Below are positions 1-64,000 of a stretch of 64,000 nucleotides of DNA, piece by piece. Under the pieces are notes generated by a model. The model worked only from the letters and a program-made list of their open reading frames with translations, searched no databases and was not told where the DNA came from. The stretch comes from Mycolicibacterium rufum (GTDB taxonomy: Bacteria; Actinomycetota; Actinomycetes; Mycobacteriales; Mycobacteriaceae). The DNA lies in NCBI RefSeq assembly GCF_022374875.2, contig NZ_CP092427.2, forward strand, positions 2,666,001 to 2,730,000, in the 5' to 3' direction. The translations under genes and the position numbers were made by a program. Each line of letters begins with the position of its first letter. Positions within the stretch are counted from its first letter, which is position 1.

Positions 1-2
1 GC

Positions 3-755
3 CCCGTCGCGGCCATGTCGCTGTCGTCGCTGGTGTCGACGACGATGCCGCTGATCGTGTCGGCGGCGATCACGCTGGCGGGCAGCGCGTGGTTCCTGGT
101 GAGCGCGCGGGGGCTGCGTCCGCGCGGCGGTGCGCGCGCCGGCCGAGGCGGCCGGGTGCTCGCCCGCCGCAGCGTGCTGCTCGCGATGGTCGCCGGCTGC
201 GCACTCGTCGGGTCGTTCACCGCGTTGGAGGTCGGGGTGGTGGCCGAACTCGGCGGGAACGGCATGACCGCCGGGGCGGCGATCGCGCTGGCGAGTGTCG
301 GCTCGGTGGTCGGCGGCCTCACCTGGGGCCACCGCCGCCTCGGCCTGCGGGGCATCGTCGCCGCGCTGACCGTCGTCGCGCTGGGAACCGCACTGTTCGG
401 CGTCACCCACGTGCTCGCGCTGCAGTTCTGCGCGCTGTTCGTGTCGGGTCTGGGCTTCGCGCCGGCGATGTCGGCGCTGTACTTCACGGTGTCCCAGGAC
501 GTCGACGAGGGCGCGGCGACCGAGGCGTTCGGCTGGCTGCACAGCGCGGCGATGGTCGGAGGTGCGCTGGGCACCGCGATCGCCGGCATGGCCACCGACG
601 CGTGGGGCGCCTCCGGGGCGGTCGCGGTGGGAGCGTCGTTCGCCGCGCTCGCCGCGATCAGCCCGCTGGCCACACGAGCGACCGGCCGGATCGGCGGGCT
701 GGCCGAGCCTGTGGAGGCGAGCCGTGACGACGCGTTGGCACCGTCGCGGGGCTGA
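3..755 (+). CDS. MFS transporter, C-terminal part (5' truncated by the window)
   Basis: The frame is open from the first bases of the window, so the start lies upstream; about 250 residues are visible. They form a run of hydrophobic segments separated by short Arg- or Gly-rich loops (for example the loop GLRPRGGARAGRGG near the left edge), typical of the last six helices of a major facilitator superfamily permease. The tail after the last helix is short and hydrophilic. The substrate cannot be read from this part. It ends 26 bases before the convergent HAD phosphatase gene. The family call rests on the hydrophobicity pattern and on motifs such as LGLRG and SGLGFAPAMSALY; it is moderately sure. 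Confidence 0.7.
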   Translation, partial: PVAAMSLSSLVSTTMPLIVSAAITLAGSAWFLVSARGLRPRGGARAGRGGRVLARRSVLLAMVAGCALVGSFTALEVGVVAELGGNGMTAGAAIALASVGSVVGGLTWGHRRLGLRGIVAALTVVALGTALFGVTHVLALQFCALFVSGLGFAPAMSALYFTVSQDVDEGAATEAFGWLHSAAMVGGALGTAIAGMATDAWGASGAVAVGASFAALAAISPLATRATGRIGGLAEPVEASRDDALAPSRG

Positions 756-781
756 TCAGAGGATTCCGGCCCCGCGACGGG

Positions 782-1264
782 TCACCTCAGATTGAGGAGT
801 TCGCCGTCGTCGAGAACCATGGCCACGGGGATGCCGAATGTTCGCCACAGCGCGACGATCTCAGGATCGTCGTCGATCGCGGCGCGGATGTCGTACTCGG
901 CCGTCAAGCGGCGCAGGATGTCGCGTTTGACATCGACGTTGGACCGGAAGTCCCCGTCGTCACGCATGTGGACGCCGCCGGGCTCCACGGGGAGATGCTC
1001 GGCCAACCATCGCGCGGTCAGTTCGTGCGCCCAGGCGTCGCGGCCGGTGACGATCAGGATCGCATGGCCCTGCGTGTGCTGATCGACGCACCACTTCACG
1101 ACCGCCTCGTATGGCGGGCATTCGGCACAGCCTCGATGGAACGCGGCGAAGCCATCGGGCTCTGCCTGGAGATGGATCACCGTGCTGACGTCACACAGCG
1201 TGCCGTCCATGTCCACGATGACGGCGGGCCTGCGTTCTGCAGCGGGCTGCGCTGTGTCGTTCAC
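782..1264 (-). CDS. HAD-superfamily phosphatase, polynucleotide kinase 3'-phosphatase-like
   Basis: A 160-residue protein with the HAD motif I VDMDGTLCD near its N-terminus (the two Asp would be nucleophile and acid/base), a motif II-like IVTGRD, a conserved Lys region (DVKRDILRRL) and the late acidic motif AIDDDPEIV. This arrangement resembles the phosphatase half of T4-type polynucleotide kinase, which removes 3'-phosphates from nucleic acid; no P-loop kinase domain is present. I start it at GTG 1264, 19 bases after the stop of the upstream gene and just behind GGCGAGAA; the frame extends to 1354, but that would overlap the upstream gene. It is probably co-transcribed with that gene. The true substrate is inferred, not seen. 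Confidence 0.72.
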   Translation of the reverse strand: MNDTAQPAAERRPAVIVDMDGTLCDVSTVIHLQAEPDGFAAFHRGCAECPPYEAVVKWCVDQHTQGHAILIVTGRDAWAHELTARWLAEHLPVEPGGVHMRDDGDFRSNVDVKRDILRRLTAEYDIRAAIDDDPEIVALWRTFGIPVAMVLDDGELLNLR

Positions 1265-1283
1265 TTCTCGCCGAAAACGCTGC

Positions 1284-2513
1284 TCATCTGAGGACTTCGA
1301 ATAATTCACCCTTGATCGCCCAACTGCCGTCGGCTGATGCGTCTTCAGCCGCAAGCAACTCCCCCGCTACGCAGAGATGGTCGGAGGGATCCCACTTGAC
1401 CCCTGACTTGAATCGAGAAACCAGGCGCGGTCTCAGGCCGAGAACACTTCGGCTTCGGTCGAGCAGGTACTTCTCGATTTCCCCTGGGTCCGTGCGAAGA
1501 GAGTCGGCGAGTCGCCCCAGTACCTCTGGGTCCACCGGCGATCCGTGCGCCTGGAACGCGCAGATGACCCCGTCGATGATGCCCTTCATCAACCCGCTCC
1601 ACACCGGCTTGCGGTGCTCCGGCGGGCGAACCTCGACGCGAATACCGAACGGCGCGTTGGGATCGCTTTGCATCATGCACTGTGACGTCTGCGCCCGCCA
1701 CAACGCCAGCCACACCTGAGCCAGCTGCTTCTCGGACCGGAAGTGGCCGAGGTCGGTCCAGTCGAACGAGGCGATCGAGCGTCCCTTGTGCCAGTGGGAG
1801 AAGCCATCCGAACGCGGTCCCAAGGCGTACCGGTAGGAGAATGCCCATTCGATTTCGTTTGATGACCGCGGTTCTGCGTGGCCGTATTCGAAGCGTATTC
1901 CATTGCTGCCAGCGGGATTGAAGGTGCCGATGTTGTAGAGCACGAGATTCTCGACGTCGGCGTTCGGGAACTTCGGTCCGAAGAAGGTGGCGTGTAACAC
2001 CTGCCCCGGTACCGGGTCGAGTTGCCGGCACCGGTCGCCAATCTCCTGGCGGAGTTCGCGTTGCCACGGCGGCAGCCGTTCGAAGCGGACGTAGTCGGTG
2101 GCCCAGGCCTGAACGGACGCCTCGTCGGTCGTCGGGCCGTGAACGAAGTAGTGCCCCTCCGTCGAAGGGGGAAGAAACCTCTTCGCGCTCGGCTGGACTG
2201 CTATGGGTCGCGAGGTGGCGTGATTCGGACGACACGTTCCGCATTCCGCGACGGATTGCATGCGCCGGTCGGCCACCCAGTCGTCCAGAGTCACCAACTC
2301 GGCCGCGCACACCTTCCTGTACGGGTCGGTCCAGTGCTCGCCCCGGGAAGGCCGGCCGTTGATGGTGTGGCACCGAGCATGGTGCAGCCGCGCGTCCTTG
2401 GTGTTGAACGCCGCCGAGATGTTGATCACGTAACCGTCGGGATGGGCTGCAAGCCATTCGAGATAGCCCTCGTCGTCCCGGAAGAACTCGCGAACAGTGT
2501 CGTCGTCGACCAC
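1284..2513 (-). CDS. Protein of unknown function, 409 aa
   Basis: I do not recognise this family. The N-terminal 85 residues carry a compact motif block (INISAAFNTKDARLHHARC, then W-T-x-P-Y-x-K-V-C) with His and Cys residues spaced as in small metal-binding or nucleic-acid-associated folds, followed by CGTCRPNH. The remaining 300 residues are aromatic-rich (PWQRELR, NIGTFNPAGSNGIRFEYGHAEP, FSHWHKGRSIASFDW) and have no membrane segments. Start is GTG 2513, next to a 175-bp gap shared with the divergent cobM. It lies directly upstream of the polynucleotide-phosphatase-like gene, which suggests a joint role in nucleic-acid end processing; that is inference from gene order only. Confidence 0.65.
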   Translation of the reverse strand: MVDDDTVREFFRDDEGYLEWLAAHPDGYVINISAAFNTKDARLHHARCHTINGRPSRGEHWTDPYRKVCAAELVTLDDWVADRRMQSVAECGTCRPNHATSRPIAVQPSAKRFLPPSTEGHYFVHGPTTDEASVQAWATDYVRFERLPPWQRELRQEIGDRCRQLDPVPGQVLHATFFGPKFPNADVENLVLYNIGTFNPAGSNGIRFEYGHAEPRSSNEIEWAFSYRYALGPRSDGFSHWHKGRSIASFDWTDLGHFRSEKQLAQVWLALWRAQTSQCMMQSDPNAPFGIRVEVRPPEHRKPVWSGLMKGIIDGVICAFQAHGSPVDPEVLGRLADSLRTDPGEIEKYLLDRSRSVLGLRPRLVSRFKSGVKWDPSDHLCVAGELLAAEDASADGSWAIKGELFEVLR

Positions 2514-2673
2514 TCAGATCCCCCTCTTGCCGGGCTCCCCCAACCCGAAATCGAACAGGGCCGAAGTATAGGGGCGAACTCCGACAAGTTGCCTGACCGA
2601 CGAGGCCGCGAAGCATCGACCATGTTCAGGCGCAGTTCTTAGCCTAGGCACGCCGGCCGTCGCGGGCGGGTCC

Positions 2674-2679
2674 TAGACT
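2674..2679 (+). promoter_or_regulatory. Candidate -10 box for cobM
   Basis: TAGACT fits the mycobacterial TANNNT consensus and ends 9 bases before the cobM ATG, leaving almost no leader. No Shine-Dalgarno sequence is visible in front of cobM, which agrees with a leaderless or nearly leaderless transcript. Confidence 0.4.
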
Positions 2680-2688
2680 GCTTCACCG

Positions 2689-3462
2689 ATGGACGACGAC
2701 CGGGCAGTGCAGTTCGTCGGCGCCGGCCCGGGCGCCGCGGATCTGCTGACCGTGCGGGCCACCCGGATGCTCGCCGACGCCGACGTCGTCCTCTATCCGG
2801 GCAGCTACCTCGATCCCGAGGTGCTCACCCACTGCTCCCCCGCCGCCGACCTCGTCGACACCGCCGACCTGGACCTGGACGCCATCGTCGACCGCCTCGT
2901 CACCGACCACCGCGCCGGGCGCCGGATCGTGCGGCTCGTCTCCGGTGATCCATCGGTGTACTCCGCGATCTCCGAGCAGACCCGCAGGCTCGACGCAGCA
3001 TCCGTGCCGTGGACGGTGACACCCGGCGTGCCCGCCTACGCGGCCGCGGCCGCCCGCGTGGGCCGGGAACTCACCGTTCCCCTCGTCGCGCAGTCGGTGG
3101 TGCTGACCCGCACCCAGCAGCGCTCGACAGCGATGCCCGCCACCGAGTCGCTGGCCGCGTTCGCCGCGACCCGCGCCACACTGGTGCTGCACCTGGCCAC
3201 CACCCGGATCCGCGAGCTGATGGCAGAACTGGTAGCCGAATACGGTTCCGACTGCCCCGTCGTCGTGGTGTACCGCGCCTCCCAGCCGCAGGAGACGGTG
3301 CTGCGCGGCACGGTGTCCGACATCGCCGACGCGGTCGAGGCCGCCGGATTCCGGCAGGCCGCGGTGATCCTGGTCGGTCGCGCGCTGGCCGACCGGCCCG
3401 ACCCGTGCGCCGGGGAGAGCCACCTCTACGACCCGGCGCGGGACCGGTCGGCGCGGCCGTGA
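2689..3462 (+). CDS. cobM: Precorrin-4 C11-methyltransferase CobM
   Basis: A 257-residue SAM-dependent tetrapyrrole methylase that methylates precorrin-4 at C-11 to give precorrin-5 in aerobic cobalamin synthesis. Visible family marks are the N-terminal VQFVGAGPGAADLLTVRA, the DVVLYPGSY segment, the RLVSGDPSVYSAI loop that forms the SAM/substrate site, and the VTPGVPAYAAAAARVGRELTVP block. Length is normal for the family. The stop overlaps the next start (GTGA), so cobM and bluB form an operon facing the cobF-cobQ-cobK-cobU operon. Confidence 0.93.
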   Translation: MDDDRAVQFVGAGPGAADLLTVRATRMLADADVVLYPGSYLDPEVLTHCSPAADLVDTADLDLDAIVDRLVTDHRAGRRIVRLVSGDPSVYSAISEQTRRLDAASVPWTVTPGVPAYAAAAARVGRELTVPLVAQSVVLTRTQQRSTAMPATESLAAFAATRATLVLHLATTRIRELMAELVAEYGSDCPVVVVYRASQPQETVLRGTVSDIADAVEAAGFRQAAVILVGRALADRPDPCAGESHLYDPARDRSARP

Positions 3463-4085
3463 GCTCGCTCTACGACGTCATCAACCGGCGCCGCGACACC
3501 CGCCGCGAGTTCACCGGTGCGCCAGTGCCCGACGAGGTGCTCGAGCGCATCCTGCTGGCCGCCCACGCCGCGCCGTCGGTCGGCATGAGCCAGCCCTGGG
3601 ACTTCGTCCTGGTGCGCTCCCCGCACACGCTGCGCGCCTTCCGTGAGCACGTCGCCGCCGAACGTGACGTCTTCGCCTCGACGCTGACCGGCGAACGCGC
3701 GCAGACGTTTTCGCGGATCACCATCGAGGGGATCTGCGAATCGGGACTGGGCGTGGTGGTCGGCTACGACCCGACGCGCGGCGGGCCGCAGGTGCTGGGC
3801 CGGCACGCGATCCCCGACGCCGGCCTGTACTCGGTGATCTGCGCGATCCAGAACCTCTGGCTCGCCGCCACCGCCGAGGGTCTGGGCGTCGGCTGGGTGT
3901 CGTTCTACCGCGAGGATTTCCTGCGCGATCTGGTCGGCATGCCCTCCCACGTTCGCCCGGTCGCGTGGCTCTGCGTCGGGCCGGTCGCCGACCTTCCCGA
4001 GGTCCCCGACCTCGAGCGGTTCGGTTGGCGCGCACGGACTTCTCTGGACTCCGTGCTGCATCAGGAGACGTACCGCGCCCGCTGA
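3459..4085 (+). CDS. bluB: 5,6-dimethylbenzimidazole synthase BluB
   Basis: A 208-residue flavoprotein of the nitroreductase fold. BluB breaks down reduced FMN with oxygen to make 5,6-dimethylbenzimidazole, the lower ligand of cobalamin. Visible features are the N-terminal FMN-binding RRRDTRREFTG, the substrate-lid region AAHAAPSVGMSQPWDFVLV typical of BluB, and the C-terminal GLGVGWVSFY. Start GTG 3459 overlaps the cobM stop by four bases, giving translational coupling. The context (cobM upstream, cob genes converging) supports BluB over a generic nitroreductase. Confidence 0.9.
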   Translation: MSSLYDVINRRRDTRREFTGAPVPDEVLERILLAAHAAPSVGMSQPWDFVLVRSPHTLRAFREHVAAERDVFASTLTGERAQTFSRITIEGICESGLGVVVGYDPTRGGPQVLGRHAIPDAGLYSVICAIQNLWLAATAEGLGVGWVSFYREDFLRDLVGMPSHVRPVAWLCVGPVADLPEVPDLERFGWRARTSLDSVLHQETYRAR

Positions 4086-4090
4086 AGCGC

Positions 4091-4615
4091 CTACAGCCGC
4101 AGCACGCGGCCCGCGATCACGAGGTGCACCTCGTCGCACACCTCGGCGACCCGCTGGTTGACGGTGCCCAGCGCATCCCGGAACAGCACGCCCGAGCGGT
4201 GCGCGGGCACCACGCCGAGACCCACCTCGTTGGTGACGACGACCGCCTGCGGCACCTGGGCCAGCACGTCGCACAGCGCGTCGACGTGCGCCCCGACCAG
4301 GTCCGCGACGTCAGCAGAGGGCGCCTCCCACAGGCCCGCGTCGTCGACGAGCGCCACCACCCAGGTGCTCAGGCAGTCGACGAGCACCGGGCCGTCGGCG
4401 GCGGCGAGTGCGGCGGTCAGATTTGTCGTCTCGACGGTCTGCCAGTCCGGAGCGCGTCGGGCGCGGTGCGCGGCGACGCGGGCGTCCCAGTCCGGATCGC
4501 TGCCGTCGGCCGGACGGCCGGGCGCCACATAGGTGACCCGGCCGGAGTCGGCGAGCAGCCCTTCGGCATGCCGCGACTTCCCGGAACGGACGCCGCCGGT
4601 GACGAGGATCCTCAC
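4091..4615 (-). CDS. cobU: Adenosylcobinamide kinase / adenosylcobinamide-phosphate guanylyltransferase CobU
   Basis: A 174-residue bifunctional enzyme of the nucleotide-loop assembly stage: it phosphorylates adenosylcobinamide and then transfers GMP. The P-loop [12 protein letters not shown] lies at residues 7-18, and the family-specific [10 protein letters not shown] and [14 protein letters not shown] segments are present, the latter ahead of the C-terminal helix. Start GTG 4615 overlaps the cobK stop (GTGA). It is the last gene of the cobF-cobQ-cobK-cobU operon and ends six bases from the convergent bluB. Confidence 0.93.
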
Positions 4616-5352
4616 CGGGTCATCGTAGAGAGCGCGCGCACCCAGTCGACCGCCTCGCCGACATCGCCGACCGAGGCGACCCCCTCGGGGCGGGCGGGCC
4701 GCCGCACGACGACGACGGCGACGCCGAGCTGCTCGGCGGCGTCCATCTTGGGCCAGGTGTACTCCCCGCCGGAATCCTTGGTGACGAGAACATCGCTGCG
4801 GTGCTCGCGCATCAGGGCGAGCTCACCGGGCAGCGCGTAGGGGCCGCGGCTGGTGACGAGCCGCCAGCCCGGCGGCAGGTCGACCTCGGGGGCCTGCACG
4901 ACCCGTGCCAGCACCGCGTGCTCGCGCAGCGCGGGCAGGAAACGCGCGAGTTCCTGGCGCCCGACGGTCAGGAACGGCCTCTCGCCCAGCCGGGCCGCCG
5001 CTGTGGCGGCCTCCTCGTGCGAATCGACCCAGTGCCACGTGTCGCGCGAGCGCCCTCCCCAGCCGGGCCGCTCCAGCCGCAGCAGCGGCACGCCGGCGGC
5101 TGCGCACGCCGCGACCGCGTGGGCCGAGATCGTCTTCGCGAACGGATGGGTGGCATCGACGACGGCATCGAATTCAGCCAGTGCAGACCGTAATCCGTCC
5201 ACACCGCCGAAACCCCCGATACGGACGTCACCGACCGGAAGCCGGGGGTCGGCGACCCGCCCGGCCAGCGACGTCGTCACCTCGCCCAACGGGGAGAGCT
5301 TCACGGCCAGATCCCGGGCCTCGGCCGTGCCGCCGAGCAGCAGGATCCTCAC
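4612..5352 (-). CDS. cobK: Precorrin-6A reductase CobK
   Basis: A 246-residue NADPH-dependent reductase that converts precorrin-6A to precorrin-6B. The N-terminal nucleotide-binding [15 protein letters not shown], the [11 protein letters not shown] motif, the RPGW region and the [16 protein letters not shown] motif near the C-terminus are all characteristic. Start GTG 5350-5352 overlaps the cobQ stop and its own stop overlaps the cobU start, so three genes are chained by four-base overlaps. In many actinobacteria cobK sits with cobJ/cobL; here it is linked to cobQ and cobU. Confidence 0.92.
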
Positions 5353-6824
5353 GGCGCGCCCGGCGGCAGGAACGGTAGCTCCGCGGGCGCACCCCGGTGG
5401 GCGAGGTCCAGCAGCGCGTCGACGTCGAGGTGCTGCTCGACCAGGTCTCCGAGCAGGTCGATGCGCGTCTCGCGCGCCTCGGGGAAGGACACGCCGGACG
5501 CGGCGATGCCGAGTGTCTCGCTGAGGAACCGCGCCCGCAACGCGTCCCCCTCCAAGGCTCCGTGCCACATTGTGCCGAACACGGCGCCCGCGCGGACCCC
5601 GCCGAGGAACCCCTCGGCGGCACTGTGCGCCGTGACCCGGCCGTGGTGGATCTCGTATCCGGACGCCGGCGTTCCCGACCACTCGCCCTGCGGCAACCGA
5701 AGCGCCTTGTCCGCAACGAAATTCGTGTCCACGTCGAGCAGGCCCAGCCCGTCGACCTCGGTGACCGGTCCCTCCACACCCTCGGGGTCGCGGACGCTGC
5801 GACCGAGCATCTGGAACCCCCCGCAGATGCCGAGCACCGGCCGGCCCGCCGCGGCGTGCGCCAGCACGGCGGCGTCCAGTCCGCGCGAGCGCATCCACGC
5901 CAGGTCGGCGATGGTCGACCGGGTCCCCGGCAGCACGATGAGGTCGGCGTCGGCCAGCGCGCTGGGATGCGAGGCGAACACGACGTCGAGGTCGGGCTCG
6001 AGGCGCAGCGCGTCGACATCGGTGAAGTTGCTGATCCGCGGCAGACGCAGGACGGCCACCCGGCGGGCGCCGGCGCGCGGCGGCCGACGGTCCGCCAGCT
6101 CCAGCGCGTCCTCGGAATCCAGCCAGACGTCGGGTTGCCACGGTAGGGTGCCGAACACCGTTCTCCCCGTGACTTTCTCGAGGCTGTCCAGGCCCGGCTG
6201 CAGCAGCGAGAGATCGCCACGGAACTTGTTGACGACGAAGCCGGCGATCAGCGCCTGGTCCTCCGGGCACAGCAGCGCCACGGTGCCCAGGAACGCCGCG
6301 AACACCCCGCCGCGGTCGATGTCGCCGACCACGACGGTCGCCGTCCCGGCGTGCCGCGCCAACCCCATGTTGACGTAATCCCCGGCGCGCAGGTTGATCT
6401 CGGTCGGGCTGCCCGCGCCTTCGGCCACGACGACGTCGAACCGTGACGCCAGATCGTCGTAGGCCGCGTGAGCGGCGCCGGCCAGCGCACGCCGGCCGTC
6501 GAGCCAGTCCGACGACGACACCTCGCCCCAGGGTTTGCCCATCAGCACGACGTGACTGCTCCGGTCGCTGCCCGGCTTGAGCAGCACCGGGTTCATCGCC
6601 GCCTCCGGCGTGACCCGGGCCGCGATGGCCTGAACCCATTGGGCGCGACCGATTTCCACTCCGTCGCCGCCCGGTCCGGCGCACACCATCGAGTTGTTCG
6701 ACATGTTCTGCGCCTTGTACGGCGCGACACGCACCCCGCGGCGTGCCAGCGCCCGGCACAGCCCGGTGGTGACCAGGGTCTTGCCGGCGTCGCTGGTGGT
6801 GCCCGCGATCAGCAGTCCGGCCAT
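5349..6824 (-). CDS. cobQ: Cobyric acid synthase CobQ
   Basis: A 491-residue amidotransferase that amidates four carboxyl side chains of adenosylcobyrinic acid a,c-diamide. The N-terminal ATPase half begins [16 protein letters not shown] with the P-loop-like motif and [10 protein letters not shown]; the C-terminal glutaminase half has the nucleophile motif [12 protein letters not shown] and a His motif [10 protein letters not shown] start at ATG 6824 because the residues before it in the frame look non-coding and the ATG overlaps the cobF stop by one base (TGATG). Length and domain order are normal. Confidence 0.95.
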
Positions 6825-7594
6825 CACGGCTTCCTGAGCAGGAACAGGTCCATCACCCAGCCGTCGCGGGCCTCGGCGGCCGCCCGGGCGTCGGGCAGTG
6901 CGGGCAGCACGTCGCCGAGCCGGCCGGTCAGCAGCTGTTCCCCGGGCGCACCGAGGTTGGCCCCCCACCAGATCGTCCAGTCGTGCAGGCCGCTGACGTC
7001 GAGGCGCTGCGGCGGCGGGTTGAGCATCGCGACGATGTTGTCGATGCCGGCCGCCACCGCCTCCTGGAGCCGCCGGCCGGTGGTGATGTGCACCGACCGG
7101 CCCACCTCGTGCAGCACGATGCGGTGCCGCGCGGCCAGCAGGCCGGGCGCACTGATCCCGGGCAGCACGTCGTAGTCGACGTCGAGCCCCTGGCCGCGCA
7201 CCTTCTCGACGATCCGGATCGTCGAGTCGTACAGCGACGGGTCACCCCAGACCAGGAACGCGGCGGTGCCGCCGCGGCACCGCAGCACCTCGGCGTAGCG
7301 CTCGGCCCGGGCGTCGTGCCAGTCGGTGACGGCGGACTCGTAGCGCTCGGTGCTCAGGCCGGCCGAGCGATCACGCGGCGGGTCGGGCACGGCGACCACG
7401 TCGGCGGGCCCGCGCGGACCGGGGTGGGCGTCGACGATCGCGCGCCGCAGCGCGAGCAGCGCGTCGTCGTCGGACTTCTCGGCGGCCAGGACGTAGTCGA
7501 CCGACCGCAGGGCCTCGGCGACCTCGCGCGTCACGTGCTGGGGACCCATCCCGACGCCGAGGACACGAATCCTGACCGGCGCGTTCATGCCCAC
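6824..7594 (-). CDS. cobF: Precorrin-6A synthase (deacetylating) CobF
   Basis: A 256-residue SAM-dependent methylase that methylates precorrin-5 at C-1 and removes the acetyl group, giving precorrin-6A. The N-terminal [21 protein letters not shown], the [21 protein letters not shown]/substrate loop and the [18 protein letters not shown] block match CobF. Start is GTG 7594 or ATG 7588. It is first in the four-gene operon with cobQ, cobK and cobU. cobF is known to have been lost in M. tuberculosis, so its presence marks an environmental-type mycobacterium with a fuller aerobic pathway. Confidence 0.92.
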
Positions 7595-7612
7595 GATTGT
7601 CCCTGGCCGCGG

Positions 7613-8500
7613 TCAGGGGGACCGCGGCAGGTCGGCCGCGGCGGCGCAGACGGCGTCGGTCACCAGGTCGACGGTTGGGCTGTCGAGCTTCCAGCACTGC
7701 CAGTACAACGGCACGTCGAGGTGCTCGTCGCAGATGCGCACAAACGACCTGTCGATCAACTGCTCGGGATACATGCCCCAGCCCAGACCGGCGTGCACGG
7801 CCGCGCCGAAGCCCGTGGCGGTCGGCACGTAGTGCACGGGACGGCGCACCGCACGGCCGAACACCTTGCGCACCAACTGGTCCTGCAGCGCGTCGTCCCG
7901 GTTCCACGCCAGCGACGGGGCTCGTCCGGCGGCGTCGGCGGTGAACCCGTCGGGCAGGTGCCGCGCGACGAAGTCGGGCGTGGCCACCGGCCGGTAGCGC
8001 ATGACGCCCAGCGGCCGCACCCGGCAGCCGGTGACCGCGGACCGCTCGGTGGTGACCGCCCCCATCACCACGCCCTCGCGGAGCAGGCGGGCGGAGTGGT
8101 CCTGGTCCTCGATGCGCAGGTCGAGCAGCGCATCGGTGAGCCGGTCGAACACGCCGGTAAACCAGGTCGCCATCGAGTCCGCGTTGACGGCCAGCGCGAT
8201 CCTCGGCCGCTCGGCCGAGCCGCCTCGCATCTCGGCGAGCGCCTCGGCCTCCAGCAGCGCGGTCTGGGCGGCGAGCCGCAGCAGTGGAGCACCGGCTGCC
8301 GTTGCGACACAGGGCTTCTCGCGCAGCACCAACACCTGGCCGACACGCTGTTCGAGCGCCTTGATGCGCTGGCTGATCGCCGAGGGCGTGACGTGCAGGT
8401 GGGTGGCCGCCGCGTCGAAGCTGCCGAACTCGACGACCGCCGCCAGGGCCGCGAGCTGACCGCTGTCCACCTGGCCCGTCACGTCAACGATGCTAATCAC
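7613..8500 (-). CDS. lysG: LysR-family regulator LysG (ArgP-like)
   Basis: A 295-residue LysR-type regulator. The N-terminal helix-turn-helix spans about residues 14-75 (GQLAALAAVVEFGSFDAAA, VTPSAISQRIKALEQ) and the rest is a periplasmic-binding-like effector domain with IEDQDHSARLLREG and GLGWGMYPEQLI. It closely resembles mycobacterial LysG (Rv1985c), which senses basic amino acids and activates the exporter gene lysE. In M. tuberculosis lysG and lysE are divergent neighbours; here lysE is 13 kb away. The gene starts 13 bases after the flavin monooxygenase stop; GTG 8500, 8482 and 8470 are all possible starts. Confidence 0.85.
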   Translation of the reverse strand: MISIVDVTGQVDSGQLAALAAVVEFGSFDAAATHLHVTPSAISQRIKALEQRVGQVLVLREKPCVATAAGAPLLRLAAQTALLEAEALAEMRGGSAERPRIALAVNADSMATWFTGVFDRLTDALLDLRIEDQDHSARLLREGVVMGAVTTERSAVTGCRVRPLGVMRYRPVATPDFVARHLPDGFTADAAGRAPSLAWNRDDALQDQLVRKVFGRAVRRPVHYVPTATGFGAAVHAGLGWGMYPEQLIDRSFVRICDEHLDVPLYWQCWKLDSPTVDLVTDAVCAAAADLPRSP

Positions 8501-8513
8501 CCCGGCGGCGGTA

Positions 8514-9995
8514 TCAGTGCGACTGAAGCAACTCCCAGCACTCCCGCTCGCGGTCCGTGAAGCCCGTCGACGTGATGGCGCCGAAGGCCGCCGCGTCGCG
8601 GGCGAACGCCTCGGCGGCGCCGGGCAGGGCGTCGGGCCCTTCGAGCCGGAAGCTGCTCGGTGCCAGCGGCCCGAACAGCAGGGCGCGCTGCAGGTCCGGC
8701 CAGGCGCCGAGGTCCGGCTCGCAGCCGGCCGCCCGCGCGAAGGTCAGCGCCGCCAGGTTCATCCGCGTCTTCTGCGGCAGGCCGCGCCGGGCCCGGTACG
8801 CGTCGACCGCCGCGCGCTGGGCGTCGGGATCGGGCGGCGGGATCACCCCTCCCCAGGTGTAGGCGATCCAGCGGGCCTGCAGTTCCAGCGGGACGAAGTA
8901 GCCGCCCGACTGATCCCACATCCCGACGAACGCGAGACCGGGAAGATCCGGGTGAAACGTGTGGCGGTCCGCATCGAGGTGGACGGCGTCGAGCCCGACC
9001 GTGGCCCTGATGTCGTCGTCGAGGAACGGCAGATCGAGGGCGAACCCGGTGCCGAAGATCAGGCCGTCGAACGCCGCGGTGCTGCCGTCACCGAACGTGA
9101 CGTCGCGCCCCGACACCGACGTCAGCCACGGCCGGATCCCGATCCGGCCCTCGGCGACCAGCGGCAGGTAGTGCTGGCTGAGCGTCACCCCGGCCGCGAA
9201 CAGCGACGGGTCCGGCCGCGGCGCGCCGTACTGTTCCGGGCTGCCCCCGGCCTCGGTCACGATGTCGCGCAGCTGGCGGTCGACCACCGATCTCGGCAAC
9301 CGCTCGTCGGCCAACGCGCCGTAGCGGGTGAAGATCCGATGATCGGACGGGACGCCGGCCGCGAACTTCGGCAGCACGTACCGCTGCCGCCGCTGGGTCA
9401 CCACCACCGCCTCGGCGCCGCCCTGCGCGAGCTCGGCGGCGACCTCGAGTGCACTCACCGCACAACCGCCGACCAGGACGCGTTTACCGCGATACCGGTC
9501 GGCCCCGCGGTAGTGGAACGTCGACGTCGCCCCTTCCGAGCCGACGAAGGAGTCCAGCCCCGGCACCGCCGGCACCGTGGGCTTCTGGAAACGCCCGCTG
9601 GCCACCACGACCCGGTCGAACGTCTCGGCACCGCCGTCGGTGTCGACGGTCCAGCCCCGGGCGGCCCTGCTGAGACCAGACACCCTGGTGGACAACCGGA
9701 TTCGGTCGACCAGTCCGAAAGCCTCGGCGTAGCGCTGCAGGTATCGACGGATGTCGCCGGCGGCGAGGAACGTCTGGTCGCCGCCATGGGGCAGATCGCT
9801 GAACGCCGTCAGGACGCGGCTGGTGTTGGTGTAGAGGCCGGGCCAGACACCGCTGGTGCCGTCCAGGCCGCTCCACTGCCCGCCGAGGACGGGCGCCTGT
9901 TCGAACAGGTGCGGCTCGAAGCCCTGCGCGGCGAGCCAGCGCGCGGCGACGAGCCCGCCGGGGCCCGCCCCGATGACCGCCACCGTCGTCGTCAC
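8514..9995 (-). CDS. Flavin-containing monooxygenase
   Basis: A 493-residue two-dinucleotide-binding flavoprotein. The FAD Rossmann motif VAVIGAGPGGLVAARWLA is at the N-terminus, followed by the FMO-like GGQWSGLDG. The NADPH motif GKRVLVGGCAVSALEVAAELA lies near residues 165-185, and the C-terminal GTGF motif is present. The FMO/Baeyer-Villiger fingerprint FxGxxxHxxxY is only loosely matched (FVGSEGATSTFHYRG), so the substrate class (N/S-oxidation or Baeyer-Villiger) is open. It lies just upstream of lysG on the same strand and may be co-transcribed with it. Confidence 0.8.
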   Translation of the reverse strand: MTTTVAVIGAGPGGLVAARWLAAQGFEPHLFEQAPVLGGQWSGLDGTSGVWPGLYTNTSRVLTAFSDLPHGGDQTFLAAGDIRRYLQRYAEAFGLVDRIRLSTRVSGLSRAARGWTVDTDGGAETFDRVVVASGRFQKPTVPAVPGLDSFVGSEGATSTFHYRGADRYRGKRVLVGGCAVSALEVAAELAQGGAEAVVVTQRRQRYVLPKFAAGVPSDHRIFTRYGALADERLPRSVVDRQLRDIVTEAGGSPEQYGAPRPDPSLFAAGVTLSQHYLPLVAEGRIGIRPWLTSVSGRDVTFGDGSTAAFDGLIFGTGFALDLPFLDDDIRATVGLDAVHLDADRHTFHPDLPGLAFVGMWDQSGGYFVPLELQARWIAYTWGGVIPPPDPDAQRAAVDAYRARRGLPQKTRMNLAALTFARAAGCEPDLGAWPDLQRALLFGPLAPSSFRLEGPDALPGAAEAFARDAAAFGAITSTGFTDRERECWELLQSH

Positions 9996-10038
9996 CGTCG
10001 CACTGTTGCACGGACGGTGGCCGCCGGGGGCCGGAATG

Positions 10039-10752
10039 TCAGCCCGCGGTGCCCGCTGCGTTCACCAGCACGTCGGCGGGGGCACCGCCTGCGAGCCTGC
10101 CGGCGACGAAATCGGCTGCCTGGCTGACCATTCCGGATTCCACGTAGTTGCTGTGCGCCGGCCGGTCGTCGCCGTCGGAGCAGACCGGGTCGGCACCGTT
10201 GCACAGGTCGATGGTCTTGGCGCCGTAGAGCGGGCTCGACGTGGTCAGGGTGCGGCCGATCCGCCCGGCGGGGTTGCCGAACACCGCGACAGCGGCGACG
10301 TGGTCGGCGACCGCGGCCGGCATCGGACGCCCGAAGCCGAACGTGGCGGCGGGATCGCCGGTGATCAGGTCCACCACCGCCGCACCCTGGGAGTAGCCGC
10401 CCACCACGATGCGGGTGTCGGGGCAGCGGGCGGCGGTGGCCTGGATCTGGGCGCTGGCGTCGTCGGCACCGGCGGGCGCCGACTGCAGGAAGTCGTAGGA
10501 CGCAGGGTAATTCACCGCGGCTGCGCTGACGCTGCGACCGCCGAGCTGGTCGCGCAGATCGTCGACGAAGGCTGCGCCGACGCGGCCGAGGCCCGCGGGT
10601 TCGGCGGTGCCCCGCGCGAAGACGACCGCCACGTCGGAACAGGCGTCGGCGGCTTGGGCATTCGCCGCGCCGGGACCGATCAGGCCGGCCGCGGCGACCG
10701 CGCCGATACCGCTCGTCAACAGGGCCCGCCGCACGGTGTGCTGGTCGGTCAT
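10039..10752 (-). CDS. Secreted cutinase-family serine esterase
   Basis: A 237-residue cutinase-fold esterase. The first 35 residues form an export signal with twin arginines (TVRRALLTSG) and an Ala-rich core ending near ANAQA. The mature part begins with the typical CSDVAVVFARGTAEP. The nucleophile is Ser121 in GGYSQGAAV, the Asp lies in CNGADPVCSDG with the conserved Cys pair, and the His in PAHSNYVESG. Mycobacterial homologues (Culp proteins) hydrolyse lipid or polyester substrates at the cell surface. It stands alone between the monooxygenase and the DUF5718-like gene. Confidence 0.9.
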   Translation of the reverse strand: MTDQHTVRRALLTSGIGAVAAAGLIGPGAANAQAADACSDVAVVFARGTAEPAGLGRVGAAFVDDLRDQLGGRSVSAAAVNYPASYDFLQSAPAGADDASAQIQATAARCPDTRIVVGGYSQGAAVVDLITGDPAATFGFGRPMPAAVADHVAAVAVFGNPAGRIGRTLTTSSPLYGAKTIDLCNGADPVCSDGDDRPAHSNYVESGMVSQAADFVAGRLAGGAPADVLVNAAGTAG

Positions 10753-10844
10753 CTCGGTCTCCTCCGTCGTGGCCGCCCCTGCGGCATCACCAAGAGGAAT
10801 GCCTGCCGTCCCGCAGAAATTCCACCGAGAACCCGAGCGGGCGG

Positions 10845-11645
10845 CTAACGCACCGTCTGGCGCAGCTCCGCGGCGGCGTCGGTCTCGGTGTCGTAGACCC
10901 GCACGATCGCCTCGTCACCCGTCTTGAGGTAGGTGCTCTCCCCGAGCTCGGTGTAGCGCGTCGCGCCGATACCGATCAGCACATTCTCGGGGTGGCCACT
11001 GGCCACCATCAACGCACCGACGTCCTCGAGCGGGGTCTCGGGCGAGCCCTTCTGGTTGGCGAGTCGCTCGACGATCCAGTCGAGCAGCACCTCGCCGTAG
11101 TAGGAGTAGCCGATCAGGGGGCTGTCGACGCCGTAGGCGTGCTCGGCGCCGTCGGAGTGCAGGAAACAGACCAGCCGCAGCGATGCGGTCGGCCCGTCCG
11201 GGGTGAGGTCACTGATCTCGAAGAACGACTCCGAGACACCCTTGGAGGCCGGACCCCAGTTCTTCTTGTGGCTGATCTTCTTGGCGCCCGGTCGGCGGAT
11301 CGAGCAGTCGTTGAAGGCGCCGAGCGCGAACGGTTGCAGCGTGACGACCGTGTCGCCCTGCCACACCACGCGGCACGCCAGCCCGACCTCGGGTTCGATC
11401 TGCAGGTTCAGCGGCCCGTCCGTCTCGGCAGGCAGTTCGATCGCGTCGTTGGACAGCGGGAACTCGCCGAGGAAACTCTCCGCGCCGGGCGCGTACCACG
11501 GGAAGATGCCCTTGGGGGCGGTTCCTTCGCTGGCCACGTTGACGAAATCGACGGCCTCGCCCGCCTGTTCGAGGTGTCCGGCGAAGTTGCCCGCCACGCC
11601 GAAACCGAACCAGTTGCGCATCTCGCTCAGGGCGATGTCGATCAC
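10845..11645 (-). CDS. DUF5718-like conserved protein
   Basis: A 266-residue soluble protein beginning IDIALSEMRNWFGFGVAGNFAGHLEQAGE. The phrasing FGVAGNFAGHLEQAGE followed by an acidic fumarylacetoacetase-like core (LNLQIEPEVGLACRVVW, KKISHKKNWGPASKG, SLRLVCFLHSDG) matches my memory of DUF5718 proteins, whose function is unknown. No signal peptide or membrane segment is seen. It is monocistronic, with about 90 bp to the cutinase gene and a divergent micro-ORF upstream. Confidence 0.7.
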   Translation of the reverse strand: MIDIALSEMRNWFGFGVAGNFAGHLEQAGEAVDFVNVASEGTAPKGIFPWYAPGAESFLGEFPLSNDAIELPAETDGPLNLQIEPEVGLACRVVWQGDTVVTLQPFALGAFNDCSIRRPGAKKISHKKNWGPASKGVSESFFEISDLTPDGPTASLRLVCFLHSDGAEHAYGVDSPLIGYSYYGEVLLDWIVERLANQKGSPETPLEDVGALMVASGHPENVLIGIGATRYTELGESTYLKTGDEAIVRVYDTETDAAAELRQTVR

Positions 11646-11717
11646 GGTGGGTCAGCGTACGCCGGACCGATAGCGTGGGCGGTGGCGAGTCGACGCGGCT
11701 CGGCGGGAGGGATCGAC

Positions 11718-11855
11718 ATGACCAAGGAACCGTCAGACCACGACGGCGCGGACGGCACCGACGATAAGGACCGCCCCGGTCCAGCCGATCATGGCCGCGA
11801 GGGCGGGATGGCGACCCGGGAGAACGCGCCGGAGCTGACCGAGAACGACGACTGA
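11718..11855 (+). CDS. Acidic 45-residue protein
   Basis: A short frame starting at ATG 11718 behind a good GGGAGG site (11706-11711, six bases of spacing). The product is highly hydrophilic, about one third Asp/Glu with only a few Lys/Arg, begins MTKEPSDHDGADGTDD and ends APELTENDD, and is probably disordered. It stops one base from the convergent DUF3618 gene. Small acidic proteins of this type are common but poorly described in mycobacteria. The strong ribosome site and clean stop support it; no function can be assigned. Confidence 0.55.
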   Translation: MTKEPSDHDGADGTDDKDRPGPADHGREGGMATRENAPELTENDD

Positions 11856-11856
11856 C

Positions 11857-12153
11857 TCAACGCCGGCGGCGCAGCCAGATCAGCAGGCCCACCGCGGCCA
11901 CCGCGGCGACCACAGCGCCCACCGGAACGGCCGGCTTCGCCTTGGCGGTGTCGAGCGCGTCGTGACTACGTTGCGCGACAGCCTGTTTCGTGTCGGCGAC
12001 CTTCTGCTGGGCGCGACCCTTGACGTCGAGCTTGCCGGACAGCGCGCCGACGGTCTCGCCGAGTTCGGCGCGGGTGCGTTCGATGTCGGCCTGCAGCTCG
12101 TCGATGCCGGCGTCCGGACCCGGCTCCGGCCGCGGATCAGGCTGTGCTGCCAT
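11857..12153 (-). CDS. DUF3618 small membrane-anchored protein
   Basis: A 98-residue protein with a Pro-rich N-terminus, the DUF3618 core DELQADIERTRAELGETVGALSGKLD at residues 17-43, a helical linker and a single C-terminal membrane helix (VPVGAVVAAVAAVGLLIWL) ending in four arginines. It would sit in the cytoplasmic membrane with the helical part in the cytoplasm. Its start overlaps the end of the preceding phage-holin-superfamily gene by 17 bases, so the two form an operon; this pairing is common in actinobacteria. Function unknown. Confidence 0.85.
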   Translation of the reverse strand: MAAQPDPRPEPGPDAGIDELQADIERTRAELGETVGALSGKLDVKGRAQQKVADTKQAVAQRSHDALDTAKAKPAVPVGAVVAAVAAVGLLIWLRRRR

Positions 12154-12541
12154 GGCGGGCTCCCTTCAATTCGGCGATGTCGGTCTTGACGCTGTCCACC
12201 GACACCGCGGCCGGCGGCGGCACTTTCTCCACCTGCTTCTTGCCGATCAGCGCGGCGATGCCCGCCGCCGCGAACAGCACGACGGCGACGATCACCGCGG
12301 CCGCCCACACCGGCAGCACGAGGGACAGCGCCGCGACCGCCGCCGCGATCAGGGTGGCCAACCCGAGGACTGCGAGCAGTCCGGCCGCGCCGGCCAGGCC
12401 GGCACCCACGCCGGCATGCTTGGCCGACTCCTGCATTTCCTTCTGCGCCAACCGCAGCTCGTCACGAATCAGGCGTGACGTCTGCGAGGACAACTGACCC
12501 AACAGCTCCCCAGTGGAGGACTCGGTCTTCGGTTCCGTCAT
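12137..12541 (-). CDS. Phage-holin-superfamily (DUF1469-type) membrane protein
   Basis: A 134-residue protein. An N-terminal amphipathic part (ELLGQLSSQTSRLIRDELRLAQKEM) with the conserved LIRDEL element is followed by two membrane helices (LAGAAGLLAVLGLATLIAAAV and VWAAAVIVAVVLFAAAGIAAL), then a charged tail. This is the architecture of the actinobacterial holin-superfamily YqjE/DUF1469 proteins, which are cellular membrane proteins and not lysis proteins. I chose ATG 12541, since the extra 40 residues of the longer frame look non-coding. A 70-bp divergent promoter region separates it from the radical SAM gene. Confidence 0.8.
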   Translation of the reverse strand: MTEPKTESSTGELLGQLSSQTSRLIRDELRLAQKEMQESAKHAGVGAGLAGAAGLLAVLGLATLIAAAVAALSLVLPVWAAAVIVAVVLFAAAGIAALIGKKQVEKVPPPAAVSVDSVKTDIAELKGARHGSTA

Positions 12542-12611
12542 TTTCGGGGAGTGCCCACTGCCGCGCAGCACAAACCCGGAACCGGCAGGGCCGCGCGGTC
12601 GTTGAACCTCG

Positions 12612-13697
12612 GTGACCCGCCGGACCCCCACCGATCTCGCCAGCCGGCTGCTCGAGGTCAAACGGATCTACCACGAGCCGGACATCGACCGCTTCGCCCG
12701 GGCGCGCGCGGTGCTCGACCGTTACCCCGACGCCGAACGCATCGAGGTGGCGTCGCATCAGGCAATCCCCGGCCTGTACGGCAACGAGGGCAACGTCGAG
12801 GACTGGGTGCGCAACAAGCGCGAGGTGCTGGTGCTCGGCGAGAAGAAGAGCCTCAGCGCGCGCCGCAACGAACGGTCCAGCGACTGGATCGCGCCGTCGA
12901 CCTCCAACGGCTGTGCGATGGCGTGCTCGTACTGCTACGTGCCGCGGCGCAAGGGGTACGCGAACCCGATCACCGTGTTCGCCAACATCGAGAAGATCCT
13001 CGGCTACCTCGAACGGCACGCGGCCCGCCAAGGCGTCAAACCCGAACCCAATCAATGCGATCCGGTCGACTGGGTCTACGACATCGGGGAGAACAGCGAC
13101 TGCTCGGTCGACGCGATGGTGTCCGACAACGTGCACGACCTCGTCGACCTGTTCGCCCGGCTGCCGAACGCCAAGGCGAGCTTCGCCACCAAGCTCGTCA
13201 ACCCCGACCTGCTGACCTATGACCCCCGCGGCGGCACCCGGATCCGGTTCAGCCTGATGCCCGCCGAGACGTCGCGCCTCGTCGACGTCCGCACCTCGAA
13301 GATCGCCGAACGCATCGCGGCCCTCGACGACTTCGTGGAGGCGGGCTACGAGGTGCACCTCAACTTCAGCCCCGTGATCGTGCACGAGAACTGGCTGGCC
13401 GACTGGACCGAACTGCTCGAGCAGGTCGCCGACGGGACGACCGCACGCACCCGCCGCCAGCTCGCCGCGGAGATCATCTTCCTCACCCACAACGAGGGCC
13501 TGCACGAGGTCAACCTCGGCTGGCATCCGCGCGGGGAGGACCTGTTGTGGCGACCCGACCTCCAGCAGGTCAAGCGCAGCGAGAGCGGGCAGTGGAACGT
13601 CCGGTACAAGTCGCCGTGGAAGGGCCGCTGGGTGGCGCAGCTGACCGACCTGATCGGCACCACCCTGCCCGAGTGCCGGATCCGCTACGCGTTCTGA
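12612..13697 (+). CDS. Spore photoproduct lyase-like radical SAM protein
   Basis: A 361-residue protein with a radical-SAM-type cysteine triad Cys101-Cys105-Cys108 in NGCAMACSYCYVP. The flanking motifs KSLSARRNERSSDWIAPSTSNGC, the FSLMPAETSRLVDVRTSKIAERI segment and NFSPVIVHENWLADW resemble spore photoproduct lyase (SplB), which uses an adenosyl radical to repair thymine photoproducts. Mycobacteria do not form classical endospores, so the substrate may be another UV lesion or something unrelated. Start is GTG 12612. It is alone between the divergent holin-like gene and the YihY genes. Confidence 0.8.
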   Translation: MTRRTPTDLASRLLEVKRIYHEPDIDRFARARAVLDRYPDAERIEVASHQAIPGLYGNEGNVEDWVRNKREVLVLGEKKSLSARRNERSSDWIAPSTSNGCAMACSYCYVPRRKGYANPITVFANIEKILGYLERHAARQGVKPEPNQCDPVDWVYDIGENSDCSVDAMVSDNVHDLVDLFARLPNAKASFATKLVNPDLLTYDPRGGTRIRFSLMPAETSRLVDVRTSKIAERIAALDDFVEAGYEVHLNFSPVIVHENWLADWTELLEQVADGTTARTRRQLAAEIIFLTHNEGLHEVNLGWHPRGEDLLWRPDLQQVKRSESGQWNVRYKSPWKGRWVAQLTDLIGTTLPECRIRYAF

Positions 13698-13736
13698 CGC
13701 GACGTTTCGGTCCCCGGAAGCGGGGAAAACGCTGGC

Positions 13737-14957
13737 ATGCAGCAGCAGCTCACGCCATCGCGTCCGCGCCGCAGCCCCGCCGCACTGGCCGGCGCCTTCC
13801 TCGCCGGCATGGCCACCGGCGCCCTGACGACACGCAAGGCCACCGACGAGCGCCCCGCGCCGCGCCCCGCGGGACCGGTGGACACGGGGGTCGACGACGT
13901 CGACGATCCGCCGGCGCCCGCCGAGACGCTCGAGGACCGCCCGAGCCCCGACGATCCCGGCAAGCCGGAATCCCCCACCCAGCTGACCCGGCCGTCGAAG
14001 CTCTATGTCCTGCGCCAGACCGTCGGCGAGTTCACCCGCGACCAGTGCATGGACCTGGCCGCGGCGCTGACCTACTACGCCGTGCTGTCGCTGTTCCCCG
14101 CGCTGCTCGTGGTGATGTCCCTGCTGGGCGTGTTCGGTCAGGGTGAGCGCACCGCCGACGCGATCCTCGGCATCGTCGACGACGTCAGCCCCGGCGCGGC
14201 CGTCGACGTGCTGCGCCAGCCCATCGAGCAACTCGTCAACGCGCCGTCGGCGGGCTTCACGCTGGTCGCCGGCATCCTCGGCGCGCTGTGGTCGGCGTCG
14301 GGCTACGTGGGCGCCTTCGGTCGGGCGATGAACCGCATCTACGAGGTCGACGAGGGCCGTCCGGCGTGGAAGCTGCGTCTCCAGCAACTCGCGCTGACAT
14401 TCGGCGGCCTCCTCGTCGCCGCGATCGCCGCCTTCCTGCTGGCGGTCAGCGGCCCGGTGGCCGAGGCGCTCGGAGGCCACCTCGGCATCGGCGAGACCGG
14501 CCTGGCGGTGTGGAACATCGCGCGCTGGCCGGTGCTGCTGCTGCTCGTCATCGTCGGCGTGGCGACGCTGTACTTCACCGGGCCGAACGTCAAGCAGCCC
14601 AAGTTCCGCTGGATCAGCGTGGGCGCGGCCATCGCGATTCTCACCTGGATCGTCGCGTCGCTGCTGTTCGGCTTCTACGTCGCCAACTTCGGCAGCTACA
14701 ACAAGACCTTCGGCACGCTCGCCGGGGTCATCGTTTTCCTGCTCTGGCTGTGGCTGACCAACCTGGCGCTGCTGTTCGGCGCCGAGGTGGACGCCGAGCT
14801 CGAGCGCGGCCGCCAATTGCAGGCCGGGATCGCCGCCGAGGACGACCTGCAGCTGCCGCTGCGCGACACGAAAATGATCGACAAGAACGCCGAGAAGGAG
14901 CACGCGCTGCGCCGCCGCGGTCGCACGCTGCGGCACTCTCGCGGAAAGCGGGCATGA
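13737..14957 (+). CDS. YihY/BrkB-family membrane protein, copy 1
   Basis: A 406-residue protein. Residues 1-90 are hydrophilic, Pro-rich and probably disordered; the family domain begins at RQTVGEFTRDQCMDLAAALTYYAVLSLFPALLVVMSLLG and has six membrane helices, with the conserved SASGYVGAFGRAMNRIYEV and FVVAN-like FYVANFGSYNKTFGTLAGVIVFLLWLWLTN blocks. YihY proteins were once annotated as ribonuclease BN; that is not supported, and their role remains unclear. A second, divergent copy follows 61 bases later, and both may belong to one transcript with the small membrane protein and the epimerase. Confidence 0.88.
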   Translation: MQQQLTPSRPRRSPAALAGAFLAGMATGALTTRKATDERPAPRPAGPVDTGVDDVDDPPAPAETLEDRPSPDDPGKPESPTQLTRPSKLYVLRQTVGEFTRDQCMDLAAALTYYAVLSLFPALLVVMSLLGVFGQGERTADAILGIVDDVSPGAAVDVLRQPIEQLVNAPSAGFTLVAGILGALWSASGYVGAFGRAMNRIYEVDEGRPAWKLRLQQLALTFGGLLVAAIAAFLLAVSGPVAEALGGHLGIGETGLAVWNIARWPVLLLLVIVGVATLYFTGPNVKQPKFRWISVGAAIAILTWIVASLLFGFYVANFGSYNKTFGTLAGVIVFLLWLWLTNLALLFGAEVDAELERGRQLQAGIAAEDDLQLPLRDTKMIDKNAEKEHALRRRGRTLRHSRGKRA

Positions 14958-15018
14958 TCGCGCAGGTGAGCGGGTATCCCCGCAGCGGCGCAGGGCCGGT
15001 CAGGCGTGGGAGGTCACG

Positions 15019-16110
15019 ATGGTCAAGTGGCTGGATCGCGTGCAGCAGCGCAGCCGGGCGGCGGGCTTCGCCATCGCCGTGGTCTACAAGTACGTCGATG
15101 ATCAGGCCGGTTATCTGGCCGCGCTGATCACCTACTACGCGTTCGTCTCGCTGTTCCCGCTGCTCCTGCTGCTGACGACGGTGCTGGGCGTGGTGCTCTC
15201 GGGCCGACCGGAGTGGCGCGAGCAGATCGTCAGCGCCGCCATCGACCAGTTCCCGGTGATCAGCGACCAGCTGAGCCGACCCGAGGCGCTCAGCGGCGGC
15301 ACGACCGCGGTGATCATCGGCATCGCAGGCGCGCTGTACGGCGGACTCGGCGTCGGCAACGCCCTGCAGAACGCGATGAACACCGTCTGGGCTGTCCCGC
15401 GCTACACCCGTCCCGACCCCATCAAGGCACGGCTGTACAGCCTGATGCTGTTGATCGTGCTGGGGTCGGCCGTCATCGGGACGACCGTCCTGACGGCGGT
15501 CGGCAGGGCCTGGGCCGGTCTGGGGTTCCTGGGCACCGCCGGTGTCGTCGTCGCGTCGCTCGCGCTGAACACGGCGGTCTGCGTCGCGGCGTTCCGGGTG
15601 ACCACGGTGCGACCGCTGAGCTACCGCGACGTCCTCCCCGGGGCGATCACGGCCGCCGTGCTCTGGCAGATGCTCCAGTGGTTCGGAGCGGCCTACGTGG
15701 CCCACGTGCTGGGCACGGCCAGCGCCACCAACAGTGTGTTCGCGATCGTGCTGGGCCTGCTCGCGTTCCTGTACCTCGTGTCGACGTCGCTGCTGGTGTG
15801 CGCGGAGATCAACGCCGTGCGCGTGGATCGGCTGCACCCCCGCGCCCTGCTGACGCCGTTCACCGACAACGTCGAGCTCACCGACGCGGACCGCAAGATG
15901 TACGCCGGCCAAGCCGAAGCCCAGCAGGCCAAAGGCTTCCAGCGCGTCGACGTGACCTTCCACCGACCCGAGGCCGACGACGACACCGGCGTTTGCACCC
16001 CCGAGGGCCAGGGTATGGCCGAGGCACATCCACGAAGCGGAGGCCAATCCCATGAGCGTCACCAGCCGAACGCGGTCGGCGGCCCGTCTGGGCCTGAAGG
16101 TCCAACGTAG
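15019..16110 (+). CDS. YihY/BrkB-family membrane protein, copy 2
   Basis: A 363-residue paralogue of the preceding gene, with about six membrane helices and the family opening YVDDQAGYLAALITYYAFVSLFPLLLLLTTVLG. It lacks the long disordered N-terminus of copy 1 and has instead a hydrophilic C-terminal tail of about 85 residues that ends in the overlap with the next gene. The start ATG follows GGGAGGTCAC. The low identity between the copies (different loop sequences, different tails) suggests an old duplication with separate roles, not a recent tandem copy. Confidence 0.87.
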   Translation: MVKWLDRVQQRSRAAGFAIAVVYKYVDDQAGYLAALITYYAFVSLFPLLLLLTTVLGVVLSGRPEWREQIVSAAIDQFPVISDQLSRPEALSGGTTAVIIGIAGALYGGLGVGNALQNAMNTVWAVPRYTRPDPIKARLYSLMLLIVLGSAVIGTTVLTAVGRAWAGLGFLGTAGVVVASLALNTAVCVAAFRVTTVRPLSYRDVLPGAITAAVLWQMLQWFGAAYVAHVLGTASATNSVFAIVLGLLAFLYLVSTSLLVCAEINAVRVDRLHPRALLTPFTDNVELTDADRKMYAGQAEAQQAKGFQRVDVTFHRPEADDDTGVCTPEGQGMAEAHPRSGGQSHERHQPNAVGGPSGPEGPT

Positions 16111-16291
16111 GGTCGCGCTGGCCCAGCTGCTGTTCTGGCCGACGGTGATCACCACCGGCGCTGTGCTGGGCGCGCTGGTGGTCGCCGGGCGACGGCGCAG
16201 CCGGGCCACCGGATCCGAGTACGTCCCCGTCTCGGGCGCAGGTGCCGCCGAGACCGTGCCGGTTCCCGACAGTCCCGCGGCGACCGCCTGA
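16052..16291 (+). CDS. Small single-pass membrane protein, 79 aa
   Basis: The frame starts at ATG 16052 inside the 3' end of the YihY gene, with GGAGG nine bases upstream, and its stop overlaps the epimerase start (TGATG). One membrane helix (LAQLLFWPTVITTGAVLGALVVAG) is followed by RRRSR, which predicts a cytoplasmic C-terminus. The position between two overlapping genes indicates that it is translated as part of an operon. I do not recognise the family. Confidence 0.65.
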   Translation: MSVTSRTRSAARLGLKVQRRVALAQLLFWPTVITTGAVLGALVVAGRRRSRATGSEYVPVSGAGAAETVPVPDSPAATA

Positions 16292-17361
16292 TGCGCATCG
16301 TCGTCACCGGCGCGTCGGGCAACGTCGGCACCGCCCTGCTGCGCCGGCTGGCCCAGGACGCGCCGGGCCACGACGTCGTCGGCGTGGTGCGCCGACCCCC
16401 CGAACCCGGCGGCGTCTACGGCGACGTGGCATGGCACAGCATCGATCTCGCCGAGCCCGACGCCGCGACCCGCCTGCGTCCCGTCCTCGACGGCGCCGAC
16501 ACGGTCGTCCACCTCGCGTGGGGCTTCCAGCCGACGCGCAACACCGACTACCTGCACCGCGTCGGAGTCGGCGGCACCTCCGCCGTTCTGGAAGCGGCGC
16601 ACAGTGTTTCGGTCGGCCAGTTGGTGCACATGTCGTCGGTCGGCACCTACGCCGCGGGCCGGTACGCGCGACGGGTCGACGAATCCTGGTGCACCTCGGG
16701 CATCCCGTCGTCGGCGTACAGCCGCGACAAGTCGGCCGCCGAGGGACTGCTCGACGACTACGAACGCGATCACGGGAACATCGGGATCGCCCGCATGCGA
16801 CCGGGATTCATCGTGCAGCGCGCGGCGGCCAGCGGGCTGATGCGGTATGCGCTGCCCGGCTGGGTTCCGATGCTGGCGATACCACTGCTGCCGGTGCTCC
16901 CGCTCGACCGGCGGCTGTGCATCCCGCTCGTGCACGCCGACGACGTCGCCGCGGCCATCGTGCAGGCGATCGAACGCCGCGCCACCGGTGCGTTCAATCT
17001 GGCCGCCGAACCGCCCATCACCCGCAACGAGGTGGCAAAGGTGTTGGGCTCCTTCCCCGTTCACGTGCCGTCCGGCGTGTTGGGCGCCCTGGTCGATCTG
17101 AGCTGGCGGGCGCGCCTGCAGCCGATCGACCGCGGCTGGCTGGACCTCGCGTTCAGCGTTCCGCTGCTGGACTGCACGCGCGCCCGCACCGAACTGGGAT
17201 GGCAGCCTCAGTGGTCCTCGGTTGCCGCGCTCACCGACGTCATCACCGGCGTCGCACAGCAGGCCCACACCGAAAGTCCGCCGCTGCGTGCCCGGTCCAT
17301 GATCGAGCAGGCGCGCCGCGACCTCACCGAGGGTCTGATGACCACCCGGCACCTGCCCTAA
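16291..17361 (+). CDS. NAD-dependent epimerase/dehydratase (extended SDR)
   Basis: A 356-residue Rossmann-fold protein with the NAD(P) motif VTGASGNVGTALLRRL at residues 5-20, a Ser in HMSSVGTYA and the YSRDKSAAE motif with the catalytic Tyr and Lys. The middle segment MRPGFIVQRAAASGLMRYALP resembles NAD-dependent sugar-epimerase relatives common in mycobacteria. The substrate is unknown. It is translationally coupled to the small membrane protein upstream and overlaps the convergent GH3 gene by four bases. Confidence 0.82.
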   Translation: MRIVVTGASGNVGTALLRRLAQDAPGHDVVGVVRRPPEPGGVYGDVAWHSIDLAEPDAATRLRPVLDGADTVVHLAWGFQPTRNTDYLHRVGVGGTSAVLEAAHSVSVGQLVHMSSVGTYAAGRYARRVDESWCTSGIPSSAYSRDKSAAEGLLDDYERDHGNIGIARMRPGFIVQRAAASGLMRYALPGWVPMLAIPLLPVLPLDRRLCIPLVHADDVAAAIVQAIERRATGAFNLAAEPPITRNEVAKVLGSFPVHVPSGVLGALVDLSWRARLQPIDRGWLDLAFSVPLLDCTRARTELGWQPQWSSVAALTDVITGVAQQAHTESPPLRARSMIEQARRDLTEGLMTTRHLP

Positions 17362-19583
17362 TCTTTGGACGCATCGGCGTCGTCCAGCAGGGCGTCGATC
17401 AGCGCCGGGTCGACGTCTGCGCCTCCGGCGGCGGCGAACATCCCCGCCCGTCCGATGGGGATCGCGCCGAGCATGCGCGCGATGTCCACCCCCTCGGGCA
17501 TGATCCCGCCGGCGCCGCTGAGATCCGGCATCGCCGCGGCCATCGCCTGGGCCAGCGCGGGGCCGGCCACCGGGTGGGCCATCACCTCGCCGATCGACGA
17601 CATCCGCGTCAATGGCACCCTGACGTCGTCGCCGTCCACGTCCACCGTCACAGAAGTGCGGATGTCGCGGCTCGACGCGGCGACGTCCACGGTGTACACC
17701 CCGGCCTCGACGACCCACCGGTCGACACGAATGTCCCAGTACGCCAGATCTTCTCGCCGAACGGTCAGCACCACCTCGCGCGTCTCGCCCGGATCGAGCG
17801 GCACCGACGCGAATGCCTTGCACTCCCGCGGCGGGCGCGCCACGGCGCTGATGGGCAGGCCGGTGTACACCTGCACGACTTCCCGTCCGGCGGCGGTGCC
17901 GGTGTTGGTCACCGACACCCGCACGGTGACGTCGCCGGCGTCGTCGACCGCGGCCGACGCGTCCCGGTAGTCGAAGGTGGTGTAGCTCAGCCCGTGTCCG
18001 AACGGGAACGCGACGTCGAGGTCCCGCGCGTCGTACCACCGGTAGCCGACGAACAGCCCCTCGCCGTACCGGACGTGGCCGTGTTCTCCGGGGAAGCCGA
18101 GATGCGCAGGCGTGTCCTGCAATCGCCGCGGGATGGTCTCGGTCAGTTTGGCCGACGGGTTGACCACACCGAACAGCACATCGGCCACCGCGCCGCCGCC
18201 GGCCTGACCCAGCAGCCATCCCTCGAGCACCGCGGGCACCGTGTCGGCGAACGGAAGCGACACCACCCCGCCGTTGGACAGCACCACCACGGTGCGCGGG
18301 TTGGCGGTGACCACAGCATCGAGCAGCGCGAGTTGGTCCGCGGGCAGGTCGATGTCGTCCCGGTCATAGCCTTCGGACTCCGCGGCGTCCGGCAGGCCCA
18401 GGAACACGACGGCGACGTCGGCGGCCGACGCGACGGCAGCGGCGTCGTCGACTCGGTCACCGGGATCGAAGGTGACGGGTCCGGTTGCCAGAGAACGAAT
18501 CTCGTCCAGCGCGGTGTCGAGCCGCGTCGGGTTGATCTTCGATGAGCCGCCGCCCTGGTAGCGGGGTTCGACGGCGAAGGTGCCGATGACCGCGATAGCG
18601 GTCTCGCGGCGCAGCGGCAGCAATCCGCCGTCGTTGCGCAGCAGGACGATCGACCGCCCGGCCGCCTCGCGGGCCAGCGCGTGGTGGGCGTCTGCGTCGA
18701 CGGGATCGGCCGCGGCATGCTGGGCCCGGTCGATCATCCGCAGCAGCCGGCCGGCTGCCTCGTCCACGCGCCGTTCGTCGACGGTTCCGGCCTCGAGCGC
18801 GGCAAGGACCGCCGCGTCTCCCGCGTGGGTCGGGCCGGGCATCGCGAGGTCGAGTCCGGCGGCCAGCGACGCCGCCCGGTCGTCGACGGCGCCCCAATCC
18901 GACACGACGACACCGTCGTAGCCCCACTCCTCCCGGAGCACCGTGGTCAGCAGCCACGGGTCCTGCGCGGCGTACACCCCGTTGATCCGGTTGTAGGAGC
19001 ACATCACCGTCCACGGCTGCGCCTCGCGCACGATGTGAGCGAAGGCGCGCAGGTACATCTCCCGCAGCGGCCGGGGGTCGATGTCGGCGCTGACCCGCAT
19101 CCGGTCGGTCTCCTGGTTGTTGGCCGCGAAGTGCTTCACCGAGGCGCCCACCCCGCGGCTCTGGATGCCGCTGACCATCGCCGCGCCCAGCACCCCGGAC
19201 ACGACCGGATCCTCGGAGAAGTACTCGAAGGTGCGCCCGCACAGCGGCGTGCGCTTGATGTTGACGCCGGGCCCGAGCAGCACCGCCACGTCCCGGTCGG
19301 CGGCCTCGGCGCCGAGTGCCGCGCCGATGCGTTCCACGAGGTCGCGATCCCAGGAGCAGCCGAGGGCGACCGCCGGCGGGAAGCACGTCGCCGGCTCGCT
19401 GTCACCGATGCCCAGGTGATCGGCGCCGGCGCGCTGCTTGCGCACCCCGTGCGGCCCGTCGGTCAGCATGATCGCCGGAACGCCAAGGCGCTCAACGGCT
19501 TCGGTGTACCAGAAACTCGCGCCGCTGGTGAGCGACACCTTCTCCTCGAGCGTCAGGTCGGTCGGGTCCGGGAAGGAGGTCAT
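17358..19583 (-). CDS. Glycoside hydrolase family 3 beta-glucosidase
   Basis: A 741-residue GH3 enzyme. The N-terminal TIM barrel holds LTDGPHGVRKQ, the KHFAANNQETDR motif and the nucleophile Asp in GVVVSDWGAVDDR. The second alpha/beta domain carries RNDGGLLPLRRET and GRSIVLLRN, and a C-terminal fibronectin-III-like domain (GHGLSYTTFDYRD, VTVRVSVTNTG) follows. A last about 90-residue tail contains repeated Gly/Ala-Met segments of unknown role. No signal peptide, so it is probably cytoplasmic, acting on imported oligosaccharides or glucosides. The start follows GGAGGC. Confidence 0.92.
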   Translation of the reverse strand: MTSFPDPTDLTLEEKVSLTSGASFWYTEAVERLGVPAIMLTDGPHGVRKQRAGADHLGIGDSEPATCFPPAVALGCSWDRDLVERIGAALGAEAADRDVAVLLGPGVNIKRTPLCGRTFEYFSEDPVVSGVLGAAMVSGIQSRGVGASVKHFAANNQETDRMRVSADIDPRPLREMYLRAFAHIVREAQPWTVMCSYNRINGVYAAQDPWLLTTVLREEWGYDGVVVSDWGAVDDRAASLAAGLDLAMPGPTHAGDAAVLAALEAGTVDERRVDEAAGRLLRMIDRAQHAAADPVDADAHHALAREAAGRSIVLLRNDGGLLPLRRETAIAVIGTFAVEPRYQGGGSSKINPTRLDTALDEIRSLATGPVTFDPGDRVDDAAAVASAADVAVVFLGLPDAAESEGYDRDDIDLPADQLALLDAVVTANPRTVVVLSNGGVVSLPFADTVPAVLEGWLLGQAGGGAVADVLFGVVNPSAKLTETIPRRLQDTPAHLGFPGEHGHVRYGEGLFVGYRWYDARDLDVAFPFGHGLSYTTFDYRDASAAVDDAGDVTVRVSVTNTGTAAGREVVQVYTGLPISAVARPPRECKAFASVPLDPGETREVVLTVRREDLAYWDIRVDRWVVEAGVYTVDVAASSRDIRTSVTVDVDGDDVRVPLTRMSSIGEVMAHPVAGPALAQAMAAAMPDLSGAGGIMPEGVDIARMLGAIPIGRAGMFAAAGGADVDPALIDALLDDADASKD

Positions 19584-19606
19584 GCCTCCAGAGTGCCCGA
19601 CCCGTC

Positions 19607-20440
19607 TCAGTCCGCGCCGAAGTCGATGCGGACGAAGTCGGTGACCGCCTCGAAGCCGATGCGCCGGTAGATGGCGTTGGACACCGGATTGGCCAGGTCC
19701 GCGAACAGCACCACCTCAGGGGTGCCGCTGCGGTGGGCGAGCGCGCACGCCGCGGCGGTGACCGCCGACCCGAACCCCCGCTCCCGCGACGCCGGCGGCG
19801 TGTACACCGGTCCGATCCGGGAGACGCCCGCCGCGGGCGCGCGCAGCATCGCCATGCTCACCGGCTCGTCGTCGAGCGTCCACAGCACGAACCGGTCCCC
19901 GACCTCGGCGGCGCGGCCGACGAACCGCGCGCCCGCGGCGTCGTCGCGGGGCTCGTTGAACGTCTCGACGAAGAAGCCCTCCACCCAGTCGATCAGGACG
20001 GCGTGATCCTGCGCCGTGGCGAGGCGAGCGGTGCCCGGCACCTCGGCCGGTGGGATCAGCGTGCCCAGCCGGTAGAGCCGCTCGCCGAGGTCGACGTGCC
20101 CGGCCCGGCCCGTGACCGCATGCCAGTTCGCCGAGAACCGGCCGGCGACCTCGCGGACACCGCGCACCCCGGGCACATCCGGATGCGAGCCCGCGAGCGC
20201 TTCGGCCGCCGCCCGCGAGCCGCCGCCGGCCAGACCGGTGACCAGCAGCGGGTAGGGCGGCGTCTGCAGCGCGGCACCGACCACGTCCGTTCCCTCGTGC
20301 GCGGTGACCATCACCGCGTTGGCGGGCACCCCCGCGCCGAGCGCGGTCAGCTCGATCGTGTGCAGGACCGGATCGCGCCGGTACAGCGGCGCGGCGAGAG
20401 CGAGGAACGCTTCCGGGTCGTCGTGGAGTCGGACGTCCAT
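19607..20440 (-). CDS. GNAT-family N-acetyltransferase
   Basis: A 277-residue protein. The C-terminal 130 residues are a GNAT fold with the acetyl-CoA-binding segment YTPPASRERGFGSAVTAAACALA and the final NAIYRRIGFEAVTDFVRIDF; the N-terminal 140 residues are a degenerate extension (LHDDPEAFLALAAPLYRRDPVLHTIEL) seen in many actinobacterial two-lobe GNATs. The substrate is unknown. It sits 23 bases from the GH3 gene on the same strand, with a GAGGAG site before its ATG. Confidence 0.8.
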   Translation of the reverse strand: MDVRLHDDPEAFLALAAPLYRRDPVLHTIELTALGAGVPANAVMVTAHEGTDVVGAALQTPPYPLLVTGLAGGGSRAAAEALAGSHPDVPGVRGVREVAGRFSANWHAVTGRAGHVDLGERLYRLGTLIPPAEVPGTARLATAQDHAVLIDWVEGFFVETFNEPRDDAAGARFVGRAAEVGDRFVLWTLDDEPVSMAMLRAPAAGVSRIGPVYTPPASRERGFGSAVTAAACALAHRSGTPEVVLFADLANPVSNAIYRRIGFEAVTDFVRIDFGAD

Positions 20441-20501
20441 CTCCTCAGCATGCGGACCGGACCGGTGCTGGTCGAATAATTAATCGTGATGGAGCCGCCG
20501 A

Positions 20502-20792
20502 TCAGCCTTTGAGTTCCACTTCGACGAAGACCACAGACGTGTCCGAGGAACTCACGACCTCGTGGTCGGTGCCTGCCGTGCCGCGGTAGGGCGATGCTGC
20601 GTGTTGCGTCATCTCCCGGGTGTTGCCGTCGGCGTCGGTGACGGTGAAGGTTCCGCCGGTGACGGGGATGACGACGTAGTCGTAGTCGTGTCGGTGCGGA
20701 CCGGTGGAGTCACCGGCCTGCTCGAACGTCCATGTCGTCACACGGATGCGGGCATCGTCGATCGCGACGGTGGCTCGCGCTGTGCTCATCAT
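20502..20792 (-). CDS. Cupin-fold small protein
   Basis: A 96-residue single-domain cupin with metal-ligand motif GPHRHDYDYVVIPVTGG and the second half GTDHEVVSSSDTSVVFVEVEL. The two His of HRHDYD and the later Asp-His fit the cupin beta-barrel sites. The stop of mmuM overlaps its ATG (ATGA), so it is translated from the same message. It may be an isomerase, lyase or sensor; the sequence does not decide. Confidence 0.75.
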   Translation of the reverse strand: MMSTARATVAIDDARIRVTTWTFEQAGDSTGPHRHDYDYVVIPVTGGTFTVTDADGNTREMTQHAASPYRGTAGTDHEVVSSSDTSVVFVEVELKG

Positions 20793-21769
20793 TGATCCTC
20801 GATGGTCGGTTTTCCGGGTCTGGTCTCCGCGGTGCGGCGCGAGATCTCGCGCACCATGGCGTCGATGTGACGCTCGTCGGTACCGCAGCAGCCGCCCAGG
20901 ATGGACAGGTGCGGGAGCCGGTCGAACAGATCGGCCTGCGCGGCGGCGAAGTCGGACGGCGTGCCGTCGCCGCGCGCGATCGCAGCGTCCAGATCCGCGT
21001 GGCCGGCGGTCGACGCGTTCGCGCGTATCCCGGCGATCCGGCGGTTCCAGTCGGCCGGCTCGGAGCCGAGTGCCCTGGCGATGTGGTGCGGATGCGCGCA
21101 GTTGACCAGGAAGTAGTCGGGAGGTGCGGCCTCGTCGACCGCTGTGATCGCCTCCGCCAGGTCGATGCCGCTGAGCAGACGTCCGTCCGCGTCGACCGTG
21201 AACGATACCGCGATCGGCAGTCCCTCGGCCCGGGCGGCGCGCACGATGCCGATGGCCTCGCCGATGTGCGTGATGGTGTAAGCGGTGGCCACATCGGCAC
21301 CGCCAGCGGCGAATACGGCCAGTTGCGGCCTGTGATAGTCGAATGCGGCGTCCGGGTGCGGCTCCGACGAGGCGCAGTACCCGTCGTGGCGCGGCCCGAT
21401 GCTTCCGCTGACGAGGATGTGGCCGACGGCGTCGGCGTGGTCGCGGCGCAGTTCAGCCATGAACGCGATCGCTGCGGAGTTCACCCGCGCGAGATCGCGG
21501 GCGTCGTAACCGAGGAGCCGACCCCAGTCCGGGTTGGCGCGCCAGGTGGGGCTCTCCAGAAGAAGCGGACGTCCACTCGCCGACGCGATAGAGACGTATT
21601 CCCTGTAGTAGTCACGCAGCGCCGATCGGCCTTCGGCCGTGTCCACCAGCACGAAGGCCGCGAAGTGCGGCAAGTCCACACCGCGGCGGAACATCAGGTC
21701 GGTCTCCACGCCGCCGTCGGTGACGAACACCCTGGTGCCCTCGGCCGGACAAATACTGCGTTGGCCCAC
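20789..21769 (-). CDS. mmuM: Homocysteine S-methyltransferase
   Basis: A 326-residue zinc-dependent methyltransferase barrel. The first motif is FVTDGGVETDLMF, and the zinc-ligand cysteines lie in FLVNCAHP and in LGGCCGTDERHIDAM, the pattern of MmuM/BHMT enzymes that move a methyl group from S-methylmethionine or S-adenosylmethionine to homocysteine. The start is GTG 21769 behind GGAGCG. It is the first gene of a two-gene operon with the cupin and is divergent from lysE. The methyl donor is not visible from sequence. Confidence 0.85.
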   Translation of the reverse strand: MGQRSICPAEGTRVFVTDGGVETDLMFRRGVDLPHFAAFVLVDTAEGRSALRDYYREYVSIASASGRPLLLESPTWRANPDWGRLLGYDARDLARVNSAAIAFMAELRRDHADAVGHILVSGSIGPRHDGYCASSEPHPDAAFDYHRPQLAVFAAGGADVATAYTITHIGEAIGIVRAARAEGLPIAVSFTVDADGRLLSGIDLAEAITAVDEAAPPDYFLVNCAHPHHIARALGSEPADWNRRIAGIRANASTAGHADLDAAIARGDGTPSDFAAAQADLFDRLPHLSILGGCCGTDERHIDAMVREISRRTAETRPGKPTIEDQ

Positions 21770-21927
21770 CGTGCGCTCCTTCTGCGATATCTCGAGGCCC
21801 GACCACGGCGCGACGGGGTGGACCTCAGGCTATCGGCCGAGACCAGCCGCCTGGCCGCCCCTTTGTGGCATAAGAACGGCTAATCTTGATGAAGAAACAT
21901 GAGCTGTACTGTCGTCACTCACCCTCC

Positions 21928-21933
21928 TAGCGT
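21928..21933 (+). promoter_or_regulatory. Candidate -10 box for lysE
   Basis: TAGCGT fits TANNNT and is followed after seven bases by GTG 21941. No Shine-Dalgarno site precedes any candidate lysE start, so a leaderless message starting at GTG 21941 is the simplest reading; the same hexamer stands in front of pxpB. Confidence 0.4.
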
Positions 21934-21940
21934 GAACCAC

Positions 21941-22546
21941 GTGACCACCGGACTGATCGTGCTCAGCGGCTTCGCCACCACGATGGCGCTGATCGCGGCC
22001 ATCGGCGCGCAGAACGCGTTCGTGCTCCGTCAGGGCATCCGAGGGGAACACGTACTGCCGGTGGTCGCCGTCTGCACGGTGTCCGACCTGCTCCTCGTCA
22101 CTGCGGGCATCGCGGGCTTCGGCGCCCTGGTCAGCGCACACCCCGACATCGTCACCGTCGCGACCTACAGCGGCGCGGCGTTCCTGCTCGGGTACGGGCT
22201 GCTCGCGGCGCGGCGCGCACTCCGGCCGGGGACGCTGACCCCGTCCGACGCGCAACCGGCCCGCCTGGCCGGGGTCCTGGCGACCTGCCTGGCCCTGACG
22301 TTCCTCAACCCGCACGTCTACCTCGACACCGTGGTGCTGCTCGGCGCCCTGGCCAATGAGCACCACGACGGGCGCTGGCTGTTCGGCATCGGAGCGGTCA
22401 CCGCCAGCGCCGTCTGGTTCACCAGCCTCGGGTTCGGCGCCCGGCGGTTGCGCCGGTACTTCGAGTCGCCGCGGACGTGGCGGCTGCTCGACGGCGGCAT
22501 CGCGGCGATGATGATCGCGCTGAGTGTGACACTGGTCCTCAACTGA
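21941..22546 (+). CDS. lysE: LysE-family basic amino acid exporter
   Basis: A 201-residue membrane protein with five or six helices and the LysE signature [18 protein letters not shown]. The segments [15 protein letters not shown] and [20 protein letters not shown] also match mycobacterial LysE (Rv1986), which exports lysine and arginine. The frame is open back to ATG 21899, and GTG 21932 is also possible; I prefer GTG 21941 because a TANNNT box ends seven bases before it and the homologue has a short N-terminus. Its usual regulator gene lysG is at 7.6-8.5 kb and not adjacent. Confidence 0.87.
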
Positions 22547-22560
22547 CCCAAACGGCCGAT

Positions 22561-22570
22561 GTCTTAAGAC
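22561..22570. promoter_or_regulatory. 10-bp palindrome upstream of the TetR gene
   Basis: GTCTTAAGAC is a perfect palindrome ending 21 bases before the TetR-family start. Such sites often are autoregulatory operators, but it is short and no second copy was found nearby. Confidence 0.3.
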
Positions 22571-22591
22571 GAATCCCGCCACAATCGACGG

Positions 22592-23176
22592 ATGTCCCCC
22601 GCAAACACAGAGGGGCTCCGGGAACGCAAGAAACGGCAGACCCGCGAAGCCGTCCGCCACGCGGCGTTCCGGCTGTTCGAACGCAACGGCTACCCGAACA
22701 CGACGATCGAGCAGATCGCCGAGGCCGCGGATGTCTCCCCGCGCACGTTCTTCCGCTACTTCCCGAACAAGGCCGCGCTACTGATCCCCGATCAGCTGAT
22801 GGAACCGATCATCGCGCTGTTCCTCGCCGCCCCCGCCGACCTGTCCCCGATCGCCGCCTACCGCCACGCGCTCGAGCAGGTCTTCAGCGGTTTCGCGGGA
22901 GCCGAGTGGGGCGAGGAGATGGCACGCCAGCAACTGCTCTACACGCTGCCCGAGGCAGGTGGCGCGCTCTATCACGAGTACATCCACACCATCGAACTCA
23001 TCACCGAAGCGCTCGCCACCCGGCTGAACCGGCCCGTGGACGATCCGGAGCTGAGGATCACCGCCGGCGCGATGACCGGCGTGATGATGGCGGCGCTGCA
23101 CGGCACACCGATGGACCCGGCAGCGCTCATGTCAGGACTGGATTTCCTCGACGCCGGGCTGCCCCTCACCCCGTAG
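22592..23176 (+). CDS. TetR-family transcriptional regulator
   Basis: A 194-residue regulator. The N-terminal helix-turn-helix domain (residues 10-58) has TREAVRHAAFRLFERNGYPNTTIEQIAEAADVSPRTFFRYFPNKAAL, near-canonical for TetR proteins. The C-terminal ligand and dimer domain is Ala-rich and gives no hint of ligand. It stands between lysE and the FecB-like lipoprotein, 45 bases downstream of lysE, and may control either neighbour or itself through the palindrome just upstream. Confidence 0.9.
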   Translation: MSPANTEGLRERKKRQTREAVRHAAFRLFERNGYPNTTIEQIAEAADVSPRTFFRYFPNKAALLIPDQLMEPIIALFLAAPADLSPIAAYRHALEQVFSGFAGAEWGEEMARQQLLYTLPEAGGALYHEYIHTIELITEALATRLNRPVDDPELRITAGAMTGVMMAALHGTPMDPAALMSGLDFLDAGLPLTP

Positions 23177-23213
23177 CGCGCGGCAATGTCCGGCGACTTC
23201 AAGGTCAGCTAGC

Positions 23214-23219
23214 TATCCT
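23214..23219 (+). promoter_or_regulatory. Candidate -10 box for the FecB-like lipoprotein gene
   Basis: TATCCT (TANNNT) is followed by exactly six bases and then GTG 23226, so transcription would begin at or near the start codon. No ribosome site is visible. Confidence 0.42.
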
Positions 23220-23225
23220 CGCCGG

Positions 23226-24179
23226 GTGCCCGAAATGTGGTCCCGGCGGAACGTCCTGACGATGGCCGCCGCGGCCGCGCTGCTGACCGCCTGCCGATCC
23301 GAGAAGCCGGGCGCCGTCGCCTCGGACGGCTCCGTCACCGTCACCCATGCCTTCGGCGAGACCACCATCCCCAAGCCGCCGACCCGGGTGGTCAGCGCCG
23401 GACTCAACGACGCCGACTTCCTGCTCTCGGTGGGTGTCGTCCCGGTCGCGGTAACCGACTGGTTCGGCGGGGAACCGTTCGGCGTGTGGCCGTGGGCGCA
23501 ACCGCGGCTCGGCGGCGCGACCCCGGCGGTGCTCTCCCTCGCCGACGGGATGCCGATCAAGGAGATCGCCGCGGCGCGGCCGGATCTGATCGTCGCGACC
23601 AACGCCGGACTCGACGCCGACACCTACACGGCGCTCAAGGCGATCGCCCCGACCATCCCCCAGTCCGGCCGGTCCGCGTTCTTCGAACCGTGGCGCGACC
23701 AGGCCGACCTGATCGGGCAGGCCGTCTACCACCACGCCGACATGAACTCACTGATCGACGGTGTCGGCGCGGCCTTCACCAAGGTCAGGGACGACCATCC
23801 GCAGTTCGCCGACCGGACCGTGCTGCTGCTCGACGGGCGCCTCGAGCCCGGCGGCGCACGGGTCAGCGGTCCGGCCTGGCGGCGGGAGTTCCTGACCGCG
23901 ATGGGCCTCACCGTCGCCGACGCCGACGGGCTGATCCCCCGCGACCGCCTCACCCCGGTGCTCGACGGCGCGGACGTGGTGATCTGGACGACCGAGAGCG
24001 ACGAGGAACAGGCCGCGCTGCTCGCCGACCCCGCCGTCGCGCAGTCACGCGCCACCCCGCAGAACCGGAACGTGTTCACCGGCAAGGAGCTGGCCGGCGC
24101 GATCGCCTACGCCTCGACGCTGTCCTACCCGGTGGTGGCCGACAAGCTGCCGCCGATGATCGCGGCCGCTCTGGGCTGA
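23226..24179 (+). CDS. Tat-exported lipoprotein, iron-siderophore ABC substrate-binding protein
   Basis: A 317-residue periplasmic-binding protein (type III fold). The N-terminus combines a twin-arginine motif (SRRNVLTM) with a lipobox LLTAC, so it should be Tat-exported and lipid-anchored at the Cys near residue 23. The body has the FecB/BtuF features TIPKPPTRVVSAGLNDADFLLSVGVVPVAV and EIAAARPDLIVATN. It matches the position and type of M. tuberculosis Rv0265c, next to the pxpBC and aac genes. No permease or ATPase gene is close by, so it must work with components elsewhere. The ligand (siderophore, haem or cobalamin) is not visible. Confidence 0.87.
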   Translation: MPEMWSRRNVLTMAAAAALLTACRSEKPGAVASDGSVTVTHAFGETTIPKPPTRVVSAGLNDADFLLSVGVVPVAVTDWFGGEPFGVWPWAQPRLGGATPAVLSLADGMPIKEIAAARPDLIVATNAGLDADTYTALKAIAPTIPQSGRSAFFEPWRDQADLIGQAVYHHADMNSLIDGVGAAFTKVRDDHPQFADRTVLLLDGRLEPGGARVSGPAWRREFLTAMGLTVADADGLIPRDRLTPVLDGADVVIWTTESDEEQAALLADPAVAQSRATPQNRNVFTGKELAGAIAYASTLSYPVVADKLPPMIAAALG

Positions 24180-24191
24180 TCTAATGGGCCG

Positions 24192-24881
24192 GTGACCGAG
24201 CAGCCCACCGACCTGGATCGACACGCCACCTTCGCGCGCGTGGGCTCGGCCTACTATCCGATCCTCGTCGCGGTCTTCACCGCCCTGGTGATCATCTCGA
24301 ACGTCACCGCCACCAAGGGCGTCGCCTTCGGGCCGATCATCACCGACGGCGGCTTCATCGTGTTCCCCCTGACCTACGTGATCGGCGACGTGCTCAGCGA
24401 GGTGTACGGCTTCAAGGCCGCCAGGCGCGCGATCTTCACCGGTTTCGCGATGAACATCCTTGCCGCGCTTGCCTTCTGGGTGACGATCTACCTGCCGGCG
24501 GCCGATTTCTACACCAACCAGGAGCACTTCGAGAACGTCGTGCACGCCTACACCCAGCTGATCATCGCGGGGCTGGCGGGCTTCATCGTCGGGCAGACCC
24601 TCAACGCGTGGGTGGTGGTGGCGATCAAGGAGCGGACCAAGGAGAAGCACCTGTGGGCGCGGCTGGTCGGCTCGACGTTCGTCGGCCAGCTCGGCGACAC
24701 GCTGGTGTTCTGCACCATCGCGGCCAGCGCGATCGGGATCTCGACGTTCAAGGACTTCGCCGTCTACACCGCGCTGGGCTGGTTCTACAAGACCGCCGTC
24801 GAAGTGGTCATGCTGCCCATCACCTACCGGGTGATCGCGCTGATCAAGCGCAAGGAGCCGACGTACCAGCTGGTCGGTTAA
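24192..24881 (+). CDS. YhhQ-family queuosine-precursor transporter
   Basis: A 229-residue membrane protein with about six helices and the family motifs VIISNVTATKGVAFGPIITDGG, PLTYVIGDVLSEVYGFKAARRAI and GQLGDTLVFCTIA. YhhQ/QueT-type VUT proteins import queuine or preQ1 in other bacteria. Start is GTG 24192, six bases after TCTAAT, again suggesting a leaderless message. Its TAA stop lies inside the target duplication of the insertion sequence and is intact. No tRNA-guanine transglycosylase or queuosine synthesis gene is in the window, so substrate assignment rests on the family alone. Confidence 0.82.
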   Translation: MTEQPTDLDRHATFARVGSAYYPILVAVFTALVIISNVTATKGVAFGPIITDGGFIVFPLTYVIGDVLSEVYGFKAARRAIFTGFAMNILAALAFWVTIYLPAADFYTNQEHFENVVHAYTQLIIAGLAGFIVGQTLNAWVVVAIKERTKEKHLWARLVGSTFVGQLGDTLVFCTIAASAIGISTFKDFAVYTALGWFYKTAVEVVMLPITYRVIALIKRKEPTYQLVG

Positions 24882-24882
24882 C
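24877..24882. repeat. Target-site duplication, left copy
   Basis: GTTAAC directly abuts the left end of the insertion sequence and is repeated at its right end. It contains the yhhQ stop codon. The hexamer is itself palindromic. Confidence 0.85.
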
Positions 24883-24902
24883 TGTGATGTCCAGGGAGGT
24901 TG
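24883..24902 (+). repeat. IS left inverted repeat
   Basis: TGTGATGTCCAGGGAGGTTG, identical to the reverse complement of the right end at 25980-25999. Confidence 0.95.
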
Positions 24903-24996
24903 TCCCTCCCGTTATCGGTGAGCCTGTGTGACAGGGAAGGCCCCCGGTTGTGAAGTGGAGCTGTCTAGGAACCGCTTCACCAACCAGGAGGCCTTC

Positions 24997-26004
24997 GTGT
25001 CCCACGCTAACGCTGCTCTGACCCCGCGCGCTCGATTGAGGCTCGCCCGGCTCGTCGTCGAGTCCAACTGGACCTACGCCGCTGCCGCCAAGATGTTCAT
25101 GGTCGCCCCACGCACGGCCAAGAAGTGGGCCGACCGGTTCCGCGCCGAGGGTGTCGCCGGGATGGACGACCGCAGTTCGCGACCACACCTCACCCCTACC
25201 AAGACCAGCCAGCAGGTCATGCGGCGGATCGTCGACGTGCGGTGGCGCAAGCGGTTGGGGCCGGTGCAGATAGCCGGTCAACTCGGAGTGCCGGCCTCCA
25301 CGGTGCATGCGGTGTTGACCCGGTGTCGGATCAACCGCTTGTCCTATATCGACCGCGTCACCGGTGAACCCATTCGACGCTATGAGCATGGCCATCCGGG
25401 CTCGTTGATCCACGTCGACGTCACCAAGTTCGCCAACATCCCCGACGGCGGCGGCCATAAGTTCCTGACTCATCAACAGAGCAAGCGCAACGCGCGCCAA
25501 ACGGCCCGACGCACTGGCGACCGCGGTGATCGCGCCCACCAATACCGGCCGAGAATAGGAATTGCGTTCCTGCACACCGTGATCGATGATCACTCCCGCG
25601 TGGCCTATGCCGAAATCTGTACCGACGAAACAGCGGTCACGGCGATCGGTGTGCTGCGGCGGGCCGTGACCTGGTTCGCCGAGCGGGGCGTCATCGTCGA
25701 ACGCGTCCTGTCCGACAACGGATCGGCCTACCGGTCCTACGCCTGGCGCGACGCCTGCGCCGAACTGGACATAATCCCGAAGCGGACCCGTCCGTATCGG
25801 CCCCAGACCAACGGCAAGATCGAGCGATTCCACCGCACCCTGGGCGACGGTTGGGCCTACGCCCGGCTCTACCAATCGACCGAAGAACGCAACACCGCCC
25901 TACCGGGTTGGCTGCACTTCTACAATCACCACCGAGCCCACTCCGCCATCGGAGGACAGCCACCGGTCACCCGACTGACCAACCTCCCTGGACATCACAG
26001 TTAA
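24997..26004 (+). CDS. IS481-family transposase (DDE)
   Basis: A 335-residue transposase. The N-terminal helix-turn-helix (YAAAAKMFMVAPRTAKKWADRF, about residues 27-48) is followed by a second one (VQIAGQLGVPASTVHAVL) and an RNase-H-like domain with Asp141 in LIHVDVTKF, the second Asp in LSDNGSAY and the Glu in GKIERFHR; the last two are exactly 35 residues apart. I start at GTG 24997, six bases after AGGAGG; the frame itself is open to 24928. The last serine codon spans the element's right border and the TAA stop is provided by the duplicated target, so the gene ends outside the element. Confidence 0.92.
   Translation: MSHANAALTPRARLRLARLVVESNWTYAAAAKMFMVAPRTAKKWADRFRAEGVAGMDDRSSRPHLTPTKTSQQVMRRIVDVRWRKRLGPVQIAGQLGVPASTVHAVLTRCRINRLSYIDRVTGEPIRRYEHGHPGSLIHVDVTKFANIPDGGGHKFLTHQQSKRNARQTARRTGDRGDRAHQYRPRIGIAFLHTVIDDHSRVAYAEICTDETAVTAIGVLRRAVTWFAERGVIVERVLSDNGSAYRSYAWRDACAELDIIPKRTRPYRPQTNGKIERFHRTLGDGWAYARLYQSTEERNTALPGWLHFYNHHRAHSAIGGQPPVTRLTNLPGHHS
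25980..25999 (-). repeat. IS right inverted repeat
   Basis: A perfect 20-base inverted copy of the left end; the transposase reading frame runs through it. Confidence 0.95.
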
Positions 26005-26005
26005 C
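26000..26005. repeat. Target-site duplication, right copy
   Basis: GTTAAC. It holds the stop of the transposase (TAA 26002-26004, plus strand) and the stop of the EamA gene (26001-26003, minus strand) at the same time. Confidence 0.85.
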
Positions 26006-26867
26006 CGACCTCGATGTGCATGTCGGCCTGCCTGCCCCCGCTGCGGGCCGCCCCGACGCCGGCGATCACCACGACGACGATCCCCGCGACGGCCCATCCG
26101 TCCAGGCTCTGGTGCAGCAACGTGAAACCGACCACGAAGGCCAACGCCGGCTCGAGGCACATCAGCGTGCCGAACGCCGCGGTGGTCAGCCGGCGCAGGG
26201 CGAGCAACTCCAGCACGAACGGCACCACCGGAAGCAGAATCGCCATGCCGAGCCCGACGAGGAGCACGTGCAGCGTCATCCGCTCGAACACCGCCGGGCT
26301 GACCGTGAACGTGGCGACCACGCCGGCCACCGGCATCGACACCGCCAGCCCGGTCACCCCGGCCACCTGATCGCCGACGTTCTGGGTCAGCAGGATGTAC
26401 ACCGCCCACGCCGCTCCGGCCGCCAGCGCCAGCAGCACCCCCTTCAGGTCGACGCCGCCGCCGAACGGCTGACTCAACAGCACCACCCCGATTGCCGCCA
26501 GCCCCGGCCACAGCACGCGCGCGCGGCCCGTGCCGTGCGCCGCGGCCACCGCCAGCGGACCGAGGAACTCGAGCGCGGTGGCGGTGCCCAGCGGCAGACG
26601 ATCCAGCGACGCCATGAAGAACAACGACACCGCGGCGCTCACGACGCCCAGGACGACGCACATGCCGAACGTCTTGCGAGTGAACGACGACGGGCGCGGC
26701 CGCACCACCACGAGCAGCAGCAGACCGGCCCACGCCAGCCGCAGCCACGCCGTGCCGTCGGAACCGATGTCCTCGATCAGATTGACCGCCACCGCCATGC
26801 CGAGCTGAACCGACACCATCGCCGACACCGCCATCACCGCACCGGCGCGCGCCGGCCCCCCACCCAT
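26001..26867 (-). CDS. EamA/RhtA-family exporter
   Basis: A 288-residue membrane protein with ten predicted helices in two repeated halves, the EamA (drug/metabolite transporter) architecture. RhtA-like marks are SVQLGMAVAVNLIEDIGSDGTAWLRL and the paired ALEFLGPLAV and LCLEPALAFVVGF segments, one per half. RhtA exports threonine and homoserine in E. coli; the substrate here is open. I chose ATG 26867. Its stop codon overlaps the IS target duplication and was preserved by it. Before insertion its last bases would have overlapped the yhhQ stop. Confidence 0.85.
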   Translation of the reverse strand: MGGGPARAGAVMAVSAMVSVQLGMAVAVNLIEDIGSDGTAWLRLAWAGLLLLVVVRPRPSSFTRKTFGMCVVLGVVSAAVSLFFMASLDRLPLGTATALEFLGPLAVAAAHGTGRARVLWPGLAAIGVVLLSQPFGGGVDLKGVLLALAAGAAWAVYILLTQNVGDQVAGVTGLAVSMPVAGVVATFTVSPAVFERMTLHVLLVGLGMAILLPVVPFVLELLALRRLTTAAFGTLMCLEPALAFVVGFTLLHQSLDGWAVAGIVVVVIAGVGAARSGGRQADMHIEVG

Positions 26868-26996
26868 CCGTGCATTGAACCCCGGTGAGCCGCGGGGCCG
26901 GCCGCGACAGGCCGCTCCTCTGAGCAGTTGATAAGGCAGCTCTGGCAAGACTCGCAGAGCTTGCGGCGAGCAGCGGACGACGAAGCTACCCGCCGG

Positions 26997-27002
26997 TAGC
27001 GT
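26997..27002 (+). promoter_or_regulatory. Candidate -10 box for pxpB
   Basis: TAGCGT, six bases before ATG 27009. No Shine-Dalgarno sequence precedes the start, which supports a leaderless pxpB-pxpC transcript. Confidence 0.42.
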
Positions 27003-27008
27003 TGTTCC

Positions 27009-27685
27009 ATGAGCGTGACGGCAGATGCGATGCAGGCAATGCGGACCGGGGGCGCACGCACGATCCACGACTACGGCGATCGGGCGCTCCTCCTCGAATT
27101 CGGCAGTACCGCCGAAGTGTTGGCGTGGACCGATGCACTGCGGGCGGCCGAGCTGCCCGGTGTGGTGGATCTGGTGCCCGCCGCCCAGACCGTGCTGGTC
27201 AAACTGGCCGGTGTCGAATACCAGGCCCCGACGCGACAGCGCCTCGGACGGGTGCAGCCGAGCGCGGAGGCGATCGCCGAATCCGCCGCCCCACCCGACG
27301 GGCACGCCGACGTCGTCCTCGACGTCGTCTACGACGGAGCGGATCTCGACGAGGTGGCGCGGCTGACCGAACTGAGTGTCGACGACGTCGTCGCCGCGCA
27401 CACCGCGCGGCCGTGGCGGGTCGGATTCAGCGGCTTCGCCCCGGGATTCGCGTACCTGGTGGGCGGCGACGAGCGGCTCGCAGTGCCGCGGCGCGCCGAG
27501 CCGCGCACCAAGGTGCCCGTCGGATCCGTCGGGCTGGCCGGCGCGTTCAGCGGCGTCTACCCGCGGGAGTCGCCCGGTGGATGGCAGCTGATCGGGCGCA
27601 CCGAGGCCGTGCTGTGGGACGTCGACCGGGAGAACCCCGCGCTGCTGACCCCCGGCCAGTGGGTGCAGTTCCGGGCGGTGTCCCG

Positions 27686-27689
<4 letters not shown>
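27009..27689 (+). CDS. pxpB: 5-oxoprolinase subunit PxpB (KipI-like)
   Basis: A 226-residue carboxyltransferase domain, subdomain C/D type. PxpB with PxpC and PxpA forms ATP-dependent 5-oxoprolinase, which opens 5-oxoproline to glutamate. Visible are [14 protein letters not shown] at the N-terminus, [22 protein letters not shown] (the key FxPGFxYL motif) and [20 protein letters not shown]. It matches Rv0263c. The stop overlaps the pxpC start (ATGA). No pxpA (LamB/YcsF) gene is in the window. Confidence 0.9.
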
Positions 27690-29135
<1,446 letters not shown>

Positions 29136-29251
29136 GCCTCACAGCGCTGCGGTGGCGGTGGTGAGCGGAATTTCACGCCCTGTCCGGCGGCGACACCACC
29201 CGGCAACGGCTGGGTAACCGGCCCGAAACACGGCCTGCATAGACAGTGGGC

Positions 29252-30394
29252 ATGAGTGAGCCGGACTTCTCGCCGCTCACCGGCTTCCGGGTGGCGGTGA
29301 CCTCGGCGCGGCGCGCCGACGAGCTCGCCGCGCTGCTCGCCCGCCGCGGCGCGACGGTCACCAGCGCGGCCGCCATCGAGATGGTCCCGCTGCCCGACGA
29401 CGACGAACTGCGTCAGCGCACCCGCGCCCTGATCGACCACCCGCCCGACATCGTCATCGCCACCACCGGCATCGGCTTGCGCGGCTGGATCGCCGCAGCC
29501 GACGGATGGGGCCTGGCCACCGAGCTCACCGCGGCGCTGGGCACGGCGCGCGTCGTGTCCCGCGGCCCGAAGGCCACCGGCGCCCTGCGCGCGGCCGGCC
29601 TGCCTGAGGAGTGGTCGCCGGAGTCGGAGTCCTCCCGAGAGGTGCTGCACTACCTCCTCGAAGGCGGCATCGCCGGCACCCGGATCGCGGTGCAGCTGCA
29701 CGGCGCCACCGCCGACTGGGACCCGTTCCCCGAGTTCCTGGACGAATTGCGTTCCGCCGGAGCCGATGTGGTGCCGATCCGGGTGTACCGCTGGCATCCG
29801 GCGCCCCGCAACGGCGATTTCGACGCGTTGGTCGCCGGTATCGCCGAGGAGCGGTTCGATGCGGTCAGCTTCACCTCGGCCCCCGCGGTCGCGTCGGTGC
29901 TGATGCGTGCGCGGGAGATGGGCCTGGAAGCCGAGGTGCTCGCGGCGCTGCGGGGCGGGGTGCACGCGATGTGCGTCGGCCCCGTCACGGCGCGCCCGCT
30001 GGTCCGGCTCGGGGTGCCGACCTCGGCGCCGGAGCGGATGCGGTTGGGCGCACTGGCCCGGCACATCACCGACGAACTGCCGCTGCTGCAGGCGCGCACC
30101 GTCCGGGTGGCCGGGCACCTGCTCGAGATCCGCGGGAACTGCGTGCTGGTCGACGGCGCGGTCAGGGCGATGTCCCCGGCGGCGATGGCCACGATGCGGG
30201 CGCTGGCGCAGCACCCTGGGGCGGTGGTGTCGCGCGCCGACCTGCTGCGCGCGCTCCCCGGCAGCGGCACCGACACCCACGCCGTCGAGACCGCGGTGCT
30301 GCGACTGCGGACCGCGCTGGGCGACAAGAAGATGGTGGCCACCGTGGTCAAACGCGGCTACCGGCTGCCCGTCGACGAGGCCTACGCGTCATGA
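29252..30394 (+). CDS. nnaR: NnaR: uroporphyrinogen-III synthase-like domain fused to a DNA-binding domain
   Basis: A 380-residue two-domain regulator. Residues about 1-265 form a HemD fold (FRVAVTSARRADELAALLARRGATV, TTGIGLRGWI, FTSAPAVASVLMRA); residues about 275-380 form an OmpR-type winged helix (LSPAAMATMRALAQHPGAVVSRADLLRAL, HAVETAVLRLRTALGDKKMVATVVKRGYRL). This is the architecture of Rv0260c and M. smegmatis NnaR, which acts with GlnR on nitrate/nitrite assimilation genes. GTG 29246 is an alternative start. It is coupled to the sirohaem chelatase by ATGA. Whether the HemD part still has enzyme activity is unknown. Confidence 0.88.
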   Translation: MSEPDFSPLTGFRVAVTSARRADELAALLARRGATVTSAAAIEMVPLPDDDELRQRTRALIDHPPDIVIATTGIGLRGWIAAADGWGLATELTAALGTARVVSRGPKATGALRAAGLPEEWSPESESSREVLHYLLEGGIAGTRIAVQLHGATADWDPFPEFLDELRSAGADVVPIRVYRWHPAPRNGDFDALVAGIAEERFDAVSFTSAPAVASVLMRAREMGLEAEVLAALRGGVHAMCVGPVTARPLVRLGVPTSAPERMRLGALARHITDELPLLQARTVRVAGHLLEIRGNCVLVDGAVRAMSPAAMATMRALAQHPGAVVSRADLLRALPGSGTDTHAVETAVLRLRTALGDKKMVATVVKRGYRLPVDEAYAS

Positions 30395-31080
30395 GTTACG
30401 TGCTGGTGGCGCACGGCACCCGCAAGCGCCGGGGGGTGTCGCTGATCGGCGACCTCGCGTCACGGGTGGCGGCGACGCTGGACCGGCCGGTGCACGTCGC
30501 GTTCGTCGACGTCCTCGGGCCCACCCCCGCCGAGGTGCTCGGCGCTCGCACCGGCGAGCCCGCGGTGCTGGTGCCGGCGTTCCTGGCCCGCGGCTACCAC
30601 GTCGGCAGCGACATCCCGGCGCACGTGCGCGACAGCGGCCACGACGACGTCACCGTCACCCCTGCGCTCGGGCCCGATCCGCAACTGGTGCGGGTGCTCG
30701 TCGACCGACTCGTCGAAACCGGTTTGCGGCCCGATGATTCGGTGATCCTGGCCGCCGCGGGGACGTCGGATCCGGCGGCGCTGCGCGATCTGCACACCAC
30801 CGCGGCGTGGCTGTCGGCGACGCTGGGCGCACGGGTGGAATTGGCGTTCGCAGCGACCGGTGAGCCACGGGTGGCCGACGCGGTCGCCACCGTGCGGGCT
30901 CCGGGTCGGCGCGTTGTCGTCGCGTCGTACCTGCTCTCCGAGGGCCTGTTCCAGGATCGGTTGCGCGCCAGCGGCGCCGACCTGGTGACCGACCCACTCG
31001 GCACCCACCCCGGCGTGACCCGGCTGGTCGTCAGCCGGTTCCGGCGGGCCCGGGCGTTGTCAGGGGTGCGGGGTCGTTGA
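30391..31080 (+). CDS. Sirohydrochlorin chelatase (CbiX/SirB type)
   Basis: A 229-residue class II chelatase. The N-terminal half begins YVLVAHGTRKRRGVSLIGDLA with the catalytic His, has VLVPAFLARGYHVGSDIP, and the second half repeats the fold (VILAAAGTSDPAALRDL, VVVASYLLSEGLFQDRL). It inserts iron into sirohydrochlorin to make sirohaem, the cofactor of NirB encoded 0.8 kb downstream, and matches Rv0259c. It starts inside the nnaR stop (ATGA) and overlaps the convergent fdxA by 21 bases. Confidence 0.87.
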   Translation: MSYVLVAHGTRKRRGVSLIGDLASRVAATLDRPVHVAFVDVLGPTPAEVLGARTGEPAVLVPAFLARGYHVGSDIPAHVRDSGHDDVTVTPALGPDPQLVRVLVDRLVETGLRPDDSVILAAAGTSDPAALRDLHTTAAWLSATLGARVELAFAATGEPRVADAVATVRAPGRRVVVASYLLSEGLFQDRLRASGADLVTDPLGTHPGVTRLVVSRFRRARALSGVRGR

Positions 31081-31413
31081 CGGCGGCTGCGCGGCCACCA
31101 GCGGGGTGTCCACGCCGACACGGCCCATCCTGGCCGCGCCGCCGGGATCTCCGAGCGGGGCGTCGCGGCCAGGAAGGACCATGCTGAAGAAGGCCGCGTT
31201 GTCCTCGAGCGAGGCGGCTTCTTCGTCGGGCAGGTCGGTCTCGTAGTAGATGGCGTCCACCCGGCACGCGATGCGGCACGCGCCGCAGTCCACGCACTCG
31301 TTGGGGTTGATGTACATCGCGCGGGCGCCCTCGTAGATGCAGTCGGCAGGGCACTCCTGCACACAGGACTTGTCGACGATGTCCACACACGCGCTACCGA
31401 TAACGTACGTCAT
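31060..31413 (-). CDS. fdxA: 7Fe ferredoxin FdxA
   Basis: A 117-residue ferredoxin. Cys9, Cys17 and Cys50 fit the [3Fe-4S] cluster and Cys21, Cys40, Cys43 and Cys46 the [4Fe-4S] cluster, with the extra Cys25 usual in this class. The C-terminal segment DNAAFFSMVLPGRDAPLGDPGG and the ending GVDTPLVAA match FdxA (Rv2007c) and not FdxC. FdxA is a hypoxia-regulated gene in M. tuberculosis. A DosR-like box and a leaderless-type -10 (31421-31426) precede the ATG. Confidence 0.92.
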   Translation of the reverse strand: MTYVIGSACVDIVDKSCVQECPADCIYEGARAMYINPNECVDCGACRIACRVDAIYYETDLPDEEAASLEDNAAFFSMVLPGRDAPLGDPGGAARMGRVGVDTPLVAAQPPSTTPHP

Positions 31414-31420
31414 GGCTACG

Positions 31421-31426
31421 ACGGTA
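31421..31426 (-). promoter_or_regulatory. Candidate -10 box for fdxA
   Basis: Reading on the minus strand the hexamer is TACCGT, seven bases before the ATG. It lies about 20 bases downstream of the DosR-like box, which would therefore cover the -35 region. Confidence 0.4.
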
Positions 31427-31446
31427 GGTAGTTCTCGCGCCGCCGT

Positions 31447-31466
31447 CGCGGGCCGAAAGTCCCTAG
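31447..31466 (-). promoter_or_regulatory. DosR-like binding box upstream of fdxA
   Basis: The minus-strand sequence contains GGGACTTTCGGCCC, matching 14 of 20 positions of the DosR consensus TTSGGGACTWWAGTCCCSAA, including both GGGAC/GNCCC cores. It ends 33 bases before the fdxA start. fdxA is a known member of the DosR dormancy regulon in M. tuberculosis, so box and gene fit. I found no second box in this gap. Confidence 0.62.
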
Positions 31467-31526
31467 TTCGGTCACAACGGAATATCGTTCCTGGCTACTC
31501 ACAGGCGCTCACAGCGACCAGGAACG

Positions 31527-31883
31527 CTATTCCGCGGGGTAGGAGCCGACCTCGACGTCGCCGGCGGGGGTGACGCGCGTGGCGTAGACCGGCAGCGCGA
31601 CGGCGGGGTCGTCGAGGCACACGCCGTCCTCGAGCGCGAACGCCTGCTTCTTGAGCGGGGACGCCACGATGGCCCGCCCGCCGCGGTCGCCGACGATGCC
31701 GCGCGAGATCACCGCGGCCCCGGTGAACGGGTCGATGTTGCCCACCGCGTGCAGGGTGCCGTCGTCGAGGCGGAACAGAGCGGCCTGCGCCCCGTCGGGC
31801 AGCAGCACCCCGACCCCGCGGTTGGGCAGCAGGAAGTCCAGCCGGCAGGCCGTGCACCACGTGACATCGCTCAGGACGGTCAT
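31527..31883 (-). CDS. nirD: Nitrite reductase (NADH) small subunit NirD
   Basis: A 118-residue Rieske-fold protein. It has the NirD order of strands (GVGVLLPDGAQAALFRLDDGTLHAVGNIDPFTGAAVISRGIVGDRGG, then ASPLKKQAFALEDGVCLDD) but lacks the Cys-His cluster ligands of true Rieske proteins, as is normal for NirD. It starts at ATG 31883, overlapping the NirB stop by four bases. A short 113-bp gap separates it from fdxA. Confidence 0.9.
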   Translation of the reverse strand: MTVLSDVTWCTACRLDFLLPNRGVGVLLPDGAQAALFRLDDGTLHAVGNIDPFTGAAVISRGIVGDRGGRAIVASPLKKQAFALEDGVCLDDPAVALPVYATRVTPAGDVEVGSYPAE

Positions 31884-34402
31884 CGCTGCACCACCGTCGG
31901 CATTCCCAGCGGCGTCGGCACCAGGCGCCCGGCACTGCGGGTGAAGGTCACCGTGGGATCCTCCTCGTCGGGCGCGTTGACGAACGACACGAACCGCGCC
32001 AGCTTGTCCGGATCCTCGAGCACGCCTTTCCATTCGCATGCGTAGCCCTCGACGTGCCGGGCGACCGCGGCCTCGAATTCAGCTGCCAGACCGAGGGAAT
32101 CGTCACACACCACCTCGCGCACATGGTCGAGACCCTTCTCCTGCACCCACGGCGCGGTGCGCTGCAGCCGGTCCGCGGTGCGGATGTAGAACATCAGGAA
32201 CCGGTCGATGTAGCGCACCAGCGTGTCGTCATCCAGGTCGCTCGCCAACAGATCGGCATGCCGCGGCGTCATGCCGCCGTTGCCGCCGACGTAGAGGTTC
32301 CAGCCGGTCTCGGTGGCGATCACCCCGACGTCCTTACCCCGGGCCTCCGCGCACTCCCGCGCGCACCCGGACACGCCCATCTTGATCTTGTGCGGGGCGC
32401 GCAGCCCGCGATAGCGCAGCTCGAGGTTCACCGCCATCTGCACCGAATCCTGTTGGCCGTAGCGGCACCAGTCGCTGCCCACACAGCTCTTCACCGTGCG
32501 CAGCGCCTTCCCGTAGGCGTGCCCCGACTCCATCCCGCCGTCGACGAGGCGACGCCAGATCTCGGGCAACTGGTCGACCGTGGCGCCGAACATGTCGATG
32601 CGCTGGCCGCCGGTGATCTTGGTGTACAGGCCGAAATCCCGGGCGATCTCCCCGATCAGGATGAGGTGCTCGGGCGTGATGTCCCCGCCCGGCACCCGCG
32701 GCACCACCGAGTAGCTCCCGTTGCGCTGAATGTTGGCCAGGAAATGGTCGTTGGAGTCCTGCAGCGAGGCCTGCTCGCCGTCGAGGATGTGTCCCGTGCT
32801 GGTCGAGGCCAGGATCGACGCCACCACGGGTTTGCAGATGTCGCAACCCCTTCCGGAACCGAACCGCTCGATCAGCCCGGAGAAGGTGCGGATCTCGGTG
32901 GCGCTGACGATCTCGAACAGCTCGGCGCGCGACTGGCCGAAGTGCTCGCACAACGCCGTGGACTGTTCGACCCCCTGCGCGTCGAGCAGCTGTTTGAGCA
33001 GCGGTACGCACGAGCCGCACGACGTGCCGGCCCTGGTGCACGCCTTGAGTGCCGGCACGTCGCAGCAGCCCGCGGCGATGGCGTCGGTGACATCGCCTTT
33101 CGACACCGCGTTGCACGAGCAGATCTGGGCGTTCGCGGGCAGCGCCCCGACCCCGACGGCAGCGGCGCCGCCGTCGGATCCGGCGGGGGCCAGGAACGCC
33201 AGCGGATCGCCGGGCAGCTGCTCACCGACCATCGGGCGCAGCACCCCGTAGGCCGACGCGTCGCCGACCAGGATGCCACCCAGCAGAGTCGACGCGTCAT
33301 CGGAGAGCACCAGCTTCGCGTAGGTCTGCCGGACCGCGTCGTTGACGGCGACCTCCAGACAGTCCGGGGTGGCGCCCATCGCGTCGCCGAAACTCGCGAC
33401 GTCGACACCGAGGAGTTTGAGCTTGGTCGACATGTCGGCGGTGCCGAATTCGGCTGCGCCGCCCAGCAATCGGTCGGCAACCACCTCGGCGCTGGTGTAC
33501 CCGGGCCCGACCAGGCCGTAGCAGCGGCCGTCGATGGCCGCCACCTCACCGATCGCATAGATCCGCGGATCCCTGGTGGCGCAGGACGAGTCGGTGAGCA
33601 CACCGCCGCGCTCGGCGACCGCGAGCCCCGCGGCGCGGGCCAACTCGTCACGCGGCCGCACACCCGCTGCGAACACCACCACGCCCGCGTCCACCGCTTG
33701 ACCGTCGCCCAGGGTGACCCGCACCCCCGCACCGACGGGCTCGACGCGTTCGGTGCCGACTCCGACGTGCACGTCGATGCCCAGCGCGCCGACCATCCTG
33801 CCGAGCAATGCGCCGCCGGCCTCGTCGAGTTGCTGCGCCATCAGGCGCGGCGCCCTCTCCACGACGTGCGGCCGCAGCCCGAAACTGCGCAGCGCGTTGG
33901 CCGCCTCGAGGCCGAGCAGCCCGCCTCCGATGACGACACCGGCGGCGTCACCGGAGGCGGCGGCCACGGCGCAGGCGGCGTCGGCCCGGATCGCGTCGAG
34001 GTCGTCGAGCGTGCGGTAGACGTGACACTGCGGCAGGTCATGGCCCGGTACCGGCGGCACGAACGCCGACGAGCCGGTGGCCAGTACCAACGCGTCGTAA
34101 CCGAATTCGGCACCGTCGGCGGTGGTCACCGTGGTCGCGGCCGGGTCCAGCGCGACGACGCGCCGACCCAGCAGCACCTCGACCAGGTCGTCACCGCGAT
34201 ACCGGTTGCCCGGGAGCGCGAGCCGCGCCCGTTCCCAGTGCTCGGTGTAGCCGGTCAGCCCCACCCGGTCGTAGGCAGCGTCGCGTTCCTCGGCGAGCAC
34301 CGTCACCTGCCAGCGGCCGTCGGAGTCGCGGGACCGCAGTGCCTCGATGAAGCGGTGCGCGACCATGCCGTGGCCGACCACCACGACGCGTGAAGTGGGC
34401 AT
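31880..34402 (-). CDS. nirB: Nitrite reductase (NADH) large subunit NirB
   Basis: An 840-residue cytoplasmic enzyme reducing nitrite to ammonium. Domain order: FAD/NAD oxidoreductase (VVVVGHGMVAHRFIEAL; VVIGGGLLGLEAANALRSFG), a BFD-like [2Fe-2S] domain (ICSCNAVSKGDV, CTRAGTSCGSC), and the nitrite/sulfite reductase half with sirohaem-[4Fe-4S] ligands in KSCVGSDWCRYGQQDS and VSGCARECAEARGKD. All expected cysteines are present. Gene order nirB-nirD with the sirohaem chelatase and NnaR nearby forms a complete nitrite assimilation unit; the narK-type transporter found here in M. tuberculosis is missing. Confidence 0.95.
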   Translation of the reverse strand: MPTSRVVVVGHGMVAHRFIEALRSRDSDGRWQVTVLAEERDAAYDRVGLTGYTEHWERARLALPGNRYRGDDLVEVLLGRRVVALDPAATTVTTADGAEFGYDALVLATGSSAFVPPVPGHDLPQCHVYRTLDDLDAIRADAACAVAAASGDAAGVVIGGGLLGLEAANALRSFGLRPHVVERAPRLMAQQLDEAGGALLGRMVGALGIDVHVGVGTERVEPVGAGVRVTLGDGQAVDAGVVVFAAGVRPRDELARAAGLAVAERGGVLTDSSCATRDPRIYAIGEVAAIDGRCYGLVGPGYTSAEVVADRLLGGAAEFGTADMSTKLKLLGVDVASFGDAMGATPDCLEVAVNDAVRQTYAKLVLSDDASTLLGGILVGDASAYGVLRPMVGEQLPGDPLAFLAPAGSDGGAAAVGVGALPANAQICSCNAVSKGDVTDAIAAGCCDVPALKACTRAGTSCGSCVPLLKQLLDAQGVEQSTALCEHFGQSRAELFEIVSATEIRTFSGLIERFGSGRGCDICKPVVASILASTSTGHILDGEQASLQDSNDHFLANIQRNGSYSVVPRVPGGDITPEHLILIGEIARDFGLYTKITGGQRIDMFGATVDQLPEIWRRLVDGGMESGHAYGKALRTVKSCVGSDWCRYGQQDSVQMAVNLELRYRGLRAPHKIKMGVSGCARECAEARGKDVGVIATETGWNLYVGGNGGMTPRHADLLASDLDDDTLVRYIDRFLMFYIRTADRLQRTAPWVQEKGLDHVREVVCDDSLGLAAEFEAAVARHVEGYACEWKGVLEDPDKLARFVSFVNAPDEEDPTVTFTRSAGRLVPTPLGMPTVVQR

Positions 34403-34504
34403 GGCGTCAGGTTAGGAACCCGATATTGCCGCTGTGTCGCGCCGTGTGAAGCGCCCATCACGGTGTGCTCACCGCGTCACCGATCCCGCTGTGAGCCTCG
34501 ATGC

Positions 34505-34786
34505 TCAGTCGTGAGCGACGACATCCTCGACGGTGACGTTCACCGCCACCCCCGGCCAGTCCCGGGCCACGGCCGCACGCACGGCCGCAGCGGTCTCCCT
34601 GACGGGCGCATCCTCGCGGACCGTGATGTGCACGGCGATGGCATCGTCGCCGAACCGGATCCCTGGCACCCGGCGGCCCGGCAGGTAGGTGCCGACCTCG
34701 CCGAACATCCCGGGGTGCAGATCGGCCACCCCGGGCACCGCGCGGACGACAGCGGCGACCGCGTCGGCCCGTTCCTGCGCCGTCAT
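34505..34786 (-). CDS. Small Asp23/Gls24-related protein, 93 aa
   Basis: A 93-residue soluble protein with a helix (TAQERADAVAAVVRAVPGVADLHPG), a short strand pair (GIRFGDDAIAVHITVREDAPV) and a C-terminal helix-strand (AAVRAAVARDWPGVAVNVTVEDV). This alternation resembles half of an Asp23 domain. It starts within the stop of the Asp23-family gene upstream (ATGA), so the two act together. No catalytic residues are seen. Confidence 0.65.
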   Translation of the reverse strand: MTAQERADAVAAVVRAVPGVADLHPGMFGEVGTYLPGRRVPGIRFGDDAIAVHITVREDAPVRETAAAVRAAVARDWPGVAVNVTVEDVVAHD

Positions 34787-35184
34787 TCGACGCGCGCCGG
34801 TCGGTCGCCGGCCGACTGCTCGGTGTCCTCGTCGGCGACGAAGACGTCATGGACGGTGATGTTCACCTCGACCACCTCGAGGCCGGTCATCCGCTCGATG
34901 GCGGCGATCACGTTGCGCCGGATGCCGGCCGCGAGATCGGCGATGGCCACTCCGTAGTCGGCGACGATGTCGATGTCGACAGCGGCCTGCTTCTCGCCCA
35001 CCTCCACCGACACGCCCTGGGCGTGGTTGACCGCAGCGCCGGGAATCCGCTCCCGCAGCGCGCCCACCGCCCGGCTGGCATTGCCGCCCAACGCGTGCAC
35101 GCCGCTCACCTCGCGCGCGGCCAGTCCGGCGATCTTCGACACGACGGTATCGGCGATCGTGGTGGTCCCTCGATCCGTACTCAT
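34783..35184 (-). CDS. Asp23/Gls24-family envelope stress protein
   Basis: A 133-residue protein with the family core TTTIADTVVSKIAGLAAREVSGVHALGG, then SVEVGEKQAAVDIDIVADYGVAIADLAAGIRRNVIAAIERMTGLEVVEVNITVHDVFV. Asp23 proteins help keep cell-envelope homeostasis in firmicutes; in actinobacteria they are often near ECF sigma genes, as here. I start at ATG 35184 behind GAAAGGAGCG, not at the longer upstream frame. Coupled to the 93-residue gene downstream and divergent from the sigma-factor gene. Confidence 0.85.
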   Translation of the reverse strand: MSTDRGTTTIADTVVSKIAGLAAREVSGVHALGGNASRAVGALRERIPGAAVNHAQGVSVEVGEKQAAVDIDIVADYGVAIADLAAGIRRNVIAAIERMTGLEVVEVNITVHDVFVADEDTEQSAGDRPARVE

Positions 35185-35286
35185 GTCCGCTCCTTTCTCG
35201 ACATTCTCCCCTTGGTCGTCGGCGGACGGCCGAACCGAATGTCTGACGAATGTGTCACCGACCACACCACGGTCGTGGGCGCTGGC

Positions 35287-35292
35287 TAGGCT
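35287..35292 (+). promoter_or_regulatory. Candidate -10 box for the ECF sigma gene
   Basis: TAGGCT followed by six bases and GTG 35299; no ribosome site. This is the same leaderless spacing as at 23214 and 26997. Confidence 0.4.
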
Positions 35293-35298
35293 CTGCGC

Positions 35299-35868
35299 GT
35301 GCTTGCCGGCGACCCCGTGGTCGACCCCGACGTCGACGACCGCGAACTCGCGGCGGCGGCCGCCGCCGGTGATCGCGCGGCGTTCGAGACCCTGATCCGC
35401 CGCCACGGCCCGGCCCTGCACCGCTACGCCCGCCGGATGACCCGCGACGATGCCGCCGTGCAGGACATCGTGCAGGAGACGTTCGTCGCGGCCTGGCGCC
35501 AGATCGACCGCTTCCGGGGCGAATCCAGCCCGCGGACATGGCTTTTCGCGATCTGCGCGCGCAAGGTCGTCGACTCGCACCGGGTCAAGCGTGCGGTGCC
35601 GCTCGACGACCGGTTGCTCGACCCCGCGGACTCCTCAGCGTCGGCGGACCCGTTCGCCAACGTCTCGAACACCGAATTCCTGGAGGCGCTGGAGGAGGCA
35701 CTCGCCGAACTGCCACCCCGCCAGCGCGCGGTGTGGCTGCTGCGGGAGGTCGAGGAATTGACCTTCCCCCAGATCGGGACGATCCTGAGTCTGAGCCCCG
35801 ACGGGGCGCGGGGGCATCATCACCGCGCCCGCACGACACTGCAACAGAGGCTGCAACGATGGCGATAG
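35299..35868 (+). CDS. ECF-type RNA polymerase sigma factor
   Basis: A 189-residue sigma factor. Region 2 spans about residues 20-90 (RHGPALHRYARRMTRDDAAVQDIVQETFVAAWRQIDRFRGE, then TWLFAICARKVVDSHR), and region 4 about residues 130-185 (LAELPPRQRAVWLLREVEELTFPQIGTILSLSPDGARG). The region-4 recognition helix SLSPDGARGHHHRARTTL is unusually His/Arg-rich. No zinc anti-sigma gene follows; instead the next gene, overlapping by ten bases, encodes an Asp23-like protein, which could act as the signal partner. Confidence 0.9.
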   Translation: MLAGDPVVDPDVDDRELAAAAAAGDRAAFETLIRRHGPALHRYARRMTRDDAAVQDIVQETFVAAWRQIDRFRGESSPRTWLFAICARKVVDSHRVKRAVPLDDRLLDPADSSASADPFANVSNTEFLEALEEALAELPPRQRAVWLLREVEELTFPQIGTILSLSPDGARGHHHRARTTLQQRLQRWR

Positions 35869-36293
35869 GCGACTACGACGTGCTGGCCCGGGCGTCCCGG
35901 GATCTGCGCGCGATGCCCGAGCGCGGCTGGGTGGCCATCGAACAGCGCGTGATCGACGCGGTGCGCGCCACCCCGCGCGGGGGCTGGCCCCTCGACGTCG
36001 TCGACCCCCGCCCCGGCGACGCCCCGGGCCGGATCGAGGTCAGCGATCTGGTGCTGCGCGCCGGACTGGCCCGTGCGCTGCGCTCGCTGCCGGACCTCAC
36101 GCTCGTCGACGTCGCCGTCGCCCTCGACGAGAAGACGCTGCGCGCGGTGCGCATCGAGGTCAGCGGCCGCTACGGGGCGGATCTCTCGGCGACCGCGGCG
36201 CAGGCGCGCACGCTGGCCGCCGGGGTGATCGCGGAGGTCCTGGGCACCGAGGACGTCGACATCGACATCGTCGTGAGCGACGTGCACCGCTGA
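35859..36293 (+). CDS. Asp23-like partner of the ECF sigma gene, 144 aa
   Basis: A 144-residue protein starting at ATG 35859 inside the sigma gene. Residues 60-140 have an Asp23-like order (RIEVSDLVLRAGLARALRSLPDLTLVDVAVALDEKTLRAVRIEVSGRYGADL, then IAEVLGTEDVDIDIVVSDVH) related to the two proteins encoded divergently. The first 50 residues are helical and would be free to bind the sigma factor. The overlap and the lack of a classical anti-sigma make a regulatory role likely but unproven. Confidence 0.7.
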   Translation: MAIGDYDVLARASRDLRAMPERGWVAIEQRVIDAVRATPRGGWPLDVVDPRPGDAPGRIEVSDLVLRAGLARALRSLPDLTLVDVAVALDEKTLRAVRIEVSGRYGADLSATAAQARTLAAGVIAEVLGTEDVDIDIVVSDVHR

Positions 36294-36320
36294 ACCTTCC
36301 CGAACCGGGCACGGCGAATA

Positions 36321-36338
36321 AGTGAACAGTTGTACACT
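36321..36338. promoter_or_regulatory. 18-bp palindrome upstream of the universal stress protein gene
   Basis: AGTGAACAGTTGTACACT reads AGTGnACAnnTGTnCACT on both strands, with seven of nine symmetric pairs matching. It lies 30 bases before the usp start, where a dimeric repressor or activator would bind. It matches no mycobacterial operator consensus I know (DosR, KstR, LexA, IdeR). Confidence 0.5.
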
Positions 36339-36368
36339 CATGCGTCACGACAGCGGGAGGGGACATCC

Positions 36369-36818
36369 ATGACGAAGTACTCGACCATCGTGGTCGGCAC
36401 CGACGGCTCGGAGACGTCGCTGCGGGCGGTCGACAAGGCCGCCGCGCTGGCCGCCGAATCCGACGCCCGCCTGATCGTCGCGTCGGCGTTCACTCCGGCG
36501 CACCACGACGGCGGAGCCCCCGAACCCGACCAGCCGCACAACATCAACTACCGGACCCAGGGCGACGCACCGGTGTACGGCCTGCTCGGCGACGCCGCCG
36601 ACCGGGCCAGAAAGGCCGGGGCGAAACACGTCGAGCAGCGCGCCGTGCACGGTGCGCCCGCCGACGCGCTGGTCGCGCTGGCCGATGAGGTGAAGGCCGA
36701 CCTGCTGGTCGTGGGCAGTGTCGGCCTGCGGTCGATGGTGGGCCGGCTCGTCGGTTCGGTGCCCAAGATCGTGCAGCGCAAGGCGCACACCGAGGTGCTC
36801 GTCGTCGATACCGACTGA
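36369..36818 (+). CDS. Universal stress protein
   Basis: A 149-residue single-domain UspA-fold protein. The opening KYSTIVVGTDGSETSLRAVDKA and the ATP-binding pattern G-2x-G-9x-G-S in VVGSVGLRSMVGRLVGSVPK indicate the nucleotide-binding subclass, as in mycobacterial Rv1636. Start ATG 36369 follows GGGAGGGGAC; a longer frame from 36330 lacks such a site. A strong palindrome upstream may control it. It is convergent with the PEP-mutase-like gene. Confidence 0.9.
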   Translation: MTKYSTIVVGTDGSETSLRAVDKAAALAAESDARLIVASAFTPAHHDGGAPEPDQPHNINYRTQGDAPVYGLLGDAADRARKAGAKHVEQRAVHGAPADALVALADEVKADLLVVGSVGLRSMVGRLVGSVPKIVQRKAHTEVLVVDTD

Positions 36819-36828
36819 CCGGACCGGT

Positions 36829-37587
36829 TCAGCGCCAGCGGGCCAGGATCTCCTTCGACCGCTCCGCGAGCGCCGCCTGCCAGAACGGACCGAAGCTGAT
36901 GCGGGCCACGCCGAGCGGACCGTAGGACGCCGGATCCGCCTTGTCGGGCGCCGCGATCGCGTTCACCGGCAGCGGAAGCTCAGAGGTCAAGCGCTGCATC
37001 GTCTCCGGGCCGTGCAGCCCGACGGGGTAGAGCACGTCGGCGCCCGCGTCGGCCGCCTGCCGCAACCGGGCGATCGCCCGGTCGACCCGGTCGGACTCGT
37101 CGCCGTCCTGCCGCAGGAACAGGTCGGTGCGCGCGTTGACCACCACGTGCACGCCGGACGCGTCGGCGGCCGCCCGCAGCGCCCCCACCAGGTCGGCGTG
37201 CTCGTCGGCCGACCGCAGCCGGCCCCCTTCGCCGTGCGCGGTGTCCTCGATGTTCAGGCCAACGGCACCCACCGACAGCAGCCCCTCGATGAGCCGCGAC
37301 GGCGCTTCGCCGTAGCCGGACTCGATGTCGACCGACACCGGCAGGTCGGTGGCGGCGGTGATTTGCGCGACCCGGGTGATGAGATCGTCGAACGTCATGC
37401 CCTCGTTGTCGGGTTTGCCGACCGAGTCGGCCACCGGATGGCTGCCGACGGTCAGCGCCTCGAAGCCCGCGCCTGCGGCCAGCCGGGCCGACCACGCGTC
37501 CCACACCGTGGGCAGGATGACCGGATCCCCGGGCCGGTGCAGTGCCAGCAACGCCTCGGCCCGGCCCTTCAGAACGTCGTGCGCCAT
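36829..37587 (-). CDS. Isocitrate lyase/PEP mutase family protein
   Basis: A 252-residue barrel protein of the ICL/PEPM superfamily: VILPTVWDAWSARLAAGAGFEALTVGSHPVA, the metal-site region VSVDIESGYGEAP and VGLNIEDT, and VVNARTDLFL. It resembles Rv1998c. The cysteine loop that defines true isocitrate lyases (KKCGH) is absent, so it is a lyase or mutase of other substrate, for example a 2-methylisocitrate-like or oxaloacetase-type enzyme. I start at ATG 37587 because GGAGGT stands just before it. Confidence 0.82.
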   Translation of the reverse strand: MAHDVLKGRAEALLALHRPGDPVILPTVWDAWSARLAAGAGFEALTVGSHPVADSVGKPDNEGMTFDDLITRVAQITAATDLPVSVDIESGYGEAPSRLIEGLLSVGAVGLNIEDTAHGEGGRLRSADEHADLVGALRAAADASGVHVVVNARTDLFLRQDGDESDRVDRAIARLRQAADAGADVLYPVGLHGPETMQRLTSELPLPVNAIAAPDKADPASYGPLGVARISFGPFWQAALAERSKEILARWR

Positions 37588-37618
37588 TCTTACCTCCGTG
37601 TCATCAAAGTGATCTGTC

Positions 37619-37637
37619 TCACCCATCAGGTGGGTGA
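37619..37637. promoter_or_regulatory. Perfect 7-bp inverted repeat with 5-bp spacer
   Basis: TCACCCA-TCAGG-TGGGTGA lies in the 109-bp gap between two divergent genes, 32 bases upstream of the PEP-mutase-like start and 60 bases before the 99-residue gene. It is a candidate operator for either gene. Confidence 0.45.
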
Positions 37638-37696
37638 TGTGGCTAGCATCGAATGCGTACTGTGATCCATGACACCCTTCAGCCCAAGGAGGTCAC

Positions 37697-37996
37697 TTGT
37701 CCAGCAGCACCACCGAGCTCGCCGAGCTTCACGATCTGATCGGAAGCCTTCGGCGATGCGTGACATCACTGGCGTCGCGCTACGGGGACAGCCCCGCGAC
37801 GCGGCGCATCGTCAACGATGCCGAACGCATTCTCAACGATATCGATCGACTCGACATCGACGCCGAGGAACTGGAACTCGCGCGCGGCCTGTCCCGGCAT
37901 CACCATGTCGGCGAGCGCATCCCGATTCCGGATACCCAGTACGACACCGATTTCTGGCGCGGTGTCGACGACGAGGGCCTGGGCGGAACCCACTAA
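37697..37996 (+). CDS. Conserved 99-residue mycobacterial protein (Rv0250c-like)
   Basis: A 99-residue helical protein: a coiled N-terminal part (ELAELHDLIGSLRRCVTSLASRYGDSPATRRIVNDAERILNDIDRLDIDAEELEL) and a conserved end VGERIPIPDTQYDTDFWRGVDDEG. It agrees in length, position next to the Sdh1 genes and general sequence with what I recall of Rv0250c, a protein of unknown function. The start is TTG 37697, five bases after AAGGAGG; no better start exists. Confidence 0.8.
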   Translation: MSSSTTELAELHDLIGSLRRCVTSLASRYGDSPATRRIVNDAERILNDIDRLDIDAEELELARGLSRHHHVGERIPIPDTQYDTDFWRGVDDEGLGGTH

Positions 37997-38085
37997 CCGG
38001 GGAGTGCCCGTCCGGGCCCGTCGGGCTCATGCGAGAGTCGAGGTCGCGAGTCGAGTTCGCAGGAAACATTCATCGAGAGGGAAAC

Positions 38086-38922
38086 GTGAGCGCACCCACC
38101 GCCGACCGCAAGGCGACCGGCGTCTTCTCCCCCGGCCGAGCCCAGATCGCACAGCGCACGCTGCGCACCGACAACTGGCTCAAGGCACCCATCGTCACGG
38201 ACCTGGGTTTCGCCGCGTTCATCATCTACGCGACGGTGCGGGCGTTCATGCGCGACGACTTCTTCGTCGAGAAGTACCACTACCTCACGCCGTTCTATTC
38301 ACCCTGCCTGAGCAAGGCCTGCGGCGAGGCCAGCGAGTTCTGGCCGCAGATCCTGCCCACGTCGGGGCCGTTGTCGCTGCTGCCGTACGCGCTTCTGTCG
38401 CTGCCGTTCCTGCTGCTGTTCCGGATCACCTGCTACTACTACCGAGGCGCCTACTACCGCTCGGTGTGGCAGTCGCCGACCGCCTGCGCGGTGGCCGAAC
38501 CGCACGCCAAGTACACAGGGGAGACGCGTTTTCCGCTGATCCTGCAGAACCTGCACCGCTACTTCTTCTACATCGCGGCGCTCATCTCGCTCATCAACAC
38601 CTGGGACGCGATCAAGGCCTTCCACTCCGAGGACGGTCCGGGCGGCTTCGGCTTCGGGCTGGGCAACGTCATCCTCGTCGTCAATGTGATCCTGCTGTGG
38701 ACGTACACGATCAGCTGCCACTCCTGCCGCCACGTCGCCGGCGGTCGGCTCAAGCACTTCTCCAAACATCCCGTCCGCTACTGGATGTGGACGCAGATCA
38801 GCAAGCTCAACACCCGGCACAAGCTCTACGCGTGGATCACGCTGGGCACGCTGATGTTGACCGACTTCTACGTCATGCTGGTGGCCAGCGGCACGATCTC
38901 CGACCTGCGATTCATCGGCTGA
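38086..38922 (+). CDS. sdhC: Sdh1 membrane subunit SdhC
   Basis: A 278-residue membrane anchor of succinate:quinone oxidoreductase 1 (Rv0249c type), with about five helices. It carries unusual Cys/His sites: Cys74 and Cys79 in SPCLSKACGE, and CHSCRH at residues 211-216 after the helix VNVILLWTYTIS. The structure of M. smegmatis Sdh1 is reported to hold a membrane-embedded Rieske-type [2Fe-2S] cluster in this subunit, and the CHSCRH motif would suit it. The start is GTG 38086 behind GAGAGGG. First gene of the sdhC-sdhA-sdhB operon. Confidence 0.9.
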   Translation: MSAPTADRKATGVFSPGRAQIAQRTLRTDNWLKAPIVTDLGFAAFIIYATVRAFMRDDFFVEKYHYLTPFYSPCLSKACGEASEFWPQILPTSGPLSLLPYALLSLPFLLLFRITCYYYRGAYYRSVWQSPTACAVAEPHAKYTGETRFPLILQNLHRYFFYIAALISLINTWDAIKAFHSEDGPGGFGFGLGNVILVVNVILLWTYTISCHSCRHVAGGRLKHFSKHPVRYWMWTQISKLNTRHKLYAWITLGTLMLTDFYVMLVASGTISDLRFIG

Positions 38923-38972
38923 ATCGGGTTCGCGCACAGAGTTTTTCGATGATCAAGGACGAGTGAGGGTTG

Positions 38973-40901
38973 ATGGCTTCGGACGAAGCAGAGATTGAAC
39001 GGCACACCTACGACGTCGTCGTGATCGGCGCCGGCGGGGCGGGACTGCGCGCGGTGATCGAGGCCCGGGAGCGGGGCCTGCGCGTCGCGGTGGTGACGAA
39101 ATCGCTGTTCGGCAAGGCTCATACGGTGATGGCCGAGGGCGGCTGCGCCGCGGCCATGCGCAACGTCAACACCAAGGACTCCTGGCAGGTGCACTTCGGT
39201 GACACCATGCGCGGCGGGAAGTTCCTGAACAACTGGCGGATGGCCGAACTGCACGCGCAGGAGGCCCCGGACCGGGTGTGGGAACTCGAGACCTACGGCG
39301 CGCTGTTCGACCGCACCAAGGACGGCAAGATCAGCCAGCGCAACTTCGGCGGGCACACCTACCCGCGGCTGGCCCACGTCGGCGACCGCACCGGCCTGGA
39401 GATCATCCGCACCCTGCAGCAGAAGATCGTGTCGCTGCAGCAGGAGGACAAGCGCGAACTCGGCGACTACGAGGCCCGGATCCGGGTCTTCCACGAAACC
39501 GCGATCACCGAACTGATCCTCGACAACGGCAAGATCGCGGGCGCCTTCGGCTACTACCGCGAGACCGGTGACTTCGTGCTGTTCGAGGCGCCCGCGGTGG
39601 TGCTGGCGACCGGCGGCATCGGCAAGTCGTACAAGGTGTCGTCGAATTCCTGGGAGTACACCGGAGACGGGCACGCTCTGGCGCTGCGCGCGGGGTCCTC
39701 GCTGATCAACATGGAGTTCATCCAGTTCCACCCGACCGGCATGGTGTGGCCGCTGTCGGTGAAGGGGATCCTGGTCACCGAGGGTGTGCGCGGCGACGGC
39801 GGAGTGCTGAAGAACTCCGAGGGCAAGCGCTTCATGTTCGACTACATCCCCGACGTCTTCAAGGGTCAGTACGCGGAGTCCGAGGAAGAGGCCGACCAGT
39901 GGCTCAAGGACAACGACTCCGCGCGCCGCACCCCTGACCTGCTGCCCCGCGATGAGGTGGCCCGCGCGATCAACACCGAGGTCAAGGAAGGCCGGGGCAC
40001 CCCGCACGGCGGCGTGTACCTCGACATCGCCTCCCGCATGACCCCGGAGGAGATCAAGCGCCGGCTGCCCTCGATGTACCACCAGTTCATCGAGCTGGCC
40101 GAGGTCGACATCACCACCGACGAGATGGAGGTCGGCCCGACCTGTCACTACGTGATGGGCGGGATCGAGGTGGAACCCGACACCGGCGCGGCCGCGACGC
40201 CGGGGCTGTTCGCCGCGGGCGAGTGCGCCGGCGGCATGCACGGCTCCAACCGGCTCGGCGGCAACTCGCTGTCCGACCTGCTGGTGTTCGGCCGGCGTGC
40301 CGGGCTCGGCGCCTCGGACTACGTGCGCGCGATGTCCAACCGGCCTGCGGTCACCCAGGACGCGGTGGACAAGGCCAGGGAGATGGCGCTGGCGGTGTTC
40401 GACGGCCCGAGCGACGGCTCGGCCCCGGAGAACCCGTACTCGCTGCAGCTGGACATGCAGGACACCATGAACAACCTGGTGGGCATCATCCGCAAGGCCG
40501 ACGAGATGCAGGAGGCCCTGGACAAGCTCACCGAACTGCGCGACCGCTACAAGCGCGTCAAGGTCGAGGGCGAGCGCAAGTTCAACCCCGGCTGGCACCT
40601 CGCGATGGACCTGCGGAACATGCTGCTGGTCAGCGAGTCGGTGGCGAAGTCGGCGATGACCCGCACCGAGAGCCGCGGCGGACACACCCGCGACGACTAC
40701 CCGACGATGGACGCCGGCTGGCGCAACCACCTGCTGGTGTGCCGGTCCGAGGGCGACGACCCGGTGGTCCCCGACGTCACCGTGACCAAGGAACGCCAGC
40801 CCACGATGCGGCCGGACCTGCTGGAAACCTTCGAGCTCTCCGAGCTGGAGAAGTACTACACCGACGACGAACTCCTCGAACACCCGCAACGGAAGGGCTG
40901 A
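38973..40901 (+). CDS. sdhA: Sdh1 flavoprotein subunit SdhA
   Basis: A 642-residue flavoprotein that oxidises succinate to fumarate. The FAD motif YDVVVIGAGGAGLRAVIEA is at residues 11-29, the covalent-flavin His in KAHTVMAEGG, the active-site region HPTGMVWP with the substrate His, and the Arg-containing GGMHGSNRLGGNSLSDLLVFG. It matches Rv0248c in type and is longer than E. coli SdhA mainly in the middle. The ATG follows GAGGG; sdhB starts four bases after the stop. Confidence 0.94.
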   Translation: MASDEAEIERHTYDVVVIGAGGAGLRAVIEARERGLRVAVVTKSLFGKAHTVMAEGGCAAAMRNVNTKDSWQVHFGDTMRGGKFLNNWRMAELHAQEAPDRVWELETYGALFDRTKDGKISQRNFGGHTYPRLAHVGDRTGLEIIRTLQQKIVSLQQEDKRELGDYEARIRVFHETAITELILDNGKIAGAFGYYRETGDFVLFEAPAVVLATGGIGKSYKVSSNSWEYTGDGHALALRAGSSLINMEFIQFHPTGMVWPLSVKGILVTEGVRGDGGVLKNSEGKRFMFDYIPDVFKGQYAESEEEADQWLKDNDSARRTPDLLPRDEVARAINTEVKEGRGTPHGGVYLDIASRMTPEEIKRRLPSMYHQFIELAEVDITTDEMEVGPTCHYVMGGIEVEPDTGAAATPGLFAAGECAGGMHGSNRLGGNSLSDLLVFGRRAGLGASDYVRAMSNRPAVTQDAVDKAREMALAVFDGPSDGSAPENPYSLQLDMQDTMNNLVGIIRKADEMQEALDKLTELRDRYKRVKVEGERKFNPGWHLAMDLRNMLLVSESVAKSAMTRTESRGGHTRDDYPTMDAGWRNHLLVCRSEGDDPVVPDVTVTKERQPTMRPDLLETFELSELEKYYTDDELLEHPQRKG

Positions 40902-40905
40902 CACC

Positions 40906-41661
40906 ATGGGTGCGTACAACGCGAAGATGCGCGTCTGGCGCGGTGACGCCTCCGGCGGGGAACTGAAGGACTACACCGTCGAGGTCAACGAGGGCGAGGT
41001 CGTCCTCGACATCATCCACCGGTTGCAGCAGACCCAGACCGGCGACCTCGCGGTCCGCTGGAACTGCAAGGCCGGCAAGTGCGGGTCCTGTTCGGTGGAG
41101 ATCAACGGCCGTCCGCGCCTGGCATGCATGACGCGGATGTCGACGTTCGGGGAGGACGAGACCGTCACGGTCACCCCGCTGCGGACGTTCCCGGTGATGC
41201 GGGACCTGGTCACCGACGTGTCCTTCAACTACGAGAAGGCCAGGGAGATCCCGTCGTTCACGCCGCCCAAGGACCTGCAGCCCGGTGAGTACCGGATGCA
41301 GCAGGAGGACGTGAACCGCAGCCAGGAGTTCCGCAAGTGCATCGAGTGCTTCCTGTGCCAGAACGTCTGCCACGTCAACCGTGACCACGAGGAGAACAAG
41401 AAGGCGTTCTCCGGTCCGCGGTACCTGATGCGGCAGGCCGAGCTCGACATGCATCCGCTCGACGTGCACGGCCACCGCGCCGAGCAAGCCCAGGAGGAGA
41501 ACGGCCTGGGCTACTGCAACATCACCAAGTGCTGCACCGAGGTGTGCCCCGAGCACATCAAGATCACCGACAATGCGCTGATCCCGATGAAGGAACGCGC
41601 CGCCGACCGCAAGTACGACCCGGTGGTGTGGCTGGGCAACAAGCTGTTCCGGCGGAAGTAA
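40906..41661 (+). CDS. sdhB: Sdh1 iron-sulfur subunit SdhB
   Basis: A 251-residue iron-sulfur protein. The [2Fe-2S] ligands are in NCKAGKCGSCSVEINGRPRLAC; the two other clusters are bound by CIECFLCQNVC and CNITKCCTEVCPEH. Rv0247c is the equivalent. It passes electrons from SdhA FADH2 to the membrane subunit. The stop is followed after only four bases by the cysteine-repeat gene. Confidence 0.94.
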   Translation: MGAYNAKMRVWRGDASGGELKDYTVEVNEGEVVLDIIHRLQQTQTGDLAVRWNCKAGKCGSCSVEINGRPRLACMTRMSTFGEDETVTVTPLRTFPVMRDLVTDVSFNYEKAREIPSFTPPKDLQPGEYRMQQEDVNRSQEFRKCIECFLCQNVCHVNRDHEENKKAFSGPRYLMRQAELDMHPLDVHGHRAEQAQEENGLGYCNITKCCTEVCPEHIKITDNALIPMKERAADRKYDPVVWLGNKLFRRK

Positions 41662-41665
41662 GCGC

Positions 41666-42109
41666 GTGACCGGCGCGCCGGTGGCCGCCGACAACGTCGC
41701 CGTCGCGGGCTCGATCTCGACGTCGGGCAGTGCCGCGGTCGCCGGCTCGATCGGCACCGTCAACAGTGCGGCCGTCGCCGGATCGATCGCCACCGCGGGC
41801 AGCGCCGGCGTGGCCGGATCCGTCGCGACGGCGGGCAGCGCCGCGGTGGTGCGGGCCATCGGCACGGCAGGCAGCGCGGGCGTCGCCGGATCGATTGCGA
41901 CCGCCGGCAGCGCCGCGATCGCCGGGTGCGTGCTGGCCGTGCTGTGTATCGCCTGTCGCGGCTGCCTGGCCTGTCTGGCCTGCATCGACTGCGCCCGGTG
42001 CCGGGCCTGCGTCGGCTGCGTCAGCTGTGAGGACTGCATCGGCTGCGTGGGGTGCGTGAACTGCACCGGGCTGCGCAACGCGGTGGGTCTGCGCGACGTT
42101 CACGCGTGA
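41666..42109 (+). CDS. Repeat protein with cysteine at every third residue, 147 aa, unknown family
   Basis: I do not recognise this protein. Residues 12-83 are six 12-residue repeats of the type AVAGSIATAGSA, themselves made of two six-residue halves. Residues 84-88 start a seventh repeat (AIAGC), and from Cys94 to Cys133 there is a cysteine at every third position without exception, 14 in all, plus Cys88. A short polar tail follows. The six-residue periodicity recalls left-handed beta-helix proteins, in which a three-residue cysteine period would stack into columns. It has typical mycobacterial GC-rich third positions, and repeats differ by synonymous codons, arguing for a real protein. It begins (GTG 41666) four bases after sdhB and has no good ribosome site, so it is probably co-translated with the Sdh1 operon. 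Confidence 0.68.
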   Translation: MTGAPVAADNVAVAGSISTSGSAAVAGSIGTVNSAAVAGSIATAGSAGVAGSVATAGSAAVVRAIGTAGSAGVAGSIATAGSAAIAGCVLAVLCIACRGCLACLACIDCARCRACVGCVSCEDCIGCVGCVNCTGLRNAVGLRDVHA

Positions 42110-42127
42110 GGGCACAGCCCGGGGCGC

Positions 42128-42133
42128 TACATT
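42128..42133 (+). promoter_or_regulatory. Candidate -10 box for fadE5
   Basis: TACATT (TANNNT) seven bases before ATG 42141; no Shine-Dalgarno site. It supports a separate, leaderless fadE5 message although the gene is only 31 bases from the cysteine-repeat gene. Confidence 0.42.
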
Positions 42134-42140
42134 GCCACCC

Positions 42141-43880
42141 ATGACTGCACGCCCCCTGCTGCTCAACCCGAACGCGTTCGACCCGCAGCGGCTCGACCCC
42201 GAGTCCCGCCGTCAGCTGCGCGCCCTCATCGAGTGGTTCGAGCAGCGCGGCAAGACCCGACTGCTGCGCGACGACCTGGACGCGGCGTGGGTGTCGGACT
42301 TCCTCGCGTTCGTGAAGTCCGAGCGGCTGTTCGCGACGTTCCTGACGCCGTCGGAGTTCTCCGGCGGCGACCCGAACAAGCGGTGGGACACCTCCCGCAA
42401 CGCGGTGCTCAGCGAGATCCTTGGGTTCTACGGGCTGTCCTACTGGTATGCCGAGCAGGTCACCATCCTCGGGCTCGGACCGATCTGGCAGAGCGACAAC
42501 GTCAAGGCCAAGGAGAAGGCGGCCGCACAACTCGAGGCCGGCGGGGTGATGGCGTTCGCGCTGTCCGAACGCGCGCACGGTGCCGACATCTACAACACCG
42601 ACATGGTGCTGACCCCGGCCGCGCAGGACGACGACGAAGGCGTGGTGTTCCGGGCTTCGGGCGAGAAGTACTACATCGGCAACGGCAACGTCGCGGGCAT
42701 GGTGTCGGTGTTCTCGCGGCGCAGCGACGTCGACGGCGCCGACGGGTACGTCTGGTTCGTCGCCGACAGCACCCATGAGAACTACGAGCTGATCGGCAAC
42801 GTCGTGCACGGCCAGATGTTCGTCAGCAATTTCGCGCTGCACGACTACCCGGTGTACGAGGAGGACATCCTGTGCACCGGCCCCGACGCGTTCTCGGCGG
42901 CGCTGAACACCGTCAACGTCGGCAAGTTCAACCTGTGCAGCGGCTCGATCGGCATGTGCGAGCACGCCTTCTACGAGGCGATCACCCACGCCAACAACCG
43001 GATCCTCTACGGCAATCCGGTCACGGACTTCCCGCACGTGCGGGCCAGTTTCGTCGACGCCTACGCCCGCCTGGTCGCGATGAAGCTGTTCAGTGACCGC
43101 GCCATCGACTACTTCCGCAGCGCCGGCCCCGAGGACCGCCGCTACCTGCTGTTCAACCCGGTAACCAAGTCGAAGGTCACCTCCGAGGGCGAGAAGGTCG
43201 TCACCCTGCTGTGGGATGTGCTGGCCGCCAAGGGGTTCGAGAAGGACACCTACTTCAGCCAGGTGACCCGGCTGATCGGGGCGCTGCCGCGGCTGGAGGG
43301 CACCGTGCACGTCAACGTCGCGCAGATCTTGAAGTTCATGCCGAACTACATGTTCAACCCGGCCGAGTACCCCGAGATCGGCACCCGTGACGATCCGGCC
43401 GACGACGTGTTCTTCTGGTCGCAGGGCCCCGCCCGCGGTGCGTCGAAGGTGCGCTTCGCCGACTGGGCGCCGGTCTACGAGCGGCACACCGGCATCCCGA
43501 ACGTCGGGCGCTTCTTCGAACAGGTCGCCGCGTTCAAGGAGCTGTTGAGCTCCGCCGCCCCCGACGCCGATCAGCAGGCGGATCTGGATTTCGTGCTGGT
43601 GATCGGCCACCTCTTCTCGCTGGTGGTCTACGGCCAGCTGATCCTCGAGCAGACGGAGCTGACCGGCCTGGACGCCGACCTGGTGGATCAGATCTTCGAC
43701 GTGATGGTCCGGGACTTCTCCGCCTACGCGGTCGCGCTGCACGGCAAGCCGAGCTCGACGGCCGACCAGCAGGCGTGGGCGCTGTCGGCCATCCGCAAGC
43801 CGGTGACCGACTCGGCCCGCTTCGACCGGATCTGGGGCGAGGTGGCCGCCTACGACGGCGTCTACCAGATGCAGCCCTGA
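42141..43880 (+). CDS. fadE5: Acyl-CoA dehydrogenase FadE5
   Basis: A 579-residue acyl-CoA dehydrogenase of the large class. Marks are AFALSERAHGADIYNTDM (the FAD-contacting segment), ASGEKYYIGNGNVAGMVSVFSRR and the C-terminal flavin domain FNLCSGSIGMCEHAFYEAITHANNRILYG. M. smegmatis and M. tuberculosis FadE5 (Rv0244c) are broad-chain-length enzymes of fatty acid beta-oxidation. I use ATG 42141; TTG 42132 is possible. It sits between the Sdh1 operon and the TPP locus as in M. smegmatis. Confidence 0.9.
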   Translation: MTARPLLLNPNAFDPQRLDPESRRQLRALIEWFEQRGKTRLLRDDLDAAWVSDFLAFVKSERLFATFLTPSEFSGGDPNKRWDTSRNAVLSEILGFYGLSYWYAEQVTILGLGPIWQSDNVKAKEKAAAQLEAGGVMAFALSERAHGADIYNTDMVLTPAAQDDDEGVVFRASGEKYYIGNGNVAGMVSVFSRRSDVDGADGYVWFVADSTHENYELIGNVVHGQMFVSNFALHDYPVYEEDILCTGPDAFSAALNTVNVGKFNLCSGSIGMCEHAFYEAITHANNRILYGNPVTDFPHVRASFVDAYARLVAMKLFSDRAIDYFRSAGPEDRRYLLFNPVTKSKVTSEGEKVVTLLWDVLAAKGFEKDTYFSQVTRLIGALPRLEGTVHVNVAQILKFMPNYMFNPAEYPEIGTRDDPADDVFFWSQGPARGASKVRFADWAPVYERHTGIPNVGRFFEQVAAFKELLSSAAPDADQQADLDFVLVIGHLFSLVVYGQLILEQTELTGLDADLVDQIFDVMVRDFSAYAVALHGKPSSTADQQAWALSAIRKPVTDSARFDRIWGEVAAYDGVYQMQP

Positions 43881-43957
43881 GATCGCGTCCTGGTTCACCC
43901 CCGGCCGCGCGGAGTACGCTCGCACCCAGCAGCCAGTCAGCGTGGAAAGGCAGCGCC

Positions 43958-44119
43958 GTGTCGCTTCACCACCCCTTGAGCATCAACGACATTCGGACCG
44001 CGATCCGGGAGATCAGCAGCCGGGCCGAGCTCGCCCGGCGGGAGGGCCGCTCGGCCGACGCCGCCGAACTCGACGCCCGCGTCCGGCACTACCGCGACGA
44101 ACTCGGCTATCGGCCGTAG
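43958..44119 (+). CDS. Small protein, 53 aa
   Basis: A 53-residue helical protein with the sequence SINDIRTAIREISSRAELARREGRSADAAELDARVRHYRDELGYRP at its core, highly charged and probably two helices. The start is GTG 43958 behind GGAAAGG. It lies 77 bases after fadE5, in the gap before the convergent flavin reductase. Compact and well formed, but I do not know its family. Confidence 0.62.
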   Translation: MSLHHPLSINDIRTAIREISSRAELARREGRSADAAELDARVRHYRDELGYRP

Positions 44120-44130
44120 CTGCGCCGCCG

Positions 44131-44640
<510 letters not shown>

Positions 44641-44713
44641 TCACACGCCGCGCGGCGCGGCCACCATGATGGAATCCCCGTGAGTGCAACCGGGCGGTAA
44701 GTTGACGCCCATC

Positions 44714-45379
44714 ATGTGGTTCCCGCTGCTGCTGATGGCTCTCGCGGTGAGCCTGGAGCCGTTCCGGATCGGCATGACGGTGTTGATGATCAACCGGCCG
44801 CGGCCCGCCCTGCACCTGCTGGTGTTCCTGGCCGGCGGGTTCGCGATGGGCACCGCGGTCGGGGTGGTGGTGCTGTTCGTGTTGCGCCCGGCGCTGGGCT
44901 CGGTGCACGTCACGCTGCCGCGGGTGCAGATCGTCGTCGGCGCGGTCGTGTTGCTCAACGCCGCGCTGGTGGCGGCCGGCGTGCTGGGGCGGGTGAACCG
45001 GGACGGGACGGCGGGCCGCCTGGTCGGTCCGCTGACGGCGCGGGCCCGGCAACTGCTCGACGGCCGGTCGCTGTGGGCCGCGGGCGTGGCGGGGCTCGGC
45101 ATCGCGCTGCCGTCGGTGGACTACGTCGCCGCGTTGGCGCTGATCGTCGCCTCCGGCGCCGCGGCGGCCGTGCAGTTCGGTGCGCTGGTCACGTTCAACG
45201 TGGTGGCGTTCGCGCTGGTCGAGGTGCCGCTGGTGGCGTACCTGGTGGCGCCGCGGCGCACGCGCGCGGCGCTGACGTCGTTCTACGACCGGGTGCGTGC
45301 GCACGGCCGGCGCGGGATCGCCGCGCTGCTGGCCGCGATCGGCTGCGTGCTGCTGGCCGTCGGGGTCGCCGGGCTGTAG
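44714..45379 (+). CDS. GAP-family membrane protein (Rv0246-like)
   Basis: A 221-residue membrane protein with six predicted helices. WFPLLLMALAVSLEPFRIGMTVLMINRPRPALHLLVFLAGGFAMG and the later GIALPSVDYVAALALIVASGAA resemble the GAP (Sap/LysE-related) family; Gap-like protein is linked to glycopeptidolipid export in M. smegmatis. I chose ATG 44714; the frame extends to GTG 44684. In M. tuberculosis Rv0246 is next to Rv0245 in the same way. It converges on the PE gene of the TPP operon, six bases away. Confidence 0.75.
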   Translation: MWFPLLLMALAVSLEPFRIGMTVLMINRPRPALHLLVFLAGGFAMGTAVGVVVLFVLRPALGSVHVTLPRVQIVVGAVVLLNAALVAAGVLGRVNRDGTAGRLVGPLTARARQLLDGRSLWAAGVAGLGIALPSVDYVAALALIVASGAAAAVQFGALVTFNVVAFALVEVPLVAYLVAPRRTRAALTSFYDRVRAHGRRGIAALLAAIGCVLLAVGVAGL

Positions 45380-45385
45380 CCGCTG

Positions 45386-46519
45386 CTACGGCGGATGATT
45401 CAGCACGTACTGCAGACCCGACAGCAGCTGCGACACAGGGTCGGCGCCGCCGCCGAAGGCGGCCTGGGTGGCCGGCGCCGTCACCGCGGCGGGGTCGTAC
45501 CCGTTCACCGGATCCACCGTGATCGGGGCGGTCGCCGGATCGTCGTTGCGGGAGTACCCGGCGTCGACGTAGGGCTGCAGCACCTTGTCCAGCTCCATCA
45601 GCGTGTTCTTGTCCACCCCGAGGTACTTGAACGGCAGCACCAGCGGCAGGTGCTCCTCGGGGATCATGAACGTCGTGGTCTTCGCGCCCCGCGAGTTCAC
45701 GGTGGTCCGGATGTTGCGCGGCGGCACCATGTCGGGCTTGGTGAACGCGACCGCGGTGTGGCCGGTGGCGAGGCCGACGATCGCGTTGGCCACCGACAGC
45801 CAGTTGTCCGGCCGGTCCGGCCAGTCGGCGATGCTGTCGTAGGCGGAGACGAACTGGTAGGTGTCGTACTGGCTCTCCACCGGCGCGGGGATGCGGTAGT
45901 CCAGCGACGGGACGACGCTGCCGACCGGGAAGTTCTGCGTCAGGAAGCTCTCGCCGAACGCGTGCCGGGCCACCGGGTCGCCGTAGGTGGCGAAGCTCAA
46001 CTGATCGGGCGGCGGCGCCGCGGGATCGTAGGCGAGCTTCGCCTGAACGTCGTTGAGCACCATCGCGCCCTCGGACAGCCCGATCGCGGTGCCCCGGCCG
46101 CCGTCGCGGACCGCGGCGATCACGTTCGGGGTGCCGACGTCGACCGATTCCCCGACGCTGGGCCCGTCGATGCCCAGCCCGGGCATCGACTCTCCGAGCC
46201 GGCCGATGCCCGGGAACAGCCGCTCGAGCGTGTGGCCCTGCACCTGTCCCGCGGGATAGTCGACGATCTGACGGTCCAGCCCGGGGAACCAGTCGGCGCC
46301 GGTGCGCATGATGTATTCGTCGTACGGGATGCCCAGCACGTGCGCGCCGCCCAGCGCGTAGGCCCGGCCCGGCGTGCCCAGCGGCGGCGGTGCCCCCGCG
46401 GGATTCGGCGGCGGCACCGGCGGCGGCTCGTCGGCGGTCGCGACGCCGGGGCCGACGCCGCCGGCCACACCGAGGGTCATCAGTGCCGTCACCGATGCGA
46501 GGAGTCTCCGTGTGCGCAC
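45386..46519 (-). CDS. PE-PPE-domain acyltransferase of the TPP locus
   Basis: A 377-residue exported protein with a signal peptide (residues 1-30, [21 protein letters not shown]), a Pro-rich linker, and a PE-PPE domain of the alpha/beta-hydrolase type. The nucleophile is Ser149 in GLSEGAM, and ATGHTAVAF later may carry the His. In M. smegmatis the corresponding gene (MSMEG_0412 class) is needed for the last step of trehalose polyphleate assembly outside the membrane. Last gene of papA3-mmpL10-fadD23-PE; start GTG 46519 directly follows the fadD stop. Confidence 0.82.
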
Positions 46520-48256
46520 TCAGGCATCCAATCGCACGAACTGGTCGGTGCGGTAGTGCTCCACGCACGCGGCGCGCCGCACCTTGCCGCTGGTGGTCGT
46601 CGGGATCGACCCGGGCGGCACCAGCACCAGGTCTTCGACGTTGAGGCCGTGCACCGTGGAGATCGCGGAGGTGACGTCGCTCTTGACCTCGTGCAGCCAG
46701 CCCATCGGGTCGGCGTTGATGTCGGTGCGCTTCTTGAGTTCGATGACGGTGACCAGCTTTTCGGTGCTGTTGACCGGCACCGCGATGGCCGCGACCCGGC
46801 CGCGGGTGATCTCCTGGACCGTCGCCTCGATGTCCTCGGGGTAGTGGTTGCGGCCGCGGATGATCAGCAGGTCCTTGATCCGGCCGACGATGAACAGCGC
46901 GCCGTCGTGGACGAAGCCGAGGTCACCGGTGCGCAGCCACGGGCCCGCCGGGGTGCCCGGGGACGGGTCGGGGATCGTCGCGCCGAAGCACTGCTGCTCC
47001 TCGGCGGTCCTGCTCCAGTAGCCGGCCGCGACGTTGTCGCCGCACACCCAGATCTCACCGACCGCGTCGGGCGGGCACTCCGAGGACGTGTCGACGTCGA
47101 CGATGCGCACCACGGGCGCGGTGGGCAGCGCGTAGCGCACCAGCGCCGAACCGCCTGAGCGGCAACGGCTCACGCGGCCCGCCGACAGGTCGTCGGTGTC
47201 GAAGCGCAGCACCGGCTCCGACTCGTCCCACGTGCCGGACGCGACGAACACCGTCGCCTCGGCCAGACCGTAGGAGGGGCGCAGCATATGATCGCGAAAA
47301 TTGAAGTGCGCGAAGCGATCCGCGAACCGTTCGAGGGTGGCGGGGTCGACGCGTTCGGCGCCGTTGATGATGCCTAGCACCCCGCCGAGGTCCAGCCCGG
47401 CCAGCTCGGCGTCGGTGGTCTTGCGGGCCGCCAGCTCGAACGCGAAGTTGGGTGCGGCCGAGAACGCGCGCTCGTTGCGGGCCAGCGCCCGGATCCACCG
47501 GGCCGGCTCCTCCAAGAACGCCACCGGGCTCGTCAGGTCGGCGCGGAAACCGCCGAGGATGGGGGCGCAGACCCCGAGCACCAGCCCCATGTCGTGGTAG
47601 AAGGGCAGCCACGACACGATCGTCAGACCCGTCGTCTGCTGACCGGCGAACAGGCTGCGCATCAGCTGCTCGAAGTTCACCGCGAGGTTGCGGTGCGAGA
47701 TCATCACACCGGTGGGCAGCCGGGTGGACCCGGAACTGTACTGCAGGTAGGCGGTGTCCGGCAGCTCGGTCGCGACGGTGTCTGCCCCGCCCGCCGCGTC
47801 GAGGTCGAGCGTGTCGATCGCCACGACGGCCGGCGCCCGGTCCAGCCGGGAACCGGCGACGTAGTCGCCGACGTCGGCGGCGGCCTCGGAGGTCGTGAGC
47901 ACCACCGCCGGGGTGGTGTCGGCGAACACCGCGCTGACCCGGTCGTGGCTCGACCCGCGGTGGGGCAGCGGTAATGGCACCGCGATCAGCCCGGCCTGCA
48001 TGGCGCCCAGGAAGGCCAGGATGTACTCCAGTCCCTGCGGCGCGAGGATCACCGCCCGGTCGCCGGTCGCGCCGTGGGTGCGGATCTCCCGCGCCACGGC
48101 CATCGTCCGCTGCGACAGCTGCGCCCAGGTCAGCGTGTGGGCGCTGCCCGCCGGGTCGCCGGTGTAGTCGGTGAACGTGAACGCGAGGTCGTCGGGGCGC
48201 AGGGCCGCGCGGCCGTGCAGCATCGACAGCACCGACGACGGCCCGGTGGACGTCAT
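46520..48256 (-). CDS. fadD23: Fatty acyl-AMP ligase FadD23-like
   Basis: A 578-residue adenylate-forming enzyme. The A3 motif is [20 protein letters not shown], followed by the FAAL-type middle and the C-terminal [35 protein letters not shown]. FAALs activate long-chain fatty acids to acyl-adenylates and pass them to polyketide synthases; here the partner would be the large Pks encoded upstream on the other strand. Naming follows the TPP-locus FadD23 of M. smegmatis (MSMEG_0411). It directly precedes the PE gene with no gap. Confidence 0.87.
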
Positions 48257-48341
48257 GACGGGATCACCGTCACGTCAGCGAGGAACCCGCTCATCACCAC
48301 CCCCGACCGCTTGGCTTCCGTAGTCTCACACACCTTCACCG

Positions 48342-51300
48342 TCACCGCGAACCCCCGCTCGCGGCCGGTGCGCGCGTCGCCGGCGCGGTCGTCGTCATCC
48401 GGGACGGCCACCAGTTCGCGCGCCCGACCAACGCGGCGATCGCCGGCACCGTGATGGTGCGCACCACGAAGGTGTCCAGCAGGATGCCCACCCCGATCAC
48501 GAAGCCGCCCTGCACCACGATGCCGATCGACGAGAACAGCAGGCCCGCCATCGAGGCGGCGAAGATCAGCCCGGCCGCGGTGATCACCCCGCCGGTCGAG
48601 CCCAGCGTTCGGATCACGCCGTACCGCACGCTGTGCGGGGACTCGTCGCGCAGCCGCGACACGAACAACATGTTGTAGTCGGCGCCGACGGCCACCAGCA
48701 CCACGAACGCCAGCGGCGGGACCGTCCAGTGCAGTGGCTGCCCGAGCATCATCTGGAACACCACCACCCCGATGCCGATGGCCGCGAAGAACGACAGCAC
48801 GACCGAGGCGACCAGATAGAGCGGCGCGACGATCGAGCGCAGCAGCACCGACAGCGTCAGCAGCACGATCGCCAGCGTCACCGCGATGATGAACCGGATG
48901 TCGCGCTCGTAGTAGTCCCGGGTGTCGCGCAGGGCCGCGGGGTAGCCGCCCATCGAGATGGTCGCGTCGGCCAGCGTGGTGTTCGGCTGCGCGCCGCGGG
49001 CGATGTCGTTGATCGCGTCGACCTGATCCATCGCCTCCGGGCTGAACGGGTTGAGCTTGGTCTGCACCAGATAGCGCACCGAGTGCCCGTCCGGGGAGAT
49101 GAACGCCGCCGCGGCCTTCTGGAACTCGACGGCATTGAGCACCTCGGCGGGGATGTTGAAGCCCGCCATCGAGGAGCCGGCCGCGTCGTGGCGCATCGTC
49201 AGCAGGAACGTCGACGCCTGGTCCAGGCCGTCGGCCATCACCTTGATCTGCTGCACCAGCTCGTCCACGCCACCGGCCACCTGCCGGCTGCCGCTGGCCA
49301 GCCGGTCGGTGTTGCGCTGCAGATCGGTCAGGCCCCGGCGGGCACCCGCGGGGGTGTCGAGCCCCATCGCCGAGATCGTCTTGGTCAGCTTCGCGAACGC
49401 GGTGTTGAGCTGGTTGACCGTCGCGGTGAGGCTCTGCCGGTCGTCCACGCCCTGCAGCTGGCCCGCCAGCTTGTTGATCTCGTCCATGCGGCCGTCGTTG
49501 CGCGCGGCGACCAGCTTCTCAAACTGCGCCCGGGTGTCGACACAGGACGGATTGGCGTCGCACACGTTGTTGTTCTGCAGCGCGGCCAGCACCGGGCCGA
49601 TCCAGGCGAACATGTCGCGCACGGCGCGGAAGTTCACGCCCATGGACAGACCGAGCTTGTTGACGCTGTCGACCAGTTTCGCCGCGGTCGCGACGTCGCG
49701 CACCAGCTTGTCGCCGCCGTACTGTGCGCGCGCCGAGGAGAACGTGTCGATCAGGCCCTGCAGGCTGGGCGCGATCTCGTCGACCTGGGCGCGCACGTCG
49801 CCGAGGCTGTCGGCCAGTGTGTCGGCGCCGGCCGCCAACGTGTTCAGGTCGCCGCTGCGTTCGCCGATCTGCGCCGACCCGGCGGCGAGGCGGTCCCCGA
49901 CGATGCCGGCCTGGAAGGTGGCCCGGAACTCGGCGGGCACCTCACCGAGTGGCCGGGTGATGCCGCTGACCAGCGCGACGTCCGGCAGCTGGGCGATCCG
50001 CGACGCCATCTGCTCCAGATCCGCCAGCGCCGCCGGTGAGCGCAGATCGTGCGGCGACTGCACGAGGATGTACTGCGGGATCGACTGGCTGATCGGGAAG
50101 TGGCGTTCCAGCGCGGCGTAGCCGACGGAACTGGGCGCCGACGGCGACACCGTCTTGCGGTCGTCGTAGTTGAACGTCGCGAAGCTCGCGGCGCCGGCCA
50201 GCAGCACCAGCACCAGCACGCTGGCCACCAGGTGCGGCACCGGCCTGCGCACGATCCGGATGCCCGAGCGCCGCCAGAACCGGGCCGTCAGCTCGCGGCG
50301 CGGCGCGATCCAGCCCCGCGGCCCGGCCAGCACCATGATCGCCGGCAGCAGCGTCACCCCGGCCAGGAACGCGACCGCGACGCCGATCGCCGCCGAGACC
50401 CCGATGGTCTTGAACACGCCCATCGTCGCGAAGCTCATCGCCAGGAACGTGATGCCGACCGTGGTGGCCGACGCGGTGATGACCTTCCCGATCGAGATCA
50501 TCGCGCGGGTGACCGCGTCGTCGACGTCGGCGCCGGCCCGCACGTAGTCGTGGTACCGGCTGATCAGGAACACCGCGTAATCGGTGCCGGCGCCGGCCAG
50601 GATCGCGCTGAGGAACACGATCGACTGGTTCGACACCCCCGAGCCGGTCAGCTGCGAGTAGCCGGCCACCACCCCCTGCGCGATCAGCACCGACGCGCCG
50701 ATCGTCACCAGCGGCAGCAGCATCGTCACCGGGTTGCGGTAGACGATCAACAGCACGGCCAGCACCAGCACCGCGATCGCGATCTCGATGGGCAGCCGGT
50801 CGTGCTGGCCGGCGACGGTCAGGTCGGCGACCGTGGCGGCGGGGCCGGTGACGTGCACGGCGAGCGGACTTCCGCGCGGCGGGGCGTGATGGGCGATCAC
50901 GTCGGCGACGCGGTTGAAGGAGTCGTAGGCGCGTGGCGTGCCGAGCTCCCCGACCAGCGTCACCGGCAGCACCCACGTCGTCTTGTCGTCGCTGGTGAGG
51001 AACTTCCGCAGCTGCGGGGTGCTGACGAAGTCCTGCACCGACACGACGTCGGTGACGTCGTCGCGCAGCGCGTCGACGACGTCGCGGTAGACGGCCTCGT
51101 CGGCCGGGGTGAGGCCGCCGTCGTCGATGAACGCGACGACGAGCAGGTTGTCCGATCCGGGTTCCCGGAACGCCTCGGCCATCTTGGTCGCGGTGACGCT
51201 CGACGGTGCGTCGCCGGGCAGGATGACCAGCGGATGCTTCTGCGCCATCTCGCCCAACGACGGGAAGGTCAGGGGCAGGGCGACGGCCATCGCGATCCAC

Positions 51301-51353
51301 ACGGCGATCACCGCCCACGGGAACCGCACCACGAGACCGGCTAGCCGCCGCAT
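48342..51353 (-). CDS. mmpL10: MmpL10-type RND lipid exporter
   Basis: A 1003-residue membrane protein with twelve helices and two large extracytoplasmic loops, the second unusually long and helical (residues about 430-700). The proton-relay Asp-Tyr pairs of MmpL proteins appear in SAILAGAGTDYAVFLISRY (helix 4) and VLVAVGADYNMLFVSRLRDES (helix 10). In TPP biosynthesis MmpL10 exports the diacyltrehalose intermediate. It lies 36 bases after papA3 and 85 before fadD23. Confidence 0.9.
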   Translation of the reverse strand: MRRLAGLVVRFPWAVIAVWIAMAVALPLTFPSLGEMAQKHPLVILPGDAPSSVTATKMAEAFREPGSDNLLVVAFIDDGGLTPADEAVYRDVVDALRDDVTDVVSVQDFVSTPQLRKFLTSDDKTTWVLPVTLVGELGTPRAYDSFNRVADVIAHHAPPRGSPLAVHVTGPAATVADLTVAGQHDRLPIEIAIAVLVLAVLLIVYRNPVTMLLPLVTIGASVLIAQGVVAGYSQLTGSGVSNQSIVFLSAILAGAGTDYAVFLISRYHDYVRAGADVDDAVTRAMISIGKVITASATTVGITFLAMSFATMGVFKTIGVSAAIGVAVAFLAGVTLLPAIMVLAGPRGWIAPRRELTARFWRRSGIRIVRRPVPHLVASVLVLVLLAGAASFATFNYDDRKTVSPSAPSSVGYAALERHFPISQSIPQYILVQSPHDLRSPAALADLEQMASRIAQLPDVALVSGITRPLGEVPAEFRATFQAGIVGDRLAAGSAQIGERSGDLNTLAAGADTLADSLGDVRAQVDEIAPSLQGLIDTFSSARAQYGGDKLVRDVATAAKLVDSVNKLGLSMGVNFRAVRDMFAWIGPVLAALQNNNVCDANPSCVDTRAQFEKLVAARNDGRMDEINKLAGQLQGVDDRQSLTATVNQLNTAFAKLTKTISAMGLDTPAGARRGLTDLQRNTDRLASGSRQVAGGVDELVQQIKVMADGLDQASTFLLTMRHDAAGSSMAGFNIPAEVLNAVEFQKAAAAFISPDGHSVRYLVQTKLNPFSPEAMDQVDAINDIARGAQPNTTLADATISMGGYPAALRDTRDYYERDIRFIIAVTLAIVLLTLSVLLRSIVAPLYLVASVVLSFFAAIGIGVVVFQMMLGQPLHWTVPPLAFVVLVAVGADYNMLFVSRLRDESPHSVRYGVIRTLGSTGGVITAAGLIFAASMAGLLFSSIGIVVQGGFVIGVGILLDTFVVRTITVPAIAALVGRANWWPSRMTTTAPATRAPAASGGSR

Positions 51354-51389
51354 GTCGCCTTCACCCCCGACCCCTTGCCGTGCCGCCCG

Positions 51390-52811
51390 CTAGGCGACGC
51401 GTCCCCATTGGCCGGTGTCGGCGACCAGCGCCGACACCGACGTCATCGCCTGCATGTAACGGTCGACCGACTTCTTCGCGACCGGATTGTCGGGATGCAT
51501 GATCGCCATCACCGTGCCCTCGCCGTAGCGGAAGATGTAGATGGTGAGCTGATAGGAGTACCGGCCGTCAGGATAGATCCCGATGTTGTCGGCCAGGCCC
51601 ATTTCGCCGGCGGCCAGGATCGCGTTGAGCGGGGCGGCGCCGCCGTGCAGGAAGTTCGACACCGGGAAGTTCGGCTGCGGCCAGGCCAGCCACGGCGCCA
51701 GCTCCAACACCCGGTAGTAGGGCACCTTCGCCATCGCCAGCCCCGAGTCGAACGAGGACTGTGCCGACCAGGCGGCGTCGCTGAACGACGCCGCGCCGAT
51801 CGGCACGACGATGGGGATCAACCCGGTGAACCAGCCCTGGGTCATGAAGTTGTCCGACGCGGTGCGCGAATCCCGCGGCGTCAATCCGTAGTAGGTCAGC
51901 GCGCCGGTCAGCTCGTGCTCCACCTGGGCCAGGCAGGCGAACAGGCCGCCGACGAACCGTGCGCCCGCCGCCGAGCACGCCGCCTCGAAGCGGTCCGTCT
52001 GCGCGCTGTCCAGCAGCAGGTGCGAGGTCATCGTGCTGCGGGTGGACTGCTGCGGATCCCCGAGCGGCAGCGGGAACTCCGGGAAGCCGCCGGAGTTGTT
52101 CTCGGCGAAGTCGATCCAGGTCTGCACACCGGGCGAATCCACGGTGAGGGCGTCGGTGTACGCGCGCTCCCGCACACAGAAGTCGTCGAAGCTGCCCGCA
52201 TCGGGCAGGACCAGGGCCTGGCCGCCGCCGGACAGCGCCGAGTACATGCCGTTGGCTTCCATCATCGTGGTGCCGATCAGCGTGGCGTCGCCGTGCACGT
52301 GATCCATCGACGCGAAGAAACTGAAGTGGTTCTCGCACTGGATGACCCCGAACGTGAAGCAGCCCCATTCCAGCGGGCTCGGGATGTCGACGACGTGGGC
52401 GTGGATCTCGTCGACCGTCATGTGCCCGTGGGTGACCGGGACGAACTCGATGTCGTCCGGATCGGTGAGGGCGTGCCGGCGGAACTCGCCCTCGCCGGTC
52501 TGGGTGAACCAGCTGCGGAACGTGTCGTGCCGGCGCAGGTAGGCGTTGACCGCGTGGTCCATCGCGGCGATGTCGCACTGACCGGCGACGTCGCAGCTGG
52601 CGATGATCTGGCGGGAGAAGTTCAGCCCGTCGGACGTGCGCTCGCAGAAGTTGCGCAGGTGCTGGCCCTGCATGTAGCTGACAGGCACCGTGCTGGCGGG
52701 GGCCCGGCGTGCCTTCTCGACCGACGCCTCCGTCGGATGCCACGAGGTGACCGACCCGGCCGTCATGGACCATTCCTCCAGTGCGCCGACCGTGATCTTC
52801 CCGATGCGCAC
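51390..52811 (-). CDS. papA3: PapA3-type polyketide-associated acyltransferase
   Basis: A 473-residue condensation-fold acyltransferase. The HxxxD motif is His171-Val-His-Gly-Asp175 in FASMDHVHGDATLIG. The N-terminal MRIGKITVGALEEWSMTAGSVTSWHP is typical of mycobacterial PapA proteins that acylate trehalose. In TPP synthesis PapA3 transfers acyl chains to trehalose to give diacyltrehalose. The late DFGWG motif of the superfamily is not obvious, as in other Pap proteins. First gene of the minus-strand operon. Confidence 0.87.
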   Translation of the reverse strand: MRIGKITVGALEEWSMTAGSVTSWHPTEASVEKARRAPASTVPVSYMQGQHLRNFCERTSDGLNFSRQIIASCDVAGQCDIAAMDHAVNAYLRRHDTFRSWFTQTGEGEFRRHALTDPDDIEFVPVTHGHMTVDEIHAHVVDIPSPLEWGCFTFGVIQCENHFSFFASMDHVHGDATLIGTTMMEANGMYSALSGGGQALVLPDAGSFDDFCVRERAYTDALTVDSPGVQTWIDFAENNSGGFPEFPLPLGDPQQSTRSTMTSHLLLDSAQTDRFEAACSAAGARFVGGLFACLAQVEHELTGALTYYGLTPRDSRTASDNFMTQGWFTGLIPIVVPIGAASFSDAAWSAQSSFDSGLAMAKVPYYRVLELAPWLAWPQPNFPVSNFLHGGAAPLNAILAAGEMGLADNIGIYPDGRYSYQLTIYIFRYGEGTVMAIMHPDNPVAKKSVDRYMQAMTSVSALVADTGQWGRVA

Positions 52812-53005
52812 TCCGCGGTCCTCCCCCGTCCTGCCCGTCGCCCTCCAGCGGGGCCGTTCGTCGCTGGATCAACTTACCGAACGACTGTCCACGCCACGCC
52901 GCAGCGCGCGCCGAGAGGACCTTCGCCCCTGTCGCGGGCCGGCGCTGCCGGATAGCAAGGAAGCAGGGCGCCCACGCCGTCGGCGCACTGCACAGAGAGG
53001 CTGTG

Positions 53006-53950
53006 ATGCACGCAGTACGACGTCCCTTCGTGACCACCGGGGTGGCGCTGGCGGGAGCCGGCGCCATCGCGCTGTCGTCGGTGACGGCCCCACCGACGGT
53101 CACGCCCCCGCCCGTGGTGCACGAGGCGGTCCACCTGCTCGCGGCGCCCAGCCCTGTCGCCCTCTACTCCGAGGTCACCCGACACGCGCTCGAGAACGCC
53201 GCCGAGGTCGTGTCGGCGTACCTGTCGTACCCGGTCCGCTCCGCCGTCGGCGCCGTCGTGGCAGGCACCGTCGCGCTCCCGATCACGGCCGTGATCGCGG
53301 CGAGCGCCGTGGTCAACGGCATCGGGGCGGCCGTGGTCGCGGCCGGTGACGTCCTCGCCGCGCTGGTGTCGCTGGACCTGGCCGACCTCGTGCACGCGGT
53401 GCTCGACATCCCGGCCCGCCTCGCCGACGGCGTGCTCAACGGCGGCTACTCCGCCGGCGTCCTGGACGCCGGCCTCCTCACCGCAGACGCGCCTCTGGGA
53501 GAGCGGCTTCCGGGGCTGTTCATCTGGCCGGCCTACCTCGGCCTGCTCCTGCCCGTCCGGTCCGCCGCCGCACCGGCCGGCGCCACCGAGAGCGTTGCAG
53601 ACACCACGGCACCCGAGCCTGCGGCGAAGCCGGCTGCCGAGGCGCCGCAGGCGTCCGCGCCGGAACCCGAGGTGCCTCAGGAATCCTCCCCCGAACCGAC
53701 CGACGACGCGCCGGCGGACAGCACGGACGCTTCGGCCGCTGACCTGGACACCACCGATGCGACCGAGGACTCCACGACCTCGCCGACCTCATCGACCTCG
53801 TCGCCGCGGGATGCCGAACAGGAACCCGCGACTGACGACGCGAAGCCGCCGTCGGACACCGCCGAGGCGTCCGGCACCGGCCCCGACCAGGAGCCCGCGC
53901 ACGAATCGCGCGGCGCCACAGCGGCCGACGGCGACGATGCGGCGGCCTGA
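53006..53950 (+). CDS. Exported acidic-tailed protein of unknown function
   Basis: A 314-residue protein. The N-terminus (HAVRRPFVTTGVALAGAGAIALSSVTAPP) looks like a secretion signal; a hydrophobic middle (residues about 60-170, AVVAGTVALPITAVIAASAVVNGIGAAVVAAGDV) is helix-forming; the last 115 residues are Pro/Glu/Asp/Ser/Thr-rich, acidic and surely disordered. I do not recognise the family, although the middle resembles helical mycobacterial secreted proteins. It lies between papA3 and pks with the same direction as pks, with GAGAGG before the ATG. Its link to TPP synthesis is only positional. Confidence 0.65.
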   Translation: MHAVRRPFVTTGVALAGAGAIALSSVTAPPTVTPPPVVHEAVHLLAAPSPVALYSEVTRHALENAAEVVSAYLSYPVRSAVGAVVAGTVALPITAVIAASAVVNGIGAAVVAAGDVLAALVSLDLADLVHAVLDIPARLADGVLNGGYSAGVLDAGLLTADAPLGERLPGLFIWPAYLGLLLPVRSAAAPAGATESVADTTAPEPAAKPAAEAPQASAPEPEVPQESSPEPTDDAPADSTDASAADLDTTDATEDSTTSPTSSTSSPRDAEQEPATDDAKPPSDTAEASGTGPDQEPAHESRGATAADGDDAAA

Positions 53951-54054
53951 GCGCCGGCAGCAACGGTCACCCCGTCGCGCGACGCCGCCCGGCGGGCTGG
54001 GCGGCGTGCGATAGTAGCCGTCGACGTGATCCTGGTCGGGGGAAGGACAACCAC

Positions 54055-64000
<9,946 letters not shown>

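Follow-up and report, generated by a model that had tools for sequence, protein, structure and literature searches.

Pentapeptide-repeat and left-handed hexapeptide beta-helices are short-unit beta-solenoids with small inward residues, and metallothioneins, such as MymT of mycobacteria, are small proteins rich in C-x-x-C. The hyperactive antifreeze protein of the beetle Tenebrio molitor (TmAFP, PDB 1EZG) is described, in an excerpt of PMC8038014, by its coil register, a TCT or TxT ice-binding consensus and one C2-C8 disulfide per coil. In the fucoidan lyase FdlA, a five-residue cysteine ladder inside a right-handed beta-helix is thought to be stabilising (PMC9410043, excerpt), and the literature also cites a cysteine ladder for InlJ, a leucine-rich-repeat protein. 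Regulatory cysteine-rich short open reading frames have been reported in mycobacteria (PMC9094748, excerpt, citing Canestrari 2020).

The locus described here lies in a 64-kb window (the whole stretch of DNA that was analysed, 64,000 nucleotides), with the following features:

40906..41661, + strand: sdhB, the upstream neighbour (NCBIfam succinate dehydrogenase/fumarate reductase Fe-S subunit)
41666..42109, + strand: gene for a 147-residue tripeptide-repeat protein, GTG start and TGA stop (open frame, relatives, dN/dS)
41699..41914, + strand: six 12-residue repeats (residues 12-83) with predicted inward register V-S-T-S (translation, conservation register, a 12-residue strand spacing in both models)
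41915..41944, + strand: transition with Cys88 (residues 84-93; translation)
41945..42064, + strand: 14 period-three cysteines (residues 94-133), interpreted as four inward-facing cysteines in each 12-residue coil (translation, invariant columns, lag-4 periodicity)
42065..42106, + strand: conserved tail (residues 134-147) TGLRNAVGLRDVHA, read as a cap coil (motif in all 110 loci)
42141..43880, + strand: acyl-CoA dehydrogenase-like protein of 579 residues, the downstream neighbour (weak NCBIfam acyl-CoA dehydrogenase hits, far below cut-off)

The preliminary description of this DNA had the gene begin four bases past sdhB, which is borne out by the stop of sdhB at 41661 and the GTG start at 41666. 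The translation agreed equally with its coordinates for six 12-residue repeats (residues 12-83) and with its account of Cys88 followed by 14 cysteines at an unbroken period of three (residues 94, 97 and so on to 133). The protein is laid out as a short N-terminus, the repeats, the Cys88 transition, the cysteine track and the tail; a seventh, degenerate 12-residue repeat runs into the track. Eight TGY codons at nine-base steps were confined to the cysteine track within the window (7 overlapping matches), and this pattern was found in 0 of 100 dinucleotide-preserving shuffles of the window. No signal-like N-terminus was seen when the translation of the window protein was inspected by eye.

The gene encodes a conserved protein under purifying selection. 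Values of dN/dS between the window protein and 18 relatives (those of the 80 named loci that were placed without gaps) ranged from 0.07 to 0.25, and the differences summed over these relatives were 283, 294 and 1078 at codon positions 1, 2 and 3. Cysteine codons among the relatives compared comprised 219 TGC and 53 TGT. This synonymous variation upheld the initial proposal that the protein rather than the DNA is conserved. High G+C content and a repetitive sequence would be compatible with a chance open frame, or with a repeat conserved as DNA rather than for a protein; both were rejected because of the codon-position pattern and dN/dS, alongside relatives across several genera, and we regard their probability as negligible. 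Lack of conservation and a dN/dS near 1 had been named in advance as signs of a chance frame. Instead, 114 of 248 genomes of the genus matched at 1e-3 (105 of 233 among good assemblies), usually with one strong match per genome.

A relative is encoded at 196 places of the named collection, of which the best 80 were retained. Among these 80, the nearest named relatives were in Mycolicibacterium chubuense and M. chlorophenolicum (95 percent), further ones were in other Mycolicibacterium and Mycobacterium, and those of Pseudonocardia and Actinomycetospora reached 57-65 percent in the best segment. Searching 61 relatives gave 28 matched genomes, with four weak matches in other genera and one weak match in the genus. 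At order level, 25 of 397 genomes and 4 of 85 genera matched at 1e-8, and at phylum level 10 of 396 genomes matched at 1e-6. Two of the phylum-level hits, from another class, had both the repeats and the cysteine track, and two of the ten (G1265 and G1306) had repeats without the track. The class-level search at 1e-3 returned 57 of 394 genomes; the 45 hits from other genera were weak, 2e-9 at best, and none of them was counted as a member. The neighbourhood set comprised 110 loci including the window; L199-L202 (4 of 114) were left out as truncated or lacking the cysteine track, and the weak genome G035 is not part of the set. Alignments A3 and A4 held 57 and 76, respectively, of 81 sequences (the window plus the 80 named loci).

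Both halves of the protein follow one register. Of the columns in an alignment of 57 family members, 36 were invariant or nearly so, and 26 of the 36 are residues at positions 1 mod 3 (S28, T31, S34, V37, S40, T43, S46 and so forth, then the cysteines, then L136). Mean entropy was 0.38 bits in this phase versus 0.98 and 1.44 in the other two, a gap reached by 0 of 20,000 shuffles whether the cysteine columns were included or removed. The 12-mer can be written as four triplets, [V A G][S I A][T A G][S A A], its 12-residue period having been recognised by inspection, and the cysteine track is the same triplet register with C in first place; L136, A139, L142 and V145 carry the phase on into the tail. 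The six-residue period that was first thought to switch into a three-residue period is thus not a second period.

Nine columns of the track are invariant cysteines in the 57-member alignment. The longest unbroken track had 10 cysteines in 2 loci, 11 in 15, 12 in 75, 13 in 7 and 14 in 11 (n = 110), and G-[LV]-R-x-x-x-G followed it in 110 of 110 loci. In 9 of 9 Actinomycetospora and 2 of 5 Pseudonocardia members, the protein lacks one triplet ahead of the tail, the N-C-S step. Within the cysteine half, hydrophobicity of the outward residue pair peaked at lags of four (0.34) and eight (0.31) triplets in the family profile, taken without a shuffle baseline; lags 1, 2, 3, 5, 6 and 7 gave -0.11, -0.06, -0.01, -0.16, -0.49 and 0.15.

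Two AlphaFold models were obtained, and both were beta-solenoids with 12-residue coils at moderate confidence (pLDDT 72 and 71, pTM 0.49; the five models per job spanned 52-72 and 56-71). Confidence was lowest near the transition (pLDDT 56-61 for residues 71-90 of the first model) and was low in the tail or cap (59 in the first model, 45 in the second). In structural comparison (VIA), 1EZG was the top match for the second model, tied with antigen 43, and the third for the first model, below TibA and antigen 43. On the strength of these models, the protein is probably a beta-solenoid with 12-residue coils, in which four cysteines per coil would face inward and give four thiol columns. The solenoid with cysteine columns put forward in the preliminary description is thereby kept as a prediction, and its left-handed hexapeptide helix is replaced, because of the models and the register, by a 12-residue coil with four three-residue sides.

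A different tripeptide-repeat fold, such as a collagen-like or polyproline-II helix bundle with small residues at every third position, is also conceivable, since the third triplet position in the repeats is mostly G or A, collagen hits below cut-off were returned for the window protein and two relatives, and polyproline-II antifreeze proteins with tripeptide repeats exist (PMC10235112, excerpt). The Pfam Collagen score of the window protein was 14.1 bits against a gathering cut-off of 27.2, which it did not reach. Both AlphaFold jobs gave a beta-solenoid, however, and the outward residues of the cysteine half show a 12-residue periodicity, so that a fold of this kind is judged improbable.

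Genes neighbouring the tripeptide-repeat gene were called with a simple script rather than taken from annotation. The tree labels, the per-group start distances, the neighbours of the named loci and the Pseudonocardiales neighbours were derived when the codon table included SdhA one base out of frame; recounting the 110 loci in the correct frame moved little (SDR neighbours from 42 to 44, coupled starts from 56 to 60). An SDR gene adjoins the tripeptide-repeat gene in 44 of 110 loci (25 upstream, 19 downstream). Directly upstream, sdhB was found in 18 of 110 loci and a peptide-type ABC-transporter ATPase gene in 12 of 110, and an acyl-CoA dehydrogenase occurred no more than three genes upstream in 14 of 110. 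No shared partner gene was seen in 14 Pseudonocardiales loci. This SDR gene (family F0, e.g. L033 6932-7672) may have a functional link to the tripeptide-repeat gene.

The start lay within -20 to +40 of a co-directional upstream stop in 60 of 82 loci, and the start overlapped the sdhB stop in L031, an SDR stop in L043 and L158, and an SDR start in L135. Over these loci (L031-L053, L113-L198 and the window), the gene is usually single-copy, repeatedly relocated and often translationally coupled to the preceding gene. A mobile element was considered and rejected, as no common flank was found by eye (22 of 110 loci), no match was obtained on plasmids or in GenBank phages at 1e-5, and genomes usually carry one strong match.

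On the gene tree the sdh loci fall together in one group, with one change and a support of 84 (below the 95 mark), and genomic contexts track the tree (24 changes versus 91.5 in shuffles). Because the sdh loci group together and contexts follow the tree, the placement after sdhB looks like one relocation. The gene had been suggested to act at Sdh1, and an accessory factor of this succinate dehydrogenase would fit the 16 of 18 starts in the sdh group that fall within -20 to +40 of the sdhB stop. The suggestion fares poorly across the family, however. sdhB is upstream in those 18 of 110 loci only, within a single tree group, which is not the conserved linkage to sdhCAB of an Sdh1 operon component. 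sdhB itself was present in 10 of 10 genomes searched, and no tripeptide-repeat gene followed it in the five of 11 sdhB loci that were read downstream (the others were on the reverse strand). The acyl-CoA dehydrogenase of the window had no match seen in these 11 sdhB loci. An Sdh1 factor is therefore considered very unlikely, and the link to Sdh looks incidental.

The mycobacterial polycysteine short open reading frames (PMC9094748, excerpt) offer a precedent for another role, in which ribosomes stalling on the cysteine codons of an attenuator would control the downstream gene. The window does have a co-directional gene downstream, but in 63 of 108 family loci the nearest downstream gene runs on the other strand, so the arrangement that an attenuator calls for was not found across the family. 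Purifying selection, moreover, acts on the repeats as well as on the cysteine half, and this role is considered highly improbable.

Gene fusions bear on where the protein resides. A CYTH domain is followed by the whole solenoid in three metagenomic proteins (P0038, P0039 and P0041), the second and third of which share 69 and 79 percent identity with the first; the CYTH domain scored above the Pfam cut-off in two and just below it in one. These fusions suggest that the protein is cytosolic. Single in-frame joins were also seen to a cyclase piece (P0043), a hexapeptide transferase (P0049), a permease end (P0019) and a C-terminal stretch (P0064), and may reflect gene insertion, assembly or chance. 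In P0014, P0061 and P0072 (the last labelled as from a Dormiibacterota MAG), an arginine-rich start precedes a hydrophobic stretch before the repeats, cysteines are few or absent, and the hydrophobic stretch is perhaps a membrane anchor.

An extracytosolic solenoid stabilised by disulfides, across the core or from coil to coil as in the beetle antifreeze protein, would accord with the single C2-C8 disulfide per coil of TmAFP (PMC8038014, excerpt) and with the hydrophobic N-terminal stretch of these three proteins. It is nevertheless thought unlikely: the window protein has no signal-like N-terminus by eye, starts in the family are coupled to genes for cytosolic enzymes, and the CYTH fusions point the other way.

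The explanation that we tentatively prefer, with less than even confidence, is a cytosolic right-handed solenoid whose thiols have a metal and/or redox function. Its first step is a protein under selection in which every third residue is the conserved one, as seen in the alignments. The chain is predicted to form a rod-shaped, right-handed beta-solenoid with four tripeptides per coil and the first residue of each turned into the core. V-S-T-S would fill the core of the N-terminal coils; the three to three and a half coils that follow would each contribute four cysteines, and the final coil would be a hydrophobic cap, L-A-L-V. Four inward cysteines per coil would then produce four parallel columns of buried thiols, and this cytosolic thiol reservoir may take up Cu+, Zn2+ or Fe and/or oxidise reversibly. 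The N-terminal coils would serve as folding nucleus and spacer, and the thiol-packed half would be the working part. Such a thiol stack could bind metals, sense oxidation or merely stiffen the rod.

Core volumes bear on the choice between these roles. With residue volumes from a standard table, V+S+T+S amounts to 434.1 A3 versus 434.0 A3 for four cysteines. The inner four residues averaged 434-438 A3 in five repeat coils and occupied 434 A3 in two all-cysteine coils, 452 and 475 A3 in two transition coils and 522 A3 in the cap. The equal volume suggests that the cysteine coils pack without room set aside for metal. Cysteine may accordingly be a packing residue only, because of the equal volumes and the stabilising ladder described for FdlA (PMC9410043, excerpt).

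A purely structural protein of this kind, in which cysteine is a small, well-stacking core residue, the thiols do no chemistry and the rod serves as scaffold or binding surface, is a serious rival, judged almost as probable as the preferred explanation. It would suit the outward faces of the cysteine half, which on two of the four sides consist for the most part of V, L, I, A and G. The number of unbroken cysteines also varies from 10 to 14, with 12 in 75 of 110 loci, which counts against working thiols. V-S-T-S would do equally well in such a core, yet the 57 aligned members have nine invariant cysteines in the track, and all 110 loci keep an all-cysteine track over at least 10 triplets. Because of the nine invariant cysteines, working thiols are favoured, and a thiol sink for metal or redox equivalents is slightly preferred to a purely structural cysteine stack. 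In a stronger version, the cysteine half would be a thiolate-lined channel with four cysteines per rung, holding a one-dimensional metal or metal-sulfur chain. We know of no genetically encoded metal wire or store inside a beta-helix, and we consider a channel of this type rather improbable.

Database comparisons agreed with the first impression that no described family has this layout, as regards Pfam, NCBIfam and PADLOC. For the window protein, Pfam and NCBIfam yielded nothing beyond hits of collagen and other types that fell far short of cut-off; in these two collections it matched no described metallothionein family and, up to E 10, no hexapeptide family, and there was no Pfam hit to a pentapeptide-repeat or hexapeptide family. 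PADLOC gave no hit for the window protein, and a defence gene was ruled out on this ground. One phage family of unknown function, phrog_15341, did match the cysteine track: residues 81-137 of the window protein aligned at 5.8e-8, to profile positions 29-85 of 276 only.

The same phage family matched L284 at 8.4e-20. Phage proteins with long period-three cysteine tracks occur on IMG/VR contigs (L284 4022-4507, also L283, L285, L286 and L287), and that of L284 has a 12-residue unit of the SDC KDC VYC VGC type. A lag-4 peak was present in the two longest of these five tracks (L284 and L286) and not in the three shorter ones.

If the predicted fold is right, bacteria own a 12-residue tripeptide solenoid like that of an antifreeze protein, whose core passes from V-S-T-S to all cysteine at unchanged volume. 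Its four stacks of thiols would make it a natural scaffold in which metal or redox chemistry could be looked for, and the rule that every third residue points inward would help to read the sequences of otherwise unannotated low-complexity proteins.

Neither the beta-solenoid, nor the coil of 12 residues, nor the single cysteine ladder is new in itself. For a bacterial tripeptide solenoid whose core holds nothing but cysteine, no description was found in the open-licence papers searched, and to that extent it is new. The polycysteine attenuator frames (PMC9094748, excerpt) resemble the window gene as cysteine-rich frames in mycobacterial operons, but the window gene encodes a full conserved protein and its relatives often have no co-directional gene downstream. 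Like the family, phrog_15341 and L283-L287 have long period-three cysteine tracks; neither a V-S-T-S half nor a GLR tail was seen in these phage proteins, and the kinship may perhaps be one of composition only. The window protein is small and rich in C-x-x-C, as metallothioneins are, but is predicted to be an ordered solenoid. The pentapeptide and hexapeptide beta-helices differ from it in that its unit is three residues and its coil twelve. With TmAFP it has in common a 12-residue coil and one inward residue in three, here a predicted fold. The two share no sequence match, 1EZG being missing from the PDB hits up to E 10 with either a single sequence or a profile, and the TCT or TxT motif is absent from the translation of the window protein. 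TmAFP is a secreted insect protein with a C-S-C-A core, in contrast to a core of V-S-T-S or all cysteine. FdlA has stacked inward cysteines in a right-handed beta-helix, as is predicted here, but it is a large enzyme with one column of five cysteines, whereas the window protein would have four columns in a core made of cysteine only.
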